A stretch of DNA of 64,000 nucleotides from NCBI GenBank assembly GCA_001692895.1, contig KV748228.1, forward strand, positions 993,344-1,057,343, in the 5' to 3' direction. This stretch comes from Cenococcum geophilum 1.58. Lineage: Eukaryota > Ascomycota > Dothideomycetes > Gloniales > Gloniaceae. Below the pieces are notes generated by a model that had not been told where the DNA came from, did no database searches, and was given only the letters and a program-made list of their open reading frames with translations. This document shows positions 1 to 64,000 of this stretch, one piece after another (the stretch's first letter is position 1; each line of letters begins with the position of its first letter). The translations under genes and the position numbers were made by a program.

Positions 1-449
1 TCAGTCTCCCTCTGACAACCCCCCATGGTGAATCCAGCGCTATCATAACCCTAATGCTGCACAGCCACGGCTATTCCACTATGCCCCGAGCCGTCACTAC
101 CATGATAGCAACTGCCATCTTCAGTATCTCATACTTCGAACCCAACCTCATCCTCTAAGTCAGGCAAGAACCATGGCGGCACTTCCATTACGCATGCGCA
201 ATTCCCGCATTCGTCCCTACCTCGACCCATGCTTCCTATATGGCCTTGTTTCCATTCTTCTCAATCATCTCCTTCTACCATACATCTCACCATTCCAAAC
301 TCCTAGGCTTCAAGATCGCAAACAACTACCTACACCTTATATACTGCTTGTCACTCCCTAGGCCCTTGCTCATAGCTAAATCCTCCTTTAGAAGTTTGCT
401 ACACCACTACTCGCTTGCCTAAATCTACCTACTTTCCCCAATAGCCAAA
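1..449. other. 5' flank of the aquaporin gene
   Basis: No coding region is supported here. The stretch is C+T-rich on the plus strand, as is common in fungal 5' leaders, and short open frames in it have no recognisable domain. It probably holds the promoter and leader of the aquaporin gene that starts at 450. Confidence 0.4.
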
Positions 450-1919
450 ATGAATGTCGACAGACCGGCCGAGAGCTTCATAGTCTTACCTGGCATGAGA
501 AAGCTGACCACTGATCCCAACCATCCAGCAGAAAGACGGCTAGCTGGACTCGGATGGCTGCCCAACCGAGTTCGCAACCTATTTATCGCCATGATGGGTG
601 AGTTCGTTGGGACATTTCTGTTTTTATTCTTCGCCTTCTCTGCGACACAGGTTGCAAATGCTGCTGCAGCTGGAAGAGGGACTACTGTTCCAAAAGCCCC
701 CAATACCTCTGTGCTATTGTACATCAGTCTAGCATTCGGTTTCTCTCTAGCCGTAAATGCTTGGGTTTTCTTCCGCATTAGTGGAGGGTTGTTCAATCCT
801 GCTGTGAGTTAGATTTTGTTATTTTATCTATTACCCGTTCTAATTTCATTCTTAGGTCACTTTGGGCATGTGCTTGGTCGGAGCCGTAGGATGGCCGAAA
901 GGAGCTGTGGTTGCTCTCGCCCAGATACTCGGCGCGATCTCCGCAGCAGGCATTGTTTCCGCTCTTTTCCCTGGACCACTCGCTGTACGGACTACCCTCA
1001 GTTCAGAAACATCCGTAGTCCGTGGTCTCTTCATCGAAATGTTCCTCACCGCCCAATTGATCTTTACAATTTTTATGCTAGCTGCAGAAAAACATAAGGG
1101 TACATTCCTAGCACCAGTTGGTATCGGCTTGTCTTTGTTCATTGCCGAGCTTAGCGGTGAGTCGTCCTAAGGTATTTAACTATCCAGAATCTGACTTATG
1201 TGAAAGGCGTATACTTCACCGGCGGCTCGATGAATCCCGCGCGTTCCTTCGGTCCTGACGTCGTCCTCGGCACTTTTAACGGCTACCACTGGATCTATTG
1301 GGTTGGTCCCTTCCTCGGGTCTCTTGTAGCCATTCTTTTCTACCGCATCGTCAAGGTCCTCGAGTACGAGACTGCCAATCCCGGCCAGGATTTCGATGAC
1401 AAGGAAGCTGCCACATCTCGGCGTTCTCAAGAAGTGGCGAGAACAGAAGACGTTCGTCGTCCCGATGCTGGAACAGGTTACAGTGAGTACTTGGATGATT
1501 CTGGAACTCATCCCAAAGATGGAAATAATTATTGTTCTACAAACCACTTTCAAGATTTGGACTTTGGCTTACACTCAGCTACTCAAGACCGCCGTATGGA
1601 TAGCGCCGAGGAGGTGGTCGAGAACGGTTCCAGACACAATGCCAAGCACTCTAACTCGAACCGCTACGACCACGATAAGACGGTTGGAAAGGATATCGGA
1701 TACAGCATTAGGCACTCCAATCCAAATCGTCCTTCCACCCATCAGAGCCGCTCTCGAGGCCACACAGGGTCCGGCGAACGGACTGACGATCTATACCCGG
1801 AACCAGCCAGTGCAGTTTATCAGAGTGAAGACCCTCACGCCCACTTCCGCCACGACCGCTCCTATTACAACGGTCCCCATGCTGAGAGCGGCAGCGCGGG
1901 CTACTCCGATTGGTTCTGA
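450..1919 (+). CDS. aquaporin / MIP-family water or glycerol channel
   Basis: Integral membrane channel of the major intrinsic protein family, moving water or small solutes across a cell membrane. Exons by splice consensus and phase: 450-803, 856-1156, 1207-1919; introns of 52 and 50 nt. Both half-helix signatures are present: GGLFNPAVTLG, whose NPA is cut from the following V by intron 1, and GGSMNPARSFGPDVV after intron 2. Hydrophobic segments such as FVGTFLFLFFAF and YWVGPFLGSLVAILFY fit the six-helix fold. A hydrophilic tail of more than 100 residues, rich in H, N, R and D, follows the core. A third GT-AG interval (1483-1578, 96 nt, no stop, divisible by three) lies in that tail and could be an optional intron; read through it adds 32 residues. 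The water versus glycerol preference cannot be settled from sequence alone. ATG 450 is the first in-frame methionine. Confidence 0.92.
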
Positions 1920-2447
1920 CGCGACCGGTCGCCAGCGAGGCCTAGCTGTGATGGCGGCATCATCTACTAGACCTTTTTCTAGCTCCCTTACTTCCCCCCT
2001 TCAAGCTTGGTTTTGTCTTTAGAGAAGTATGCGTTACGTGGAGTCAGCGCAATAATTGTATATCTCTTTGCTTCATTTCTGCTCCGCGTAGACGCTTAAT
2101 GTTACCATTGTAAAGAGATTCATAATTCTCATAAAAGTGTAAAGATAATCGCGGGAAACTGGTAAATGCTTTGACCAGTGCTGCTTCTAAATTGCATACT
2201 TGGGGCTGGGGAAAGACGATGGCGTTTGCCTTGTAAACGGACTTGATTCCTATGATTATATCAATATTATCATAAGTTATCCAAATCGAAACCTTAACTA
2301 TGAAATTATGATTAACGCTCCATTGACGTGATCTTGCAGGTCTCGTAACCATTCCATTCCAGGCTTGATGTTTTTATCTTCACTCCATCCACCCACAAGC
2401 CTTTCCTTCATTAACAGTAATAGCATACCAATAATTTTCTATATTTC
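1920..2447. other. 3' intergenic space between convergent genes
   Basis: Aquaporin on the plus strand and a membrane-protein gene on the minus strand converge here. I see no gene. The stretch is AT-rich with short A/T runs, as expected of two facing 3' untranslated regions. Confidence 0.4.
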
Positions 2448-3348
2448 TTACACCTCAGGGCTCTGGATTTCAATGTTCTGCTCTACTGTGAAGCCAGGAG
2501 CGGCATTGGTCAATGGCATCGCCGGTATCAGCAGTGCTATTTGATCTACTTCCGCGATCACCCACTTTGCTAGCAGTGAGCTAGCGAAGAAATTTGCAAC
2601 AACTAATGCACCAACCACTGTTGCAATAACAGCGCTCTTGGGCCAATCAGCTGGTGTCCAAGGACTTACGTGGCTATACTTACAGCGCTTTCAACGGTCC
2701 ACACATCTTGACGTATCAGCGGCGTTAAGAGATAAAGTTCATATCCAACCAGGAAAGTGACCCAAGAGAAGCTCATAAGCATCAAGGGGCTTTGCCAAAC
2801 CCATACCATTTTAGGGTCTGCTTCCAACCTCGCACGATCAGGACCACTATCTGTGACCTGGGTCGGGGTGCTGGAGGGCTTAAGCATTAAACGGAGAGTT
2901 TTTCGGACCTGAACGTCCGGCATATCATGTGGTCCGTTTGGTAATTTCTCGAGAAGCCTTTGTTGAGCTGAACTGATCAATGCAAAAACAGAGAGCCAGA
3001 AGCTAATGTGCCAGGCAAGCTGAGCAAGCCAGAAGGATTTATCAACATTTGGCCATGAGAAGCAACCGATCACTGCTGCTGCTGACAGTGCGGCCTAATG
3101 ATGCCTATTAGTGCCACAAGACGTCTATTGTGGCCTTCACTGACCGCTCTTTGGACGAAATAAATTTCCTGCTCTTTCCTTTTCTTGAAATCGTGAAGCA
3201 GCGGCCCCAGACAGATTGAATTCTTTTCACTCTCCAATATCTTCGCAATCGGCTCAAGCGTACAATATTGAAGCCCCCGATTATAAGAGAACGTGACAAT
3301 AAAGAACGCAACTAACCAGACTTTCTGTCTAAGCTGGCGAAGTGACAT
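2448..3348 (-). CDS. hypothetical multi-pass membrane protein (3 exons)
   Basis: Exons on the minus strand: 3348-3145, 3094-2684, 2636-2448, giving about 267 residues. All junctions are phase 0; introns are 50 nt (donor GTCAGT) and 47 nt (donor GTAAGT). Hydrophobic segments: VWLVAFFIVTF near the N-terminus, LAWHISFWLSVFALI, LMLMSFSWVTFLVGYELYLL, and AVIATVVGALVVANFF near the C-terminus; about four membrane passes. Between passes 2 and 3 is a hydrophilic loop with many charged residues. I do not recognise the family. The start is the ATG at 3348; a further upstream exon may exist, because an open frame at 3459-3887 on the same strand lies only about 110 nt upstream. Confidence 0.6.
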
Positions 3349-3458
3349 CTTTTGAACCAGGCTAGCAAGCGTCAAATCGGTTGAAAGGTAGAAAAGAAAA
3401 TTGCGATGAGATTAGTGGAGGCGTTGTTCTTTTCATGTACAAAAACACAACGAAGGTT

Positions 3459-3887
3459 CTAGTCTATGGACCGTACAAGGCAACCGGATACGAGATCCGT
3501 TAGTGGCTTGAATGCCCTTGCGAAACACATTGGACGCTGAGCACTATCAGGGGTGGGTTGCACAACTCCCTCATTGGCCAACTCTGCTTCGGTGGTACAG
3601 CTTTCTGTCGCAGCATTCATACGCAGCGCACATTTCTGATTTAGGGAACAGTGTAGGCACTCTCCCGTAATCGTATTCATCTCCCTGAGCTTTCTTGGGT
3701 CCACTATAACACTCGTAAATACTCGACCTCTTATAGTTAAACCGCGCAAATAAAACTCAAACACTTGCAGCCATAAAGTAGATATTGATGCTGGCGGAAG
3801 TCCAATTTCTCCATCAGCGATATCACACGTCAACCCGTTGGTGAAATGTTGACGGTTGCTTAGGATGGGTGGATGATGTTGTCTCAT
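3459..3887 (-). CDS. hypothetical ORF, possible 5' exon(s) of the membrane-protein gene
   Basis: Open frame of 142 codons upstream of, and on the same strand as, the membrane-protein gene. It is cysteine-containing (GECLHCSLNQKCALRM) and contains a moderately hydrophobic stretch (ISTLWLQVFEFYLRG). It could be an independent small gene or the first part of the downstream gene; candidate splice donors exist near its end but none is convincing. No domain recognised. Confidence 0.25.
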   Translation of the reverse strand: MRQHHPPILSNRQHFTNGLTCDIADGEIGLPPASISTLWLQVFEFYLRGLTIRGRVFTSVIVDPRKLREMNTITGECLHCSLNQKCALRMNAATESCTTEAELANEGVVQPTPDSAQRPMCFARAFKPLTDLVSGCLVRSID

Positions 3888-4489
3888 CTTAAAATTCAGG
3901 CGTGTGATAAAGAAATTTCTAGTTTTTATCTTTGTATGATTATTCGTTGGTACTACCTATAGTCTCTAATGAAAACTCATCTCACTAAGATCCATTTCCG
4001 TCTTTGAACCTGAGCAGCCGCCGCTTTAATCCGAAGCGAGGGTGAGCCGCCCTGAGCTGAAACTTGAGCGAACCTAGCGCCTAGTTCGGCTGCTCACCTA
4101 CGATACCTATGTATACATCTACGGCACCTATGCATAGGCTCAATTACCTCATCAAGCTATTCCTTAAATAATCCGTTCATGGGAGGGGGTTGTAAGCCGC
4201 ACTGGACCCACTTGCGCGCGCTTGTTAGATCACGATTAGTGTCGACCGGAAATACCAGGTCAGGAACGAACTCGTGTGTAGATTGATCTACAAAGAGGAA
4301 TGAATATATATACAAGACCAAGATACCCCTGATCTAGTCTCAATTTGATCAGTGATCAGCGCTCGGTCAACAATTAGGCGGGTTTGCGGCACAGCACCCC
4401 TAGAAATCGCGAATCTCCTGCGGATCCGCGCGACACAAAAATGTACCTTTTTCTTTACTCACACTTGTTTCCCAACTCCGTGTTCAAAA
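3888..4489. other. intergenic, divergent promoter space
   Basis: No gene supported. The stretch lies between a minus-strand ORF and the plus-strand PD-(D/E)XK-like gene, so it likely carries both promoters. Repeated short motifs (ACCTATG/TACCTATG) occur around 4100-4140. Confidence 0.35.
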
Positions 4490-6045
4490 ATGGCATCGCG
4501 GGAGGAAAAGAAAGGTCAAAGCGCGAGGCTTAGTCGAGACGTGTTGCGAGAGCACAATATTGTTTACAGCCAGTCAATCTATCACTCCAGCGATTCAGGT
4601 TACCGATTCCCCACATATGTGAACAGGTTGCGGAGGATCTTGACGGATTTCGAAAGCATCATATGCGAAGCCGATGAAGACCTTCTCGATAAATCGCTGG
4701 TTTCCGAGATAAAGGAGTCGGAGCCGAACGCGTTCTATCCTCTCCCTCGAAAGCAGTACATTCGAGAGAAAGAGGTGAAATTGGCCGAATCAAAGAGAAG
4801 AGAAATTTTGGAAGCGTCTTGTAAAGGTGCGGAAAAAGCGGAGAGCTGTGTGGGAAGGGGCTATAAGGAGGATCACTGGCAGAGACATATTGAGAAGTTT
4901 TTCTTCAAGGAGTTCGAAGATCAAGTGCAGCTTAATTATACGCTGCCGGGGTATGTTATATAAGCCATTCCACTCTAAAAGAAAGAGCATTAAATTCACT
5001 AGATTTAAATTCATTCACCAGGCTTTTGATAGCTATGTCGTGTAAGTTTTCAGTCATGAACATTCGATTATAGAAGGGATGTTAAGCTTTTCCCAGGAGA
5101 GGTCATCGAACTCGATGGACGGAAGCCGGATCTTTTCACGATCGCAAGAACGGCGAGGCTAGATTGACAGATCCTATGCCGGATATATTCTTTGCTTTCG
5201 CAATTAACGAGACGCCCGAACCTCGTAGAGGCTGCCAGATGGATAGCCAGTTCCTCAATTTTGAAATCAGAACTCTTTATGACCTTCGGTCCAAAGGGTT
5301 AATATCATCTCCTATCACAAGTCTGCAAAGTGCGGGCCTAGACTTGAGCCTCGCAGATTACTACTGCTTCCCCTGGCTTATAGTTGAAATAAAGCACGAT
5401 GCTGTGAGCCAAGCTGAGGTGGAGAAACTATACTGTCAGGCTGCAAATGGGGCTTCAGTGGCTTTGCGAATTTTCGAAGTGTTGGCCGAGCATGCCTCCA
5501 ACAAGGAAGAACATTGCCACGTTCCGCCGGTAATATGTCTCACGTTCCAGGGACCTAAGGTGAAACTGTGGCTAGCTTATTCCTCTTTGCCTCGTGAAGC
5601 TCCTTTACCTGAACACGTGAGTCTAACCTATCTTCCAGTGCGTAGATCTGGTATCCGACTGACGATACTTTGCTAGAAAATGATATGCGTGTGGGAAAGT
5701 TCAATAGCAACTGCTTGGGGTAGTCTTCAGCTTGAATGCATACTGGAGAATGCGAAAGTGTGGGCACTCAGGATCCTCAAGCCAATGCTGTCTAGCTATA
5801 TCGACACTCACCGCTACCGACCACGTGCGGAGAAGGACAACCCCGCCGACGGATTGGACGAAATCACGCAGATCGTTGCGCGTACCGAATCACTCCACTA
5901 TGAGTGGGAAGAAGAGGGGTTGGAAGAGCACGGGGACGACTCGGAGGGTCATGAGTGCAAATCCGCAGATCTAGGAAGCTACTCGACTATGGCTCGTTTT
6001 GCTATTCTCTTCCGAGAGGTTTTGAAAGCACACAATTCTAAATAG
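4490..6045 (+). CDS. fungal PD-(D/E)XK nuclease-like protein (unknown role)
   Basis: Resembles the large fungal family with a PD-(D/E)XK-like core of unknown function. Exons: 4490-4950, 5097-5616, 5677-6045, about 449 residues. The first intron has donor GTATGT and is phase 2; the second has donor GTGAGT and is phase 0. Family-like landmarks: LTDPMPDIFFAF, KGLISSP, then LSLADYYCFPWLIVEIKH, whose D...ExK spacing matches the nuclease core, followed by YCQAANGAS, PPVICLTFQGPKVKLWLAYS and, after intron 2, MICVWESSIATAWGSLQLECIL. The N-terminal part (about 150 residues) is charged and family-variable. ATG 4490 is chosen because upstream in-frame sequence has only a GTG. Members are often accessory; catalytic activity is inferred, not shown. 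Confidence 0.75.
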
Positions 6046-7039
6046 GGGTGTCCGAAAACTAAAAATGGGGTCTCCGCTCGCCTGAGTCTAATGGAAGAAT
6101 GAGGAGAGCTGATCTATCGAATTCGGCTCAGTCTAAATTAGCAATACTATCGGGCCATCCTTGTACGAAATCCCAGACCACTGAACACATTACTAGCTGT
6201 GTGAGACTCTAATGCGGACGAGGCGACAAGATGAACCCCCTAAGTAGTATGATCACCAAACTGCTTATACAGAGGAGCTCGTACGCGGATGTGTCAGGTA
6301 TGCCATCGAGGTGTGCGGATATCTGCATATTTGAAGGGCAAGGTAGCTAGTTCACGTGGGATCCCCAAGTACTGTGTGGATGAGATGGGGGCTGGCGTGG
6401 CGTGGATCTGAGGTCAAACCCACTCCAATGCTCCAGTCCAAATCCTATGTACCATACCTAAATAGGAATAATAGTTACCTATATAGGTTAGCCCGCCATT
6501 TTTGATCCAATTGGCGCGAGTGTTCGTGCCGGTCCAAATAGATCACTGAGGATGTTCATAGGAGCGGGGTGTTTATAATAAGTAGACTGCAGGCTATTGA
6601 CTAGAGGAATTTCTTAGGTTGATAATGTTGATATGGCCTACAGCCCCTCTAGAAGAGCTTTTATTTGCAATAGTATATATTATAGAATGCCCGTACCGCC
6701 CAGATTCCATTTAACTGCAGCTATACTTACGGATACGTAAGTTATGTGCGTGGATTCTGGTATTTTTTTTATCCGTCCTGAGGCATTAGTGATGCTTCTA
6801 CTGCTCTAAATCGGTATTTTTATCTTTCTGTGACTTTCTTAAGAGGTCTGAGGCTTTGAGAACTGTAGAGATTAACCAGGTGGTAACAACTGGCTTGAAT
6901 GCACAGTGCAGACTTGACATAGAACGAGTGCACGATATGAGTTTCTGAAACTCAGCTTGTATGTTTACGTCTGACTGCAAAACTTGCTCTATGTAGCCGC
7001 CCTATTCAACCTTCCAACGATCTAGCACTCGCAAAACAG
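6046..7039. other. intergenic, no gene seen
   Basis: No supported coding region. AT-rich patches (around 6450-6500 and 6640-6780) and a run of T at 6763-6770. No terminal repeats found. Confidence 0.35.
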
Positions 7040-7700
7040 ACTTTCCACTAAACAGACAAACCCAACACCACCACCTCCTCCACAACCACCCACAAACTCC
7101 ATCCAACCGCAACAACCTAGGGGCAAACCGCCCCAACCCCAGCCCTCGCAACCCGACCCCGCCGATCCGATCAATGCCGCCTCATCCCCCATCTCCAGAT
7201 CTGCACTCCCGCTCATCACCACCACCGCCTTACACGCGCCTCACCCCTAACCACCCATCCACCCTTCACATGCATGCCTCCCCGACACCGCGAGTCAGAC
7301 ACTATAACAGACCCAAGCGCAGATCATCCACGGCCCACCTTCTTGCATCCCGCGCCGACCAACGAGCGCGCATGGGAAAGTGGGAGCTCGGGGACGGGTG
7401 GCGAGGCAGCCGGATCCGGGTGCGCGCGCTTGCGTGGGCGTGGGCGTGCTGGTGATGGTGGTGGTGGTGGTAAGGGAGGGAGAGAGGGAGGGAGGGACGC
7501 AGATGCAGGGCGTTGGGTGAGGGGTGGCGTTTGGGCTTGGTGGAGGTGGCAGGTTGTTCCTGGTATCGGGAGAGATGTGATGTGGTGGAACGGGAATGGG
7601 GTGGGAGGCGGCGAGGCGGGTGCGGGAGGCTTGAGTTGGCGGTTGGGTGGTTGTGGGCTTGGTTGTGGTGCTGTTGAGTGGTGTTGTCTAGTTAATTTCT
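7040..7700. repeat. strand-skewed low-complexity tract (C-rich then G-rich)
   Basis: About 7040-7350 is C-rich on the plus strand (CCACC and CCGCC runs); about 7430-7660 is G-rich (GGTGGTGG, GGGAGGGAG). The composition switches strand in the middle, so the halves could pair with each other, and the G-rich half has several G-runs that could form quadruplexes. Open frames of up to about 190 codons on both strands here are Pro/Gly/Arg-rich and look like by-products of composition. No gene is claimed. Confidence 0.5.
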
Positions 7701-7860
7701 TTCCCGCTGTTAATTCATTAAGTGCCGAAAGAGGCGTTGAGGGATGGGTGTTGGTCGAGCGGGAAGATGCCGAACCCGATACCGAGGCTCGAGTAGGGGT
7801 TGCTGGCAAACTTTTTTTGTCGAAAAGATTGCAAGTTCCATGTCCTGGTCGATGAAGATA

Positions 7861-10808
7861 GGCGCTTATAGTTCTCGAATAGAGCGAAAAGGACTATAGG
7901 GCAGGATCACCTCGCCCGTCGTCTCAAGCCACGATGCCGGAAGAGGTAATAGCTCATTTGCAATTGAAAACTTTAATCCGGTCCTGAGTCAGTGCCCTGC
8001 AAGTTTGCACAATGCACGGGACCTGGGATCGTAACAGGGCGTTCATGGTGATCGCCGTTCCACTCATATTGATTTTTTTAGGGCTGCAGATCTGCGCCCT
8101 TGGTGCTAGAAACAAGCTTCGCGGGACGTAGAATTGACATTTTGTGGAGCCGTGGGCCTTTTGTGGTAAGAATATTCACTACGGGTTGTGACGGTGTTGT
8201 CTTACATCTTGCTGTGAGAGATCGAATACTACCCGAGCGGGAGTCCTGAATTGTTTTTAGGGGCAGAGTCATGATACCATCCGTCTTGATATCTTACGCG
8301 GCCACGACATCTGTCCACATTCAGCGTGGCAACTGACATTTTAAAGCTGCTGCCCGCGATACGGCGACCGCAGGCCCGAGATCATGTTCGAAAGCAAGAA
8401 ACTTGGAATGTTTAAATATTAAGCCTTTGTATCAGCGATCTTTCATAGCCTGAATCTTGATCGAGAAATCGGGCCCCAAGACTGTGTTTCGGAACGGAAT
8501 ATAAGAATTCTAAAGTTACGGCGTACAAACTTCCGGGATGATGCAGGTGGTTCAAGTGTATTGTGGAAGAGCCTGTGGTGGAAAAACCTGTGGGGGCTGA
8601 ATCGGCTCGAGATGGTTGATGTGGTTGCGCGCCGCCTGAGATTGCCTTGTCTGCGTTCCAGCGTGCGACCACACTCGCGCAGGACTGTACACTACCAATT
8701 CATTACATCAGCTTGTTCGGCGGCATGAAGGGGCTCTGTACGGGATTATGGCCGATCTTGGGCGTGTCAATGCAGTCCGCAGTGTTCTCTCCACAGTCGA
8801 GATCCTTGCATAATGTTTGTCGGAATTTGTAGGCCCAGAGTGGTGCCAGGCTGCAGTAGTTGTATGAAGTACTCTACAATAGAAGCAAGCATGCAGGGTT
8901 GGCCCATTGAGGCAAAGTTCAGGGATAGAGTCGGGCCGCATTGTGTGCTACAGGCCCGACTGATCCACATACCGATCAGGATGACGGTCTCCGTCACCGT
9001 AGACCGGCTTGGATAGTGAGATTGAAGAATAGTCGATGCACTCGTGCGGTGAGAATTCTTCGTACGCCTAGAGAGCTAGGCGTATCCATCCATGTCTGGC
9101 GGTAAATTGGGTGAGAATCATATGGATAATCTGATAGCAGCGGACGACAGACAGACGAGTCTGATCGCCTTCAAGGTCAAGCAGTGCCCCTTTTGAGCAG
9201 TTCCCGTTTGATATGATCGCATACGGTGAGGTAGTCTTCGAAGAGAGTTTTGGTGTGCCCCGCCGCATTGATGTTAGAATAGTGCATGGTATAAGCTGGC
9301 TGATGGTCACGGGTGGATGACCCCTCGTGCTGCCCAAGTTAAGCCTTAAGGGGAAAGCGATTGAGCAAGTCTTCAATGGTTTCAAGAGGGGTGTCAGGAT
9401 CGACTTGCTGCTTTCACCATTGTTGCCCCTCGAGTCGTCGAAACGTCAGGGTGCTGTAACGCAATCGCGCTCGAGTCATGGTGGAGAAATGCATAGCGAT
9501 CCAAGATCATCACTGCACTGATTTTCTGATGGCATAACGCCCTGCCTAGTACTTTGGATTCCAGTTGTTAGGGAGCTCGAGGTGATCACTTCGCATCAGC
9601 CTCGGACAGAGGTCCAAATGGTCGCTTGAGAGTCAGAAACCGGGCGGCGGATAATAAGAGCATGGACTATCAGTTTCACGATATATTGCCATTTTCCGCA
9701 TCGGGCATCGCAGGATGACGGACCCACGGATGGACCCCGGACAGCAGAGAAGGGTAACATGGACGGATTATTAGCGGCTCAGCGGACTTGCAGGGAGAAA
9801 GTGAACATTCTCATACATTCTATGCCAAGGCGCTAATAATCCGCACATCACTTTGGAAGTCCCGGAAAATTGCAAAATTCCACCGTGGCTATACCCTACG
9901 AAGTTGCTTGCTCGGAGCTAAGCTTTATCGGCTGACGCCAAACACGACGAGCATGAACATCACCCCACGAAAGCCAGCATCGGGCCGACGACCCAAGACT
10001 CAAGCCCGTCGACCTTACCAACGTGGCATTCTCCGAATAATGCGCTTGGAGTGCCGCCGGTAACCTCCGAGCCTGTCCTTGATCCAGCCCCAACAAGCGG
10101 CTGTCGAGGAAATCCGCTCACGTAAATCTTTGAGTCCTAGATATCGGCCTAGTCATTCTTCCCGTAACAAAGCCGCATCGCTGCAACGTCGGCAGAGCGT
10201 GCTGAGTTCTAACCACTTCACCTCCCATGAGACTGAATCGTTCGCGCCACAGCATCGCGGCGAGCAACTAGCAAAGCACGGGGAACGGGCAAAGGAACGG
10301 CGTTCAATTGCGGCGTTGGGATTACATAGTTCCGTCTGGGCGTCTGCTGGCTGAATAGCCGGGGCCCAATGATCCCTATGCTCCACTAAGCGGCTAGATG
10401 CACGACCTCCCAAGGGTGCTTGGAGGCCCGTCTTGCATGCCCGTTTTCGTGAAACTCAAGACACACAAGCTCTTGGTTCTGGGAGACCATCGCTGTGCCA
10501 TCGCAATGCCAAACAGGATCTAGTTTTAAAGACCTTTGCTCGCCGGCTCATCTGATATCGCTTTAGTTCGCTTTTAGTTCGCTTTAGAGTACCAGACCCA
10601 GATGCCGTCGCTCTCGTTGCAGGGGTGATGTGCTGCTATTGCTTGGACTATGATCGACCTTTTACCAATGGCTTGCCCCTTCGTTCGACTGGTTTGTTTT
10701 GACGCGCTGATTAGTGAGTAGTTAGCTGCTGTCGACCATGCGCCTGGTGTTGACCGTCAATTGGCACCAAAAAGACCGGTCCTATTGGCAGCGCAAATTA
10801 GGACAATA
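7861..10808. other. long gene-poor stretch, possible unidentified decayed gene
   Basis: Nearly 3 kb without a supported gene. Composition is GC-balanced and not RIP-like. Short minus-strand open frames at about 8767-8997 and 9068-9385 have protein-like composition (for example VVRCYQIIHMILTQFTARHG), which suggests a decayed minus-strand gene, but I cannot name a family. A duplicated phrase TTAGTTCGCTTT occurs near 10565-10585. Confidence 0.3.
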
Positions 10809-11116
10809 TATCCCTTGACCCGTCAGGGCGAGCAGAGGGGAAGGCCCGTGCGCGAACACCAGAATCAGAACAACGCGTAGAATTCAACCATCAAATACAT
10901 CACCACCATGTCTTCTAATCATGCTAGAATTGATGCAGATCTTGTTCGGAAGACTCAATATAAGATTCCCCCAAATAAGTCGGCGAAAAACCCCCCCCCG
11001 AAGCCTTGGCCACTCCCCGAATTTTGTATTCCTGAGCACGGCTACCGAATCCTACTGATCTGATTGGTGGGCTCTTATCGATAACCTGCGTGCCCAAGTT
11101 AACGGGTCAAGGGATA
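10809..11116 (+). mobile_element. MITE, TA-flanked, family 'TCCCTTRACCCGTC', copy A
   Basis: 308-bp non-autonomous element with terminal inverted repeats: left end TATCCCTTGACCCGTCA, right end AACGGGTCAAGGGATA. The outermost TA at each end fits a TA target duplication, the habit of Tc1/mariner-type elements. Two further copies occur at 19582-19902 and 62156-62321 and share internal sequence near the right end (CTGAGCACGGCTA, CTTATCGATAA). No coding capacity. Confidence 0.8.
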
Positions 11117-11471
11117 GCCTCAAATTCCGGTCGACACCTGCGCATAACCCGCAGCAATAAGGCCGGTAAGGCGTGCTCCGCATTTTATTATTACTGGGAC
11201 GGCTATCGCTCTCTTGTGCTTTTTTCTCATCTTTGACCTTCACTCTCACTTCAAAGCAAAAGGTAACTCAAGCAAACGTCCGTCGTCTTGTTTGACCACC
11301 TTCACTACCGATATCAGGCACCACTTGGACTTTGGACTATTCACCTTCGCTGCGCTAGTATTCACCAAAAATTCGGAACAGGAATTGAAAAATGCATCTT
11401 TAGGCCGAAATTCACTCTCCACTTTCACCACAACCTACAATTGAGCCGTCGAGCCCCGTACACCTGGAACC
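11117..11471 (+). promoter_or_regulatory. upstream region of GPCR-like gene 1
   Basis: Space between MITE copy A and the receptor start codon. It is pyrimidine-rich toward the 3' end and ends with an A-rich leader. No other gene seen. The element insertion lies about 355 bp upstream of the ATG and so could affect the promoter; this is inference. Confidence 0.35.
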
Positions 11472-12893
11472 ATGGCTCCCACTCCCTCCACCCCTCCGCT
11501 GCCTCGGACTGAACCCTCGTACTTCCCTTATCCTTACAGCCTAGACCCACTTCCCCACGACCTTCGGATAGGCCTAAAGCCAGTCGGGGTCTTTGCTCTT
11601 CTCTCAGTTATATCAACCTTCGCCTTATTCTCATGGATCACCTACCGTCTGATCTCGTGGCAAAGCCACTACCGCACTTATGTTGGATATAATCAGTATG
11701 TAGTGTTAATCTACAACCTGATTTTGGCGGATATGATGCAGTCAATATCATTCCTATTCAGCTTCCATTGGATCAGCATAGACAAGATCATAGCACCGAC
11801 GGGGGCATGCTACGGGCAGGCGGGACTACTGCACATGGGCGACGTCTCGAGCGGATTCTTCGTTCTGGCAATTGCTATCCACACCTGGCTGTCGGTGGTC
11901 AAGGGATATAGACCGCCGTATAGGCTCTTCGTTTCCTCTGTCGTTGCAATCTGGGGTCTAGCACTGGTTTTGACGATAGTGGGACCTCTGATGCATGGAG
12001 ATCACCTTTTCACGCGAGCAGGAGCATGGGTGAGTCCTCAACCCCGAGGAAAAGCAAAGGCGAGCGATCGAACAGAACAGAGGTAATTAACAAACAACCA
12101 GTGCTGGATATCACAAAAATACGAAATGGAGCGGCTTTGGTTGCACTACATCTGGATCTTCATCGACGAATTCGGCACCATGATCATCTACGGCGTGATA
12201 TTCGTGCGGCTACGCGGACAACTCAAGAGCATCGTGCACATGAACAACCCGCGGAGCTCGAACGGGAGCGAGCTGACCAAAGCAACGCGCTACATGATCC
12301 TGTACCCGGCCATCTACATGATCCTGACGCTGCCGCTCGCCGCCGGCCGCATGGCCGCCATGACCGGCGTCACGCTGCCGGACACCTACTACTGCGTCGC
12401 GGGCTCGCTCATCACGTCTTGCGGCTGGCTCGACGCCCTGCTCTACACCCTCACCCGCCGCGTCCTCATCTCCACCGAGCTGATGAACAAGCCCAACTCC
12501 CGCAGCACCAACTCCCACGGCATCAACTCCCACAACCGCCCCACCGTCGCCGAGCCCGACCCCAACGTCTCCGGCTGGGAAATTCACAGCTTCGACAAGG
12601 CGACCGCGAACGGCGACACCGTGCGCACCGTGACCATCACAGGCGGGAACCGCGCCCGCGACAGCGGCGGCGGGTCTAACAGCAGCGGGTCCAGCGTGTC
12701 GCCGCGGGAGCCCAGCCTCGTCGGCAGCGGGGACTCGGTCCAAAAGCTGGTCGTCGGGTTTGGGGGTGTTACGGCGAAGACCAAGGTAGAGGTCCACATC
12801 GCGCCCGCTGAGGAGTCAGATGCTGACTCTGGGCAGGTACGCCTCCCTGCGCGGCCCCAGAGCCGGAGCGTGCGGTTCAAGCTGTGGCCGTAG
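11472..12893 (+). CDS. Git3-type 7TM GPCR-like receptor, paralog 1
   Basis: Fungal G-protein-coupled-receptor-like protein of the glucose/nutrient-sensing Git3 or cAMP-receptor-like kind, expected in the plasma membrane. Exons 11472-12029 and 12102-12893 (intron 72 nt, donor GTGAGT, phase 0), about 449 residues. Helices seen: FALLSVISTFALFSWITY, YVVLIYNLILADMMQS, SGFFVLAIAIHTWLSVV, VVAIWGLALVLTIVGPL, LHYIWIFIDEFGTMIIYG, YMILYPAIYMILTLPLAA, and AGSLITSCGWLDALLYTL. The intron falls right after RAGAW, before CWISQKYE, a junction also used by the paralog at 22954. The C-terminal tail is long, Ser/Gly-rich and GC-rich. Ligand unknown. Confidence 0.85.
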
Positions 12894-14705
12894 GGCAGCG
12901 GCTTTTGTTGTCGTTGCTTCGGTCTGCGTCTTCGGCATCGGGCATCGTCCTTGTTTTCGTCGTCTCCTCCTGCTCTGGCTATATGCAACTTCGGGCTTTT
13001 CTTTCGGCGGTCTTTGCTTGCTTGTTACGAATTGGGACTGGATGGGTGGGCGTTTGTTATACCGGGTTCAGGTTTCTTGACTGGCGGTGTCGCAAGGCGC
13101 TCGGTGTAGTCTCTCTCTTTATCTCCCTTCTTACTTCCGCTCTGGAAACGGTTGGAGGTGGCCATTTCATGGCCCATTTTTTTCTGGAAAGCATTGAAGC
13201 CGGTCTCGGGTCGATTTCATGCACCATTCTTCTTTTTGCGCTCTCTCTGGTAGTCTGTGGATATCACTCTCTTTTGTTCTGGCCGGGCGTCCTGCGCTTT
13301 GGTGCGCTATGGTATGCTGCTTCTACTACGGTCAGGGTAATGGAATTGGGGCTGGTCGGTTGTTGCGTGTTGGGGATGAATGAACGGTTGGTGGATGTGT
13401 TGGTAGCGGCATATATAGCTGCGTGTCTTCTGTCGCTATCGAGACTATGCGCTCATCCTAATTAGATGAGGCGGGGAAGCTGTGTAAGAGTGAGAGACGG
13501 AGAAAGAGAAGAATTGAAAACAACATTATTCTATCAACATTCCATCGTGCTAGCTGGCGCTCTACCTACTGTTTGTGACAGCACGGCCTTCGCTGCGTTG
13601 CTAACGTTGTACCGCAGCAGCGCACGCTCCAGGCGATGCTGCAGTGCCGTGGTGGTCTGGAGACTAGCGCTCGGATTCGCGTTCGCAAAACATTTCAAAA
13701 CGCGAGTGGTTCCGGTTTGCAGCTTCGTTGTACCAGCTTCTAGAAAAGATGTAGCGTTCGAGCATCTCACTCTTATTCGCATGGTGGCTGTGCCTCCGCC
13801 AGCGCTCGCCTCACGTCCTGGTTAGGAAGTCACGGACGGGTTTACGATCACGGCAGGCGCTCTCGAGGGCCTGGGCTGCGCTACAGTGACTCCAAGAAAG
13901 TCGGACTTGGCTTCTTAGGAATCCGCCTGTCAAGCACCACCCTCCGGAAGCGTGCGGAGCGACATCTCGCCAAAGGGGCCGGGGCCGATCGGGTGCGTAT
14001 ATAAAGAAAAAAAAGGCTGGGCCTGCGGGAATCGTTCGGATGAGCAAAACGCCGGCCAGTCTAGCAACGAGGCTTCCCCCGGACTCCCACGGGCCCTAAA
14101 TCGGGATGCCGTGACGCCCCTAAACACATGCAATCAGCATATCCCGCAGGCTGACACGGAGCGCGGTCCCTGGGATTGAGGCCGAACTTCCTGATTTAGC
14201 AGCTCATGGTAGTGGACCGTGCGAAAGAGCTGACGAGGAGAAGGGACGGGTTTATGACGGGTTTACGGCGTGTCTTTTTGTAGCATATGGAAAAAGTAGA
14301 TCGAGCATGGCCTCTCGCTGCCGTGCTTGATCGTTCTATTGGCGAAGGTAGTTAGTCGGTGACATGACTGTCGAGAGAAAAAGGAAAAGCTAAAGGAGAT
14401 GTTCCGACTACTACTGGTACATACAATATTCCGGAACGAGTCGTCCTTATTCTAGAATAAGCCGTGTACTGTTTTAATCGTCTTAATTCTGGATTAAATT
14501 GTTCCGGAATAAGGTAGTACTCTAAAAGTGATATAAGTAGGTTAATATAGTTGCGTTAAGCTTAAAATTACCTCTAGTATACTTTGCTACAGTTTAATAA
14601 TTACAAGGGCTTTTATAGAGGGCAGAGATAGATCTTATAGTAGAGTTCTTGACTCGTCTAGAATTACCCTGATTTAGCTTAGCTTAGGGGCTTCGCGTGG
14701 TTAAT
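12894..14705. other. 3' flank of GPCR 1 and intergenic
   Basis: Open frames at 12884-13465 and 13466-13825 overlap or abut the receptor 3' end, have no domain, and are more simply 3' UTR. From about 14400 the sequence turns AT-rich and RIP-like, with an inverted pair TATTCCGGAAC (about 14430) and GTTCCGGAATA (about 14503) on either side of an AT-rich centre, possibly a small relic element. Confidence 0.35.
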
Positions 14706-14839
14706 GATAGGGTCTATAGGGAGTCACGTGCACACGGCGCATGGCTTGAAGTCTCTGCATTGAGAACTTCAAGCAGCAACAACATTATCTAATTGAATTC
14801 GAATATGCTAGTTCTCGTTAATTGAAGCTGCTGTTGATT
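14706..14839 (+). repeat. split direct repeat A1
   Basis: 134-bp repeat starting GATAGGGTCTATAGGGAGTC, recurring at 18961-19094. Most differences between the copies are C/T or G/A transitions. It marks the left end of the DIRS-order fossil. Confidence 0.8.
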
Positions 14840-17800
14840 TATTTATCCTAATCTTGTTTAACCGTCGAATCTCCTCCCTCAAAACCTCGAATTCAGGCCG
14901 CTCCTCTCCGCCATCTAATACCTACTCATCCCGTCTACTCCGTATAACAGACTCTTCTAAAGATGCCCCCGCACATAACACACGCTCTTATTCTCGCGTT
15001 TTTAATAGCAAAGGCTTATAGACGCGTCGCTTCCCCGTGACTATAGCCCCTACGCCCTCTACGGTAGCCGTAACTGCAGCTAAAAAGCGCCTATAGGACA
15101 TTTATAAATAAGAGCTAAAAGACTATAAGCAGGAGCGCGCTTATAAGGCAGCTTTAAACTAGGCTACCCTTAAAGCACTCGCTGCTTCTATAGCCTAGGC
15201 GAAGTTAGCTACGGAAGAAATACACTAGGCTCGGCTCGCCGCTATTAAGAAGAACCCTACTATAATTAACGCGGTAGATATTAACTCTAGTAAGTCTTCT
15301 CTCCCTCTTACCGTAAAGAGCCTAGACCTGCTTCTTCCTAGGATCCTAGTCTCTAAAGTTACCGTAATTTAAAAGGGCGTTTTTATTTTAGAGAACCTCG
15401 TAAAGCTACGCAATGACCTATCTAGGATTAACTCTAATTGGATAGAGTTAACGGTAAACGGAAGAGTTATTGCCTCTAGTAATGGCTTTAGAAAGGACTT
15501 CTCCTTAGTAGGTATTTAGCTTAAGGGCTTTACTAACTATAGTATTATCGTTTAAACCCTCTAGGCTATATTAACCCCCTTAGCTATTATAATAGCAAAA
15601 TTCTACTAAGCTATTATAGGCTTCTCCGTACAGTTCGTCTGGAATAGCGTCCTTAATTTAGCTATAGTTATCTACTAGAGAGCTATAAGGCTAGGTTAAA
15701 CTAACCCTACTAACTAGGCTATCCCTATTAAACTATAAATAGCTAACTATAACTTCGCCACCCTATACCCAGCACTATTATCCTCCTATAGTAGTTTATT
15801 ATCTAAACGCCCTTAGGCAGATATATCCACCTTATCCCTATAGGGCTAGGTATATAGTAATTAGAATATAGGCTGGCTGTGCTTTAAATTACTATACTCC
15901 TATTAATATCTCTATAAAGCATATAGAGGGAATTACGTTAAGAAAGACTGTAAGGGGTCTCCGTAATAATTTATACCCCCTTTATACCCGAATTTAATGC
16001 TAAGATTTAAGGTATTCACCCTAGGGTATCTACTTAATACTTTGCCGTCGCTATTAAACGCATTAGCCTAGAGGGATAAGCTATGCCTATACCCTAGAGA
16101 TCTTAGCCCCTTAATTAAGGGCATCCTAACGTATAGCGCGCGGATTAGAGTTATAGCTTTATTACTAGCACGTATATATTTAAATTAACTCCTATCTAAT
16201 ACTAACCCTAGGGTAATTACTATAAAGATTACTACCGATCTACCCATTAGCCGTATCGCTATTCGTCCGCCTAAAGCAATCTGCTGCTCCCCCTTAGGTC
16301 TTATACCTAAGCTAGATAAAACCTTCCGCTATATCTATAATCTCTCTTTACCTAAGCCCTGCTAAGGTCTCTCTATTAACACTACTATCCTAAAGGCCTA
16401 CTTTACCCTTACTTATAGTACCGTAGACGATATTCTAGCGCTTATTCTCCTTACCAAGAGAGGCGCCGTTATCCTTAAACGCGATCTTAAAGACACTTTT
16501 TAGAATATCTTAGTTGCTATTACTAACTAACGCCTACTAGGTTTTAAGTGGGAGAAGATAATATACGCTAAATACTGCCTTCCCTTTAGTCTAGCCACTA
16601 CATCTTTTCTCTTTAACCTTTTTATAGAAGCCCTATATTAGGTCTTTATACGCCGCCTTTATATAATTATTACCTTCTTTATACTAGTTTATTATTTAGA
16701 TAACTTTATATTTATCTTACGCCTAGGCACTAGCTACGCGCTAGTAGTTCGTATATATAACTTTATAATTATACTACTTAGTTTCCCTCCTAACGCCGCT
16801 AAAGACTCCTATAGCATAGTGTTAGATATATTAGGCTATTAAATTAACACTAATACCTTCTCCCTATCCCTTAGCCCTATTAAGTAGATAATACTATAAG
16901 ATCTACTTACCTCCTTTGTCCTTAAGCCCTAAGTCTCTTTTAAATAGTACTAGTAACTTAAAGGTAGCCTCGCCTAGGCTATAAAAGTTATCTAGTTAGG
17001 GCGATTTTACTTAAGATTACTATGGGACCTTATTACAGCTTTCTCTCTTATAAATTGCCGCACTTTACCTATCCTACTGGCGGTAATCTCTAACCTAGCT
17101 TAGTAGAGTAAAGCCTTAGCGCTCTGAAATAGGGTCCGTTTCTTTTAGGAGAACGTTATTTACCCCTAGATCTATCTTTTTATAAATACCTTATCTAAAT
17201 ATAGTTATACTAGCTTCTTTTATAGCTACCTAGGCTACTCCTCTACTAAGACCTATTCTACTCCTTATAGTTAATAGCGCCCTTATACCTTTGCGCTGCT
17301 ATAAGATAACCTCTTTATGGTATCGCCTGCCCCTAAGCACCTCTATACCCATATTAATATACTTAAAGTACTTATTATTACTAACGCATTTATAAAATAG
17401 AGCCCTACCTGGCAATATTTATCTATTTACGTCTATACGGACAATATAGTTGCCCTTATAGGCCTGCAAAATATAGTGCTTAAAAGCCCTACCAATTTGC
17501 TTCTCTAATAAATCCTGGTCTAGGCTGCTATATTTAATATCTAGTTATAATCTTCCTAGATCTTATCTAAAGACAATATACTAGCTAATGTACTTTTCTG
17601 CTTTAACTAGGCTATAGCTAAAAATCTCTATCCTTAGATTAATCTCTTGGCGCTAATAACTAATCTTTAGGCTCGCTAATTGACCTCCTAGGCCCGCCAC
17701 CTGCTTTTATTACCTAATTAGGCTAATCTTACTTGGTTTTAAGCCTTTTATAGCACGGTATTAAGCCTAATACCCGTAAGACGTACGCCTTAGGTATAAA

Positions 17801-18813
17801 GTTATGGGAATTCTTCTACGCTATAAGGGCGGTGGCGCTATACTTAGCCCAGTTGCCTAACCTTATAGAATGGGTAGCATAGAGAATGTATAGCAATAGT
17901 TCTTCGTATATAGGTAGGGTAGCTCTAAAGACTATACGCTTATACCTCGCCGTAATCCGCTCTATATATGTTAACTATGTTCTCCTAGTTATAATATTTA
18001 AGAATGCGTTACTTTATCGCATACTAAATAGGGCAACCTCTCTTAATCCTAGCCTAAAAGAAGCTATTCCAAAGTTATTAATCTTACGCAGCATCTTTGC
18101 TAAGATCGCAACTAGCAGCAACTTAATCCCAGGGGTAAATACCAACGCCGCCTTCTGCCTCGCCTTTGTAGGGTGCCTCTATATGGGCGAGATCTCCTAT
18201 ACTAATAAGCAACGGTCTAAACTGTTATTTGCCGCGACCAAGGCTACTTACTTAGACGTATAGTTTAGCCCCTTTAGAGATCACCTAACTTTTTGTCTTA
18301 AATAAAGTAAGACCGATAAAGATAAGCAGGGCGTTTAAATCATAGTAGCCGCTACCTTTGACGCGGCTTACCCCGTAGCAGCTCTATAGAGGCTTTTTCT
18401 CCTAGACCCCCAGGCTCCCTCCGCGCCGCTATTTACCGCATTTAGTGGCGCAGCGTTCTCCGCCTTATATGCGCGGAGGATGCTTAAATTAAGGCTAAAC
18501 CTCTACGGCATCCTAGCCGCATAGTATACAGGTTATAGCTTCTATAGAGGCGCGGCCTAATACGCCCTAAACTACGGCTTCTCTAATAAGGAGATCTAAC
18601 GCCTAGGCCGCTGGACGTTAGATGCCTTCCGCCTTTATTACTTAACCTTATAGGCCGATACCTTCCGCCTCTTATAAAGGTTTTAACTAGGCGCCCTATT
18701 AGCGTTCTTTTTATCTTAGCCCTATATATAAGGCTAACACCTAAAACGCATCTCTCTACATATATTTTTCTCTTAATTTGGCTACGGTTATGCTTTGCTC
18801 TCCCTAGATTATA

Positions 18814-18960
18814 GGCTTATAAGTTAGGGCTATTTTCCTGCCTTTTATAGTAAAAACTGCTTATAAAAAGCCGGAAAATAAGCCCGCCACTTGCAGGCCC
18901 CTGAGCCGCAGCCACTAATTAAAAAATTAACCAAAAATGCACGTGTTTGAAGAGATAGAT
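18814..18960 (+). repeat. split direct repeat B1
   Basis: 147-bp repeat abutting A2 directly, recurring as B2 at 19412-19558. B1 carries more T/A at C/G positions than B2, consistent with stronger RIP on the inner copy. Confidence 0.8.
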
Positions 18961-19094
18961 GATAGGGTCTATAGGGAGTCACGTGCACACGGCGCACGGC
19001 TTAAAGTCTCTGCATTAAGAACTTTAAGCAGTAATAACATCATCTAATTGAATTCGAATATGCTAGTTCTCATTAATTAAAGCTGTTGTTAATT
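18961..19094 (+). repeat. split direct repeat A2
   Basis: Second copy of A1, joined without gap to B1. The B1-A2 junction is the diagnostic feature of the split-repeat layout. Confidence 0.8.
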
Positions 19095-19411
19095 CACCCG
19101 CCTACCTAAAGCGTTTGCTTTTTTACCTTATATATATATAGGGCGCGCCACCTACCATATCCTACTATATTCTACCACCGTCGTCATAATTAGGCTTACG
19201 TAAAATTACGTGGAAACTAGCCAATTAGGATTTTCCATCCCCGGGATGGAAAATCGCTATTGGCTTGCTTACTACTAGCGTCTTAGCGGCCCCCTCTTCT
19301 TCTCTTTAGCGTAGTATCCTTATATAATTCAGAGGCATTTGTACGAGCCCGTTATATATATAGCTCAGGCCCTACTTCTTATAAGTGCGCACCTTCGCTA
19401 GTTGGACCATG

Positions 19412-19558
19412 GGCTTGCAAGTTAGGGCTATTTTCCTGCCTTTTACAGTAAAAACTGCTTATAAAAAGCCGGAAAACAAGCCCGCCACTTGCAGGCCCCT
19501 GAGCCGCAGCCACCAATCAAAAAATTGACCAAAAATGCACGTGTTTGAAGAGATAGAT
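19412..19558 (+). repeat. split direct repeat B2
   Basis: Second copy of B1 and the right end of the fossil. The MITE copy at 19582 starts only 23 bp further on. Confidence 0.8.
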
Positions 19559-19581
19559 TGGAATCTAGCCACGATTAATTA

Positions 19582-19902
19582 TATCCCTTAATCCGTCGGG
19601 GTCCGTAGAGCATGTGGTCTGTGCGCAAATACCGGGAACAAGACTACGCGTGCTCTCTATAGAATTCAACCATTGACTCAATTTGGCTATAGTATCTGCA
19701 AGATACCGTTCTGCAGGAACGATGCTCGCCAGCGGCCTTATATTGAGCGACTTAATTCCAAAGGATAAGCTTGCATAGAGATTTTGTATAAGAATTAAGC
19801 AATATCAAAGGCTTCAAATATCTGAGCACGGCTATCAAATCTAGTTAATCTAATTGGCGCTTATCGATAAGCTATGGACCCAAATCGACAGGTTAAGGGA
19901 TA
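19582..19902 (+). mobile_element. MITE, TA-flanked, copy B
   Basis: 321-bp copy of the same family as 10809-11116. Left end TATCCCTTAATCCGTC, right end GACAGGTTAAGGGATA, TA at both outer edges. Internal sequence is related to copy A near the right end but more AT-shifted, as if touched by RIP from the neighbouring fossil. Confidence 0.75.
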
Positions 19903-19975
19903 ACTAAGTTCTAATTTTAACGTAGGTAGAGATCTTAATTATTATAGAGCCTTCTTATACTTTATTCTAGTGTCT

Positions 19976-20573
19976 TTATATAAGATCTTTTCTGGAATGA
20001 GGCAAGTGGTCCGGAATCAAGCCGATCAAAGCGATACACGACTCAGAAATGTTCCGCAATAAAGTTATCGTGTGGACGGCTTTGTGCACGACGGCTTTAC
20101 CTTCCCCTTTTAGCGAGAACGGCGAGATATCTAAATTCGGTACGTGCATCCAATTTCGCTTGATTACCACCAACTGTATATAGTAATTGTAGCGAAGCCA
20201 TATGCTTGGCTTGCTTCTGACGGACTTGAAGCTATTCGCGGTCGGCCTTCCCCCGCTGCGGCTTCTAGATCGTTCATCGTCCTCCATTTCCTCAAGCTCC
20301 TCTAGTGTAAAACTCGGCTGAACGGCATTGTATCCGCTTCTTGGCGACCATCGTAATAAATTCGGGCGATAGTTTGATGGCAGCAGAGGCGGCGTAGGCA
20401 ATAAGGAGGGACGAAGGAAGCCTCGTCGAGGGAGGATAGAACAACACGGTTTTGAGTAAGTTGGGCAAGTCCCAATTCGATCTCCCTAGCAACTAGGGCG
20501 GCCCTTGCGTGCAGCGATAGGCGTTCGCTAATATTGCCATGTAGGACTAGTAGAAACGAGAGTGAAGTTGTAC
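19976..20573 (-). pseudogene. possible truncated minus-strand gene fragment (unidentified)
   Basis: Two overlapping minus-strand frames with protein-like composition: one has a Ser/Arg-rich acidic stretch (FTLEELEEMEDDERSRSR), the other a leucine-rich segment (LSFLLVLHGNISERLSLHA). They do not join in one frame. The fragment is cut off by the inverted-repeat element at 20574. I do not recognise a family; this could be a decayed gene end or chance open sequence. Confidence 0.3.
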
Positions 20574-20720
20574 TACACCATCTCATCAATTCCGGTGGTT
20601 AGCGCAGCCACGTCTGCACGGCCTTTTTGTAGGGGAAGTTTTGGTATTTTTGCTGTTTAAGGGAAAGTAAGGCCGTGCAGACGTGGCTGCGCTAACCACC
20701 GGAATTGACGAGATGGTGTA
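20574..20720. mobile_element. foldback element with 52-bp inverted arms
   Basis: 147-bp unit with arms 20574-20625 and 20669-20720 that are reverse complements at 51 of 52 positions, around a 43-nt centre. It begins and ends with TA (TACACCATC...GATGGTGTA), compatible with a TA target duplication. The arms are CpG- and CpA-rich, so this unit has not been hit by RIP, unlike neighbouring DNA, either because it is young or because it is too short. Confidence 0.8.
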
Positions 20721-22953
20721 ATATTAGTCGGAACAGGAGATGCGATCTGTGCGTGCCGCCCAGCGAAGGCGAAAGAGCACACGGATATCGCATGGTCTCC
20801 CACCCTGGTAGAGTTGTTCAGTTGCAACCCCATTGGAGGGAGAACCGGAACACGAGTTGACGGGTTTTACTAATGCGTCCAACAATGCAGACGCTTTTTA
20901 TCAGACGTGGAACGAAAGTGAAGGCAAAGAATATGGGCGTTGTCGATCACAAAAGTCCGGCCTTGCAAGCTTGATATGGTCGTGACTCGTAGTATGTTTG
21001 GAGATAGCGGTTGAACCGGGGCTCTTGGGGAAATCAGGATGGTCAGAAGAAAGCATGCGGGGACAAGTAATCTCATGGGGGACATTTTGGGAGAAGATGG
21101 GAAAGACAGAATCCCACTCATTGTGTATGAGGGTTATCAGGTTTTGAGTTTGAGAAAGTAACTACCTGCATGACGTTTTGCACTGCGTTGCACTGGCTCT
21201 GGCACCTGTTCTGGCACTATTTATTTGCGTGGAAAAGCCTCAACGGGAACTCCCTCTGTCACTTGTCACTTTTTGAAATGCACCCACCGTCGCACCGCTT
21301 AAGCGATTGCGAATACGCGTCCAACGGTCGCGACCAAACAAAAGTATTTGCACGAGCCAAGCGCATTGACCCGTTGCCGTCTGGAGATTAGAGATGGATT
21401 CTTACGCCCATGAACAAAAGTATTTGCACGAGCCAAGCGCATTGACCCGTTGCCGTCTGGAGATTAGAGATGGATTCTTACGCCCATGAACAAAAGTATT
21501 TGCACGAGCCAAGCGCATTGACCCGTTGCCGTCTGGAGATTAGAGATGGATTCTTACGCCCATGCCGACGCGCTAGCGTCTATGGGGTTCTCTTTCAAAG
21601 TAGTGCGGTGATGGCGAGTTGGAAGAGGGAAAAATCAAAGTCCGGCCGTCTCAGATGCTGCAGGCCTTCCCTGCCGATCAGCCAGACAGCCGGTTACGGC
21701 GTCGCCAAAGGGTCATTTTGACGTTCGAGACTTCCAACCACCGGGACAGCCGAAGACACGGGGCAATCAAGTCAAGTCCCAAGTTACTTACTCGTGCTGG
21801 CGGGCATTTCCACTCAAGCATTTGTGGCGTGAGCTTGTAACATTCCGCTCATGGTGGGTTTCAAGTCATGGGCGAAGCGCTGTGAACTTCAGGTATCCCG
21901 ACTTTGTCCGTCTTTCGGTGGACATGAGGCTGAGCTGAAATAGCTTGCAGTCGTACCACGTGCTGGCTTCCCCGGCTTAGAGCCACATGGGTTGGCAAAA
22001 GGAGAACCTGGGAGAACCGGCGATTTCCCGGACTTCATCCCTAATTTAGTGCAATCAGGCAGGAACCACTAACTCCTTTCATCATGACATGCATCAAAGG
22101 ATGGGTCTAGGCTCACGCCTCTCTTCATTTGTCTTATTCTCCGTAGCGAGCGCTGTGTACTACTATAATGGCTGACCCTTGGCTCCTCTAATTACCCAGG
22201 GCGTCATTATAGTGGAACGGGTCGTCCAGAATCCCACTTTCGAAACGCTGCCTTCCTCTGCTGAAATGCTGTCACAGATTTTTTTTTGCTAGGCCGCTAC
22301 ATGGCCTGTGGCGAGTAACGTACTGTTCGTGGCATCAGAGTGCATTATCTGAATTATCTGGATTACCAGCATGACTTCAAACACCTCAAGCGGCCAAGTT
22401 CACAGCTCAGCGCAAATGCTTCACAGCGAGGCCAGCGCATTGCTTTCCAGCAGCCTTCTAGCCCTGCTTTTAGCTCTTCCCATAAAGCGGGTCCCAACTA
22501 GTTTACGCTCCCGTTCGGACAAGGCTCCCATCTGTCATCCATCCATCATCCATCCGTAATCCCAAGCATACTACTTGTAGGGCTCACCCTCGGACTCCGC
22601 AACATGAACATCTCGGTCACCCCTCTCCTGCGTGTTGCCGCATGCAAGTGCCCAAGTCCTCAATCTGAGGCGACCACAAACACCTCCAGAGGCCTGGTCA
22701 ATCATTCAACCCATCAACCCATCTGACCCTACAAGATTGTCACCATCCGGTGCCGAAATCTCATCTCGAGCAGCCTCCTGCTGCCGCCAAAGCTTGGTCG
22801 GATCATTCTGTTCCCATTCATTCCTCCTACTTTCGTCTAATCTTATTTACTTCGCTATGAGCCTGCCGTTCTTATTATATCCAAGCCTCGTTTGACCCAT
22901 TCCTTTCGAACTACAGGCCAGCCAGCCTGCTTACGGCCTTCCACCGCTCAGCC
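20721..22953. other. intergenic with tandem repeat; upstream of GPCR 2
   Basis: No gene supported apart from the tandem repeat at 21338-21565. Sequence is GC-balanced, not RIP-like. Short open frames show no domain. The last several hundred bases are pyrimidine-rich and likely hold the promoter and leader of the receptor gene at 22954. Confidence 0.35.
21338..21565. repeat. tandem repeat, 3 x 76 bp
   Basis: Three consecutive copies of a 76-bp unit beginning ACAAAAGTATTTGCACGAGC, starting at 21338, 21414 and 21490. The copies appear identical. 76 is not a multiple of three, so a coding role is unlikely. Identity suggests recent expansion. Confidence 0.9.
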
Positions 22954-24295
22954 ATGGGGACTGCCCAGAATCTAGACGTAGTCTCGTTGTCATTTAGTCC
23001 TATACCAACAGAGATCCGGCACTGGTTGACAGCAGTCGTTGTGCTTGGATTCCTTTCATTCTTCACTTCATGTAGCCTGTTTCTGGTCCTCGGATATCGA
23101 CTATTTAAATGGCATTTGAAAGCAAAGCGCACCAACCAGTTCGTTATTCTCATCTTTAATCTTGTCCTCGCCGATATTCAGCAATCTTTGGCATTTCTTC
23201 TCAATACGGAATGGCTGCGGATGAACCAGATTGCTGTTGGCACTCGCATTTGTTGGGCTCAAGGCTGGTTCGTCTCTACTGGTGACTTGGCCAGTGGCGT
23301 ATGGTGCTTAGCTATTGGCATCCATACCTTCGCATCCGTCATCTTCAACTACCGGTTGAGGCCGTTGCATTTCTATTTAACCATTGCTGCGCTATGGACA
23401 TTTGTCTATGGCATGGCTCTAATTGGCGTCGGACTTCATCCTCATGACCTCTATGTCCGTGCTGGACCTTGGGTAAGCTGTATAACGCCAGAGATCAAAC
23501 GTTTGTAACTAATTAAAACTCCGTATAGTGCTGGGTAAATCATAAATTCGGTCAGATTAGAGTGAGTATTACCGAATTAGCCACTACAAAACAGTTCATG
23601 TGCTAACCTATCTACAATAGTTGTGGACCCACTACTTCTGGATCTTCGTGGCCCAATTCGGCGTCACAGTCACCTACGCTTTGATATACGTGATGCTGGT
23701 CCAGCGCATCCGCTCAGGCAGCTTCGGCGAAGCAGAAGCTTTACGAGCTAAGACAATCTCCAACTTCATGGTCGTCTACCCCGTTATCTACGTCTTCTGC
23801 ACCGTGCCGCTCGCCTCAGCCCGTATGGCAGCCATGAGCGGACACTCGCCCTCTCTAAGGCATCTGTGTCTCGCAGCCGCCATGATCACCAGCAACGGGT
23901 GGCTGGACGTGCTTGTGTATACAATGACCCGCCGCATCATGATCTTCTCCGACGAGCCGCCGCCCGAAGCCTACGGCGTGGACACCTTCAGCACGCCGTT
24001 CTGGGGCGATTCACACAAACGGCTGCGCGTCACGACGACCATCGAGGCCACCGCCCGGCCCGGCAAAGGCCGCGGCCACATGGCGCTGCACAGCCGGCCG
24101 CCGAGCCGTAACGGCAGCACCGACGATCTGGTCGGCGCGCAGAAGGGCATCGGGCTGAAGGAGATCATGACGGTCACGACGACTGAGGTGCGCAGCGACC
24201 CGGCCGAGCTGGCCGACATGGTGGAGTTGGAGGAGACGAGGAAGCAGAAGCCGCAAACGCCGGAAAAGAGGGTTAGCATGGACGGCGTCAACTAG
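22954..24295 (+). CDS. Git3-type 7TM GPCR-like receptor, paralog 2
   Basis: Second fungal GPCR-like protein, same architecture as the gene at 11472. Exons 22954-23472, 23529-23561 (a 33-nt microexon), 23621-24295; all junctions phase 0, introns 56 and 59 nt, about 408 residues. Helices: LTAVVVLGFLSFFTSCSLFL, FVILIFNLVLADIQQSLAFL, ASGVWCLAIGIHTFASVI, LTIAALWTFVYGMALIGV, HYFWIFVAQFGVTVTYALIY, VVYPVIYVFCTVPLAS and AAAMITSNGWLDVLVY. Intron 1 follows RAGPW and precedes CWVN, the same point as in paralog 1; intron 2 is extra. The tail is polar with acidic and basic clusters. Presumed plasma membrane nutrient or chemical sensor; ligand unknown. Confidence 0.85.
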
Positions 24296-25544
24296 GGTAG
24301 TTGGAGCGCATCTTGGGTTGAGGAGGCACGGGAGCGAGATCCTAGTCCAGGGATCCACATGTTATGGCGCCTTTTATCAACATTACGAATGGGGGATGGG
24401 TTTGGGATTGGTGTGATTGGGAATGGAGGAATGGGCATGCTTCTCTATCGTAATGGAAGGATGAGTTCAAGGCACTAATACCACCGGCTAGCGCGTTTGA
24501 CATAGACACAGGTTGGGGCCTAGGACCGGAGTACCGGATGAACCGCGACGAATCTCTTTAATGTATCTGTAACAGGATAGAGAACGGGGCACACGGGCGT
24601 GTATTGCGAGATTTTGCTGTGCCAGATATGGAAGGATGTGTCTGCCAGCCAGCCGTGTCTATTAGATGGAGTTTCGTATGGGACTCTAAGAATTAATCAG
24701 ACCAGGAAGGGTTGAAACCATTTTCCTCACTCTGACGGGCATATTCCACATTGGAGACGCTATGAGAGATTCAAAACGTGCCAAGCCCACTCTACCTAAG
24801 CCATCGCCATCTTGTCAGTCTTACGTGGGAATTGTCGGCAGGTTTGCAGCAGTCTATTTAAGCTCAGATCCTTCTATTTTGTTATCTTATAAATCAGAGG
24901 CTCCTTAGTAGAATTTGGTTACAGGACGGGAACACGTGCACACTGCTCCGTATACCCCCTAAATTCTAAAACGAAGCTTATTGGCGTCCTTTGGGTGATG
25001 ATCGAATGTTTTAAGATTCGACTCTTGTCGCTTTTTATAAACTATTAGGTAGCATAACCATAATAGTTATACTATATATGCTTAATATGATAGATTCTTT
25101 AAATGGTTAAGCTCCTCCCTGTGTATATTAGAGTTATATATTTGTTATATTACGGCATAAGATATATTCTTGTAGAAAACGATTTGGATTTTAAACCGCA
25201 TCTTCATATCTAACTTTTGACATAATATAGCTACCATGTAGCTCCACGCAAAATAGACAGAGAAGTGAAAGGTCTTTCGCCTTATAGTATTTTTAGCGTA
25301 ACTAGTTGTAGTAATAAATTAGTGTTTAATAAGCTCTTAGACCTTTCGTGGAAGATTCATTTGGATAAGGAGCAGTATGCCGTGCACAAAGATCCATGGA
25401 GGTCTGATTTATGAGATAACTATTTTGCATAATCATGATCTTGGCACGTGCGACTAACAATTCCTTGGCTCCAAAGTGATCCTGGCATTGTCTTCCCGTG
25501 AAAATCGTCGCGATGCACAGACGCTTCGGACTTCAGAGTAATAC
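24296..25544. other. 3' flank of GPCR 2, turning AT-rich
   Basis: No gene seen. From about 24880 the sequence becomes AT-rich up to about 25450, then more balanced just before the Copia fossil. The host target site GAGAT (25545-25549) immediately precedes the left LTR. Confidence 0.4.
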
Positions 25545-25549
25545 GAGAT

Positions 25550-25778
25550 TGTCGATCCAGATCGGGTTTTCTTACCACCGTCTTACTACCGTCTTACTGC
25601 CGTCTTACTACTGTCTTTAATACCTAGTACCCTAGGTCTCACCACCCGTTTCTATTACCTATTTTAACTTAGTTGCCTAGACCTACCTTATATATAAATA
25701 GCTTCTTTTCTTTATAGTTTGAATAGACAAAGTCCTTATTCTTTACTTACTTATTAGTATACGGACTACCGATTAACA
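25550..25778 (+). repeat. Copia 5' LTR
   Basis: 229 bp, starts TGTCGATCCAGATCGGG, ends CGATTAACA. It carries more T/A at variable sites than the 3' copy over most of its length. Confidence 0.9.
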
Positions 25779-28700
25779 GTTATAAGCCCGGGTGACTTAC
25801 CATATTACACCTATTGATTTAATTAACCCTATCCCTTATTAAATACTTTATTTATCCTTATAAGCACCTTTTAATATAACTTCTTAAGCTACCCAAGCTG
25901 TTACTACAACGGTAATATTATCGAACTAAGCTAATTAGGATGAATAGATCGACCTTATTAGGCTTTAAGCTCGAATAGGAGACATATAGGAGTACGTCGA
26001 CCCCTTAACTAAATAGGATCAGTTGCCCCGTTTACTTAAACCAGTCTTTCCTAGGCCTTAAGATATAAAGATAGGAACGACCTTATATGCAGCTCTCTCT
26101 AAGGATAAGAAGGACGAGCTTTAAATTCTCTATAAGAGGTATAAAATAGTAGAGAAGGAATATAAGAAGTAGAAGGCAGCTTTAACCTCTTTACAAAGCT
26201 ATATTACTAGTATAGTGGCTAGGAACCTTAACACCTATATACTAGGTATTAACTCAGTATATAACACCCTAGTGGCTCTTAAGAAGAGGGTTGCCCCTAC
26301 TAATATAGTATATAAGTTATACCTATCCACTTAATATACTAAGGTTAAAAAGGGCCCAAAGAACTAGAACTTTAAGGCCTGGCTATAACAGTAGGAGAAA
26401 ACATATAACGACTATAAAAAGATTAAATTACCAGACGTAAACGGCAACTAAGTAATTAGAGACTTTTTGCTAGCTATAGAGCTAGTATTACTAAACTAGG
26501 CTTTAATATAGAGGGTTAAATTTAATAAATACGACTGGGCTAGTAACTAGATAATATCTATAGATTAACTGGTTAAAATATATTAGAACTATTAACGAAT
26601 AAAGACTGCCTAAAAGAGAAGGGATTAACTTAGCGCCAATATAGTGGGCTTTTAGGGCAAGTTAATTAACGGATCTTATAAAGACGAGGCTTTTAAGGAT
26701 AAGGCTCCTAAGGATAAGGCCCCTACTATACCGTCTAGGACGTTAAAGAAGAAGGATACCCTAACGTGCTACTATAGAGATATTTACTAGTTTCCGGATT
26801 ATCCTTATATTAATAAATTGGTTTAATTAAAGGATTGAAAATCTAATAAAGCCACGGCTATAAAAGTTAAGGAAAGGATTATAAGCGTATTAAATTAGAC
26901 TAAGTTAAAGATTAAGAAGATAAGGAAGGAGGCTTTAGGCAAGAAAGCTCTATAAAAGGAAGCCGCATAGAACCTAGATAGAAGTTAAAAGGAAGACAAC
27001 CACGGTATCTTCGCCGTATACTAAGTAGGCGCCTATAACGTAGGTTCTGACTATAAGCTGTATAATAGCGTGATTTTTAATAATAGAACCACGATACACG
27101 TTATTAACGATTAATTAAGGTTCGTTGATAAGCTCTGGCTAAGTAATAACTTTATATACGCCGGAACGGGCCTAGATCTAGTTAAGGGCATAGGGATAGT
27201 AGTAGTTATAATTTAGATGCCAGTAGGCCCTAAGAGGATCCTACTGGCTAATATAGTATATATACCAGCGTTCTATACGAATTTGGCCTATTTAGATAGG
27301 TTTAATAATAAGAACATATAGTGGGATAATAAAAAGAACCTACTATATTACAAAGACGATTATAAGACATTTGCCTATTGCGGGCAATATTATAACTAAA
27401 ACACGCTTAAATATAATAAGCTAAAAGCCTTATTTACAATCTAATCGCAAGACCCCCTTCCTAATTAGGAAGTAGTAGGTAGGCTTTAGTATAAGAGACT
27501 AGGCTATATAGGACTAAAGGCAATTAAGCATTTACCTTAGGAGGTAGGAGGTGCGAAGCTTTAAGGATCGGCAACAATCAACTGTAAATCCTGTGTTATT
27601 AGTAAGGCTTATAAAATTATATTAAGAAGAGCACCTACCGATAAGGCAATAAGGCCCTTCTACTAAGTATATATTAACTTATTTCTAGAGATCGTGGCGT
27701 ATAACAGTTATAAATAGACAATATATTTCTATAACGAATTTCTATAAATAAATAAGGTAGAGACCTTTGCCCGAAAGTCGTTATTAACGTAAGTAATTAT
27801 ACGATATTTAAATAGGGTGAAGCGTTAATATAATTAGAAGATTGTGGTTATCTAAGTTAATGGTAAGACCTCCCTTAGTAGCGACTTCTATAGTTAGATA
27901 AACTAAGAAGGAATTATGGTGAAGTAATTAGCCCTATATATAAAGTCTTAAAACGGTTTTACTAAACGTTTTAGGGGGGTAATTATTATTAAGTCTCGTT
28001 ATATACGAATTAAAGCTTAATTACCAGAAGAGCTCTAGCTAGAGATTGTTAGAGCTATAGCGTATTTAATTAATTGGATACTAAACGCCTAGCTTAAATA
28101 GATAACACCTTTTAAGAAGCTTTAGTTAGTACTAGGGCTTTTACTATTAAAGCTAAATATAGCTTATCTATATATATACGGCTATAAAGCTTACCTACTT
28201 AAATATAACCTCCTATATACTTAAAAACTTAAGCTAAGAGCTTATATTAGATACCTAGTTAGGTACTAGTTAACGAACATCTTTAGGGTCTATATACCCA
28301 GCGAAAAGAAGGTAATTTAAATAAGAGATATTATATTTAATAAGCAATTGCTCTATAACGATAATTAGCTAGATCTTGCAAATCTGCTCTAAAAACGCGC
28401 TAATTAAATTTTAGAGGTAATTAATATATTATATATTAACAGAACGCTTTAGGAAGAGCTTAACGAAACATTAAATAAGGACGATAAGACTTTAGATAAG
28501 ATTTAAGTAGAAGACGGTGGAAATTAATAGGCAGATTTTAGTGGAAATTAAGACTAAGCGACCGATTAAGATAATAACGTAGTAAGCTTATAAACCTTAA
28601 AGAATAATTTCCTACCTGCCCTTCCTACCCTAAATAAGACATTAGAACCTTAGTTGATTCCTACTAAAGAATCCTTAAGCTCCTTAGCTCCCTCTACCTA

Positions 28701-30587
28701 TTAACGACCGTATTATAAATATATACCTATAAAGGATAACTTAAAGAATAAAGACGGCGCAGCTATTAAGGAAGATAATATTATAAAAGGTAAATAATTA
28801 AGGAGGCTACCTAAATAATATATGGCTTATTTGACTTACCTTAAGGAGGTAGATAGCTTTAAAGCGCTTTAGGCAGCCTTCCATATAGGCCTAAAATATT
28901 ATAGGAAAATCTATCGCAATAAGCTACTACTTCTGCCTAAGAACTGGAAGGAGCTTATAAGACACTAGTATAGGGAAGATTTTCTTACTATTGCTATAAA
29001 AGAGTACACTAACCTAGAAGGTCGTGGAATATTTAAGGTCGTAGATAAGACTCTATTAGTTAAAATAGTGCCTACTACCTGGAGATTTACCTATAAAATG
29101 GACACTAATGGATATCTAATAAAGTTTAAGGCATAACTTTATATAAGAGGCGATCTATAAGAGTTAATTTATAAGGACACCTATATGGCGACTCTAGTAG
29201 CTAAGGTCTTTAGAGCTCTAGCAGCAGTTATCGCAGCATTTAATTTAGACGTTTGGTAGGGCAACGCTATTAACGCGTTCGCGAACAGCTTAATTAATAA
29301 AATAGTCTATATTAAGTATCCGGATAGATTTACTATTAAGGGTAAATATCTACTACTACGTAGAGCTCTCTACGGACTTTAATAATTGCCGCGTCTCTAG
29401 TATAATGACTTAAGTTAAGAACTGACTAAATTAGGGTTGAAGCCTATTAGCGGAGAGCCGTATCTCTATTATAATAATTAGCTAATTGTATTCTTCTATA
29501 TGGACGATATCTATACTATAAGTACTAAGGGGAACTAGTTAGAGCTTTTAAGCTTTAAGACTGCGCTTATAAAGAAATATAAGATAAAGGACCTAGGAGA
29601 ACTGTTCTAGTTCCTAGGAATTTAAGTTTTAAGAGATAGGAGTTAAAGGAAGCTATAGCTCTGTTAAGACTCCTATATTAAGAAAATTGCTAATGACTTT
29701 TATTTAACTAATATGCGTTTAGTTAGTATACCTATAAGCACTAACGGGCTCTTACTAAACCTAGAGGAAGCTTTAAATTAAAACACCTACGTTTACTAGA
29801 GGATAATTAGATTATTCCTCTACGTAACCTATATTACGAGACCTAATATAGCTTAGACTTTAAGTAAGCTATCGGAATTCCTACAAAACCCCTTACCCCT
29901 ATATAACGCCGCAGCCCGTTAAGCGATTACCTACTTATATTAAACGAGGACCCTTATAATTGAATATTTAGGGTATAATATAGGGAGTTAAGTCTTTATA
30001 GGAGCAAGCGACACAGCGTTTAGAGACAACTTGATAAGTAGATATAGTACGGAAGGATATCTATTTACCCTATTCGGGGGACTAATTAACTGGCGCTCTA
30101 CTAAGTAGACGTTAGTAATAAAGTTAAGTATTAAGGCAGAGCTTATGGCTCTGTTATATATAGGCACAGAATTAATCTGGTGGAGTCGCTTCTTTAAAGA
30201 AATTGGACTAACCTTAGATAATAGGCAGACGATTAACTGCGACAATCTATAGACGATTTAACTGCTTATAAAAGACGGACTAGAGCTATCTACGAAGCTT
30301 TGACACGTTAACATATACTATTACTGGTTACGTTAAGAAGTACGTGACGATTAAATTAGAATTAATTGGACGCCTACTGCCGTAATAGTAGCAGACGGCT
30401 TAATAAAAGCTCTGCCAAGGCAGAAGCACGACATATTCGTTTATTAATTAAATTTGGTTAATATCAAGGAAAGAATCTAAATTAAAAAAGGTAAGTAAGG
30501 AGGAAGATATGGGGTATATTCGACTTAACACTATACTAAGACCCGCGATACAGCTTTGACCCGTAGGGGCTTAAAGCTGGGGGGGTG

Positions 30588-30816
30588 TGTTGATCTAGAT
30601 CGGGTTTTCTTACCACCGTTTTACTACCGTCTTACTGCCGTCTTACTACTGTCTTTAATGCCTAGTACCCTAGGTCTTACCACCCGTTTCTATTACCTAT
30701 TTTAACTTAGTTGCCTGGACCTACCTCATGTATAAATAGCTTCTTTTCTTCATAGTTTAAATAGACAGAGTCCTTATTCTTTACTTACTCATCGGTGCAC
30801 GGACTACCGATTGACA
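30588..30816 (+). repeat. Copia 3' LTR
   Basis: 229 bp, starts TGTTGATCTAGATCGGG, ends CGATTGACA, directly after a G-rich polypurine tract and directly before the second GAGAT. Confidence 0.9.
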
Positions 30817-30940
30817 GAGATACAACGATATCGTTGTATCGAGAGAGGCTTTTGGCTCTCGAGTTACTTTTTTAGGGCAAGACTCTTCCCTATTTGTCGC
30901 GCACGGACGTACATTATAACGATGCCAGTTGGGCGCACTA

Positions 30941-30970
30941 ACCGTATCGTAATAAAGAGATTTTACTGTA
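30941..30970 (+). mobile_element. remnant end of the Fot/pogo transposon
   Basis: Thirty bases closely matching the right terminal repeat of the element at 46577-48633 (ACCGTATCGT...TTTTACTGTA) with about two differences. The rest of that copy is not recognisable here, so it is a relic or an imperfectly excised end. Confidence 0.6.
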
Positions 30971-31166
30971 CTGCAGATCTATGCCACACGCCACTCACCA
31001 CTCACCATTCACTATTCACCATTCACGCTTCCATATACCGCCTTTGTACGCTACCAACTATATAACTTTAGCATTAATTTATTTCTCTTGTCCGTTTATG
31101 TGGCGTCATGATTAGCCAAGAACTCCCTAGCTAGCTATTAGAGTTGCTATCGACCGTGGTAGTTAC

Positions 31167-31301
31167 TGTCGGCTACTACTGTCGGCCTAGCGTTGATCAC
31201 TACTATATCACCTATGACTCACCCACCTCATGTATATAGAGTATCTTTTTCTTCATAGATCAACCGACACACGAGTCCTCATTTTCCTGACCTGGTCAAC
31301 A
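31167..31301 (+). repeat. probable solo Copia-type LTR (135 bp)
   Basis: Begins TGTCGGCTACTACTG and ends GGTCAACA, with an internal stretch (CCTCATGTATATAGAG...TTCTTCATAGAT) resembling the promoter-like part of the Copia LTR nearby. Flanks GTTAC and GTTGC match at 4 of 5 positions, like an aged 5-bp target duplication. No internal domain or partner LTR. Confidence 0.45.
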
Positions 31302-31415
31302 GTTGCTGTGCCTGGGATTGTGCCATACGACTGCCTAGATTGCTTCATGCGCTCATCTTCATAACGTCACATTCAAGTCCAAAATAGCTTTCTTTGTCCA
31401 ATCTCTCTTCTTCCC

Positions 31416-32943
31416 ATGTCTCCTCCAATACTCAAGCTTCCATCCGAGGTTCTCTTCCTGGTCTTCACCTCCTTCGACTCACTCTCAGACGTCCACTCTT
31501 TCATCCGCACATACTCATTCGCGTACGAGGTCTTCAAAACCGGCCCTCCAACCCTGATATACGATGCCGTCCTCCGGCGAAAAGTCCCGGCGTATGGAGA
31601 CGCACTGCGCGCGGTACGAGCAGCCGCAACCGCATTCGACTACCTGAATGAGCTCGGATTCGACAACAAAGTCCTGGCCTCCATCGCCCATCCACCGCAC
31701 CTACGGCAAGCTCTAGCAGACCCGGTCAAACGATGCCGCTTCGATGTCGGCACAGGTCAATACATCAATGTTCCTACCGCTGCCCAGATCATTAAGCTGA
31801 GCGAGAGCCCGCTGGCGAACGCGTGGGAGCTGCGAAGTATCCTTAATTTGTACCAGCTTGTGCTCCATTGGCTCGGGTGGGCGCAGTCCGGCGCGCAGAT
31901 GAAAAATTATCACTGGTTCTCGAGCATCGGGGAAGGGGCCGGGCGGTGGTCCTCGGCGCAAGAAGAGCGCTTCTTTCGCGGTGCGTTCAGGCTGCTGCTG
32001 TTTGGGTATCTCTTCTACCCTGGCGTCTATCTTGAGCCACTATTAAACGAGCCTGAAACGGCGCTCCCGGGGATGCAAGATTCTGATTACGAAGCGATGG
32101 AATGGTACAGGAGAATTGGCCCACCGAAATACCCCATATATGCTGACAATGGCGGCTCACCGGACCAGCGTCGAGAACTGTTGAGGCTATTCGGGGGGTT
32201 CACAGAGTGGATCGTAGAGGATGGGCAGCGGCGTGGGCGTGAAGAAAACTTGCAAGACAACCATCACCACCCTCCCTCCTACGGCGGCTTAGATATGGGC
32301 TATGACGGAACGCCTTTGACGTCAGCTGATAGGGGCGGGCTGAGGGAATTGCTGCTTTTCCATACCATTTTTCTCTTTCTAAGTGAATTAATTACATATC
32401 TAGGTGACTTTCAATACACAGGCCAAAAGAGTTGCGGTGAGTGCCCTGCCATTATACACCTTCAGCTTTCCAATCCTTCGTCACCACTACTGCTAACACC
32501 ATCCAACCCCCAACCCTTACGCACGCTCCACAGCTAACAGCAACCCAGTTTCATCCAAAGATCTCAACCCGCTAGAGCGCCACTGGCTTGTTTGCGAATT
32601 GGATACCGTCGACATAAAATGCATGTTCTACATGACTGACACGCTAATGCTCATCTGGAGCCTGCCATCCTACGTTACCACGCCCCCCTTTCCCGCCTCG
32701 CCGAAAAACTTCGCCACCACCTATCCCCGCGTCAAACCGAGTTGGTTAATCAAAACATTTTGTGCATCCAAATGCTATGGCGAATTCGTCAACCTTGCCC
32801 TGCTGCAGCACTATTATGCCAAGTTGCCTGGTCGATATGTGGGGGATTATTTGTGCGATAGGGAGGGGTATAACCAGTTCAAGGTGGAAGGAGGCGCGGT
32901 GCTGGATCTTGGATGGCAGACGCTGTACCGTGCGAATGAGTAG
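31416..32943 (+). CDS. F-box-like domain protein (fungal, unassigned)
   Basis: Exons 31416-32436 and 32549-32943 (intron 112 nt, donor GTGAGT, phase 1), about 471 residues. The N-terminus (ILKLPSEVLFLVFTSFDSLS) has the Leu-Pro-x-Glu-Val/Leu pattern of an F-box, so a link to SCF ubiquitin ligases via Skp1 is likely. The rest is typical of large fungal F-box families with variable, possibly substrate-binding, C-termini: aromatic-rich, with no LRR or WD repeats seen. Exon 2 begins VSSKDLNPLERHWL in frame and ends with TAG at 32943. It sits downstream of a retroelement graveyard but reads cleanly, and codon use is GC-balanced. Confidence 0.7.
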
Positions 32944-33531
32944 CCAGGACGCTAGCAACCAATCGTCCGGCTCAACAGCCCATCAAACTAGCCGCGCCAA
33001 ACAATAATCCAAAGCGGCTGACCAGCGTTGGCAACAATCAATTAGTTAGTTACGTAGATTATGGTGTTGAGGTTGATTTTGGCGATTATCGCCATAAGTG
33101 CCTCCGCCACGCCTAAAACAAACAGATTTATAGCCGTGCGCGTCTTTGTTGCCTTTTTGTTAATACCAATCTTAACTACCACTACCCCCCCTCAGAATTC
33201 AGGCAAGAAGAAGGCAGAAAATGAGGTAGATGATGAGGCTTCGGACCACGAGTAACTCTAGATAGCTATCACGAACTTCCTAATGCGGTAATTAGGCAGG
33301 TACGCGGCGGTAAGTATCTTAGTGAGACCCTTCGGGCCCCCCTTAACCGCGCCAGAAAGCTCGCTGACTTCTATATTAGGTGTAATCATATAGTCAATAT
33401 AATCAAATCACAATCTACGTCGGTGATTATATAAAAAATCAGAATCGGCCTGCTGATTGTGGTTGTTTGATTATTGTCAGGGTTGCGGCTAACACCTCCA
33501 GCCTCACACCAAGAACCCTACCCCGGGTCTC
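32944..33531. other. intergenic, no clear gene
   Basis: A 64-codon frame from 33061 (hydrophobic start, lysine/acidic tail) is the only candidate and is unsupported. The phrase GGCAACAATCAATTAGTTAG at 33028 resembles one at 43918 (GGCAATAATCAGTTCGTTAG), hinting at a weak dispersed repeat. Confidence 0.3.
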
Positions 33532-35490
33532 TCATACCCCCTCCAGCATCCCCGCCAACACACCCGCCGTCCATTCCGCCCTCTCAACCACAAACCCCAA
33601 CCCACACCCCACCTCCTCACACCACCCTAATCCCGCCAACCTGCCCCCCGCCAAATGCTCCGCCATACCCAGCTTCTGCACCCGGTAAAACTCGCTCGCG
33701 GCAGCATCGTCCGGATACACATCGCGCGTTAGAAGCGCGAACGCCTTGATGCCCGCCGGCAGCACCGTGGTGGCTAGGTAGCTGCTCTCGCGCGGCTGGG
33801 CTGCCATCTGCTGCAGGCTGTAGTACTGCATGGCCCAGAAGGGGTTGCGGAGGGATTGCGCGCGGTAGGCGGGATAGAGGTCCGGGGAGAAGTATTGGGT
33901 CCTGTTAGCGGGGATGACGAGGGGGGTTAGGCCACTGAGCGGGAGGGTGTTAGTGAGGTGTCTGATGTCTGGGATTGGTGAGGGGTTGGTGCCTGGATTG
34001 GGTTGGGCTGGGCTGGAGAGGGATTGAGGAGTGGGGAGGACGGGAAGGGACGAGATGGGACGAGATGAGACGGGACGAGACGAGACGGCCGGGCAGAGCC
34101 ACAGCAGGATACGCACAATCCGAGCCCAATCGACAAAATCAGTTCCGTCAGCGAGATTCGAGAGTCGATATCAGCCTTCCGATACTCCAGCCTCTGCCCC
34201 TCCGTCCACCCATGCACCCTCTGCGCATCCAACCACTCGATCCCATCTGGGCCCCCTTCTACATCTACCACCGCGGCCGTCGCCCCGGGATCCGCCACCG
34301 CATGTCGCACCGCCAGCTCCAGCCCGCCACCCCATCCCACCAGCACGCGCCGCTGCCCCCGCTCTTGCGGCCCCAATGCGCGCAGCAGGGCTGGGAGGTA
34401 GTCGGTGTCGTTCGCTAGCGTCGTCGCGGGCAGCGCGTCGGACCAGCCGTAGTTGGGCGGGTCGTAGGAGCAGGATGACAGGTTGTGCGCGGTCGCGAGG
34501 TGGTGCTGCACGCCGAGGAAGTCGAGGACGCCGTGGGCCGGGGTGCTTTCGAACCAGATGGTTGGGGCGGTGGTGTTGGTGTTTGCGGGGTGCGTGCAGT
34601 TGTAGCTTATGGCCGGGGTGTGGCCAGAAGGGAGGGTGATGCGGATGCGGGTGCCGCTGGGTGAGGGTGAGGGTTAGCTAGGTTGAGGTGGGAGGGTTGG
34701 GTTGGGTTGGGGGTGAGGTCTAGGCGCTTGGCTCTGCTGCTTTGGGGTTGGAGGGGCTGGAGATGGTTGATCGAGGGACTTACGGGTTGGGGTATCTTTC
34801 CTGGCATGCGACTACGATTGCGCCGGTTGCGGTGAGGATCAGGAAGATCCAGTGGACTGACTTGATAGTTCGGTTCAGCCACGCGACGACGCGCTTCCAT
34901 GAACGTCGTGTCTCGGCGGGAGGAGCTTGNCATGGCGGTGAATCGATTGGGAGGTGAGTTGGACGACGAATGAGTAGCCAACGGGCGAGAAAGCCAACGA
35001 CACCGGCTAGAAATATGAGAAATCCTAGCCCAGCACACTTGGGGTTCTTCGGTACGATGTATCCAACGAAAATGATCAACCCGCATATGATGGCGGTGAC
35101 CCAATACACTATGGTGAGGATTTTGGCCCATTTTTGTGGGGTTTGGTTGAAGAAGGCTAGAATGCTCAATTGCGCAGTTATGAATATTAGGGAAGACGAG
35201 AGGAGAATGGCAATGAATGGGTTCTCATAGACGTGTGGACCGGGTTTGGATGTATATATCTGAAGATCTATCAGTCCGGATGAAGAATGGAGAAGCACAA
35301 TCCATCGGGTGGTGTTTGAAAGGAATAGTGTCCAAATTTTGTACCCCAATTCTGAAAGATTCAAGCAACGGATCAAGAATATGAGACTTACCGACATGTA
35401 TATCAAGAAAACAAGAGCAGTGATGAAGAAAGCCAAAGCAACACCGTATAAAACCGATTTCTTTATGACAAGCAAATTTAATGACGCCAT
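33532..35490 (-). CDS. membrane-anchored alpha/beta-hydrolase-like protein
   Basis: Minus-strand exons 35490-34784, 34656-34117, 33934-33532, about 549 residues; junction phases 2 and 2, donors GTAAGT and GTGCGT. The N-terminal 220 residues hold about four to six membrane helices (VALAFFITALVFLIYM, FIAILLSSSLIFITAQLSI, ILTIVYWVTAIICGLIIFVG, FLIFLAGVVGFLARW, WIFLILTATGAIVVA). The second part resembles the alpha/beta-hydrolase fold: SYDPPNYGWSD, then RRVLVGWGGGLELAVRH at the nucleophile-elbow position, then ADPGATAAVVDVEGG. The elbow reads G-W-G-G-G with no Ser/Cys/Asp nucleophile, so it may be non-catalytic or use another site. The 182-nt second intron holds a CGTCTC/CGTCC low-complexity run. 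One N lies in exon 1. An extra intron near residue 33 is possible. Divergent from the Zn2Cys6 gene. Confidence 0.7.
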
Positions 35491-35951
35491 TTCTAGGCAA
35501 TAACTCTTTGGGGGATTTGATAACTTAAACTATTGAGAAAAGATGCAGTTGGGAAAGCTAAGAAGATTGCTCAAAAAACCAAAGCGATTGCGGTGAATTT
35601 ACGAGTGGCGAGGAAGTGGTGCGGAAGGTGGTATAAATACCAGAAACTCGCTGGCAGCGACGCGCGCCCGTGTTCCTCCATTGTGCTGTATTTGTTTGTG
35701 ATTTTACTTGCCAAAGTAGAAAGGACGATGTATTTTTGAGGTTGACGACGACACGAGCTTGCTATACGAACCGGCCAATCATCCCTTCCACTAGATCTAC
35801 ATTGTTCCCTGCGCCACTATCTTGGCCTGAACGACACATCACCACATCCTCCCCGCCGTCGAGGTGGGCCGCCTGTTGAGAATATGACATTCTCATCATC
35901 GTTTCTTCAATCGAGTTCATCGAGGAAGTTACAGTAACAGCAGGAGAGAAA
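35491..35951. promoter_or_regulatory. shared divergent promoter (hydrolase-like gene / Zn2Cys6 factor)
   Basis: 461-bp space between divergent start codons. The neighbouring regulator may control the hydrolase-like gene; that is inference from arrangement only. No clear CGG-N-CCG palindrome was picked out. Confidence 0.4.
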
Positions 35952-37540
35952 ATGACCAACGTCCAGAAGCGGCAGAGAAGAAAGACGCCCAAGGTCAGAT
36001 CCGGGTGCATAACATGCAAGTTAGTCGAGTTTCTGCTTTAGCAAGGCTAAGGCTAATGAACGGCAGAATCCGGCGGATCAAGTGCGATGAAGGGAAACCT
36101 TCCTGCTCGAAATGCACTTCCACAGGGCGGAAGTGTGATGGGTACACGTCTAATCCTTGTTGTAATCAAAATGCCACTACAGATACTGCTCATGAGACTG
36201 CTACGACGAGCGAGGTTGGCCTGCCTATGCCGCTATTAGATGCTCAACTGCATATCAATCTTCCTTTCTATGGGTGGAATCTAGCCGAGGGTGGTAAACG
36301 AAGTATTCATCATTTCGTGCACCGATCAGCCAAAGACCTTACCGGGCCTTTCCAATCCCAAGTGTGGGGCTCGTATGTCTTGAGCCTTTGCGCTACTTCA
36401 CCAACCATACAGAATGCTGTTATTGCTCTCAGTGGCTTCCACGAAAGATTCTGTTCTCCGGCGACCGCCGTAGCTTCATTGCAAGGATGTTTTCAGCATT
36501 ACCACAAGGCCGTTAAAAACATCAACAGCCTCTTGGATGGACAAAACCGCAAGTCGACTTCGACTATTCAGGAAACACTCGTCGCCTGTGCAATATTCAT
36601 ATGCATTGAGATCTTGATAGGCAACGACGCCGCCGCGCTGACGCACCTCGAAGGGGGTCTCGGGATTCTCCGGCAAATGCGCACCACCATGAGTTCAAAT
36701 ACCTCTTCTACAACTGATCCCAAGGTAGTTGATCTGTTTGGACTTTTCGCTCGCCTTGACCTTCAAGCCCTTTCTTTTGTCGGTTCGAGGCCCTCGATAG
36801 AACCAATTCAAGTCTCAACGCCTCTGCCGAATCCTCCCGCCTCTAATCTCTACCGTGTTATCCGACGAGCTCAACACTTCCTTCGCTCTACAGCAGAGCC
36901 TTTAAAGTACTCGGACGAAATCCCTGCGGTGGCATTCCGAGAGCGAGAGTTGCATCTGGCTAACTTGGACTCATGGTATCAAGCCTTTAAATCACAACGT
37001 TCTTACATCAAAACTGCCGAGAACATCGCGAATCTCTTAGTCGTATACCACTCTACGCGCATAAAGCTTTTGGTGTGCCTGGGCCCATTCGAAATCGCAT
37101 ATGATACTTGCTCCACGAATTTTCGTGCGATCGTGGAAGCCGCAGACTGCATCTTAGCCTCACGACTGCCATCATGTCTGTCAGACGACAAAAAGTATTT
37201 CACTCTTGAGTCATCAATCATCGAGCCTCTATACTTTACATCGTTAAAGTGTCGGCACCCGCAACTCCGTCGCCGAGCGCTGTCTCTTCTCCGTCGCAGC
37301 GGTAAAGAAGGCATATGGGATGGGATAGTCATGGCTGAGATTGCGAACTTTGTAATTGCGCTCGAAGATGGCTGGACAGATAGCGACGAGTATACATCTG
37401 AGTTGTGCGTTGAGGAGTTGAGACGGGTGCACGGAACTGCGGTGCAAATCGACCGTGTGGCTAAGACGGTCGATGTTGAATGTAGCCTTCGGAGCGAGGA
37501 CGGAGTGTGGCGTTTCCGGAATGTGGTTTTGACATGGTAA
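35952..37540 (+). CDS. Zn(II)2Cys6 transcription factor
   Basis: Nuclear DNA-binding regulator. Exons 35952-36019 and 36067-37540 (intron 47 nt, donor GTTAGT, phase 2), about 513 residues. The zinc cluster is split by the intron: CITCK | IRRIKCDEGKPSCSKCTSTG, then RKCDGY, fitting C-x2-C-x6-C-x6-C-x2-C-x6-C. A basic stretch (KRQRRKTPKVRSG) precedes it. The remainder matches a fungal-specific transcription factor domain in general character: helical, with FHERFCSPATA and a central segment about EGGLGILRQM. The upstream ATG is required, because the longest uninterrupted frame starts inside the intron. Divergent partner: hydrolase-like gene at 33532-35490. Target genes unknown. Confidence 0.85.
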
Positions 37541-38258
37541 TGGTAGGTCCGTATAAGCCCAAAGAAAACATTAAATACCGGAAATGTGGGAGCTTTATTG
37601 CAAAACTCCGCTTTCAGTGATATCAAGATGGTGTCGTCAATACTCAATTTTTTTTGAGTTGGAGATGATTAACCGAGAGTTAAAATAGTCAAGGCTCGAG
37701 GTATAATGAGACCTTCCGCAAACCTTTGACCTGCCATCTAAATGGTATTTGTGTTTGCCATTGAGAATCATGTCAGAAAGACAAGCCTTACCAGCTGCGA
37801 GCGCAACCTCAGAAGAGGAACTACCCACGATAACTCTATCCACAGGAAAACATGCTCTGCCAGTAGAAGACATGGTCTACGAAGACGAACCGTCGTCAAA
37901 GCTTTCGTGGTACTAGAGGGAAAAGACACACGCCAAGAAAGCGGATTAAGCCGGGAATCAGTGGAAACTCAATGGAGGATATCGTTAGGGTTGTGGAACT
38001 CAAGAGGATTAAAGCGAGAGTTTTCATTCTGGGCTTGGGTTCTGTAGTGTGGGTGTCGAGAAGGATAACTACGCGTGATCAGCGGAAGGCACAATTCAGC
38101 ACCGCACAATGACAAATTCCAGTGTTTCTACTGGACAGATTCAATCTTTGTTAACTGTTGCATACCGTATATTCTAAACGAATTATATTATTTCTTGAAC
38201 GATGGTTCCGAGTTAAGAAAGCCAGAAAAGGCACGATGTGAAGAATAGTTGAAGCTAC
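37541..38258. other. intergenic, no gene seen
   Basis: 3' flank of the Zn2Cys6 gene. A short frame on the plus strand (37742-38047) has no recognisable domain. Confidence 0.35.
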
Positions 38259-38827
38259 CTAGTCACCCAAATCATATTCCGTTTCGCCTTCTAGGTCATC
38301 TCGAGACTTGTATATTACTCTCTTTCCGGTGATGTAATCTACTGCACGAATCCACTCGCCGGGAAGAGCGCATATCTGATCAATCTGTAGCACTCTCATC
38401 CGAGGCAAATTTGGCGCTATGGCAGATGCAGCATCGGCGAGGTCCTTCATTAGGTATTGCTTCTGATTTATCATTTCCAGAGGATGGAATTTGCGCGACA
38501 GCGGTGAGTGTAGCCTTGCGTCATTGGTGATCCGTACATGTCGTGGTTGTTCAACGTGATGACCAATTCTTCAATGGGTGGATGCTGCGTGTATCCTTCC
38601 ACGTTTAGGATCTCAGGACAGATATTCTTCATTCGAACATGGAGCACTCGTAGGGTACGGAAATGCTTTGCGATGAGAAAACAGGTATGGAAGCGGCTCT
38701 ACACACCGCCTTCGTCCTCGATTATCCGGCCAGCGGTATCGATAAGCAGGTGCGTCAGACCGTGAGCAAGATTGGGAGATAGAATATGCCTAATCGAGGA
38801 GTCGAGCAGATTTGGCTCCCGTGGCCA
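38259..38827 (-). pseudogene. F-box/LRR-like fungal protein, C-terminal pseudogene
   Basis: Minus-strand remnant of the fungal F-box-type family with irregular leucine-rich C-terminus. Readable pieces in order: WPREPNLLDSSIRHILSPNL, AHGLTHLLIDTAGRIIEDEG, a TAG, then CFLIAKHFRTLRVLHVRM, NICPEIL, IEELVITLNN, a frameshift near 38540, then RLHSPLSRKFHPLEMINQ and NLPRMRVLQID, ending VIYKSRDDLEGETEYDLGD. No F-box start is found upstream, so the 5' half is missing. At least one nonsense codon and one frameshift separate the pieces. Confidence 0.6.
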
Positions 38828-40226
38828 TGTAAATGTCCCCCCCCTTTTATAAGATGGCCTATGTCTCTAACTGTCGAGTCCTCGTCCGACTGGCCTGTGT
38901 TTCCCCTACAGCGCCTCCCATATATGCCTGCGTTAGGTTGCGTGCACCACGCCTATTAAGACCCTCCTGTGAGTCGCCTGTGAGTCGACTAAGTCGAACG
39001 CCATGGGGCCGTCGAAGCTGGCCTGTGTTTCCGCTGCTTAGAGCTTAGCCCGTGTTTCCACCTCGTTAAGCCGTCTGGTCGCCGTCGCGTCGCTGTCGCT
39101 GTCGACCAGGTCGCGCGCACCACGCCTATTAAGACCCTCTTCTGAGTTGCCTGGGTGTGCCGGATACCAGATAGGCCCTTGGAGGGGCCTTAACGAGTTC
39201 TCTAGGCAGGGCCTTAACAAGTTTCGTACGAATAAATCTGCGACGCGTTAACCTTAATAAGTTCTTATAAAAAGGAGGATTCCTACGCCCTCGTCGCTGT
39301 GATCTTAGAGCTAGTGCAAGCCCAAGGGTGTCCTGTTATACGCCTAGGACGCGTCCACGTCGACTGGCTGGATAAGGCCAGTTTCGGGTCTGGCTGTGAG
39401 CCAGGTAGCTGTATATCGGGTGGTTTTCGTATCCCAGTTTCCCTTGATAGGCGTAGAACAGGAGCTCCAAGCGGAGGCAGTAAGGCTCCTAGTGTTGTTG
39501 AGGGCGATGTACGCGTCGCGGGCTCAACACCAGAGTCGCAACGACAGCGTGCTGCACGCGCTGCGACGGCTCCCTACCATCGCCTCTGCACTTGGCCATC
39601 AAGAGGAACGGATTCCAGATGATGTTTCCACCTGCGGCGACGTGGACGCGTGCAGTAGGGTTTCGCGGGCCTTGGCCGGTGCGGGTCGGCCGCCCTCCCT
39701 GCTTGTGGTGGCGACCTGCAGTGCGGAATCATTTTAATACCAATAGATGACGGTCGTGGGCATGCTTACTCGGCTTGACCCGTTCCACCTTTTGGACTAT
39801 TTTCTATTTATTAAATAATCCCTTCGAGGCTACGCCTAGGAGACACGAGTATTGGAGTAAGCGTTGTATGAGCACTGTGAGTTTGAAGATTATCCTAATG
39901 GGAGTATCAGGGCTGATTCCGCCTTTGCCGCGCCACGCTCTCCAAGGCTAATCCCTAACATTGCTTTTTCTTCCCTTAGGCCTACCGTATCCAAACAACT
40001 ACAAATTCAGCTGCTCAGTGTAGGGTTCGAAGTAATTTCCCTAGGTCCTACATACAAGCAGTTGCCACCTATTCTCGTCAGGAAAGCTTTTACGCGTCAG
40101 ACTTTGATGTTTGTTCTAGTGGGTTCTACGCCGTTGATGCCATTGTGACGATCTGCGTAACGCCCCGCCTACTCAGTGTCAGAACATTACAGCTTATACC
40201 CAAGCTATTTCTTCCGTGGGAGACAG
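38828..40226. other. intergenic, repeat-bearing, probably decayed transposon DNA
   Basis: No gene supported. Contains short direct repeats (GCACCACGCCTATTAAGACC at 38944 and 39117; GGCCTGTGTTTCC at about 38891 and 39018) and a segment near 39673-39704 that recurs near 49013 and, inverted, near 51395. Open frames at 39299-39737 and 39864-40148 show no domain. Confidence 0.4.
38944..39139 (+). repeat. 23-bp direct repeat pair
   Basis: Copies at 38944-38966 and 39117-39139, 173 bp apart, start GCACCACGCCTATTAAGACC. They may be internal repeats of a decayed element. Confidence 0.6.
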
Positions 40227-43200
40227 ATGGGTGTTTTCAAATACGAAACGATTGATCTTGAGGGGCCTGCTTTTCGGCTGCTACGACTTTTTAAAGGCAG
40301 AGAGTCCGAGATCGAGTGCGAGCTTTGTCAAGCCTGGCTCCACGACGACAGCGCGATTTCCTATGAGGCTTTGTCATATATATGGGGCGGCACAGAAATG
40401 TCTGAACGCATAAAGATAAACGGGAGAACTCTTAGTATCACTGAAAACCTATACTTAGCGCTTCAGTATCTCCGTTTGCAGGATACGGACCGGATACTTT
40501 GGGTTGATGCTATTTGTATCAACCAAAGCAACGAGAAAGAACGAGGACATCAGGTTCAACAAATGGGGAATATATATTCTCAGGCTGATCGGGTTATTCT
40601 CTGGCTAGGACCAGCGACATACGACACAAACGTCCTCATGGACTCTCTAAAGCGACTGCAGGAAGAGAGTATTAAGCATGCGTGTAAGGACTGGAAACTC
40701 GCGGACAAGCGCTGGATGGACCTTTGGTTATCAGTACAACCTACCTTAAGGAGTCAGCATCCAGGTCTGGTAACCCGACAGCGTGAAGGTATGGAGTGCC
40801 TCTTAGGGCGGCCTTGGTTTAAGAGAGTGTGGATTTTGCAAGAAGTCGCCAACGCGAAAGCCGCTGTAGTCTGTAGCGGTACTAGGTCTATCTCGGCACG
40901 CATCTTTGCCCTTGCGCCGTTGCTAATAGGCGCAAAACCAGAACCTCATTGTCAAGCCGTCTTGGATATAATGCCAGGTTCATCGAGAAAAGAGTCTTGG
41001 TGGAGCCAGAAGCGAGATCTTTATACTCTCTTACTGAAGTTTAGGGAAAGTAAAGCAACCGACCAACGGGATATAATATACGCGCTACTTGGTATATCCT
41101 CTGATGCGCGGGACACTGATAATCTGCGTGCAGATTATACAAAAACCGTCCAGCAAGTGGTCCATAACGCCACATTATTCTTATTCGGCCTAACCGACTT
41201 CCCTTATCATACAATGGCGGAATTCATTTGCAATTTCACTTCCTTAAACACAATACATCTGAGCAGAGTTGCGACATCATGTAATGTGAATACTATAGCC
41301 GATTTTCTGGAGCAGAGAGGAGACGATGTTAATATCACAGAAGAGGTAGTTAAAGCCGCAGCAGGGAATGTAGAGAGTGGAAAAGAAGTAATGGTCTTTC
41401 TCCTGGAGCAGAGAGCAGAGGAGGTGCTTATAGCCGCGGCACGGAGCGGAAAAGAGGTAATGGCGGTTCTTCTAAAGCAGGGAGGAGCCAAAGTTAAGAT
41501 TACAGAAGAGGTGGTTAAGGCAGCAGTACGGAGCGGAGGGAAGGTAATGGCGGTTCTTCTGAAGCAGGGAGGAGCTAAAGTTAGTATTACAGAAGGGGTG
41601 GTTAAGGCGGCAGTACGGAGCGGAGGGGAGGTAATAGCCGTTCTTCTGGAGCAGAGGGCAGAGGAGGTGCTTATAGCCGCGGCACGGAGCGGAAAAGAGG
41701 TGATGGCGGTTCTTCTAAAGCAGAAAAGAGTTAAAGTTAAGATCACAGAAGAGGTGGTTAAAGCTGCAGTAGGGAATAGTTGCAGTGGAGATAAAGTAAT
41801 AGGACTTCTTCTTGAACAGCGAGGAGAGGAAGTCAATATTACAGAAGAGGTGCTTATAGCCGCAGCACAGAGTGGAAAAGAGGTAATGGCGGTTCTTCTA
41901 GAGCAGAGAGCAGAGGAAGTACTTATAGCCGCGGCACGGAGCGGAAAAGAGGTAATGGGGGTTCTTCTTAAGCAGGGAGGAGCTAAAGTTAAGATTACAG
42001 AAGAGGTGGTTAAAGCCGCAGTAGGGAATAGTTGTAGTGGAAATGAAGTAATAGGACTTCTTGAACAGCGAGGGAGAGGGAAGTTAATATTACAGAAGAG
42101 GTGCTTATAGCCGCGGCATGGAGCGGAAAAGAGGTAATGGCGGTCCTTCTAAAGCAGGGAGGAGCCAAAGTTAGGATTACAGAAGAGGTGGTTAAAGCCG
42201 CAGTAGGGAATAGTTGCAGTGGAAATGAAGTAATAGGACTTCTTCTTGAACAGCGAGGAGAGGAAGTTAATATTACAGGAAGAGGTGCTTATAGCCGCGG
42301 CATGGAGCGGAAAAAAGAGGTAATGGCGGGTCCTTCTAAAGCAGGGAGGAGCCAAAGTTTAGGATTACAGAAGAGGTGGTTAAGCCGCAGTAGGGAATAG
42401 TTGCAGTGGGAAATGAAGTAATAGGACTTCTTCTTGAACAGCGAGGAGAGGAAGTTAATATTACCGAAGAGGTGCTTATAGCCGCGGCACGGAGCGGAAA
42501 AGAGGTGGATGGCGGTTCTTCTAAAGCCGAGGAGGAGCCAAGGTTAAGATTACGGAAGAGGGTGGTTAAGGCGGCAGTACGGAGTAGAAAAGAGGTAACG
42601 GCGCTTCTTCTGGAGCAGAGGGCAGAGGAGGTGCTTATAGCCGCGGCACGGAGCGGAAAAGAGGTAATAGCGCTTCTTCTGGAGCAGAGAGCAGAGGAAG
42701 TGCTTATAGCCGCAGCACGGAGCGGAAGAGAGGTTATGGGGGTTCTTCTTAAGCAGGGAGGAGCTAAAGTTAAGATTACAGAAGAGGTGCTTATAGCCGC
42801 GGTACAGAGCGGAAAGGAGGTGATGGCGGTTCTTCTTGAGCAGGGAGCTAAAGTTAAGATTACAGAAAAGGTGGTTAAGGCGGCAGTACGAAGCGGAGGG
42901 GAGGTAATGACGGTTCTTCTAGAGCAGAGAGCAGAGGAAGTGCTTATAGCCGCGGCACAGAGTGGAAGGGAGGTGATAGCGGTCCTTCTAAAGCAGAGAG
43001 GAGCTAAAGTTAAGATTACAGAAGAGGTGGTTAAAGCCGTAGTAGGGAATAGTTGTAGTGGAAATAAAGTAATAGGACTTCTTCTTAAACAGCAAGGAGA
43101 GGAAGTTAATATTACAGAAGAGGTGCTTATAACCGCGGCACGGAGCGGAAAAGAGGTGATGGCGGTCCTTCTAAAGCAGGAAAGAGCCAAAGTTAAGATT

Positions 43201-43404
43201 ACAGAAGAGGTGGTTAAAGCAGCAATGGAGAATTACAGTAGCGGAAAAGCAATACTGGCACTTTTATTTGAAGTGTTCCCAGATACACTGCAGGAAATAC
43301 TAATTACCAATTATAACTTCAAGCGATTTACGAAAACTCTTTTTAGGGTGAGGGTCGGTGGCAGTTGGGCATATTTTAGAACTAGACATAGAGAAGGAGT
43401 TTAG
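40227..43404 (+). CDS. HET-domain protein with C-terminal short-repeat array (frame interrupted)
   Basis: The N-terminal half is a heterokaryon-incompatibility (HET) domain, the cell-death-linked domain of fungal nonself recognition: start FKYETIDLEGPAFRLLRL, then ISYEALSYIWGG, RILWVDAICINQSNEKERGH, VILWLGPA, GRPWFKRVWILQEVANA and DQRDIIYALLGIS. ATG 40227 fits the family start; upstream only a GTG is available. From about 41290 the chain turns into roughly twenty repeats of about 24-33 residues of the type EEVVKAAVRSGGEVMAVLLE, with units of two lengths. The array runs to about 43290 and ends in a non-repeat tail. The reading frame is not continuous over the array: it falls into three main open segments with several small breaks, clustered in the middle. 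These could be real decay or base-calling error in near-identical repeats. Confidence 0.85.
41290..43290 (+). repeat. coding tandem array, about 20 or more units of ~72-99 nt
   Basis: Units encode variants of ITEEVVKAAVxSGxEVMAVL; a shorter variant reads EVLIAAARSGKEVMAVLLEQ. DNA identity between distant units is very high, implying recent duplication or gene conversion. Such arrays on HET/NLR-type genes are expected to vary in unit number between strains. Confidence 0.9.
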
Positions 43405-43614
43405 TGCCTGTTTTGGTATGTCTACGTTGACAATTAGTAGTTGCACGAGCTTACAAGTACAGATGGTCTGACCTATATACGCAGTATTTTGTGGGGAATT
43501 TTGAGCTTAGAGGGGTTTCGGCTAGCTTAGAGCCTTCTAGTATACCCTGTAACGTACCGGAATCGGGGACGGTTGGGGGAGGTCGGAGGCCTGCTATCGT
43601 AGGTGACGGGGACC

Positions 43615-43790
43615 TGTCGACCTGAATCGGATTTTGTCACCTTGACTTGGTCACTGACCCCTTGACTCAGTCACCGACCCCTTGACTCGGTCACCGACTA
43701 AGTCACCCTCGTGTATATATAGAGGCCCTAGAGCCACCTTCAATAGATAGACTTCTCATTCTCGACCTGCGCACGGACCTCCGATTGACA
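43615..43790 (+). repeat. probable solo Copia-type LTR (176 bp)
   Basis: Starts TGTCGACCTGAATCGGA and ends CCGATTGACA, the same terminal bases as the Copia LTR at 30588-30816, with a shared layout (TATATATAGAGG promoter-like centre, GCACGGACCTCCGATTGACA end). It contains three near-copies of CCTTGACTCGGTCACCGA. Flanks GGACC and GGACG agree at 4 of 5. No internal region. Confidence 0.6.
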
Positions 43791-43811
43791 GGACGAGACG
43801 GAATACGTTAG

Positions 43812-43915
43812 GGTGGGGACATCCTTCCACGCTGACCAGCATGGCTAACTTGGCGTCGACGTACAGGAATCAAGGGCGGTGGAAGGAGGCCGAAGAGCTG
43901 GAGGTGCAAGTCAGA
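43812..43915 (+). pseudogene. TPR-gene fragment
   Basis: About 100 bp nearly identical to a repeat unit of the TPR gene at 49341-51168 (LASTYRNQGRWKEAEEL in that frame). It lies directly after a solo LTR and is too short to function. Orphan repeat unit left by duplication or loss. Confidence 0.65.
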
Positions 43916-44319
43916 CATGGCAATAATCAGTTCGTTAGTTACGGTTGTGTTGGATTACATAGTAACATAACTAACCAAATCATAATCGCATCTGCTGATT
44001 ATGTTACGTAGATACAACTATATAACTAAATCGGATAAGAAAAGAAGATTGTGGTGGCAACATTTAGCGCTATCCCACTTCGACACCGTTACGTATCAGT
44101 CGTAACATGCTTAGCCCGACCAGCTCCGCCGTTGCACAAGTCTCAACCCAATAGACTTCAACTTCACAAAGAACAACAAGAAGTTTTTATAGCGCCTTAG
44201 GTCGCCATATTTACTAAATCTTTTTAGAGTAGGTTCTAAGCGAGCTACAAGTATGTACTCACTCCATCTGCTCGCTTATTTAGGAGCTTCAAGCGATGGC
44301 TCTGTAAGGATGCGGAGGG

Positions 44320-44502
44320 TCAAGGATCCGTTTCCGTAGCTGGAAGCATTTTTATTAGAGATATGACCTCTTCGTTGCGGCTTGCAGATTTCAAAGCAAA
44401 TGCGAGGTTAGCCATGCCGGTCAGCGTGTCTAGATGCTTCGCCCCAAGCCCGTTCTTGCGAGTATCCATTACTTGCACCTCCCTCACCTCAACCACCTCC
44501 AC
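44320..44502 (-). pseudogene. TPR C-terminal fragment
   Basis: Minus-strand frame reading VQVMDTRKNGLGAKHLDTLT, then MANLAFALKSASRNEEVISL and a short tail. It matches the last TPR unit plus C-terminal cap of kinesin-light-chain-type fungal TPR proteins like the one at 49341. The gene body is absent. Confidence 0.6.
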
Positions 44503-44624
44503 TAGCCTTCGCTCTGATAGGTTGATGCCGGGTTGGCTTTACCAGTAAGGATTCCAAAGGTGGCCGGACAGGAGACCTTATAGAAGGATAGGGAACTTTT
44601 GACGGTGTACCTATGTCCCTGAAA

Positions 44625-45386
44625 TCAAATTGTGCCAAGACGAAGTTCTAATACGGGTCTTCTGACTCCCAAAAAGTAGCCATCCTCGCAGCGGGCAAGG
44701 ACCTTTGGGTCCCGTGCCATAAGTGACTGAGAGTAATAAATGCATAAAATACGCGATAGCCAAAGAGCAACTGCATAGGAAACGACTACTCGTAAGGCCG
44801 ATTTGGCAGACGTGGTGTACTGATATACGAATAAAAAGGTAAAGAATATTGTTATAAGAGACTGGAAAAGCCCAGGAAGCAGCCTTAGAATGGGATATAC
44901 CACAAACTTTCGGCTATAAAGAATAAATTGACTAGATATTCCCTTACTTAAGTGCTTATGGTATGTCAGCCGCAAGTAAAAATACCAAGAGAGACTAGCT
45001 AGTGGGCCGATGCCGGTAAACAATATAAGCCAGACTATATCTCCTATAGCGCAGCCGAGAAATTGTGGGCCTTTAGGCCTCGAAAGGGCGTGGTTCAAAA
45101 GCATAGGGGATGAGATAATTAGTACTTGCACGAACGAGAAAAAAACGGGATATAGTACTTTTTTGCGGCTTCGGTGTCTGTTATAGATATCTAGCCTTTA
45201 TCGGATCGTTCGGTCTACCTCTATTTCGTTAATATATAGAAAACAAGAGATTTGGCGCACCGGTAAGCCGAAGGTTCCTGTCGCAGTCCAAATACAAACA
45301 GTATGCTCGTCCATTAGAAAGAGCTCCAGAACGTTGGCCGTGGGTAGTGCCCAAACGCAGATTAGTACTGGAATTAGCGCGACCAT
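44625..45386 (-). pseudogene. multi-pass membrane protein, one premature stop
   Basis: A single minus-strand frame from ATG 45386 to the stop at 44625 (254 codons) is interrupted only by one TAA at about 45198-45200. Hydrophobic segments: MVALIPVLICVWALPTANVL, DIVWLILFTGIGPLASLSWY, PGLFQSLITIFFTFLFVY, LRVVVSYAVALWLSRILCIY. The stop lies in a polar loop (VDRTIR | RLDIYNRHRSRKK) where a glutamine codon changed by one C-to-T would restore sense, so a recent nonsense mutation is likely. Alternatively a short intron removes it, though no in-phase pair was found. Family not recognised; an N-terminal exon may be missing. Confidence 0.5.
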
Positions 45387-46576
45387 TGCTGTGCTAGCTG
45401 ATGAAATCTATTTAGAGTACTCGCTTTGTAAAGCTAGAAATGCATTTATATAGTCTACACACTGGTGATTTAGCGAGAAGGGAGCCATCCTTGCGAGAGC
45501 TTTGGTGATTAATAATATAATGTTGCTCGCTACGCAAGATTAATAAAGCTTGAAAGAAATAAGGCGGTAGGAGATTGAAGTTTCTTCGTGTTGTAAGCAA
45601 AAGGGTAAATAAAACAGTATGATATACAAGTAGAGATTTTATAGTCCCCTTTTGCCATCTTCAGGGATACCAGTCTTTGTGGAGGCTGTGGTTCAGAGGG
45701 CAGCACTCAACACGGACGCCTAAGCCCCCTGCTGCGCATTGTTTCGCCTAAAGTTGCTTGTACAATTTCCATACTGGGTGGCAAATTATTCGTGGCTCCA
45801 ATCAGTTCCAGAACGTGGTCCACGGTCCCCGTCTTGATTCGCTAGATGACAATTTAGGCACGGTTGGTTGAGGAAAGGGCGGCTGCATCGGGTTGGCTGT
45901 GCTCAATCATTAAACAAGAGTTAAGGGCCCGCTTTCAGAAGGCATCGATATCAAGCTCCCCCAATTAGGCTGCTCTCTGCCCACTCAAAGGACTGAATTG
46001 GACCCAGCGATGATGATTGCTGCTCCGGAAAGACCAATGCGAGGCTCAGTGAAGGGCCTGGGTTTGGCGAAACATACGCAGCAGACCCGTGAGCCCACAA
46101 AGCTGCGAGGGAGGTCCTATTTTGTAGAGAGTGTTGCCGTTCATCTTTAGCTCGCGGAGGCTGAGTAGGCAGGCGCGGCTGAACTGTTGGCAGTTACCTC
46201 AGCAAGGTCAGACCGTAAAATCAATTAGCGGACATACGTATATCCGCAAGCGGATATCGCTAACCTTTTTTGTCAAAAAGTTAATTCTATCCCTTTGTGT
46301 GGACTTTTCGTCCATTAGGCGCTTCGGGCGCTCCTGCCTGGGTTAGCATGCTACAGGCACCCTAGCTAGCGTGATTTTATTAGCAAGCCTTACCAAAACG
46401 CGATGCCGATAAAATGCTGTAGAAGGCTACTACTAAAAACACTTATATATATTTTAAGGAAGTTAGGCAAAAAGCCGTAATATATAACGTTATAACTATA
46501 GATTTCTACCCTTTCTCTATTAATCAGCTACTAATTATATAGGAAAATCCTCTATTAAAGTCCTCCTTTAAATTAC
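45387..46576. other. spacer, degraded sequence
   Basis: No intact gene. From about 46380 it becomes AT-rich and TAG/TAA-rich, RIP-like, and continues beyond the transposon at 48634, so the Fot/pogo element inserted into already repetitive DNA. Confidence 0.4.
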
Positions 46577-48633
46577 TACAGTAAAAACTCCTTATAACGA
46601 TAACGGGGTTATAACGATATACTCTATATTACGATCTACACCCCTTGACCAAGCCTTTTTTGGTGTAATATTACGATATTCTGACATTTGACGATATCGT
46701 AGGGGTGGCCCCACCAAAATCGTTATAAGGAGTTTTTAATTCGTCAGATTTGACCTTTCCTCACCGTAAGTTCAGCCATCAATCTTCATCACACAACGAT
46801 TAAAATCTATCAAAATAATACTCAGATCCTACTCTCCATACTCAATTCTATCTTATTTATTATGCCTAGATCTCAAAACCCTCAAAGGCAACGTCGTCAT
46901 GGGTTCTCTGACTTTGAGCGTCAGAAAATACGCGCCTACCACACAAAACACCCTCACTTATTACAAAAACACGTTGCTTTATAGGCAAGCGACTTCCTCC
47001 GTCAAAAGATTAATTAATCCTCAATATCAGAAATACTAAGCGACAAATTTAACCACCTTAATTCAGCCAAATTGCCACGCGGGCACGGCGGGCGAGAGCG
47101 ACAGCAAGCTGGCGAACATCCTCTCCTTAAAAAAGCTCTCTTTGAGTGGCACCAACGCCTGCAGATCTCACGCATTCCTATTACGGGCGATCTTATATGT
47201 ACTGCCGCATCTCAATTGTGGCAACGGATACCTCTACTAGCTCAATCGCCTAAGCCAAGGTGGTCAATTGGGTGGCTAGAGGGTTTTAAATCTCGCAACG
47301 GAATTCGCAAAAGGAAGCAATATGGCGAGGCTGCGTTAGTCAATATAGAAGGTGCTGAAGATCGCATAATAGAGCTTCGTGCGATCGTCGTGTCTTTTCC
47401 GTCAAAGGATGTTTATAATATGGATGAGACTAGGCTCTTTTGGAAGGCTACACCAGATACTATACTGGCTACTGAAGCTCTCTCAAGAATGAAAAAGTAG
47501 AAGGCAAGAGTATCTCTAGCTAATTGCTCTAACGCAGATGGCTCAGATAAGCTTCCTCTCTGGATAATTAGATCCTTAGCTCAGCCACGATGTTTTGCAA
47601 GAGCTCACGTTAATATCGCTTCGCTTGATATTATATGGAAGAGCAACAAGAAGGCCTGGATGACGACAGTGATTATAACTGAATGGCTCACCTGGTTTGA
47701 CAAAAGGATGCATAGCAGGAGAGTCCTCCTTCTACTTAACAATTTTAGCGCGCACAAAGCAGCTGTTCGAACACTTACTGAAAACAATACTCTTAAGAAT
47801 ACACGGGTCGAGTTTCTTCCTCCTAATTGTACCTCTGTATACCAGCCACTCGATTAAGGAATTATCGCAAACTTCAAGTTGTACTACCGACGATATTGGC
47901 TTAGATTTATGGTGGAGCACTCCCTCTAAGATTAAGATCCAATCAAGCAGATGCATGTTCTTTAGGCTATCCGATAGGCAATTGTAGCTTAGAAGGAAGT
48001 TACACCAAAAGCAATTGACAGTTGCTTCGTCAAATCTACTCTCTTTGGCTCAAGAGAAGGCTCGCCGCCTCACCCTTGTAATTATATAGATCCGATTGTC
48101 AATAAGGTACAAGAGATGGCTAAACAACTACGTGCTGCTGGAAGGATCCATAAGCCTATAAATATTCAGAATTTTATTTATCTTCCGGGCGAAGATGTAG
48201 TAGACTCTACTAAAGATCTTATTGAGCACATAGCGGAGCTCTACGCTAGGCCAGATCGCGATACAGAAACAGATAAGGAGGACTCCCAACAACCTCGAAT
48301 TAAACTTAATAAGGCAATAGAGGCCTTACAAAAGCTTCGTCTATATGAGGAGCAACAGGAGGATGGTGAGAGAGAGGTTATTACAACTCTATTAAGGCAC
48401 GAGCGTCGAATCCAAGGACAACGACTCCAAAACACCAAGCAGACGACGATCAAATCGTTTTTTGGTGGAGCTGATCGCTCAATTTTAACTTCGGGCTCAT
48501 AGATATGCAATATCATTATATAATTTTGACGTTTGGTGTGTTTTACGTACAAAGTCTAAATACAACGATACCTTTGGTATAACGATACGGACGGCGAAAA
48601 AAAACCGTATCGTTATAAAGAGTTTTTACTGTA
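46577..48633 (+). mobile_element. Fot/pogo-like DNA transposon (Tc1/mariner superfamily)
   Basis: 2,057 bp including TA at both ends. Terminal inverted repeats: left TACAGTAAAAACTCCTTATA, right reads the same inward with one difference over about 26 bases. A 20-bp exact inverted copy of the left repeat lies inside at 46719-46738, so the left end can fold into its own 160-bp hairpin. It carries one transposase frame at 46862-48502. Flanking DNA continues across the insertion (AATTAC before, CTACCTATCC after). Confidence 0.85.
46862..48502 (+). pseudogene. pogo/Fot1-type transposase, nonsense-riddled
   Basis: The whole protein lies in one frame with no frameshift, broken only by TAA/TAG codons (around eight), the pattern of RIP-like C-to-T change. 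Domains in order: N-terminal basic part (MPRSQNPQRQRRHGFSDFER), CENP-B/Tc5-type helix-turn-helix (GEHPLLKKALFEWHQRLQIS to WSIGWLEGFKSRNGI), DDE core with VYNMDETRLFWKA holding the first Asp, then RVLLLLNNFSAHKAA, where the usual Asp before NFSAH is Asn, then FLPPNCTSVYQPLD. The tail has a coiled, charged stretch. Asp-to-Asn fits a G-to-A change and would abolish catalysis even without the stops. Confidence 0.85.
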
Positions 48634-49340
48634 CTACCTATCCGCTTATACGTGTTCTTAATATTAATAATAATAAGCTAGTAAAGGACTAGCTTAAGGT
48701 TATAAGGGAGGACGTGCTATATACGTTAAATGAGGTGTATTAAGTGCTATAAGTGGTTAAACGGTTTAACTAGCGGTTATTCAATATCCAAGCGTTAATG
48801 AGGCGTCAGCGCCCTTGCTGCCGAGCAACCGCACTGACCAGAGGCTTCAACGCCAAGCTCTATACGGTATAGAGCCTTTAGATTGGCTTATGAGGCGTGC
48901 ACATACGAAAAGTCCATGAAAACTTGCCAGACGAAGGGACATAAATCTCTTCCAGGTTACGCCTAAGACATTTATGAGTACGTGATTAACAAAATAAAGG
49001 ATGCAGGCGGCGTGGGTCGGCCGTCCTCTCTGCTAGCGCAGGCCAACGTGTTGGGCGCTGAAATTCCCCTCTAGAGCGCCTCGGATGATGTGGGACGAAA
49101 GGTGGCTGGGGTACAAGCTCCGCCTTGCACAGCCTCATTTAGAGTATCTCCATTTCCAGGCAACACTATGAACTTCACATCTTTCTTGTTTGCCAACAAT
49201 TAGCCGAGACATTAAGACCCCATTTCAGTGTTGGCATCACCTCACGTCGTCCCTTCTCTTTTGCTATAGACTGATACTTGCTGCAGTTCCGCACAGTAAT
49301 TGCTCAGCTCCTAGCCTTGTCCCTGTACCCTCCTTCCAAG
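48634..49340. other. spacer before the TPR gene, repeat-bearing
   Basis: RIP-like AT-rich start, then GC-balanced. Near 49013 it contains GTGGGTCGGCCGTCCTCTC, related to segments near 39680 and, inverted, 51395. The last 100-150 bp may be the leader of the TPR gene. Confidence 0.4.
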
Positions 49341-51168
49341 ATGTCCTTCGGATTCTCGATCAGCGATATCATAACCTTAACGCAGCTGACCACCCGCACC
49401 TACAATGGCTGGAAAAATGCCTGCGGTGAGTACGCTAGCATTACATGTGATCTGGCCGTGCTTCAGACGCTATTGATGCGGATTAAAACGGAAGCGGAAG
49501 CCCCGAACTCTCTCTTTGCACGTAATCCCGATGACCTCAGGGGCTGGAAGACCTTGTATAAGAGTTGCTGCTCCCTTGTTGTGGAGCTAGAGGAGGTTTT
49601 GAATAAGTACAAGAGCTTGGGCACGAGCCGTCGCAGGAACTGGGATAGGATACGAATGAGTAACCGGAACTTGGATAGCCTGAGTAGACAGCTAGTGAAG
49701 AGGACGGCAAGCCTATCTGCGTTCGTTTCTGTTATGGGAATAAGCTCCCAGGTCCGGGTTGAGAACGAGGTATTCCCTGAACTGCTTCGGAGGATGGATC
49801 GCATTGCGGCACAGATAAGGAACGGTAGCGCGTCGATTAGCACTGCTCTGACAACGTACGAGAATGACGACAAGGCGGTTTGGCGGGAGTTCCGTAGAGA
49901 TATGATTAGCGCGGGAATCCGGAGTTCCGATATTCACAAGTACTCGACCGCGTTGAAGACCTATCTTTCTCGCCTCCAACGAGAGGGGTTACTGGATGAA
50001 GAGGAAACCCCTAATAGAAACATTGATAGGTTTTTAAACCCTTATCTTATCCTTCGTTAATACTTCAAACAACAGTACTAATACATAGTGTTTTAACCGC
50101 AGTGCAAGTATTCAAACTCCAGCATCCCAATCTTCCCACTCAGAAAACGACTTGCGACTTCCAACAAGGGAATTAAAGCAGGTTCAGAGAAATACGGACG
50201 ATATTAAATATACGACAGATCGCTTTACCAAGACGAAAGATCATAATTCAAGGAACGCGTCACCTAATGGACAATTGAAGGAGGCCGAAGAGCTAGGAGT
50301 GCAGGTGATGGAGACTCGAAAGAAGGAGCTTGGGGTGGAGCATCCTTCCACACTGGTGACCATGCACAACTTGGCGTCGACGTATAAGAATCAAGGGCGA
50401 TGGAAGGAGGCCGAAGAGCTAGGATTGCAGGTGATGGAGACTCGAAAGAAGGTGCTTGGGGCGGAGCATCCTTCCACACTGATGACCATGCACAACTTGG
50501 CGTCGACGTATAAGAATCAAGGGCGATGGAAGGAGGCCGAAGAGCTAGGATGCAGGTGATGGAGACTCGAAAGAAGGTGCTTGGGGGCGGAGCATCCTTC
50601 CACACTGGTGACCATGCACAACTTGGCGTCGACGTATAGGAATAAAGGGCGATGGAAGGAGGCCGAAGAGCTAGGATTGCAGGTGATGGAGACTCGAAAG
50701 AAGGTGCTTGGGGCGGAGCATCCAGACACGCTGATGACCATGCACAGCCTGGCGTTGACGTACTGGAGTCAAGGGCGATGGAAGGAGGCCGAAGAGCTGG
50801 GAGTGCAGGTGATGGAGACTAAAAAGAAGGTGCTTGGGGCGGAGCATCATTCCACGCTGATGACTATGCACAACCTGACGTCGACGTACTGGAATCAGAG
50901 GCGATGGAAGGAGGCCGAAGAGCTAGGAGTGCAGGTGATAGAGACTCGAAAGAAGGTGCTTGGGGCGGAGCATCCAGACACGCTGGCGGCCATGCACAAC
51001 CTCGCATTCACTTTCAAGTCTCAAGGCCGCGATCATGAGGCTATTTCATTAATAGAAAATTGCTTCCAGCTGCGGAAACAGGTCCTTGGTTCCCAGCATC
51101 CTCAGACAAAGTTATCACAAAAGACTCTAAGTAAGTGGGCAGATAGAAAACATAAAATCTTAAATTAA
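49341..51168 (+). CDS. helical N-terminal domain + TPR repeat protein (NLR-like accessory)
   Basis: Exon 1 49341-50029, candidate intron 50030-50102 (branch-like TACTAATAC, weak donor GTTTTT, phase 2), exon 2 50103-51168. The N-terminal ~230 residues (MSFGFSISDIITLTQLTTRT onward) are helical and resemble the N-terminal domains seen on fungal STAND/TPR proteins; no NB-ARC or NACHT lies between. Then six to seven kinesin-light-chain-type TPR units of 42 residues, near-identical (GRWKEAEELGVQVMETRKKV, LGAEHPDTLMTMHNLASTY), and a cap ending QHPQTKLSQKTLSKWADRKH. In the third unit one T is missing and one G is extra about 35 bp later: frame is lost through a TGA, then regained. That may be sequence error or a mild lesion. 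Likely role: recognition by the repeat surface. Confidence 0.7.
50275..51010 (+). repeat. coding TPR array, period 126 bp
   Basis: Six units of 126 bp with very high DNA identity (GGGCGATGGAAGGAGGCCGA recurs each period). Homogenisation suggests gene conversion or unequal crossing-over, and copy number may be polymorphic. Confidence 0.85.
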
Positions 51169-52645
51169 TTTAGTAAGTTATATACTTGCAGCTCTTTTAG
51201 GACGCAATTAAAAAGAGATAGTTTAGTAAATTTAGCTAAGGCCCTAGAAAAACTTTCTTTATTATAGAAGTTAGAAGTTTAGGAGGATAATACCAGTATA
51301 AATGCGGAGCTAGTCAGGCTATGTGAGCTTAACCATCTTAGATATTTAACGGTAATTAAAGCGATTTGACACCGGATATCGCCACTACAAACAGGGAGGG
51401 CGGCCGACCCGCTCCGGCCACACCTTTGATACGCCCTCGCGAAGGGCTTGAAGCCGCTTAGCAAAGGTTATAGCAGATTATAACAGAGCTTGAGTAAATA
51501 AAGATTTTATTAAGAAAGCTGTAAAAGCTACTCTACGTATTAGCTGTAAAGTGCTTTAACAGCTTACCCCATATATGTATGTTGTGGCAATGGTTGAACG
51601 ACCCCTATCCACGACGGCTGTGCAATTAGGAGAGTTTGCGTAACTAAGCAGTAAAGGCATAGTTTGCCTTTCTAGGAAAGATAACCTTGTCAGAATCTAG
51701 TTTGGTAAAATTAGGCTCCATAGAGGAGTTTTCGTGTTCAATTTTCCCAAGATGCCAAGAAGCTCCGGGAGGTTCGAGATCAACCGTTGAGCATATTGAG
51801 CAGTAAGAATCCTCTTGTGGAAATTGTCGTCGCTCGGTGACTAATAAACTCGGCAAACTCGCTTTAATCAGTTGAAACCTTTACTTACGTAGACTGTAAT
51901 GTGAAGGCATGTTCGAAGATTGCCTCAGCGTTGTGGTAGGCTTTGGCTAAACTACAAAACTTTTCTCGAAGGGCGTCAGATTATTTTCTATGAGAAACTT
52001 GTCATACATCCCAGCAATGCATGCCATATAATCTGATCATGATGCTAGCCTGTGCTCTACACTACGAACTCACTATAACTTATGTTACTTAGAATTTGTA
52101 ATCGCACATTTGTAAAACCTCCTTTACGATCATCTCCGTACACCACGACCACACGGGGATACATCCTCAGCAGCTCCACGCTTTCCTAAGAAAACATGCT
52201 CCTAGTAGCTCTCCCAGCATACCTTTTCATTTCATCCCCTCTGCAATCTATCGTTTCACCCCCTTACCATTTATATTCGCATCTGATCCGCCTCTAACAT
52301 CACGATTGCATTATTTCAGGATTTTTGACGGCCGTAATTTCTGTAATTTGAGTTATCGGAACCATCTCTCTGTATGAGGCGATCGTGATATTCACAAGCG
52401 GGCGAGTTGGCTGGTGTTTGGATTGAGCAGATCTCGATATCCGAATATAGTTTAGCGCTTGGCTTCTTCCGGCTCACACACAAGCGAAGCGAGCCGCGAA
52501 AATCGACATCTTCAGAATCGGCACCAACGACCAACGACCAACGACCGACCCTTTCACGACCAGAAAGCCACAAGGTGAGAATTACTGCTTTATACTTTTG
52601 CTAACGCCTTGCTAATCCATTGACTCACTCAGTTCCTGATCCAAG
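51169..52645. other. intergenic, no gene seen
   Basis: RIP-like TAG/TAA-rich start to about 51550, with the inverted copy of the GGTCGGCCGCCC segment near 51395. From about 52100 the sequence is GC-balanced and pyrimidine-rich, presumably the promoter of the ribosomal protein gene. Confidence 0.4.
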
Positions 52646-53176
52646 ATGAGTACGTCCACGAACCCGGCCAGCCGCGATAACACTGATAATTATGAGCGTG
52701 ACTGACAACGACGACAGCGAAGGGAACATCCAGCTTTGGCAAGCGCCACAACAAGACGCACACTCTCTGCAGACGCTGCGGTTAGTCCTTAACCCCCCGA
52801 GAAACGAAGAAGAGAGTGGATGGACATTGGCACGAGAGAACGAGTATTGACGTTGGCATTGCACAGGTCGTCGCTCTCTTCACATCCAAAAGCACACATG
52901 CGCCTCATGCGGATACCCAGCAGCTAAGACCCGGAAATGTACGTCCCAAACCCTCTCCATAAGCCAAGTTCTCAACCCAGGACCATAAACTTAGGCAAGA
53001 ATTTCGTGTCGGTGTACTGACATCTGGCCACAGACAACTGGGGCGAGAAAGCCAAGCGAAGGAAGACTACCGGCACTGGCAGAATGCGCTACCTCAAGAG
53101 TGTTCCTCGACGACAAAACAATGGTTTCCGGACGGGCGCTCCGGCCGGTGCGCGGGGCCCCACGGTCGCCTCATAG
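52646..53176 (+). CDS. 60S ribosomal protein eL37
   Basis: Structural protein of the large cytosolic ribosomal subunit. Four exons: 52646-52649 (only ATGA), 52718-52780, 52867-52938, 53034-53176; 282 nt, 93 residues, the usual length. Donors GTACGT, GTTAGT, GTACGT; all acceptors CAG; each junction is phase 1. Product pieces: [10 protein letters not shown], then [13 protein letters not shown], then [20 protein letters not shown], then [15 protein letters not shown] and [10 protein letters not shown], with four zinc-ribbon cysteines (CRRC and CASC). Ends [11 protein letters not shown] then TAG. Expected to be highly expressed and essential. Too split to show as a long open frame. Confidence 0.97.
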
Positions 53177-54202
53177 ATGACGATGCTGTAGCTAGGGGAC
53201 GCAGTAGATGACAATAGGCATGTAGTGGGCTGGGATTTCAGTGCTTGGCTTGGGTGATTTTTTTGCCACGTGTATCCTGTCTCTGGAATGGACTCAAGTG
53301 AGGGGCGGGTGAGTGTCTGGGGCTTTCTGGCATTAAGGGAAACTCACATTCAGATTCAATGGAACGAATACCTGGCAGTTTATGCTCTGAACTTGATTTT
53401 GATGCGGGCTAGGAGTGGTCGGCATGGGAAAGCCAATCGTGATGCTGCGATTACGTGAGGGTCAACTTTCTTAGTATATGCTAGCCTGCTCACGCATACC
53501 GTCCGATACATTTAAAGACCATCGCGCCATTAAATCCTAAAACAGTTTTTACGGCTACTCCTCAAATAGCTGCATTATTCACAATTCAAAGAAGCTCGTG
53601 TTCTATATCAAGACTACAATATCTTCAAGAAATTCTACGACGTCAGTACGTTTATTCTCGAACATCTCAGTCTAACCTCATCGATTTTTCTACGCATTTC
53701 TATTTCGTCTCATTGGTTCGTTCTCCTAATTATTTCGCCTTACAGTTCAAAGCTAGCGGTCTCGATCTTAGCATTAATTGTCCCTATCACTCTTAGCTTT
53801 CCACTGCAGATATCCTCAATATCTCAAGGCCAGACTTGATGTGGTGGCTCTTTTTGGCTTCTATATGCCTTGCAGTGACTAGGGAAGCCAGAGTCACCGT
53901 GAAATAGTTGATTGTTGGTGCTCTGGGCGTGACTTTTGCTTCAGGGCCAGATTGTATAACAAGGTCGCTTTGGCTCTACCCACTTGGCGGATAGCGGAGG
54001 AGGCTACTGCGCTTCTGGATTCGACGTCCTCGTATCTCTTTCGTAGCTTGGCCATCACTTCTGCCCCGTACTCGCAGAGAATGATCTCATCAGGTCGTTA
54101 ACATGATTAGGCGTGTTGCTATATCTTCTACCCCAGTGTCGTGTGCCCTCATCTTGCCTCATTCGATTCATAAAGTCGTATCCGTATATTCCCTTACGCC
54201 CT
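53177..54202. other. 3' intergenic between converging genes
   Basis: No gene supported. A 62-codon frame at 53270-53458 has no domain. The middle part is AT-rich. Confidence 0.4.
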
Positions 54203-56335
54203 TCATCCCATAACAGTCTGCCACCCATTCTTCATCATGACATCCATCCAAAACGCGTCTTCCCCCGCGTCTAGCTGGCGCCAAACCTCCCTAATGAGCT
54301 CCAGCATCCTCCACAGTGGCTTCGCCGGCAGCCTCAGCGCGAACTCGTTCAGCCGCCTATCCACAAACCGCCGTGCATGCACGACCTTGGCGTCGTTCGC
54401 GTAAATATCGAAATAGTCGACCGACGACACGAACCGCAGCTCGCTCGCCGCCGTCACCAGCAGGATCGGCTGCAGACAGCACGTCCCCGACGACGCCGGC
54501 AGGCTTGCCAGCAGGTCCAAGATGTGCAGCGCGAGCGAGTCGACCCACAGCGCGACATCTGCGGCCTCGCGCGCCGTCTCGTAGCACGGGGACGGGAAGC
54601 CGAAGCTTGGCCCGTCGTCGCACGTCGGGTCGTCGGTCCCGAGCCGCTTGCGCAGCAGCGCCGGGAAGATGCGGTACAGTTCCAGCAGCCCTGCGCAGCG
54701 GTACGCCTCGGCCAGGACGACGAAGTCGTGCTTCGGTGTGTTCGCGTCTCCGGGGTCGATCAGGTCGTCGTCGGGTGGGAACTCGGCGGCTACGAGCTCC
54801 TCTTCGAGCGCGCTGGCGCGGGAGAGCATGCCAGCGAAGTCAAGGGGGTCGAGGAACCCGGAGAGTCGAGAGGTGCGTTCGTGCCGCACGAGGCGGCCCA
54901 CTTCGGCGAAGAGCATCTGCACTTTCGGTGCGATGCCGGTCCAGGGGTGAGGGACGAATTTACCATCAGGTGTCGTGGAGGCGGAGACAGTGGGGGATGT
55001 GTGAAGAGAGGATTTGTGCTGGCTGCTGAAGTTTGGTGAGAACGTCGTCGATTTATGGACGAAGCCGATCAGCATCTCCCAGTAGATGAGAGACTCCTCG
55101 AAGAATTGGTTTTGCCGCTGGATTTTTTTGTCGTCTGCAGGGTTTGCTTCGATCAATTTAGGAAGGATCAGTGATCTAGCAGCAGTTAGATGTGTGAGGC
55201 CTAAATCGCTGCTGTCGTGCCAACTCGTGGAAAGGCCTAGAAGCAAGATTGTGAGCAGTATTCTCTCGCTCCTAGCCTGGCTAGTGTTAACGAGCTGCAG
55301 CTCTTCGTTCAAACACTCGTACGCTTTCTTCTGCATCTCCAGCCCAGTGACGCTCATTTGCGGGCATGTATTGGCGAGCTGTGCAGCCGCCATGGATTGG
55401 ATCGCATAGTATATGGAGGGCGAGCTATCCCAGATGCGGCCAATGCTTGCTCTGAAAGGATTAAGAGAAGAATCAAAGGACGAATACAATGTGCAGACGT
55501 CCCGAAAGTAATGTTCCACCAACATGGTGTGGGTCTCATTGAGAGACGGTGAGAGAGGAGCATTTGGAATACGGTAATAATTAAGCAGTAAAGAACGGGA
55601 AAGCCGGGAATTGGTTGGATGGAGAGACTGTTCTTCGGATACACCCACATCCCCAACTTCAAATCCACCCGGGGTGTTGGGAAAATGGCACTCCACAAAT
55701 GATGAAGTAGTACCATTTACTACAATCTCAATATCTCCCTCGTTCAAAACAGGCCCGCTCGAGTCTCGGGCTTGAACAGAGACCAACGAATTGGTGGTAG
55801 TACCATCTTGCATGGAAGAGGGATGATTTGGCTGGCTTTCAGGGCTTTTTGATTCGGCAGAGGGCTGCAGGTCAGCCTTCTCGGTATTCAAAACGTCGGT
55901 TACACCAGAGTTCGCAGACATATTCTGAGACAATACTGCAGCCAAGGCGTCCAAGCCACTGGCAACGTCCGGTGAAATAGTTAGACCAATATAACTCGGT
56001 GAATCTACTTTCTCACCTGCAGCAGCGTCGTCCATACAGGATGACTGCTCCAGGATTGATGGGCGGAAAACCTCATATTTGGTAGACCACTTTAATGACT
56101 TTTCATATCCAGGGCACGAAAATCCCCGGGTCTTGCAATTCTTGCACTCTGGCTTAAATTCATCGCATTTTAACTAGATGCATCATCAGCTTACTCCGAT
56201 CCACACCTCAGACGAGAATGGATGCTGCTAGCGTACTCTCTTGAGCTTACATCGCTGGCAGCCGTTCCGTGATTTTGTCTTCTTCCGACCGTCTGAAAGA
56301 GCGGAATTGGCCTCAATGGTGGTCAATCGAGGCAT
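54203..56335 (-). CDS. Zn(II)2Cys6 transcription factor (minus strand)
   Basis: Minus-strand exons 56335-56237 and 56173-54203 (intron 63 nt, donor GTACGC, acceptor TAG, phase 0), about 689 residues. The zinc cluster straddles the intron: RNGCQRCKLKR | LKCDEFKPECKNCKTRG then FSCPGYEK, i.e. C-x2-C-x6-C-x6-C-x2-C-x6-C. Basic linker KSLKWSTKYEVFRP follows. A long Ser-rich spacer precedes the fungal-specific transcription factor domain (LLLNYYRIPNAPLSPSLNET, SIYYAIQSMAAAQLANTCPQ, GLTHLTAARSLILPKLIE, and the C-terminal LPAKPLWRMLELIREVWRQL). The ATG at 56333-56335 gives the first in-frame methionine ahead of the cluster. The 3' third is GC-rich. Regulon unknown. Confidence 0.88.
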
Positions 56336-57887
56336 CCCGCTTACGAACTATGGAGTACCGGACGTTCCATCAACATTCACAGCCAGTCTCAACAGTCGTG
56401 CAAACCCAGCGAGTTGATGGTGGTGGTGTGATGAAGGTGTTGTTGAATGCTGGTCGGCGGGGCTCTTTGGAGCATGTAGAGCCGGTTGAAGCCGGGTTGG
56501 CGTTCGATTGGTCACTCGTACAGTGTCACAGTGTCTATGTACTTAGTTTCCAAGCCGACTGATAACGAGAACCGTTCCACGGCCTTAGTCGGCGTAGTTC
56601 CCTGACCTTTCCCTGGCCACTCCTCGCAGACATCGCCAAGTGGCCCAGACCCTTGCAATCTTTCTAGATGTCCTGGTCACAGCGTCTGGACTGGAAGCAC
56701 GTGCAGCCAAGCCTTTCCAGAAAAGGAGCGTTATCGCCTATGATCACCGATCAACAAGGCCAAGGACAGCCACAACCACAATTCGGAATTAGAGCCATGC
56801 GTGCACGGTTATCTCGATGACAACGCCGCGCTTTCCGACATGGCATACCCCAGGCACCCAAGGCCAAGAAAGTGGCACACCACAAAGTCAACTTGTTCAA
56901 GACCGCCAAGCACAGAAAATATCCCTTTGCCTAATAAGTTATATTATTTATCCTGAAAATTTTAAAGTACTTCTAACTTTAATGTACCTAGTATCCGTGG
57001 CTGCAGAAAGCAAAGTTGGGCTACTTTTCAAAGGACTTCGCTTATTTGGTGACTTGGTGTGCCATCTTTTCCTGGCCCCGCGTGCCAGGTATGCTAAAGT
57101 TATTGTCCCAACGCCCGAGACCGCCCCAAGGCCGTCCCAAATACCCTTCCACCGCCATACGGCAGCCACTGCGCAGTCGAATTCAATGGCGGTTTTGGCT
57201 TGAAAATTCTGGACAGGTCTTGAGAACGAATTATTCCAGCCGCATGGTCTCCGACGGGTCTTTGTGGCGTCAATCGAAACCCCAAGAACCCCAAGACTCC
57301 CCACGCCCCCAGGATTTAGTCCCATGCGCGTCCACCAATGTGTCCTCAGGTCACGCCAGGCTCTCTGAGGCCGCTCAATGCAGCCAATCACTGGCTGTCT
57401 CTCGAGCACAGTTCCAATGGTGCCTCGCCAGAGGGGCGGCTGCCGTCAGCCCAGCACCGACCCGGCGCGGTGGCGCTAAGGGTTAAGCCCTATTGCTTCG
57501 TCTGCCACGCATAGGAGACCGGCTTAACGTCTGCTGCTTTCTTTAATCTCACCAATCGGTACTGTACCTTCTCCCACCAACTCTCCAAAGTCTCCAAAGT
57601 TGACCAGACGCACTTTTGGCAAACCAAGAGCCAACAGCCTTCCCATATGCTTTGGGAATCCCGCCGCCCTGGCTTATCCTTGGCTCTTTGCGCAACGACC
57701 ATCATATAGCCCTTAGGGACTCGTTTAGTGTCCGCTATCCCGTGAACCCTTCAACCCCGTCATTCCCATGTGGAACTCTGCCTCGCGACAACACTCTCAC
57801 GCACGACGGCAGACGTGGTTCCTTCCCCAGAAGCCACTCCAGCACATCCCCTCACACCACTATCCAACTTGAAGACACTTCTTCCCC
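56336..57887. other. divergent intergenic region (Zn2Cys6 factor / phosphate permease)
   Basis: 1.55 kb between divergent starts. Short overlapping frames on both strands at 56.8-57.5 kb show no domain. The last 300 bp are C-rich on the plus strand, a common leader composition. Phosphate-response sites were not picked out with confidence. Confidence 0.4.
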
Positions 57888-59752
57888 ATGTTGAGCTTTC
57901 AGCGCGTCGGGAATTCGGCCTATCGAGATGTTCCGGGAGTCTATTCGCACATCATGGACCCGAACGAGCGGCGACGGATGGCCCTCGCGGAAATTGATAA
58001 AGCTCCATTCGGATGGTATCATGCCCGGCTGATTGTGGTCACTGGTGTTGGCTTCTTCACTGATGCTTACAGTGTGAGATGCACATTTCATTTTCACGTG
58101 AAATTGCCGAGCGTGCACTGATATCTTCAACGTAGTTGTTCGCCATCCAATTGACCACTGCGATGATGGGCATTGTTTTCTGGCAGGAATCAAACGGAGG
58201 TGTCATACCGCATAATTCCGATACCGCAATCAAGGTCGCTACCTCCGCTGGCGCCGTTATAGGCCAGGTGGTTTTCGGATATCTCGCGGACCTTCTCGGC
58301 CGGAAGAAAATGTATGGAATCGAACTCATGATGATCATCTCTGCCACCCTAGCACAGGCGCTATGCTCTCCTTCGAAAGCCGTATCGTTCCTCGGCGTCC
58401 TCATCTTCTGGCGCGTAGCAATGGGTATTGGCATTGGGGGCGACTACCCTCTTTCGGCCGTTATTACCGCTGAGTTCGCCAGTACGAGGTGGAGAGGAGC
58501 AATCGTTGCAGCTGTATTCGCCATGCAGGGATTAGGCCAGTTCGCAGCTGCCGTCATGGCTCTAGTAGTCACAGCAGCACATAGAAAGAGCCTCGAGCCG
58601 GTCGCAAGCGTAGGAGAATGCAAGGGGGATTGTCTCAAGGCAGTAGACACGATGTGGCGTATCATTATTGGATTTGGCGGAATTCCCGGATGGTTCGCTC
58701 TCTACTACCGTCTTACCATTCCTGAGACGCCCCGATATACATTCGACGTTCTATACGACATCGAGAAAGGGGCCGCAGACGCTCGTAGATATCGCTCAGG
58801 CCAGAGGGGTGAAGGTTTCGCGGATAGGCTTAAGCAAGCTCGAGCACGCCAAGATATGATGAAATACCGCACGCCAAGACCGACCGTTATAGAGGCTATA
58901 AGATATTTCAGCAATTGGACAAATTTTATGAGGCTGGTCGGCACCGCTGGATCATGGTTCTTTTTGGACGTAGCGTTTTACGGAATAAACCTGAACAGCT
59001 CCAGCGTCCTATCTGCCATCGGTTTCGACCAAACAGGGAATATCTACCAGATGCTACGAAACGCAGCCGTTGGCCAACTAGTGCTCATTTGTGCTGGTTC
59101 AATACCTGGCTACTGGTTCACAGTTGCAACTGTCGACTGGCTAGGGAGACGAGTTATTCAGATTGCTGGGTTTTTAATCTTGACGGTTCTTTTCGCCGTC
59201 ATCGGATTTCATTTTGAAAACTTAACACAAGGATCCCTATTTGCGCTCTACGTACTCGCTCAGTTCTTTTTCAATTGGGGTAGGCACCCTGTACACAGCC
59301 CATAAACCGAAGACAGGAGAGACTAACATTAACTAGGTCCAAACGCCACCACATTTATTTCACCTGGAGAAGTATTTCCAACTCGTGTCCGCTCCACAGC
59401 GCACGGCCTATCCGCTGGAGCCGGAAAGGTCGGCGCCATACTTGCGCAAGTCGTTTTCGCACCCATGGTGAAAAGGGGCGCAACACCAACCAACTCATCA
59501 CCCTGGCTTCGCGGCGTGATGCAAATCTTTGCATTGTTCATGTTCTGCGGCATGCTGACGTCCTTCCTGGTCCCCGAGACCAAGCGGCGGACGCTCGAAG
59601 ACATTGCTGGAGAGAGAGGCGACTCTGCCGTGTACGAGCTGCAATTTGTATCTCAGTTTTTTAGCCCGGCAGCGGGCCGGGAGGGCAAAAAAAGGCTTTC
59701 AGGAAATTGGACTTGGAGGGGTCTGGCGAATAAGTATTTCAATTTGGTGTGA
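57888..59752 (+). CDS. inorganic phosphate permease (PHO84/PHO-5-like MFS symporter)
   Basis: Plasma-membrane H+/phosphate symporter of the major facilitator superfamily. Exons 57888-58073, 58136-59279, 59337-59752; introns 62 and 57 nt, donors GTGAGA and GTAGGC; about 581 residues. Family landmarks: KAPFGWYHARLIVVTGVGFF then TDAYS|LFAI across intron 1, GQVVFGYLADLLGRKKMYG (MFS signature), GIGIGGDYPLSAVITAEFA, RWRGAIVAAVFAMQGLGQ, RLTIPETPRYTFDV, LDVAFYGINLNSSSVL, FFFNW|GPNATTF across intron 2, FPTRVRSTAHGLSAGAGKVG, and FLVPETKRRTLEDIAGE. A glycerophosphodiester permease relative is less likely given ETPRYTFDV. Two introns sit at conserved motif edges. Likely phosphate-starvation regulated; no site is claimed. 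Confidence 0.93.
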
Positions 59753-61321
59753 TTGATTCTTGGGATTCATATAAACATGGGCGTTTTTGGCACGACACGA
59801 GCATGGCATTGGATGGCATTGGGAGACCTCTCCCTTTTTTTTTGTTATGACATTTCTGCTGCATCATTCTGGCAGAGAGAGCGGTATGTAATTTGATACG
59901 ATATACCCTATACGCAAAACTGTAGAAGTCTCAATCGATAACCATTCTCACCCGCTGCCTCTTCTCCCTAGCAAACCAATCAGGCCTTCTATCTTCGACC
60001 CGTTTCACGATCCCGCATCACGAGCTGATCAACCCCCTCCTCCGCCCTCCCTCTCCCCCTGTCCCGATGCGCCCAGGGGTCCTCCCAGCACACGGAATCC
60101 GCTGATTCCACCGCGCAGCAACGGCCTGTCAAATGCGGCAGGCCGTCCAGGCAGGCCGTGCAGGCCTTTGCGCGCAGCAAACTCCGCTCTTTGACCGCTG
60201 CTTCCACCAGCACGAGCACCACCATCACCGCTTTTACGTGTGCGTCGCGCGCATCATGCGCCCGCTTCCCCGTCCCCCTGGCGCTGGAACCCCCACGCGA
60301 GCGACGCCACACGCCAAGCGGCCCCACGTGCGCCGAGCCCGTGCAATCTGTGGTGCGGGCGGCCTTCGAGAAGCGTGATGGGACCAGCGTCGCCTGCAGA
60401 TGTCGTGATCTGCTGTGCTGGGAGGCTGGCGGGTTATCGTGCGGGGCCGCTGGGCGCTGCGGTGCCATGCGGTGCGGTGCGGTGCGTGCGGTGCAGGACG
60501 AGGAGGCGCGGGCTGCAGGAACGCACCATGGGAACATGTACATGTACATGTACATATGCCTTTTTTTTAATAACCCGGATGCGGGCTGCTGGGCCAGTCA
60601 GCCGCGCGAAGCGGGGCGAGCTAAGGGGGGAGTGGAGCTAAAAGCTGTGTGGAGCTGGTTTTGGAGCGAGGAGCGCTCGGGCGCAGGTGCTGCGGAGGCG
60701 GGCGCGTTGAGACGCGGAAAGCCTCATGCTAGGCTAAACCTGCTATCTTGTCCTGCGGGACAGAGCGAGGGCAGGTTGGCACGGGCAGGCAACAAAAGCT
60801 GGTAACTGTCAGCTGGCGCGCTAGGTGCGCGAGACTTTTGAGTTTTTGGGTTTCGGAAAGGTAGCGCGCGCACACGGTTTTTTTGTGTGGAGGATCTGCT
60901 GCAGTGAAGTATGGAATTTTGCGGGACCTGAACGGTTAGTAAATGGACCTACAGCATAGGGCCTTCTGTCGCTTGTTAGAGGTCCGCTAAAAGCCGCAAA
61001 TTGGTTTTTCTTGTCGTCGAACCGTTTTCTCTAGTCTCTGATGGCCGTCGCTACTCTCTTAGCCCTGCCAAGAGTCTGCGATGGAGATGAGATGTTACGC
61101 GTCCCTCTTGGAGCGATGTTTCATTGTGCCACACTAAATGCTAGGTTTCTTGGGCGCTTTCTCCTCGCCTTTGGGGATGCTAGTGACATTCTGCCGGATT
61201 CACAGGTAGACTCTGTTTGTAACTCTGCTTAGTTATCTACATAACGTAGAAGCTTTGGTGCGCTATAACCTATGCTATGCCCTGGTAATACAACACCCAA
61301 ACGCCCACCTCATTAAGGACC
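59753..61321. other. intergenic with GC-rich low-complexity DNA
   Basis: About 59990-60790 is GC-rich with open frames on both strands (for example a 188-codon minus frame) that look composition-driven. Simple repeats: (ATGTAC)n at about 60535-60557 and GCGGT-type runs at 60460-60500. No gene claimed. Confidence 0.4.
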
Positions 61322-61606
61322 TCAGTGAGGATATCGACGCGATGTTGGAGATGATCGATTTGGGCCTGGTGGTCGACGAGTGTCGACGAGTTGGGCCTGG
61401 TGTTCGACGAATTTGAGCGACTGATTCTGCAGCTGACTCTGCATCCTCTTCATCATCTCCTTCATTTCGTGTATATCCCCCAGGACGCCCCGGCCTGCTT
61501 TATTCCCATAGGCGAGCTCCTTTCCGGTATCTCCGAGTCTCGCGCTTTGTACGGCTTTTCCCAGTCTTTCCTTGGCAATAGCGTCGATGTCGTCGTCTGC
61601 TTGCAT
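61322..61606 (-). other. short minus-strand ORF, coiled-coil-like, uncertain
   Basis: 95-codon frame containing DIHEMKEMMKRMQSQLQNQS, a heptad-like amphipathic helix, with a Pro/Arg-rich end. It could be a decayed gene or transposon fragment. The plus strand carries a small tandem duplication near 61369-61408 (GTCGACGAG, TTGGGCCTGGTG). Not recognised. Confidence 0.25.
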
Positions 61607-62155
61607 CTCGACGTGTTCGTATACGATAATGTCAATATTATAGGGCTATAAATAAGTTAGCAAAGACGCCAAGTGGAAAAGACAGTTTCTTACCTCTGGG
61701 GGTGTAGGGGGTTCTGCAGGGTGCTAGGGATTGGCTCACGGCTCGGCTGAGCGCCCGCTGAGTCGCTGAGCCGCACGTGACACTAACAAACCCCCGTCGA
61801 CATTCGCGAATGTCCACGGCCAAGCCTGTAGCCAAGCCGTGGATGTATTTAAATATCTTACCACCGCTAATCGAGTCGCTGATGCGCGCGTACTATTGGC
61901 CTATTGGGCCAGCCGTGCGCCTATGTATTTACCCTATATGGCAAGGTCACTCATCCGCTCGCTGAGCGGCCGGTAGGTAGGCATGCTTTCTCTACCTCTC
62001 CTCCCTAGTCTATGCCTGCGTATATATATAAAAAATAGAAACCCCCCCTAGGGCGCCGCGTCTCCAGCAGCGTCCTATTTTAAAAAATGGCGTTAATTAG
62101 TCGCGTAGAGATTAACGTCGCGAATAATACCGAACTACGCGTGCCAAATGGCCTT
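61607..62155. other. intergenic
   Basis: No gene seen. Contains short phrases such as CGCTGAGCGGCCGG and CTGAGTCGCTGAGCCG (possible relic repeats) and a TA microsatellite near 62024-62032. Confidence 0.3.
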
Positions 62156-62321
62156 TATCCCTTAACCCGTCAAAATTGGTCCTTACGGTATCGATAAGAG
62201 CCCACCAATCAAACCGGTCGAATCAAGCAGCCGTTCTCAGAAATACGAAGCCTTTGACTTCGTTGAGAACAATATTCCGCACGGACCACTTACGCTAAGG
62301 GCCTTGACGGGTTAAGGGATA
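62156..62321 (-). mobile_element. MITE, TA-flanked, copy C
   Basis: 166-bp short copy of the family at 10809 and 19582, in opposite orientation. Ends TATCCCTTAACCCGTCAA and TTGACGGGTTAAGGGATA are perfect inverted repeats. Read on the minus strand it shares TTGATTGGTGGGCTC and TTATCGATA with copy A. Much of the centre is deleted. Confidence 0.8.
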
Positions 62322-62770
62322 AGCCAAAGCAAAAAGAGTTTAAGGTAGGTAGGTAGGTACTCTATAGAGTAGTATTATAGTTAACGCGCGCCTCTACCGG
62401 GGCTTTTTTTAGGCCTTTTATAAGTAAAAGCAGTACTATAATAGTGACACTATTATAGAGGAGAAGCTCTGCAGGATTCACAGGCAGCAAGATAGCTTAG
62501 TGGGAGTGACATTAAGGGGTTGGGAAGTGATTCATAAGAGTGTGGGAGGGGTAAACAGATTTAGGATAGAATGCTAGGCATACTGAGAAAGTAGCCTCAC
62601 AATATCGATGTATCCTCTCTCAATTGCCAACTGTAGCGCCGTCTTTTTCTCATCAGTCGTTATGTTGATGTCAGCTTTATATTCCATCAGCAGCTTTAGA
62701 ATTGCCTTATTCCCTTTATGTGCTGCCCGGTACAGCGCCGTCCATCCACTCTCATCCTGCCTATTTACGT

Positions 62771-62993
62771 CGGCCTGGTGTTCTAGCAGTAGCTTCACAA
62801 TTGCCTCATTTCTGTTCCTTGCTGCCCAGTGCAGCGCCGTCCGTCCGTCTTTATCCTGCCCATTTACGTCGGCCTGGTGTTCTAGCAGTAGCTTCACAAT
62901 TGCCTCATTTCTGTTCCTTGCTGCCCAGTGCAGCGCCGTCCGTCCGTCTTTATCCTGCCCATTTACGTCGGCCTGGTGTTCTAGCAGCAGTTT
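62771..62993 (-). repeat. identical 99-bp ankyrin units
   Basis: Two consecutive ankyrin units with no visible differences over the 99-bp period (CAGCGCCGTCCGTCCGTCTT at 62832 and 62931), pointing to recent duplication or conversion. Confidence 0.85.
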
Positions 62994-63096
62994 CACGGTT
63001 GCTTTATCTCCGTTAATTGATGCCCAGTGCAACGCCATCCATCCATCTTTTTACGTCGGCCTGGTGTTGTAGCAGTAGCTTCGCGATTGCCTTATC

Positions 63097-63942
63097 CAGA
63101 CTTGCTATTAAGCAAGCAAGCCAAGCCGGAAAGCCTTAGCTTGCTGGCTTAAAACTTTTCGCACCTAAAGCTGGCTTGCTTGGCTTGATAGGTCGGAACA
63201 GTCGGCTTGCTTGGCTTGCTTGAAGGCTTGTTTGATNTTATAGATNTTTTGGAGTAATATACAAAATTATGCCTCCGAGCCNCCGATTTAGCCAAAAAGC
63301 TCCTCTGCAGCCCCGATTTATAGTNATTGTAATATAAGATAACATAGAGATAACGTAATGAGGAAGTTCGCGTGGCTGAGGATGTCTATACAAGGCTTGG
63401 CATGGTGGTGAGGAAGGTTTCGGTAGGAAGGCCTTGGTAGGAAGATCCTGCTGTTGACTCCAACGGTTAGCTTGAGTAGCTGCGATTNCATTGCAAAGCA
63501 GCAATNATATTAGGGCGGAGCTTCGAGAGACGCGGTTCTAGTAGATCATCAGTCCCACCGAACGCCCGTTCGCAGTTGTCGCTTGTAGCCAGTATAGTCA
63601 ATATATCAAGAGCCATCCATGCGAGCTTCGGCTGAGTCGTACGCCAACGGGTGATCGTCTGGTAGTGGCGGCAGAGCCTTCTAAGCTTCGTATTCGTCCG
63701 ACGCGTCGATAGAGCTTTGAGCCACGCGGCTAGTGTGTTACCTAAATAGTCCTGTTTGCTCTATTTGCATACTCAAAATCGTTCATCTACAACACCAAAA
63801 ATCTATTACGAACTTCAGATCTCTACCGAAATTGTATATATATATTTCCTATCAAGCGGGCAAGCAAGCAAGCAAGCAGGCCCTCTTTTGGCTTGCTGGC
63901 TTGCCCAAATCAGGCCCTTCGGCTTGCTTAACAGCAAGTCTG
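63097..63942 (-). mobile_element. internally deleted hAT transposon with 8-bp target duplication
   Basis: 846-bp element. Terminal inverted repeats: left CAGACTTGCTATTAAGCAAG; right, read inward, CAGACTTGCTGTTAAGCAAG, one difference. Target duplication GCCTTATC at 63089-63096 and 63943-63950 is perfect, 8 bp as for hAT. Subterminal AAGC/GCTTG-rich repeats lie near both ends. It keeps only the C-terminal part of the transposase. Several N bases lie within. Confidence 0.88.
63467..63757 (-). pseudogene. hAT transposase C-terminal (dimerisation) fragment
   Basis: Minus-strand frame ending TAA at 63467. It reads LGNTLAAWLKALSTRRTNTK, then MALDILTILATSDNCERAFG, GTDDLLEPRLSKLRPN, with the ER-F/G pattern of the hAT C-terminal dimerisation region (usually ERxFS). 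The catalytic and BED parts are missing, so the element depends on another copy. Two N bases fall in the last codons. Confidence 0.75.
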
Positions 63943-64000
63943 GCCTTATCCCTGTTACTTGCTGCCCAGTGCAGCGCCGTCAGTCCATCCTTATCCTGCC

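What the first reader, a model, noticed from the sequence alone, without database searches (positions are those of the whole stretch)
40227..51168. Accessory island with two different repeat-armed, recognition-type genes
Within 11 kb there are a HET gene with about twenty short near-identical C-terminal repeats and a helical-domain/TPR gene with near-identical 42-residue repeats, plus TPR relics, a membrane-protein pseudogene and transposons. Known fungal allorecognition genes pair a death or signalling domain with homogenised, fast-evolving repeats. Finding both kinds side by side suggests a local nonself-recognition locus. The functional link between them is inference.
Basis: partly seen in the sequence, partly recalled or inferred. 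Interest (0 to 1): 0.75.

Follow-up and report, generated by a model that had tools for sequence, protein, structure and literature searches.

The report
Two fungal genes with self-copying repeats
A stretch of a large fungal genome holds two neighbouring genes that each join a known or suspected signalling domain to a row of near-identical binding repeats; both resemble fungal self/non-self sensors but show no sign of the usual switch domain, and nothing shows that they work together.

Summary
40227-43404 encodes a HET domain and 23 tandem units (last one partial) of DUF7104, an ankyrin-type repeat; 49341-51168 encodes a helical domain and about seven 42-residue TPRs. TPR relics and a pogo/Fot1-like transposon lie between.

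Added here: (1) neither gene matches a nucleotide-binding switch, so neither is an NLR; (2) each array is most like itself (DUF7104 93% against 79-81% to paralogues; TPR 84-97% against 68-73%), the mark of concerted evolution; (3) the same HET type carries ANK, DUF7104 or DUF7104+TPR arrays elsewhere, so arrays are swapped; (4) five of five close DUF7104-type paralogues have stops in the HET region (RIP-like bias clear in two), this copy none; (5) all ten counted frame breaks in the HET array lie in one 555-bp patch around its newest copies, suggesting sequence or assembly error more than decay.

A local two-gene locus is not supported: HET genes are not significantly nearer TPR arrays than kinase genes (9/150 against 4/118, P=0.40), and such arrays are scattered genome-wide. 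Best reading: two independent, NOD-less, repeat-armed candidate sensors. Allele and expression data are missing.

The parts
40227..41282 (+). HET region (profile match 40362-40844; TIR-like by literature), no stop codons
   Evidence: ORF; PF06985 E 2.4e-38; coordinates; five of five close DUF7104-type paralogues have in-frame stops in this region
41307..43260 (+). tandem array of DUF7104 (ankyrin-type) units, 23 unit starts from 41340, 23-32 aa each, last one partial
   Evidence: homogenised within the locus; dN/dS 0.30 and 0.38 on 10 of the units
42000..42570 (+). patch around the youngest copies that holds all counted frame breaks; likely consensus error, otherwise real frame loss
   Evidence: 10 of 10 counted non-3n gaps in 555 bp here, 0 in 1239 bp elsewhere, Fisher P 2.3e-7; copies 42095-42278 and 42279-42465 differ by 1 substitution, 5 gaps and 1 gap at the alignment end
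43261..43404 (+). unique C-terminal tail of the HET gene, in the place of the TPR part seen in C24 and C37
   Evidence: tail not found in the four HET paralogues C24, C37, C80, C44; DUF7104-to-TPR junction in C24 and C37
43614..43790 (+). high-copy repeat with a TATA-like stretch (LTR-like; label inferred)
   Evidence: at least 20 similar places in the genome
43800..43915 (+). fragment of one TPR unit, 97% over 92 bp to an array on C25
44290..44540 (-). second TPR fragment, 69-78% over its matches of 190 bp or more
44628..45197 (-). 190-aa hydrophobic ORF, one copy found, no family
46574..48636 (+). pogo/Fot1-like DNA transposon (class name recalled), transposase frames broken
   Evidence: inverted repeats 46574-46602 / 48608-48636, 93% complementary; HTH_Tnp_Tc5; ORFs
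49341..50057 (+). helical N-terminal domain (start MSFGFS shared by three paralogues), open frame of exon 1; true exon end undecided
50103..51168 (+). exon 2: linker and about seven TPR_10 units, the last ones diverged; frame broken near 50551-50585
   Evidence: acceptor at 50102 lines up with the paralogue C85; solved relatives are kinesin light chain and a Podospora TPR protein

Best explanation
In each, an N-terminal output domain (HET; a helical domain) is followed by an open solenoid (ankyrin-type DUF7104; TPR) with no recognisable nucleotide-binding switch between them. Proposed working: the solenoid binds a partner or ligand through its variable surface; binding brings HET domains together and starts a cell-death or stress response. 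Unequal exchange between repeats keeps each array alike and changes unit number and order, and arrays of different type are swapped onto the same HET domain. Shown here: the domains, the lack of a match to a switch domain, homogenisation, array swapping, stop codons in most close paralogues. Inferred: ligand binding, HET activation, cell death, role in self/non-self recognition. Their adjacency is most likely incidental.
For: HET and DUF7104/Ank matches; ankyrin matches in the PDB by sequence. No NACHT or NB-ARC match in the nine ORFs of the interval scanned and none on C53 in the genome-wide NB-ARC list; from the end of the HET profile match (40844) to the first DUF7104 match (41307) there are about 154 residues, fewer than the NACHT (167) or NB-ARC (248) profile. 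Homogenisation: window DUF7104 units have a median best identity of 92.7% at home and 79-81% to units of C24, C37 and C80, whose HET regions are 76-81% identical in DNA; five window TPR units have 84-97% at home, at most 85% at 11 other places, 68-73% at the paralogue C85, whose helical exon is 79% identical. Swapping on one HET subfamily: ANK in C18 (Pfam) and C25 (read from the ORF), DUF7104 without TPR in C80 and C44, DUF7104+TPR in C24 and C37 with a shared junction. The helical domain is followed by TPR in C85 and by ANK in C7. dN/dS between units 0.30, 0.38 (DUF7104) and 0.54 (TPR). HET, NACHT and WD40 families are expanded in C. geophilum (PMC5023957, passage).
Against: Both reading frames are broken as assembled. 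The splice donor of the TPR gene is uncertain: candidates at two places shared with C85 read GTTACT and GTTTTT, and the C85 candidate GTATCC reads TTATCC here. No expression or allele data. The helical domain was not assigned. The fold search with the array model ranked spliceosome, designed and armadillo-like helical proteins first, not ankyrins, from a poor model. dN/dS below 1 is no sign of diversifying selection. Mean protein identity between units (0.81 for 5 TPR, 0.84 for 8 DUF7104 units of 29 aa) is under the published 85%. Homogenisation is weaker in C80 (88% at home, 80-86% elsewhere), and the larger window array offers more chances for a good match. A NACHT profile was not searched genome-wide.
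Confidence: 0.55

Rival explanations
1. Both genes are decaying relics of a genome-wide HET/TPR/ANK expansion in repeat-rich DNA, with no present function.
For: Frame breaks in both; uncertain splice donor; TPR and ANK fragments, a broken transposon and high-copy repeats around them; five of five close DUF7104-type HET paralogues carry in-frame stops (C24 1, C44 2, C80 7, C37 10, C73 28).
Against: The HET region of the window copy has no stop; repeat units show dN/dS well below 1, which is past constraint; all counted frame breaks sit in one 555-bp patch with no excess of substitutions, 26 in 555 bp against 113 in 1239 bp.
Confidence: 0.27
2. One functional two-gene recognition locus: the HET gene is the effector and the TPR gene its partner or regulator.
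For: C24, with the closest HET paralogue, has a divergent NB-ARC-TPR gene starting 0.4-1.4 kb away; C37 has a weak HET match and a TPR array about 10 kb off; DUF7104 and TPR stand in line in C24, C37 and C8.
Against: No significant HET-TPR proximity in general; the window's neighbour differs from the C24 gene and has no NB-ARC match; a transposon and a one-copy ORF lie between.
Confidence: 0.1
3. The genes are sensors, but for enemies of other species or for development rather than for allorecognition. This overlaps with the best explanation, which leaves the ligand open.
For: [quoted passage not shown]
Against: None specific; the sequence cannot separate the two.
Confidence: 0.4

Closest known systems
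Podospora anserina HNWD family (het-d, het-e, het-r: HET-NACHT-WD40)
   Same: HET domain joined to homogenised tandem repeats; repeat arrays that are hard to assemble (PMC12222747, passages)
   Different: no NACHT match here; DUF7104/ankyrin-type repeats instead of WD40; incompatibility function unknown
Fungal NLRs with highly conserved ANK and TPR repeats (Dyrka et al. 2014, PMC4986451, passages and one section read)
   Same: ANK- and TPR-type arrays of like units with signs of concerted evolution
   Different: both window genes lack a NOD match; unit identity on average below the paper's 85%; no diversifying selection shown
HET-ANK genes of the same genome (C25:1005411, C18:1402816)
   Same: same HET subfamily at 54-55% protein identity
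   Different: classical ankyrin units instead of DUF7104; no stop codons
Podospora TPR protein 4y6c/4y6w and kinesin light chains
   Same: 42-residue TPR units, E 6e-34 and 2e-50 by sequence
   Different: solved as isolated repeat domains; no sensor function shown in these calls

Membership tests
HET domain family (PF06985) | full-length profile match over the curated cut-off | tested here: met
   132.2 bits against 22.5, profile 1-146 of 146
Fungal NLR (STAND) | NACHT or NB-ARC domain between effector and repeats | tested here: not met
   no such match in the nine ORFs scanned; about 154 residues between the HET profile match and the first DUF7104 match; C53 absent from the genome-wide NB-ARC list; NACHT not searched genome-wide
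Repeats with high internal conservation (Dyrka et al. 2014) | over 85% identity over at least 100 aa | tested here: inconclusive
   mean pairwise 0.81 (5 TPR units) and 0.84 (8 DUF7104 units of 29 aa); nearest neighbour at least 0.85 in 4 of 5 and 7 of 8
Repeats with high internal conservation (Dyrka et al. 2014) | within-locus homogenisation (concerted evolution) | tested here: met
   weak in C80
het (vegetative incompatibility) gene | alleles that cause death or barrage on fusion; balanced polymorphism | not testable with these tools
   no isolates of the species held
Ankyrin repeat superfamily (for DUF7104) | match to ankyrin profiles or solved ankyrin proteins | tested here: met
   Ank_2 53.6 bits against 27.3; DARPin matches, best E 1.3e-7. 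Against: array model helical at block pLDDT 51-83, but no ankyrin at the top of the fold search
HeLo-like / SesA N-terminal domains (for the helical domain) | profile match over cut-off, or MLKL-like four-helix fold | tested here: not met
   no match in the window protein; a 29% relative reaches 17.0 of 27.2 bits for PF17111 and 16.2 of 26.3 for SesA; hhalign to a SesA domain Prob 6.5, E 0.0057; fold search none below E 0.001 from a single-sequence model of pLDDT 69.9

The most novel reading that the evidence does not exclude
This genome holds a class of switch-less sensors in which a HET effector is followed by a fast-homogenising ankyrin-type (DUF7104) solenoid, and whole arrays (ANK, DUF7104, DUF7104+TPR; in a second group HET-TPR-DUF7104) are exchanged onto the effector. 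Recognition would be coupled to cell death by array-driven clustering, without nucleotide-dependent activation.
Probability: 0.25. Interest if true: 0.65.

Novelty: new variant of a known kind. Interest (0 to 1): 0.42.

Why it matters
The papers seen here describe fast-evolving repeat sensors of fungi mainly as NLRs. A HET domain followed by a homogenising ankyrin-type array, with no NOD, would show that the fast-evolving sensor part can be used without the switch, and it widens the set of genes to look at in allorecognition screens. It also warns that such arrays may be assembled badly, so that good genes may be filed as pseudogenes. The name DUF7104 occurs in no paper of the searched library.

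Tried and rejected
Linkage of HET and TPR genes: not supported by the kinase control (lists condensed by hand from capped tables: 68 TPR places including the window's gene and two relics, 150 HET matches of 439 candidates, 118 kinase places from 131 rows; TPR stretches fused to a HET gene were not removed). Classing the helical domain as HeLo-like or SesA: not met. Fold of the HET part: useless, block pLDDT 20-33 over residues 1-350. PDB relatives of the HET region by sequence: none. Second structural aligner: library absent. NCBIfam: nothing over its cut-off. In one search, C44 gave no units to the pattern and C37 one, so they say little there. In one search the unit at 42555 and the last unit were left out. 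In one search only 10 in-frame units of 23 and 29 aa were used, and its TPR part was read in a wrong frame and redone, which used only units passing a pattern (58 in all, 5 from the window). Other TPR arrays gave dN/dS 0.24 to 1.09. The RIP test covered six paralogues and is read against the window copy, not an ancestor. The TPR relic as the lost tail of the HET gene: possible (C37 91%), but C25-type arrays are closer.
Full report
Setting. The window lies in a 177.2-Mb genome of 162 contigs, at C53:993344-1057343. The size fits Cenococcum geophilum, published at 178 Mb with 81% repeated sequence and with expanded families showing HET, NACHT and WD40 domains (PMC5023957, passages). The species name is inferred from size alone.

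HET gene. The frame opens at ATG 40227 and runs to 42110, with a full-length HET profile match (40362-40844) and DUF7104 repeats from 41307. About 154 residues lie between the two, with no family match; NACHT and NB-ARC profiles are longer (167 and 248 positions). The array goes on in other frames to about 43260 and ends in a tail with a stop at 43404 that is not found in C24, C37, C80 or C44. DUF7104 is an ankyrin-type repeat by sequence: the same stretch passes the Ank_2 cut-off and matches designed ankyrin proteins in the PDB. The structure search did not add to this. Units come in lengths of 23, 26, 28, 29 and 32 residues, while the six C24 units extracted are 32, and three of five from C80.

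Frame breaks. Compared with the nearest unit outside the patch, six units between 42000 and 42554 hold 10 frame-breaking gaps and 26 substitutions in 555 bp; the other 15 units counted hold none and 113 substitutions in 1239 bp (Fisher P 2.3e-7; the unit at 42555, with one extra base, and the last unit were left out). Two neighbouring copies of about 183 bp differ by one substitution and five gaps, all five in short runs of one base, plus one gap at the end of the alignment. Ordinary decay should bring substitutions too; sequencing or assembly error in young tandem copies fits better. In Podospora a one-base deletion in such an array was traced to a misassembled homopolymer, but two stop codons in another strain's array were confirmed by reads (PMC12222747, passage), so real frame loss is not excluded.

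TPR gene. A helical exon of about 230 residues is followed by an intron and about seven 42-residue TPR units. Its paralogue C85:111212 has 71% protein identity in the helical domain and an open TPR frame. The acceptor at 50102 lines up with the paralogue's; the donor is unclear: places 49988 (GTTACT) and 50030 (GTTTTT) are shared with C85, while the C85 candidate GTATCC reads TTATCC here. A more distant relative, C7:1779069 (29%), is followed by ankyrin repeats. The three share the first six residues MSFGFS. A fourth match, C20 (22%), has no family match. The domain was not assigned.

Homogenisation. Five window TPR units have a best match of 84-97% DNA identity inside the array, at most 85% at 11 other TPR places tested, and 68-73% at the paralogue, although the helical exons are 79% identical. 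Window DUF7104 units (16): median best match 92.7% at home and 79-81% at C24 (6 units), C37 (1) and C80 (5); C24 units 94.8% at home and 84-86% elsewhere; C80 units only 88.4% at home and 80-86% elsewhere. The HET regions themselves are 76-81% identical in DNA. The window and C24 arrays have thus been re-made since the genes parted, with the caveat that a bigger array gives more chances for a good match. dN/dS between units is 0.30 (6 units), 0.38 (4 units) and 0.54 (5 TPR units): past constraint, not diversifying selection.

Array swapping and the genome-wide setting. DUF7104 places number at least 26 (150 scored of 399 candidates); 11 of 26 have a HET match within 4 kb upstream on the same strand, the window included. 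Measured from the HET profile match, the array starts after about 460 bp in the window, C24 and C80; the 25-34 bp printed are measured from the end of my 352-residue query. In a second group of six (C28, C81, C27, C54, C29, C43) the gap is 1.36-1.49 kb, and in the four scanned (C28, C81, C27, C54) a TPR stretch lies before the DUF7104 array. C24 and C37 share a junction from DUF7104 to TPR; C8 has another in one frame. C18 and C25 join the same HET subfamily to ankyrin repeats. Stop codons in the 352-residue HET region: window 0, C24 1, C44 2, C80 7, C37 10, C73 28 (its array seen only as DNA similarity), C25 0, C18 0; a further relative, C3:6016943 (56%, two pieces), has 0 and 7 and its repeats were not examined. 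C-to-T plus G-to-A against the reverse: C80 125 to 49, C37 107 to 41, C24 88 to 58, C44 79 to 69, C25 110 to 81, C18 89 to 84. The first two have the direction expected of RIP.

Pairing. Within 25 kb of a TPR array lie 9 of 150 HET matches and 4 of 118 kinase matches (P 0.40; without C53, 8 of 148, P 0.56). C24 has a divergent NB-ARC-TPR gene, with a SesA frame upstream, next to its HET gene, so the subfamily may be a special case, but the numbers are too small.

Judgement. Two NOD-less, repeat-armed candidate sensors, independent of each other; the HET gene is the only one of its close DUF7104-type kind examined here without stops in the HET region. Recognition is inference by analogy.

Noticed in passing
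window 62574-63050 (-); L074 218-694 and 1496-1846: Remnant of an ankyrin-repeat gene with 99-bp near-identical units; a further unit lies upstream outside the window in another frame, so the gene looks broken.
   Followed up: partly
window 46574-48636: pogo/Fot1-like transposon with 29-nt inverted repeats, 93% complementary, and broken transposase frames.
   Followed up: partly
window 43614-43790: High-copy repeat with a 20-bp tandem core and a TATA-like stretch, at least 20 similar places in the genome; LTR or promoter-bearing element.
   Followed up: no
L058 268-3570 (C24): NB-ARC-TPR frame with a SesA frame upstream, divergent from a HET-DUF7104-TPR gene: an NLR beside a HET gene.
   Followed up: partly
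L030 (C27:98115) and L023 (C29:1132505): DUF7104 arrays near an alpha-kinase domain and after an ankyrin stretch with a winged-helix match below its cut-off, so DUF7104 seems not to be tied to HET.
   Followed up: no
window 21337-21564: Three perfect 76-bp tandem copies (100% matches), unexplained.
   Followed up: no
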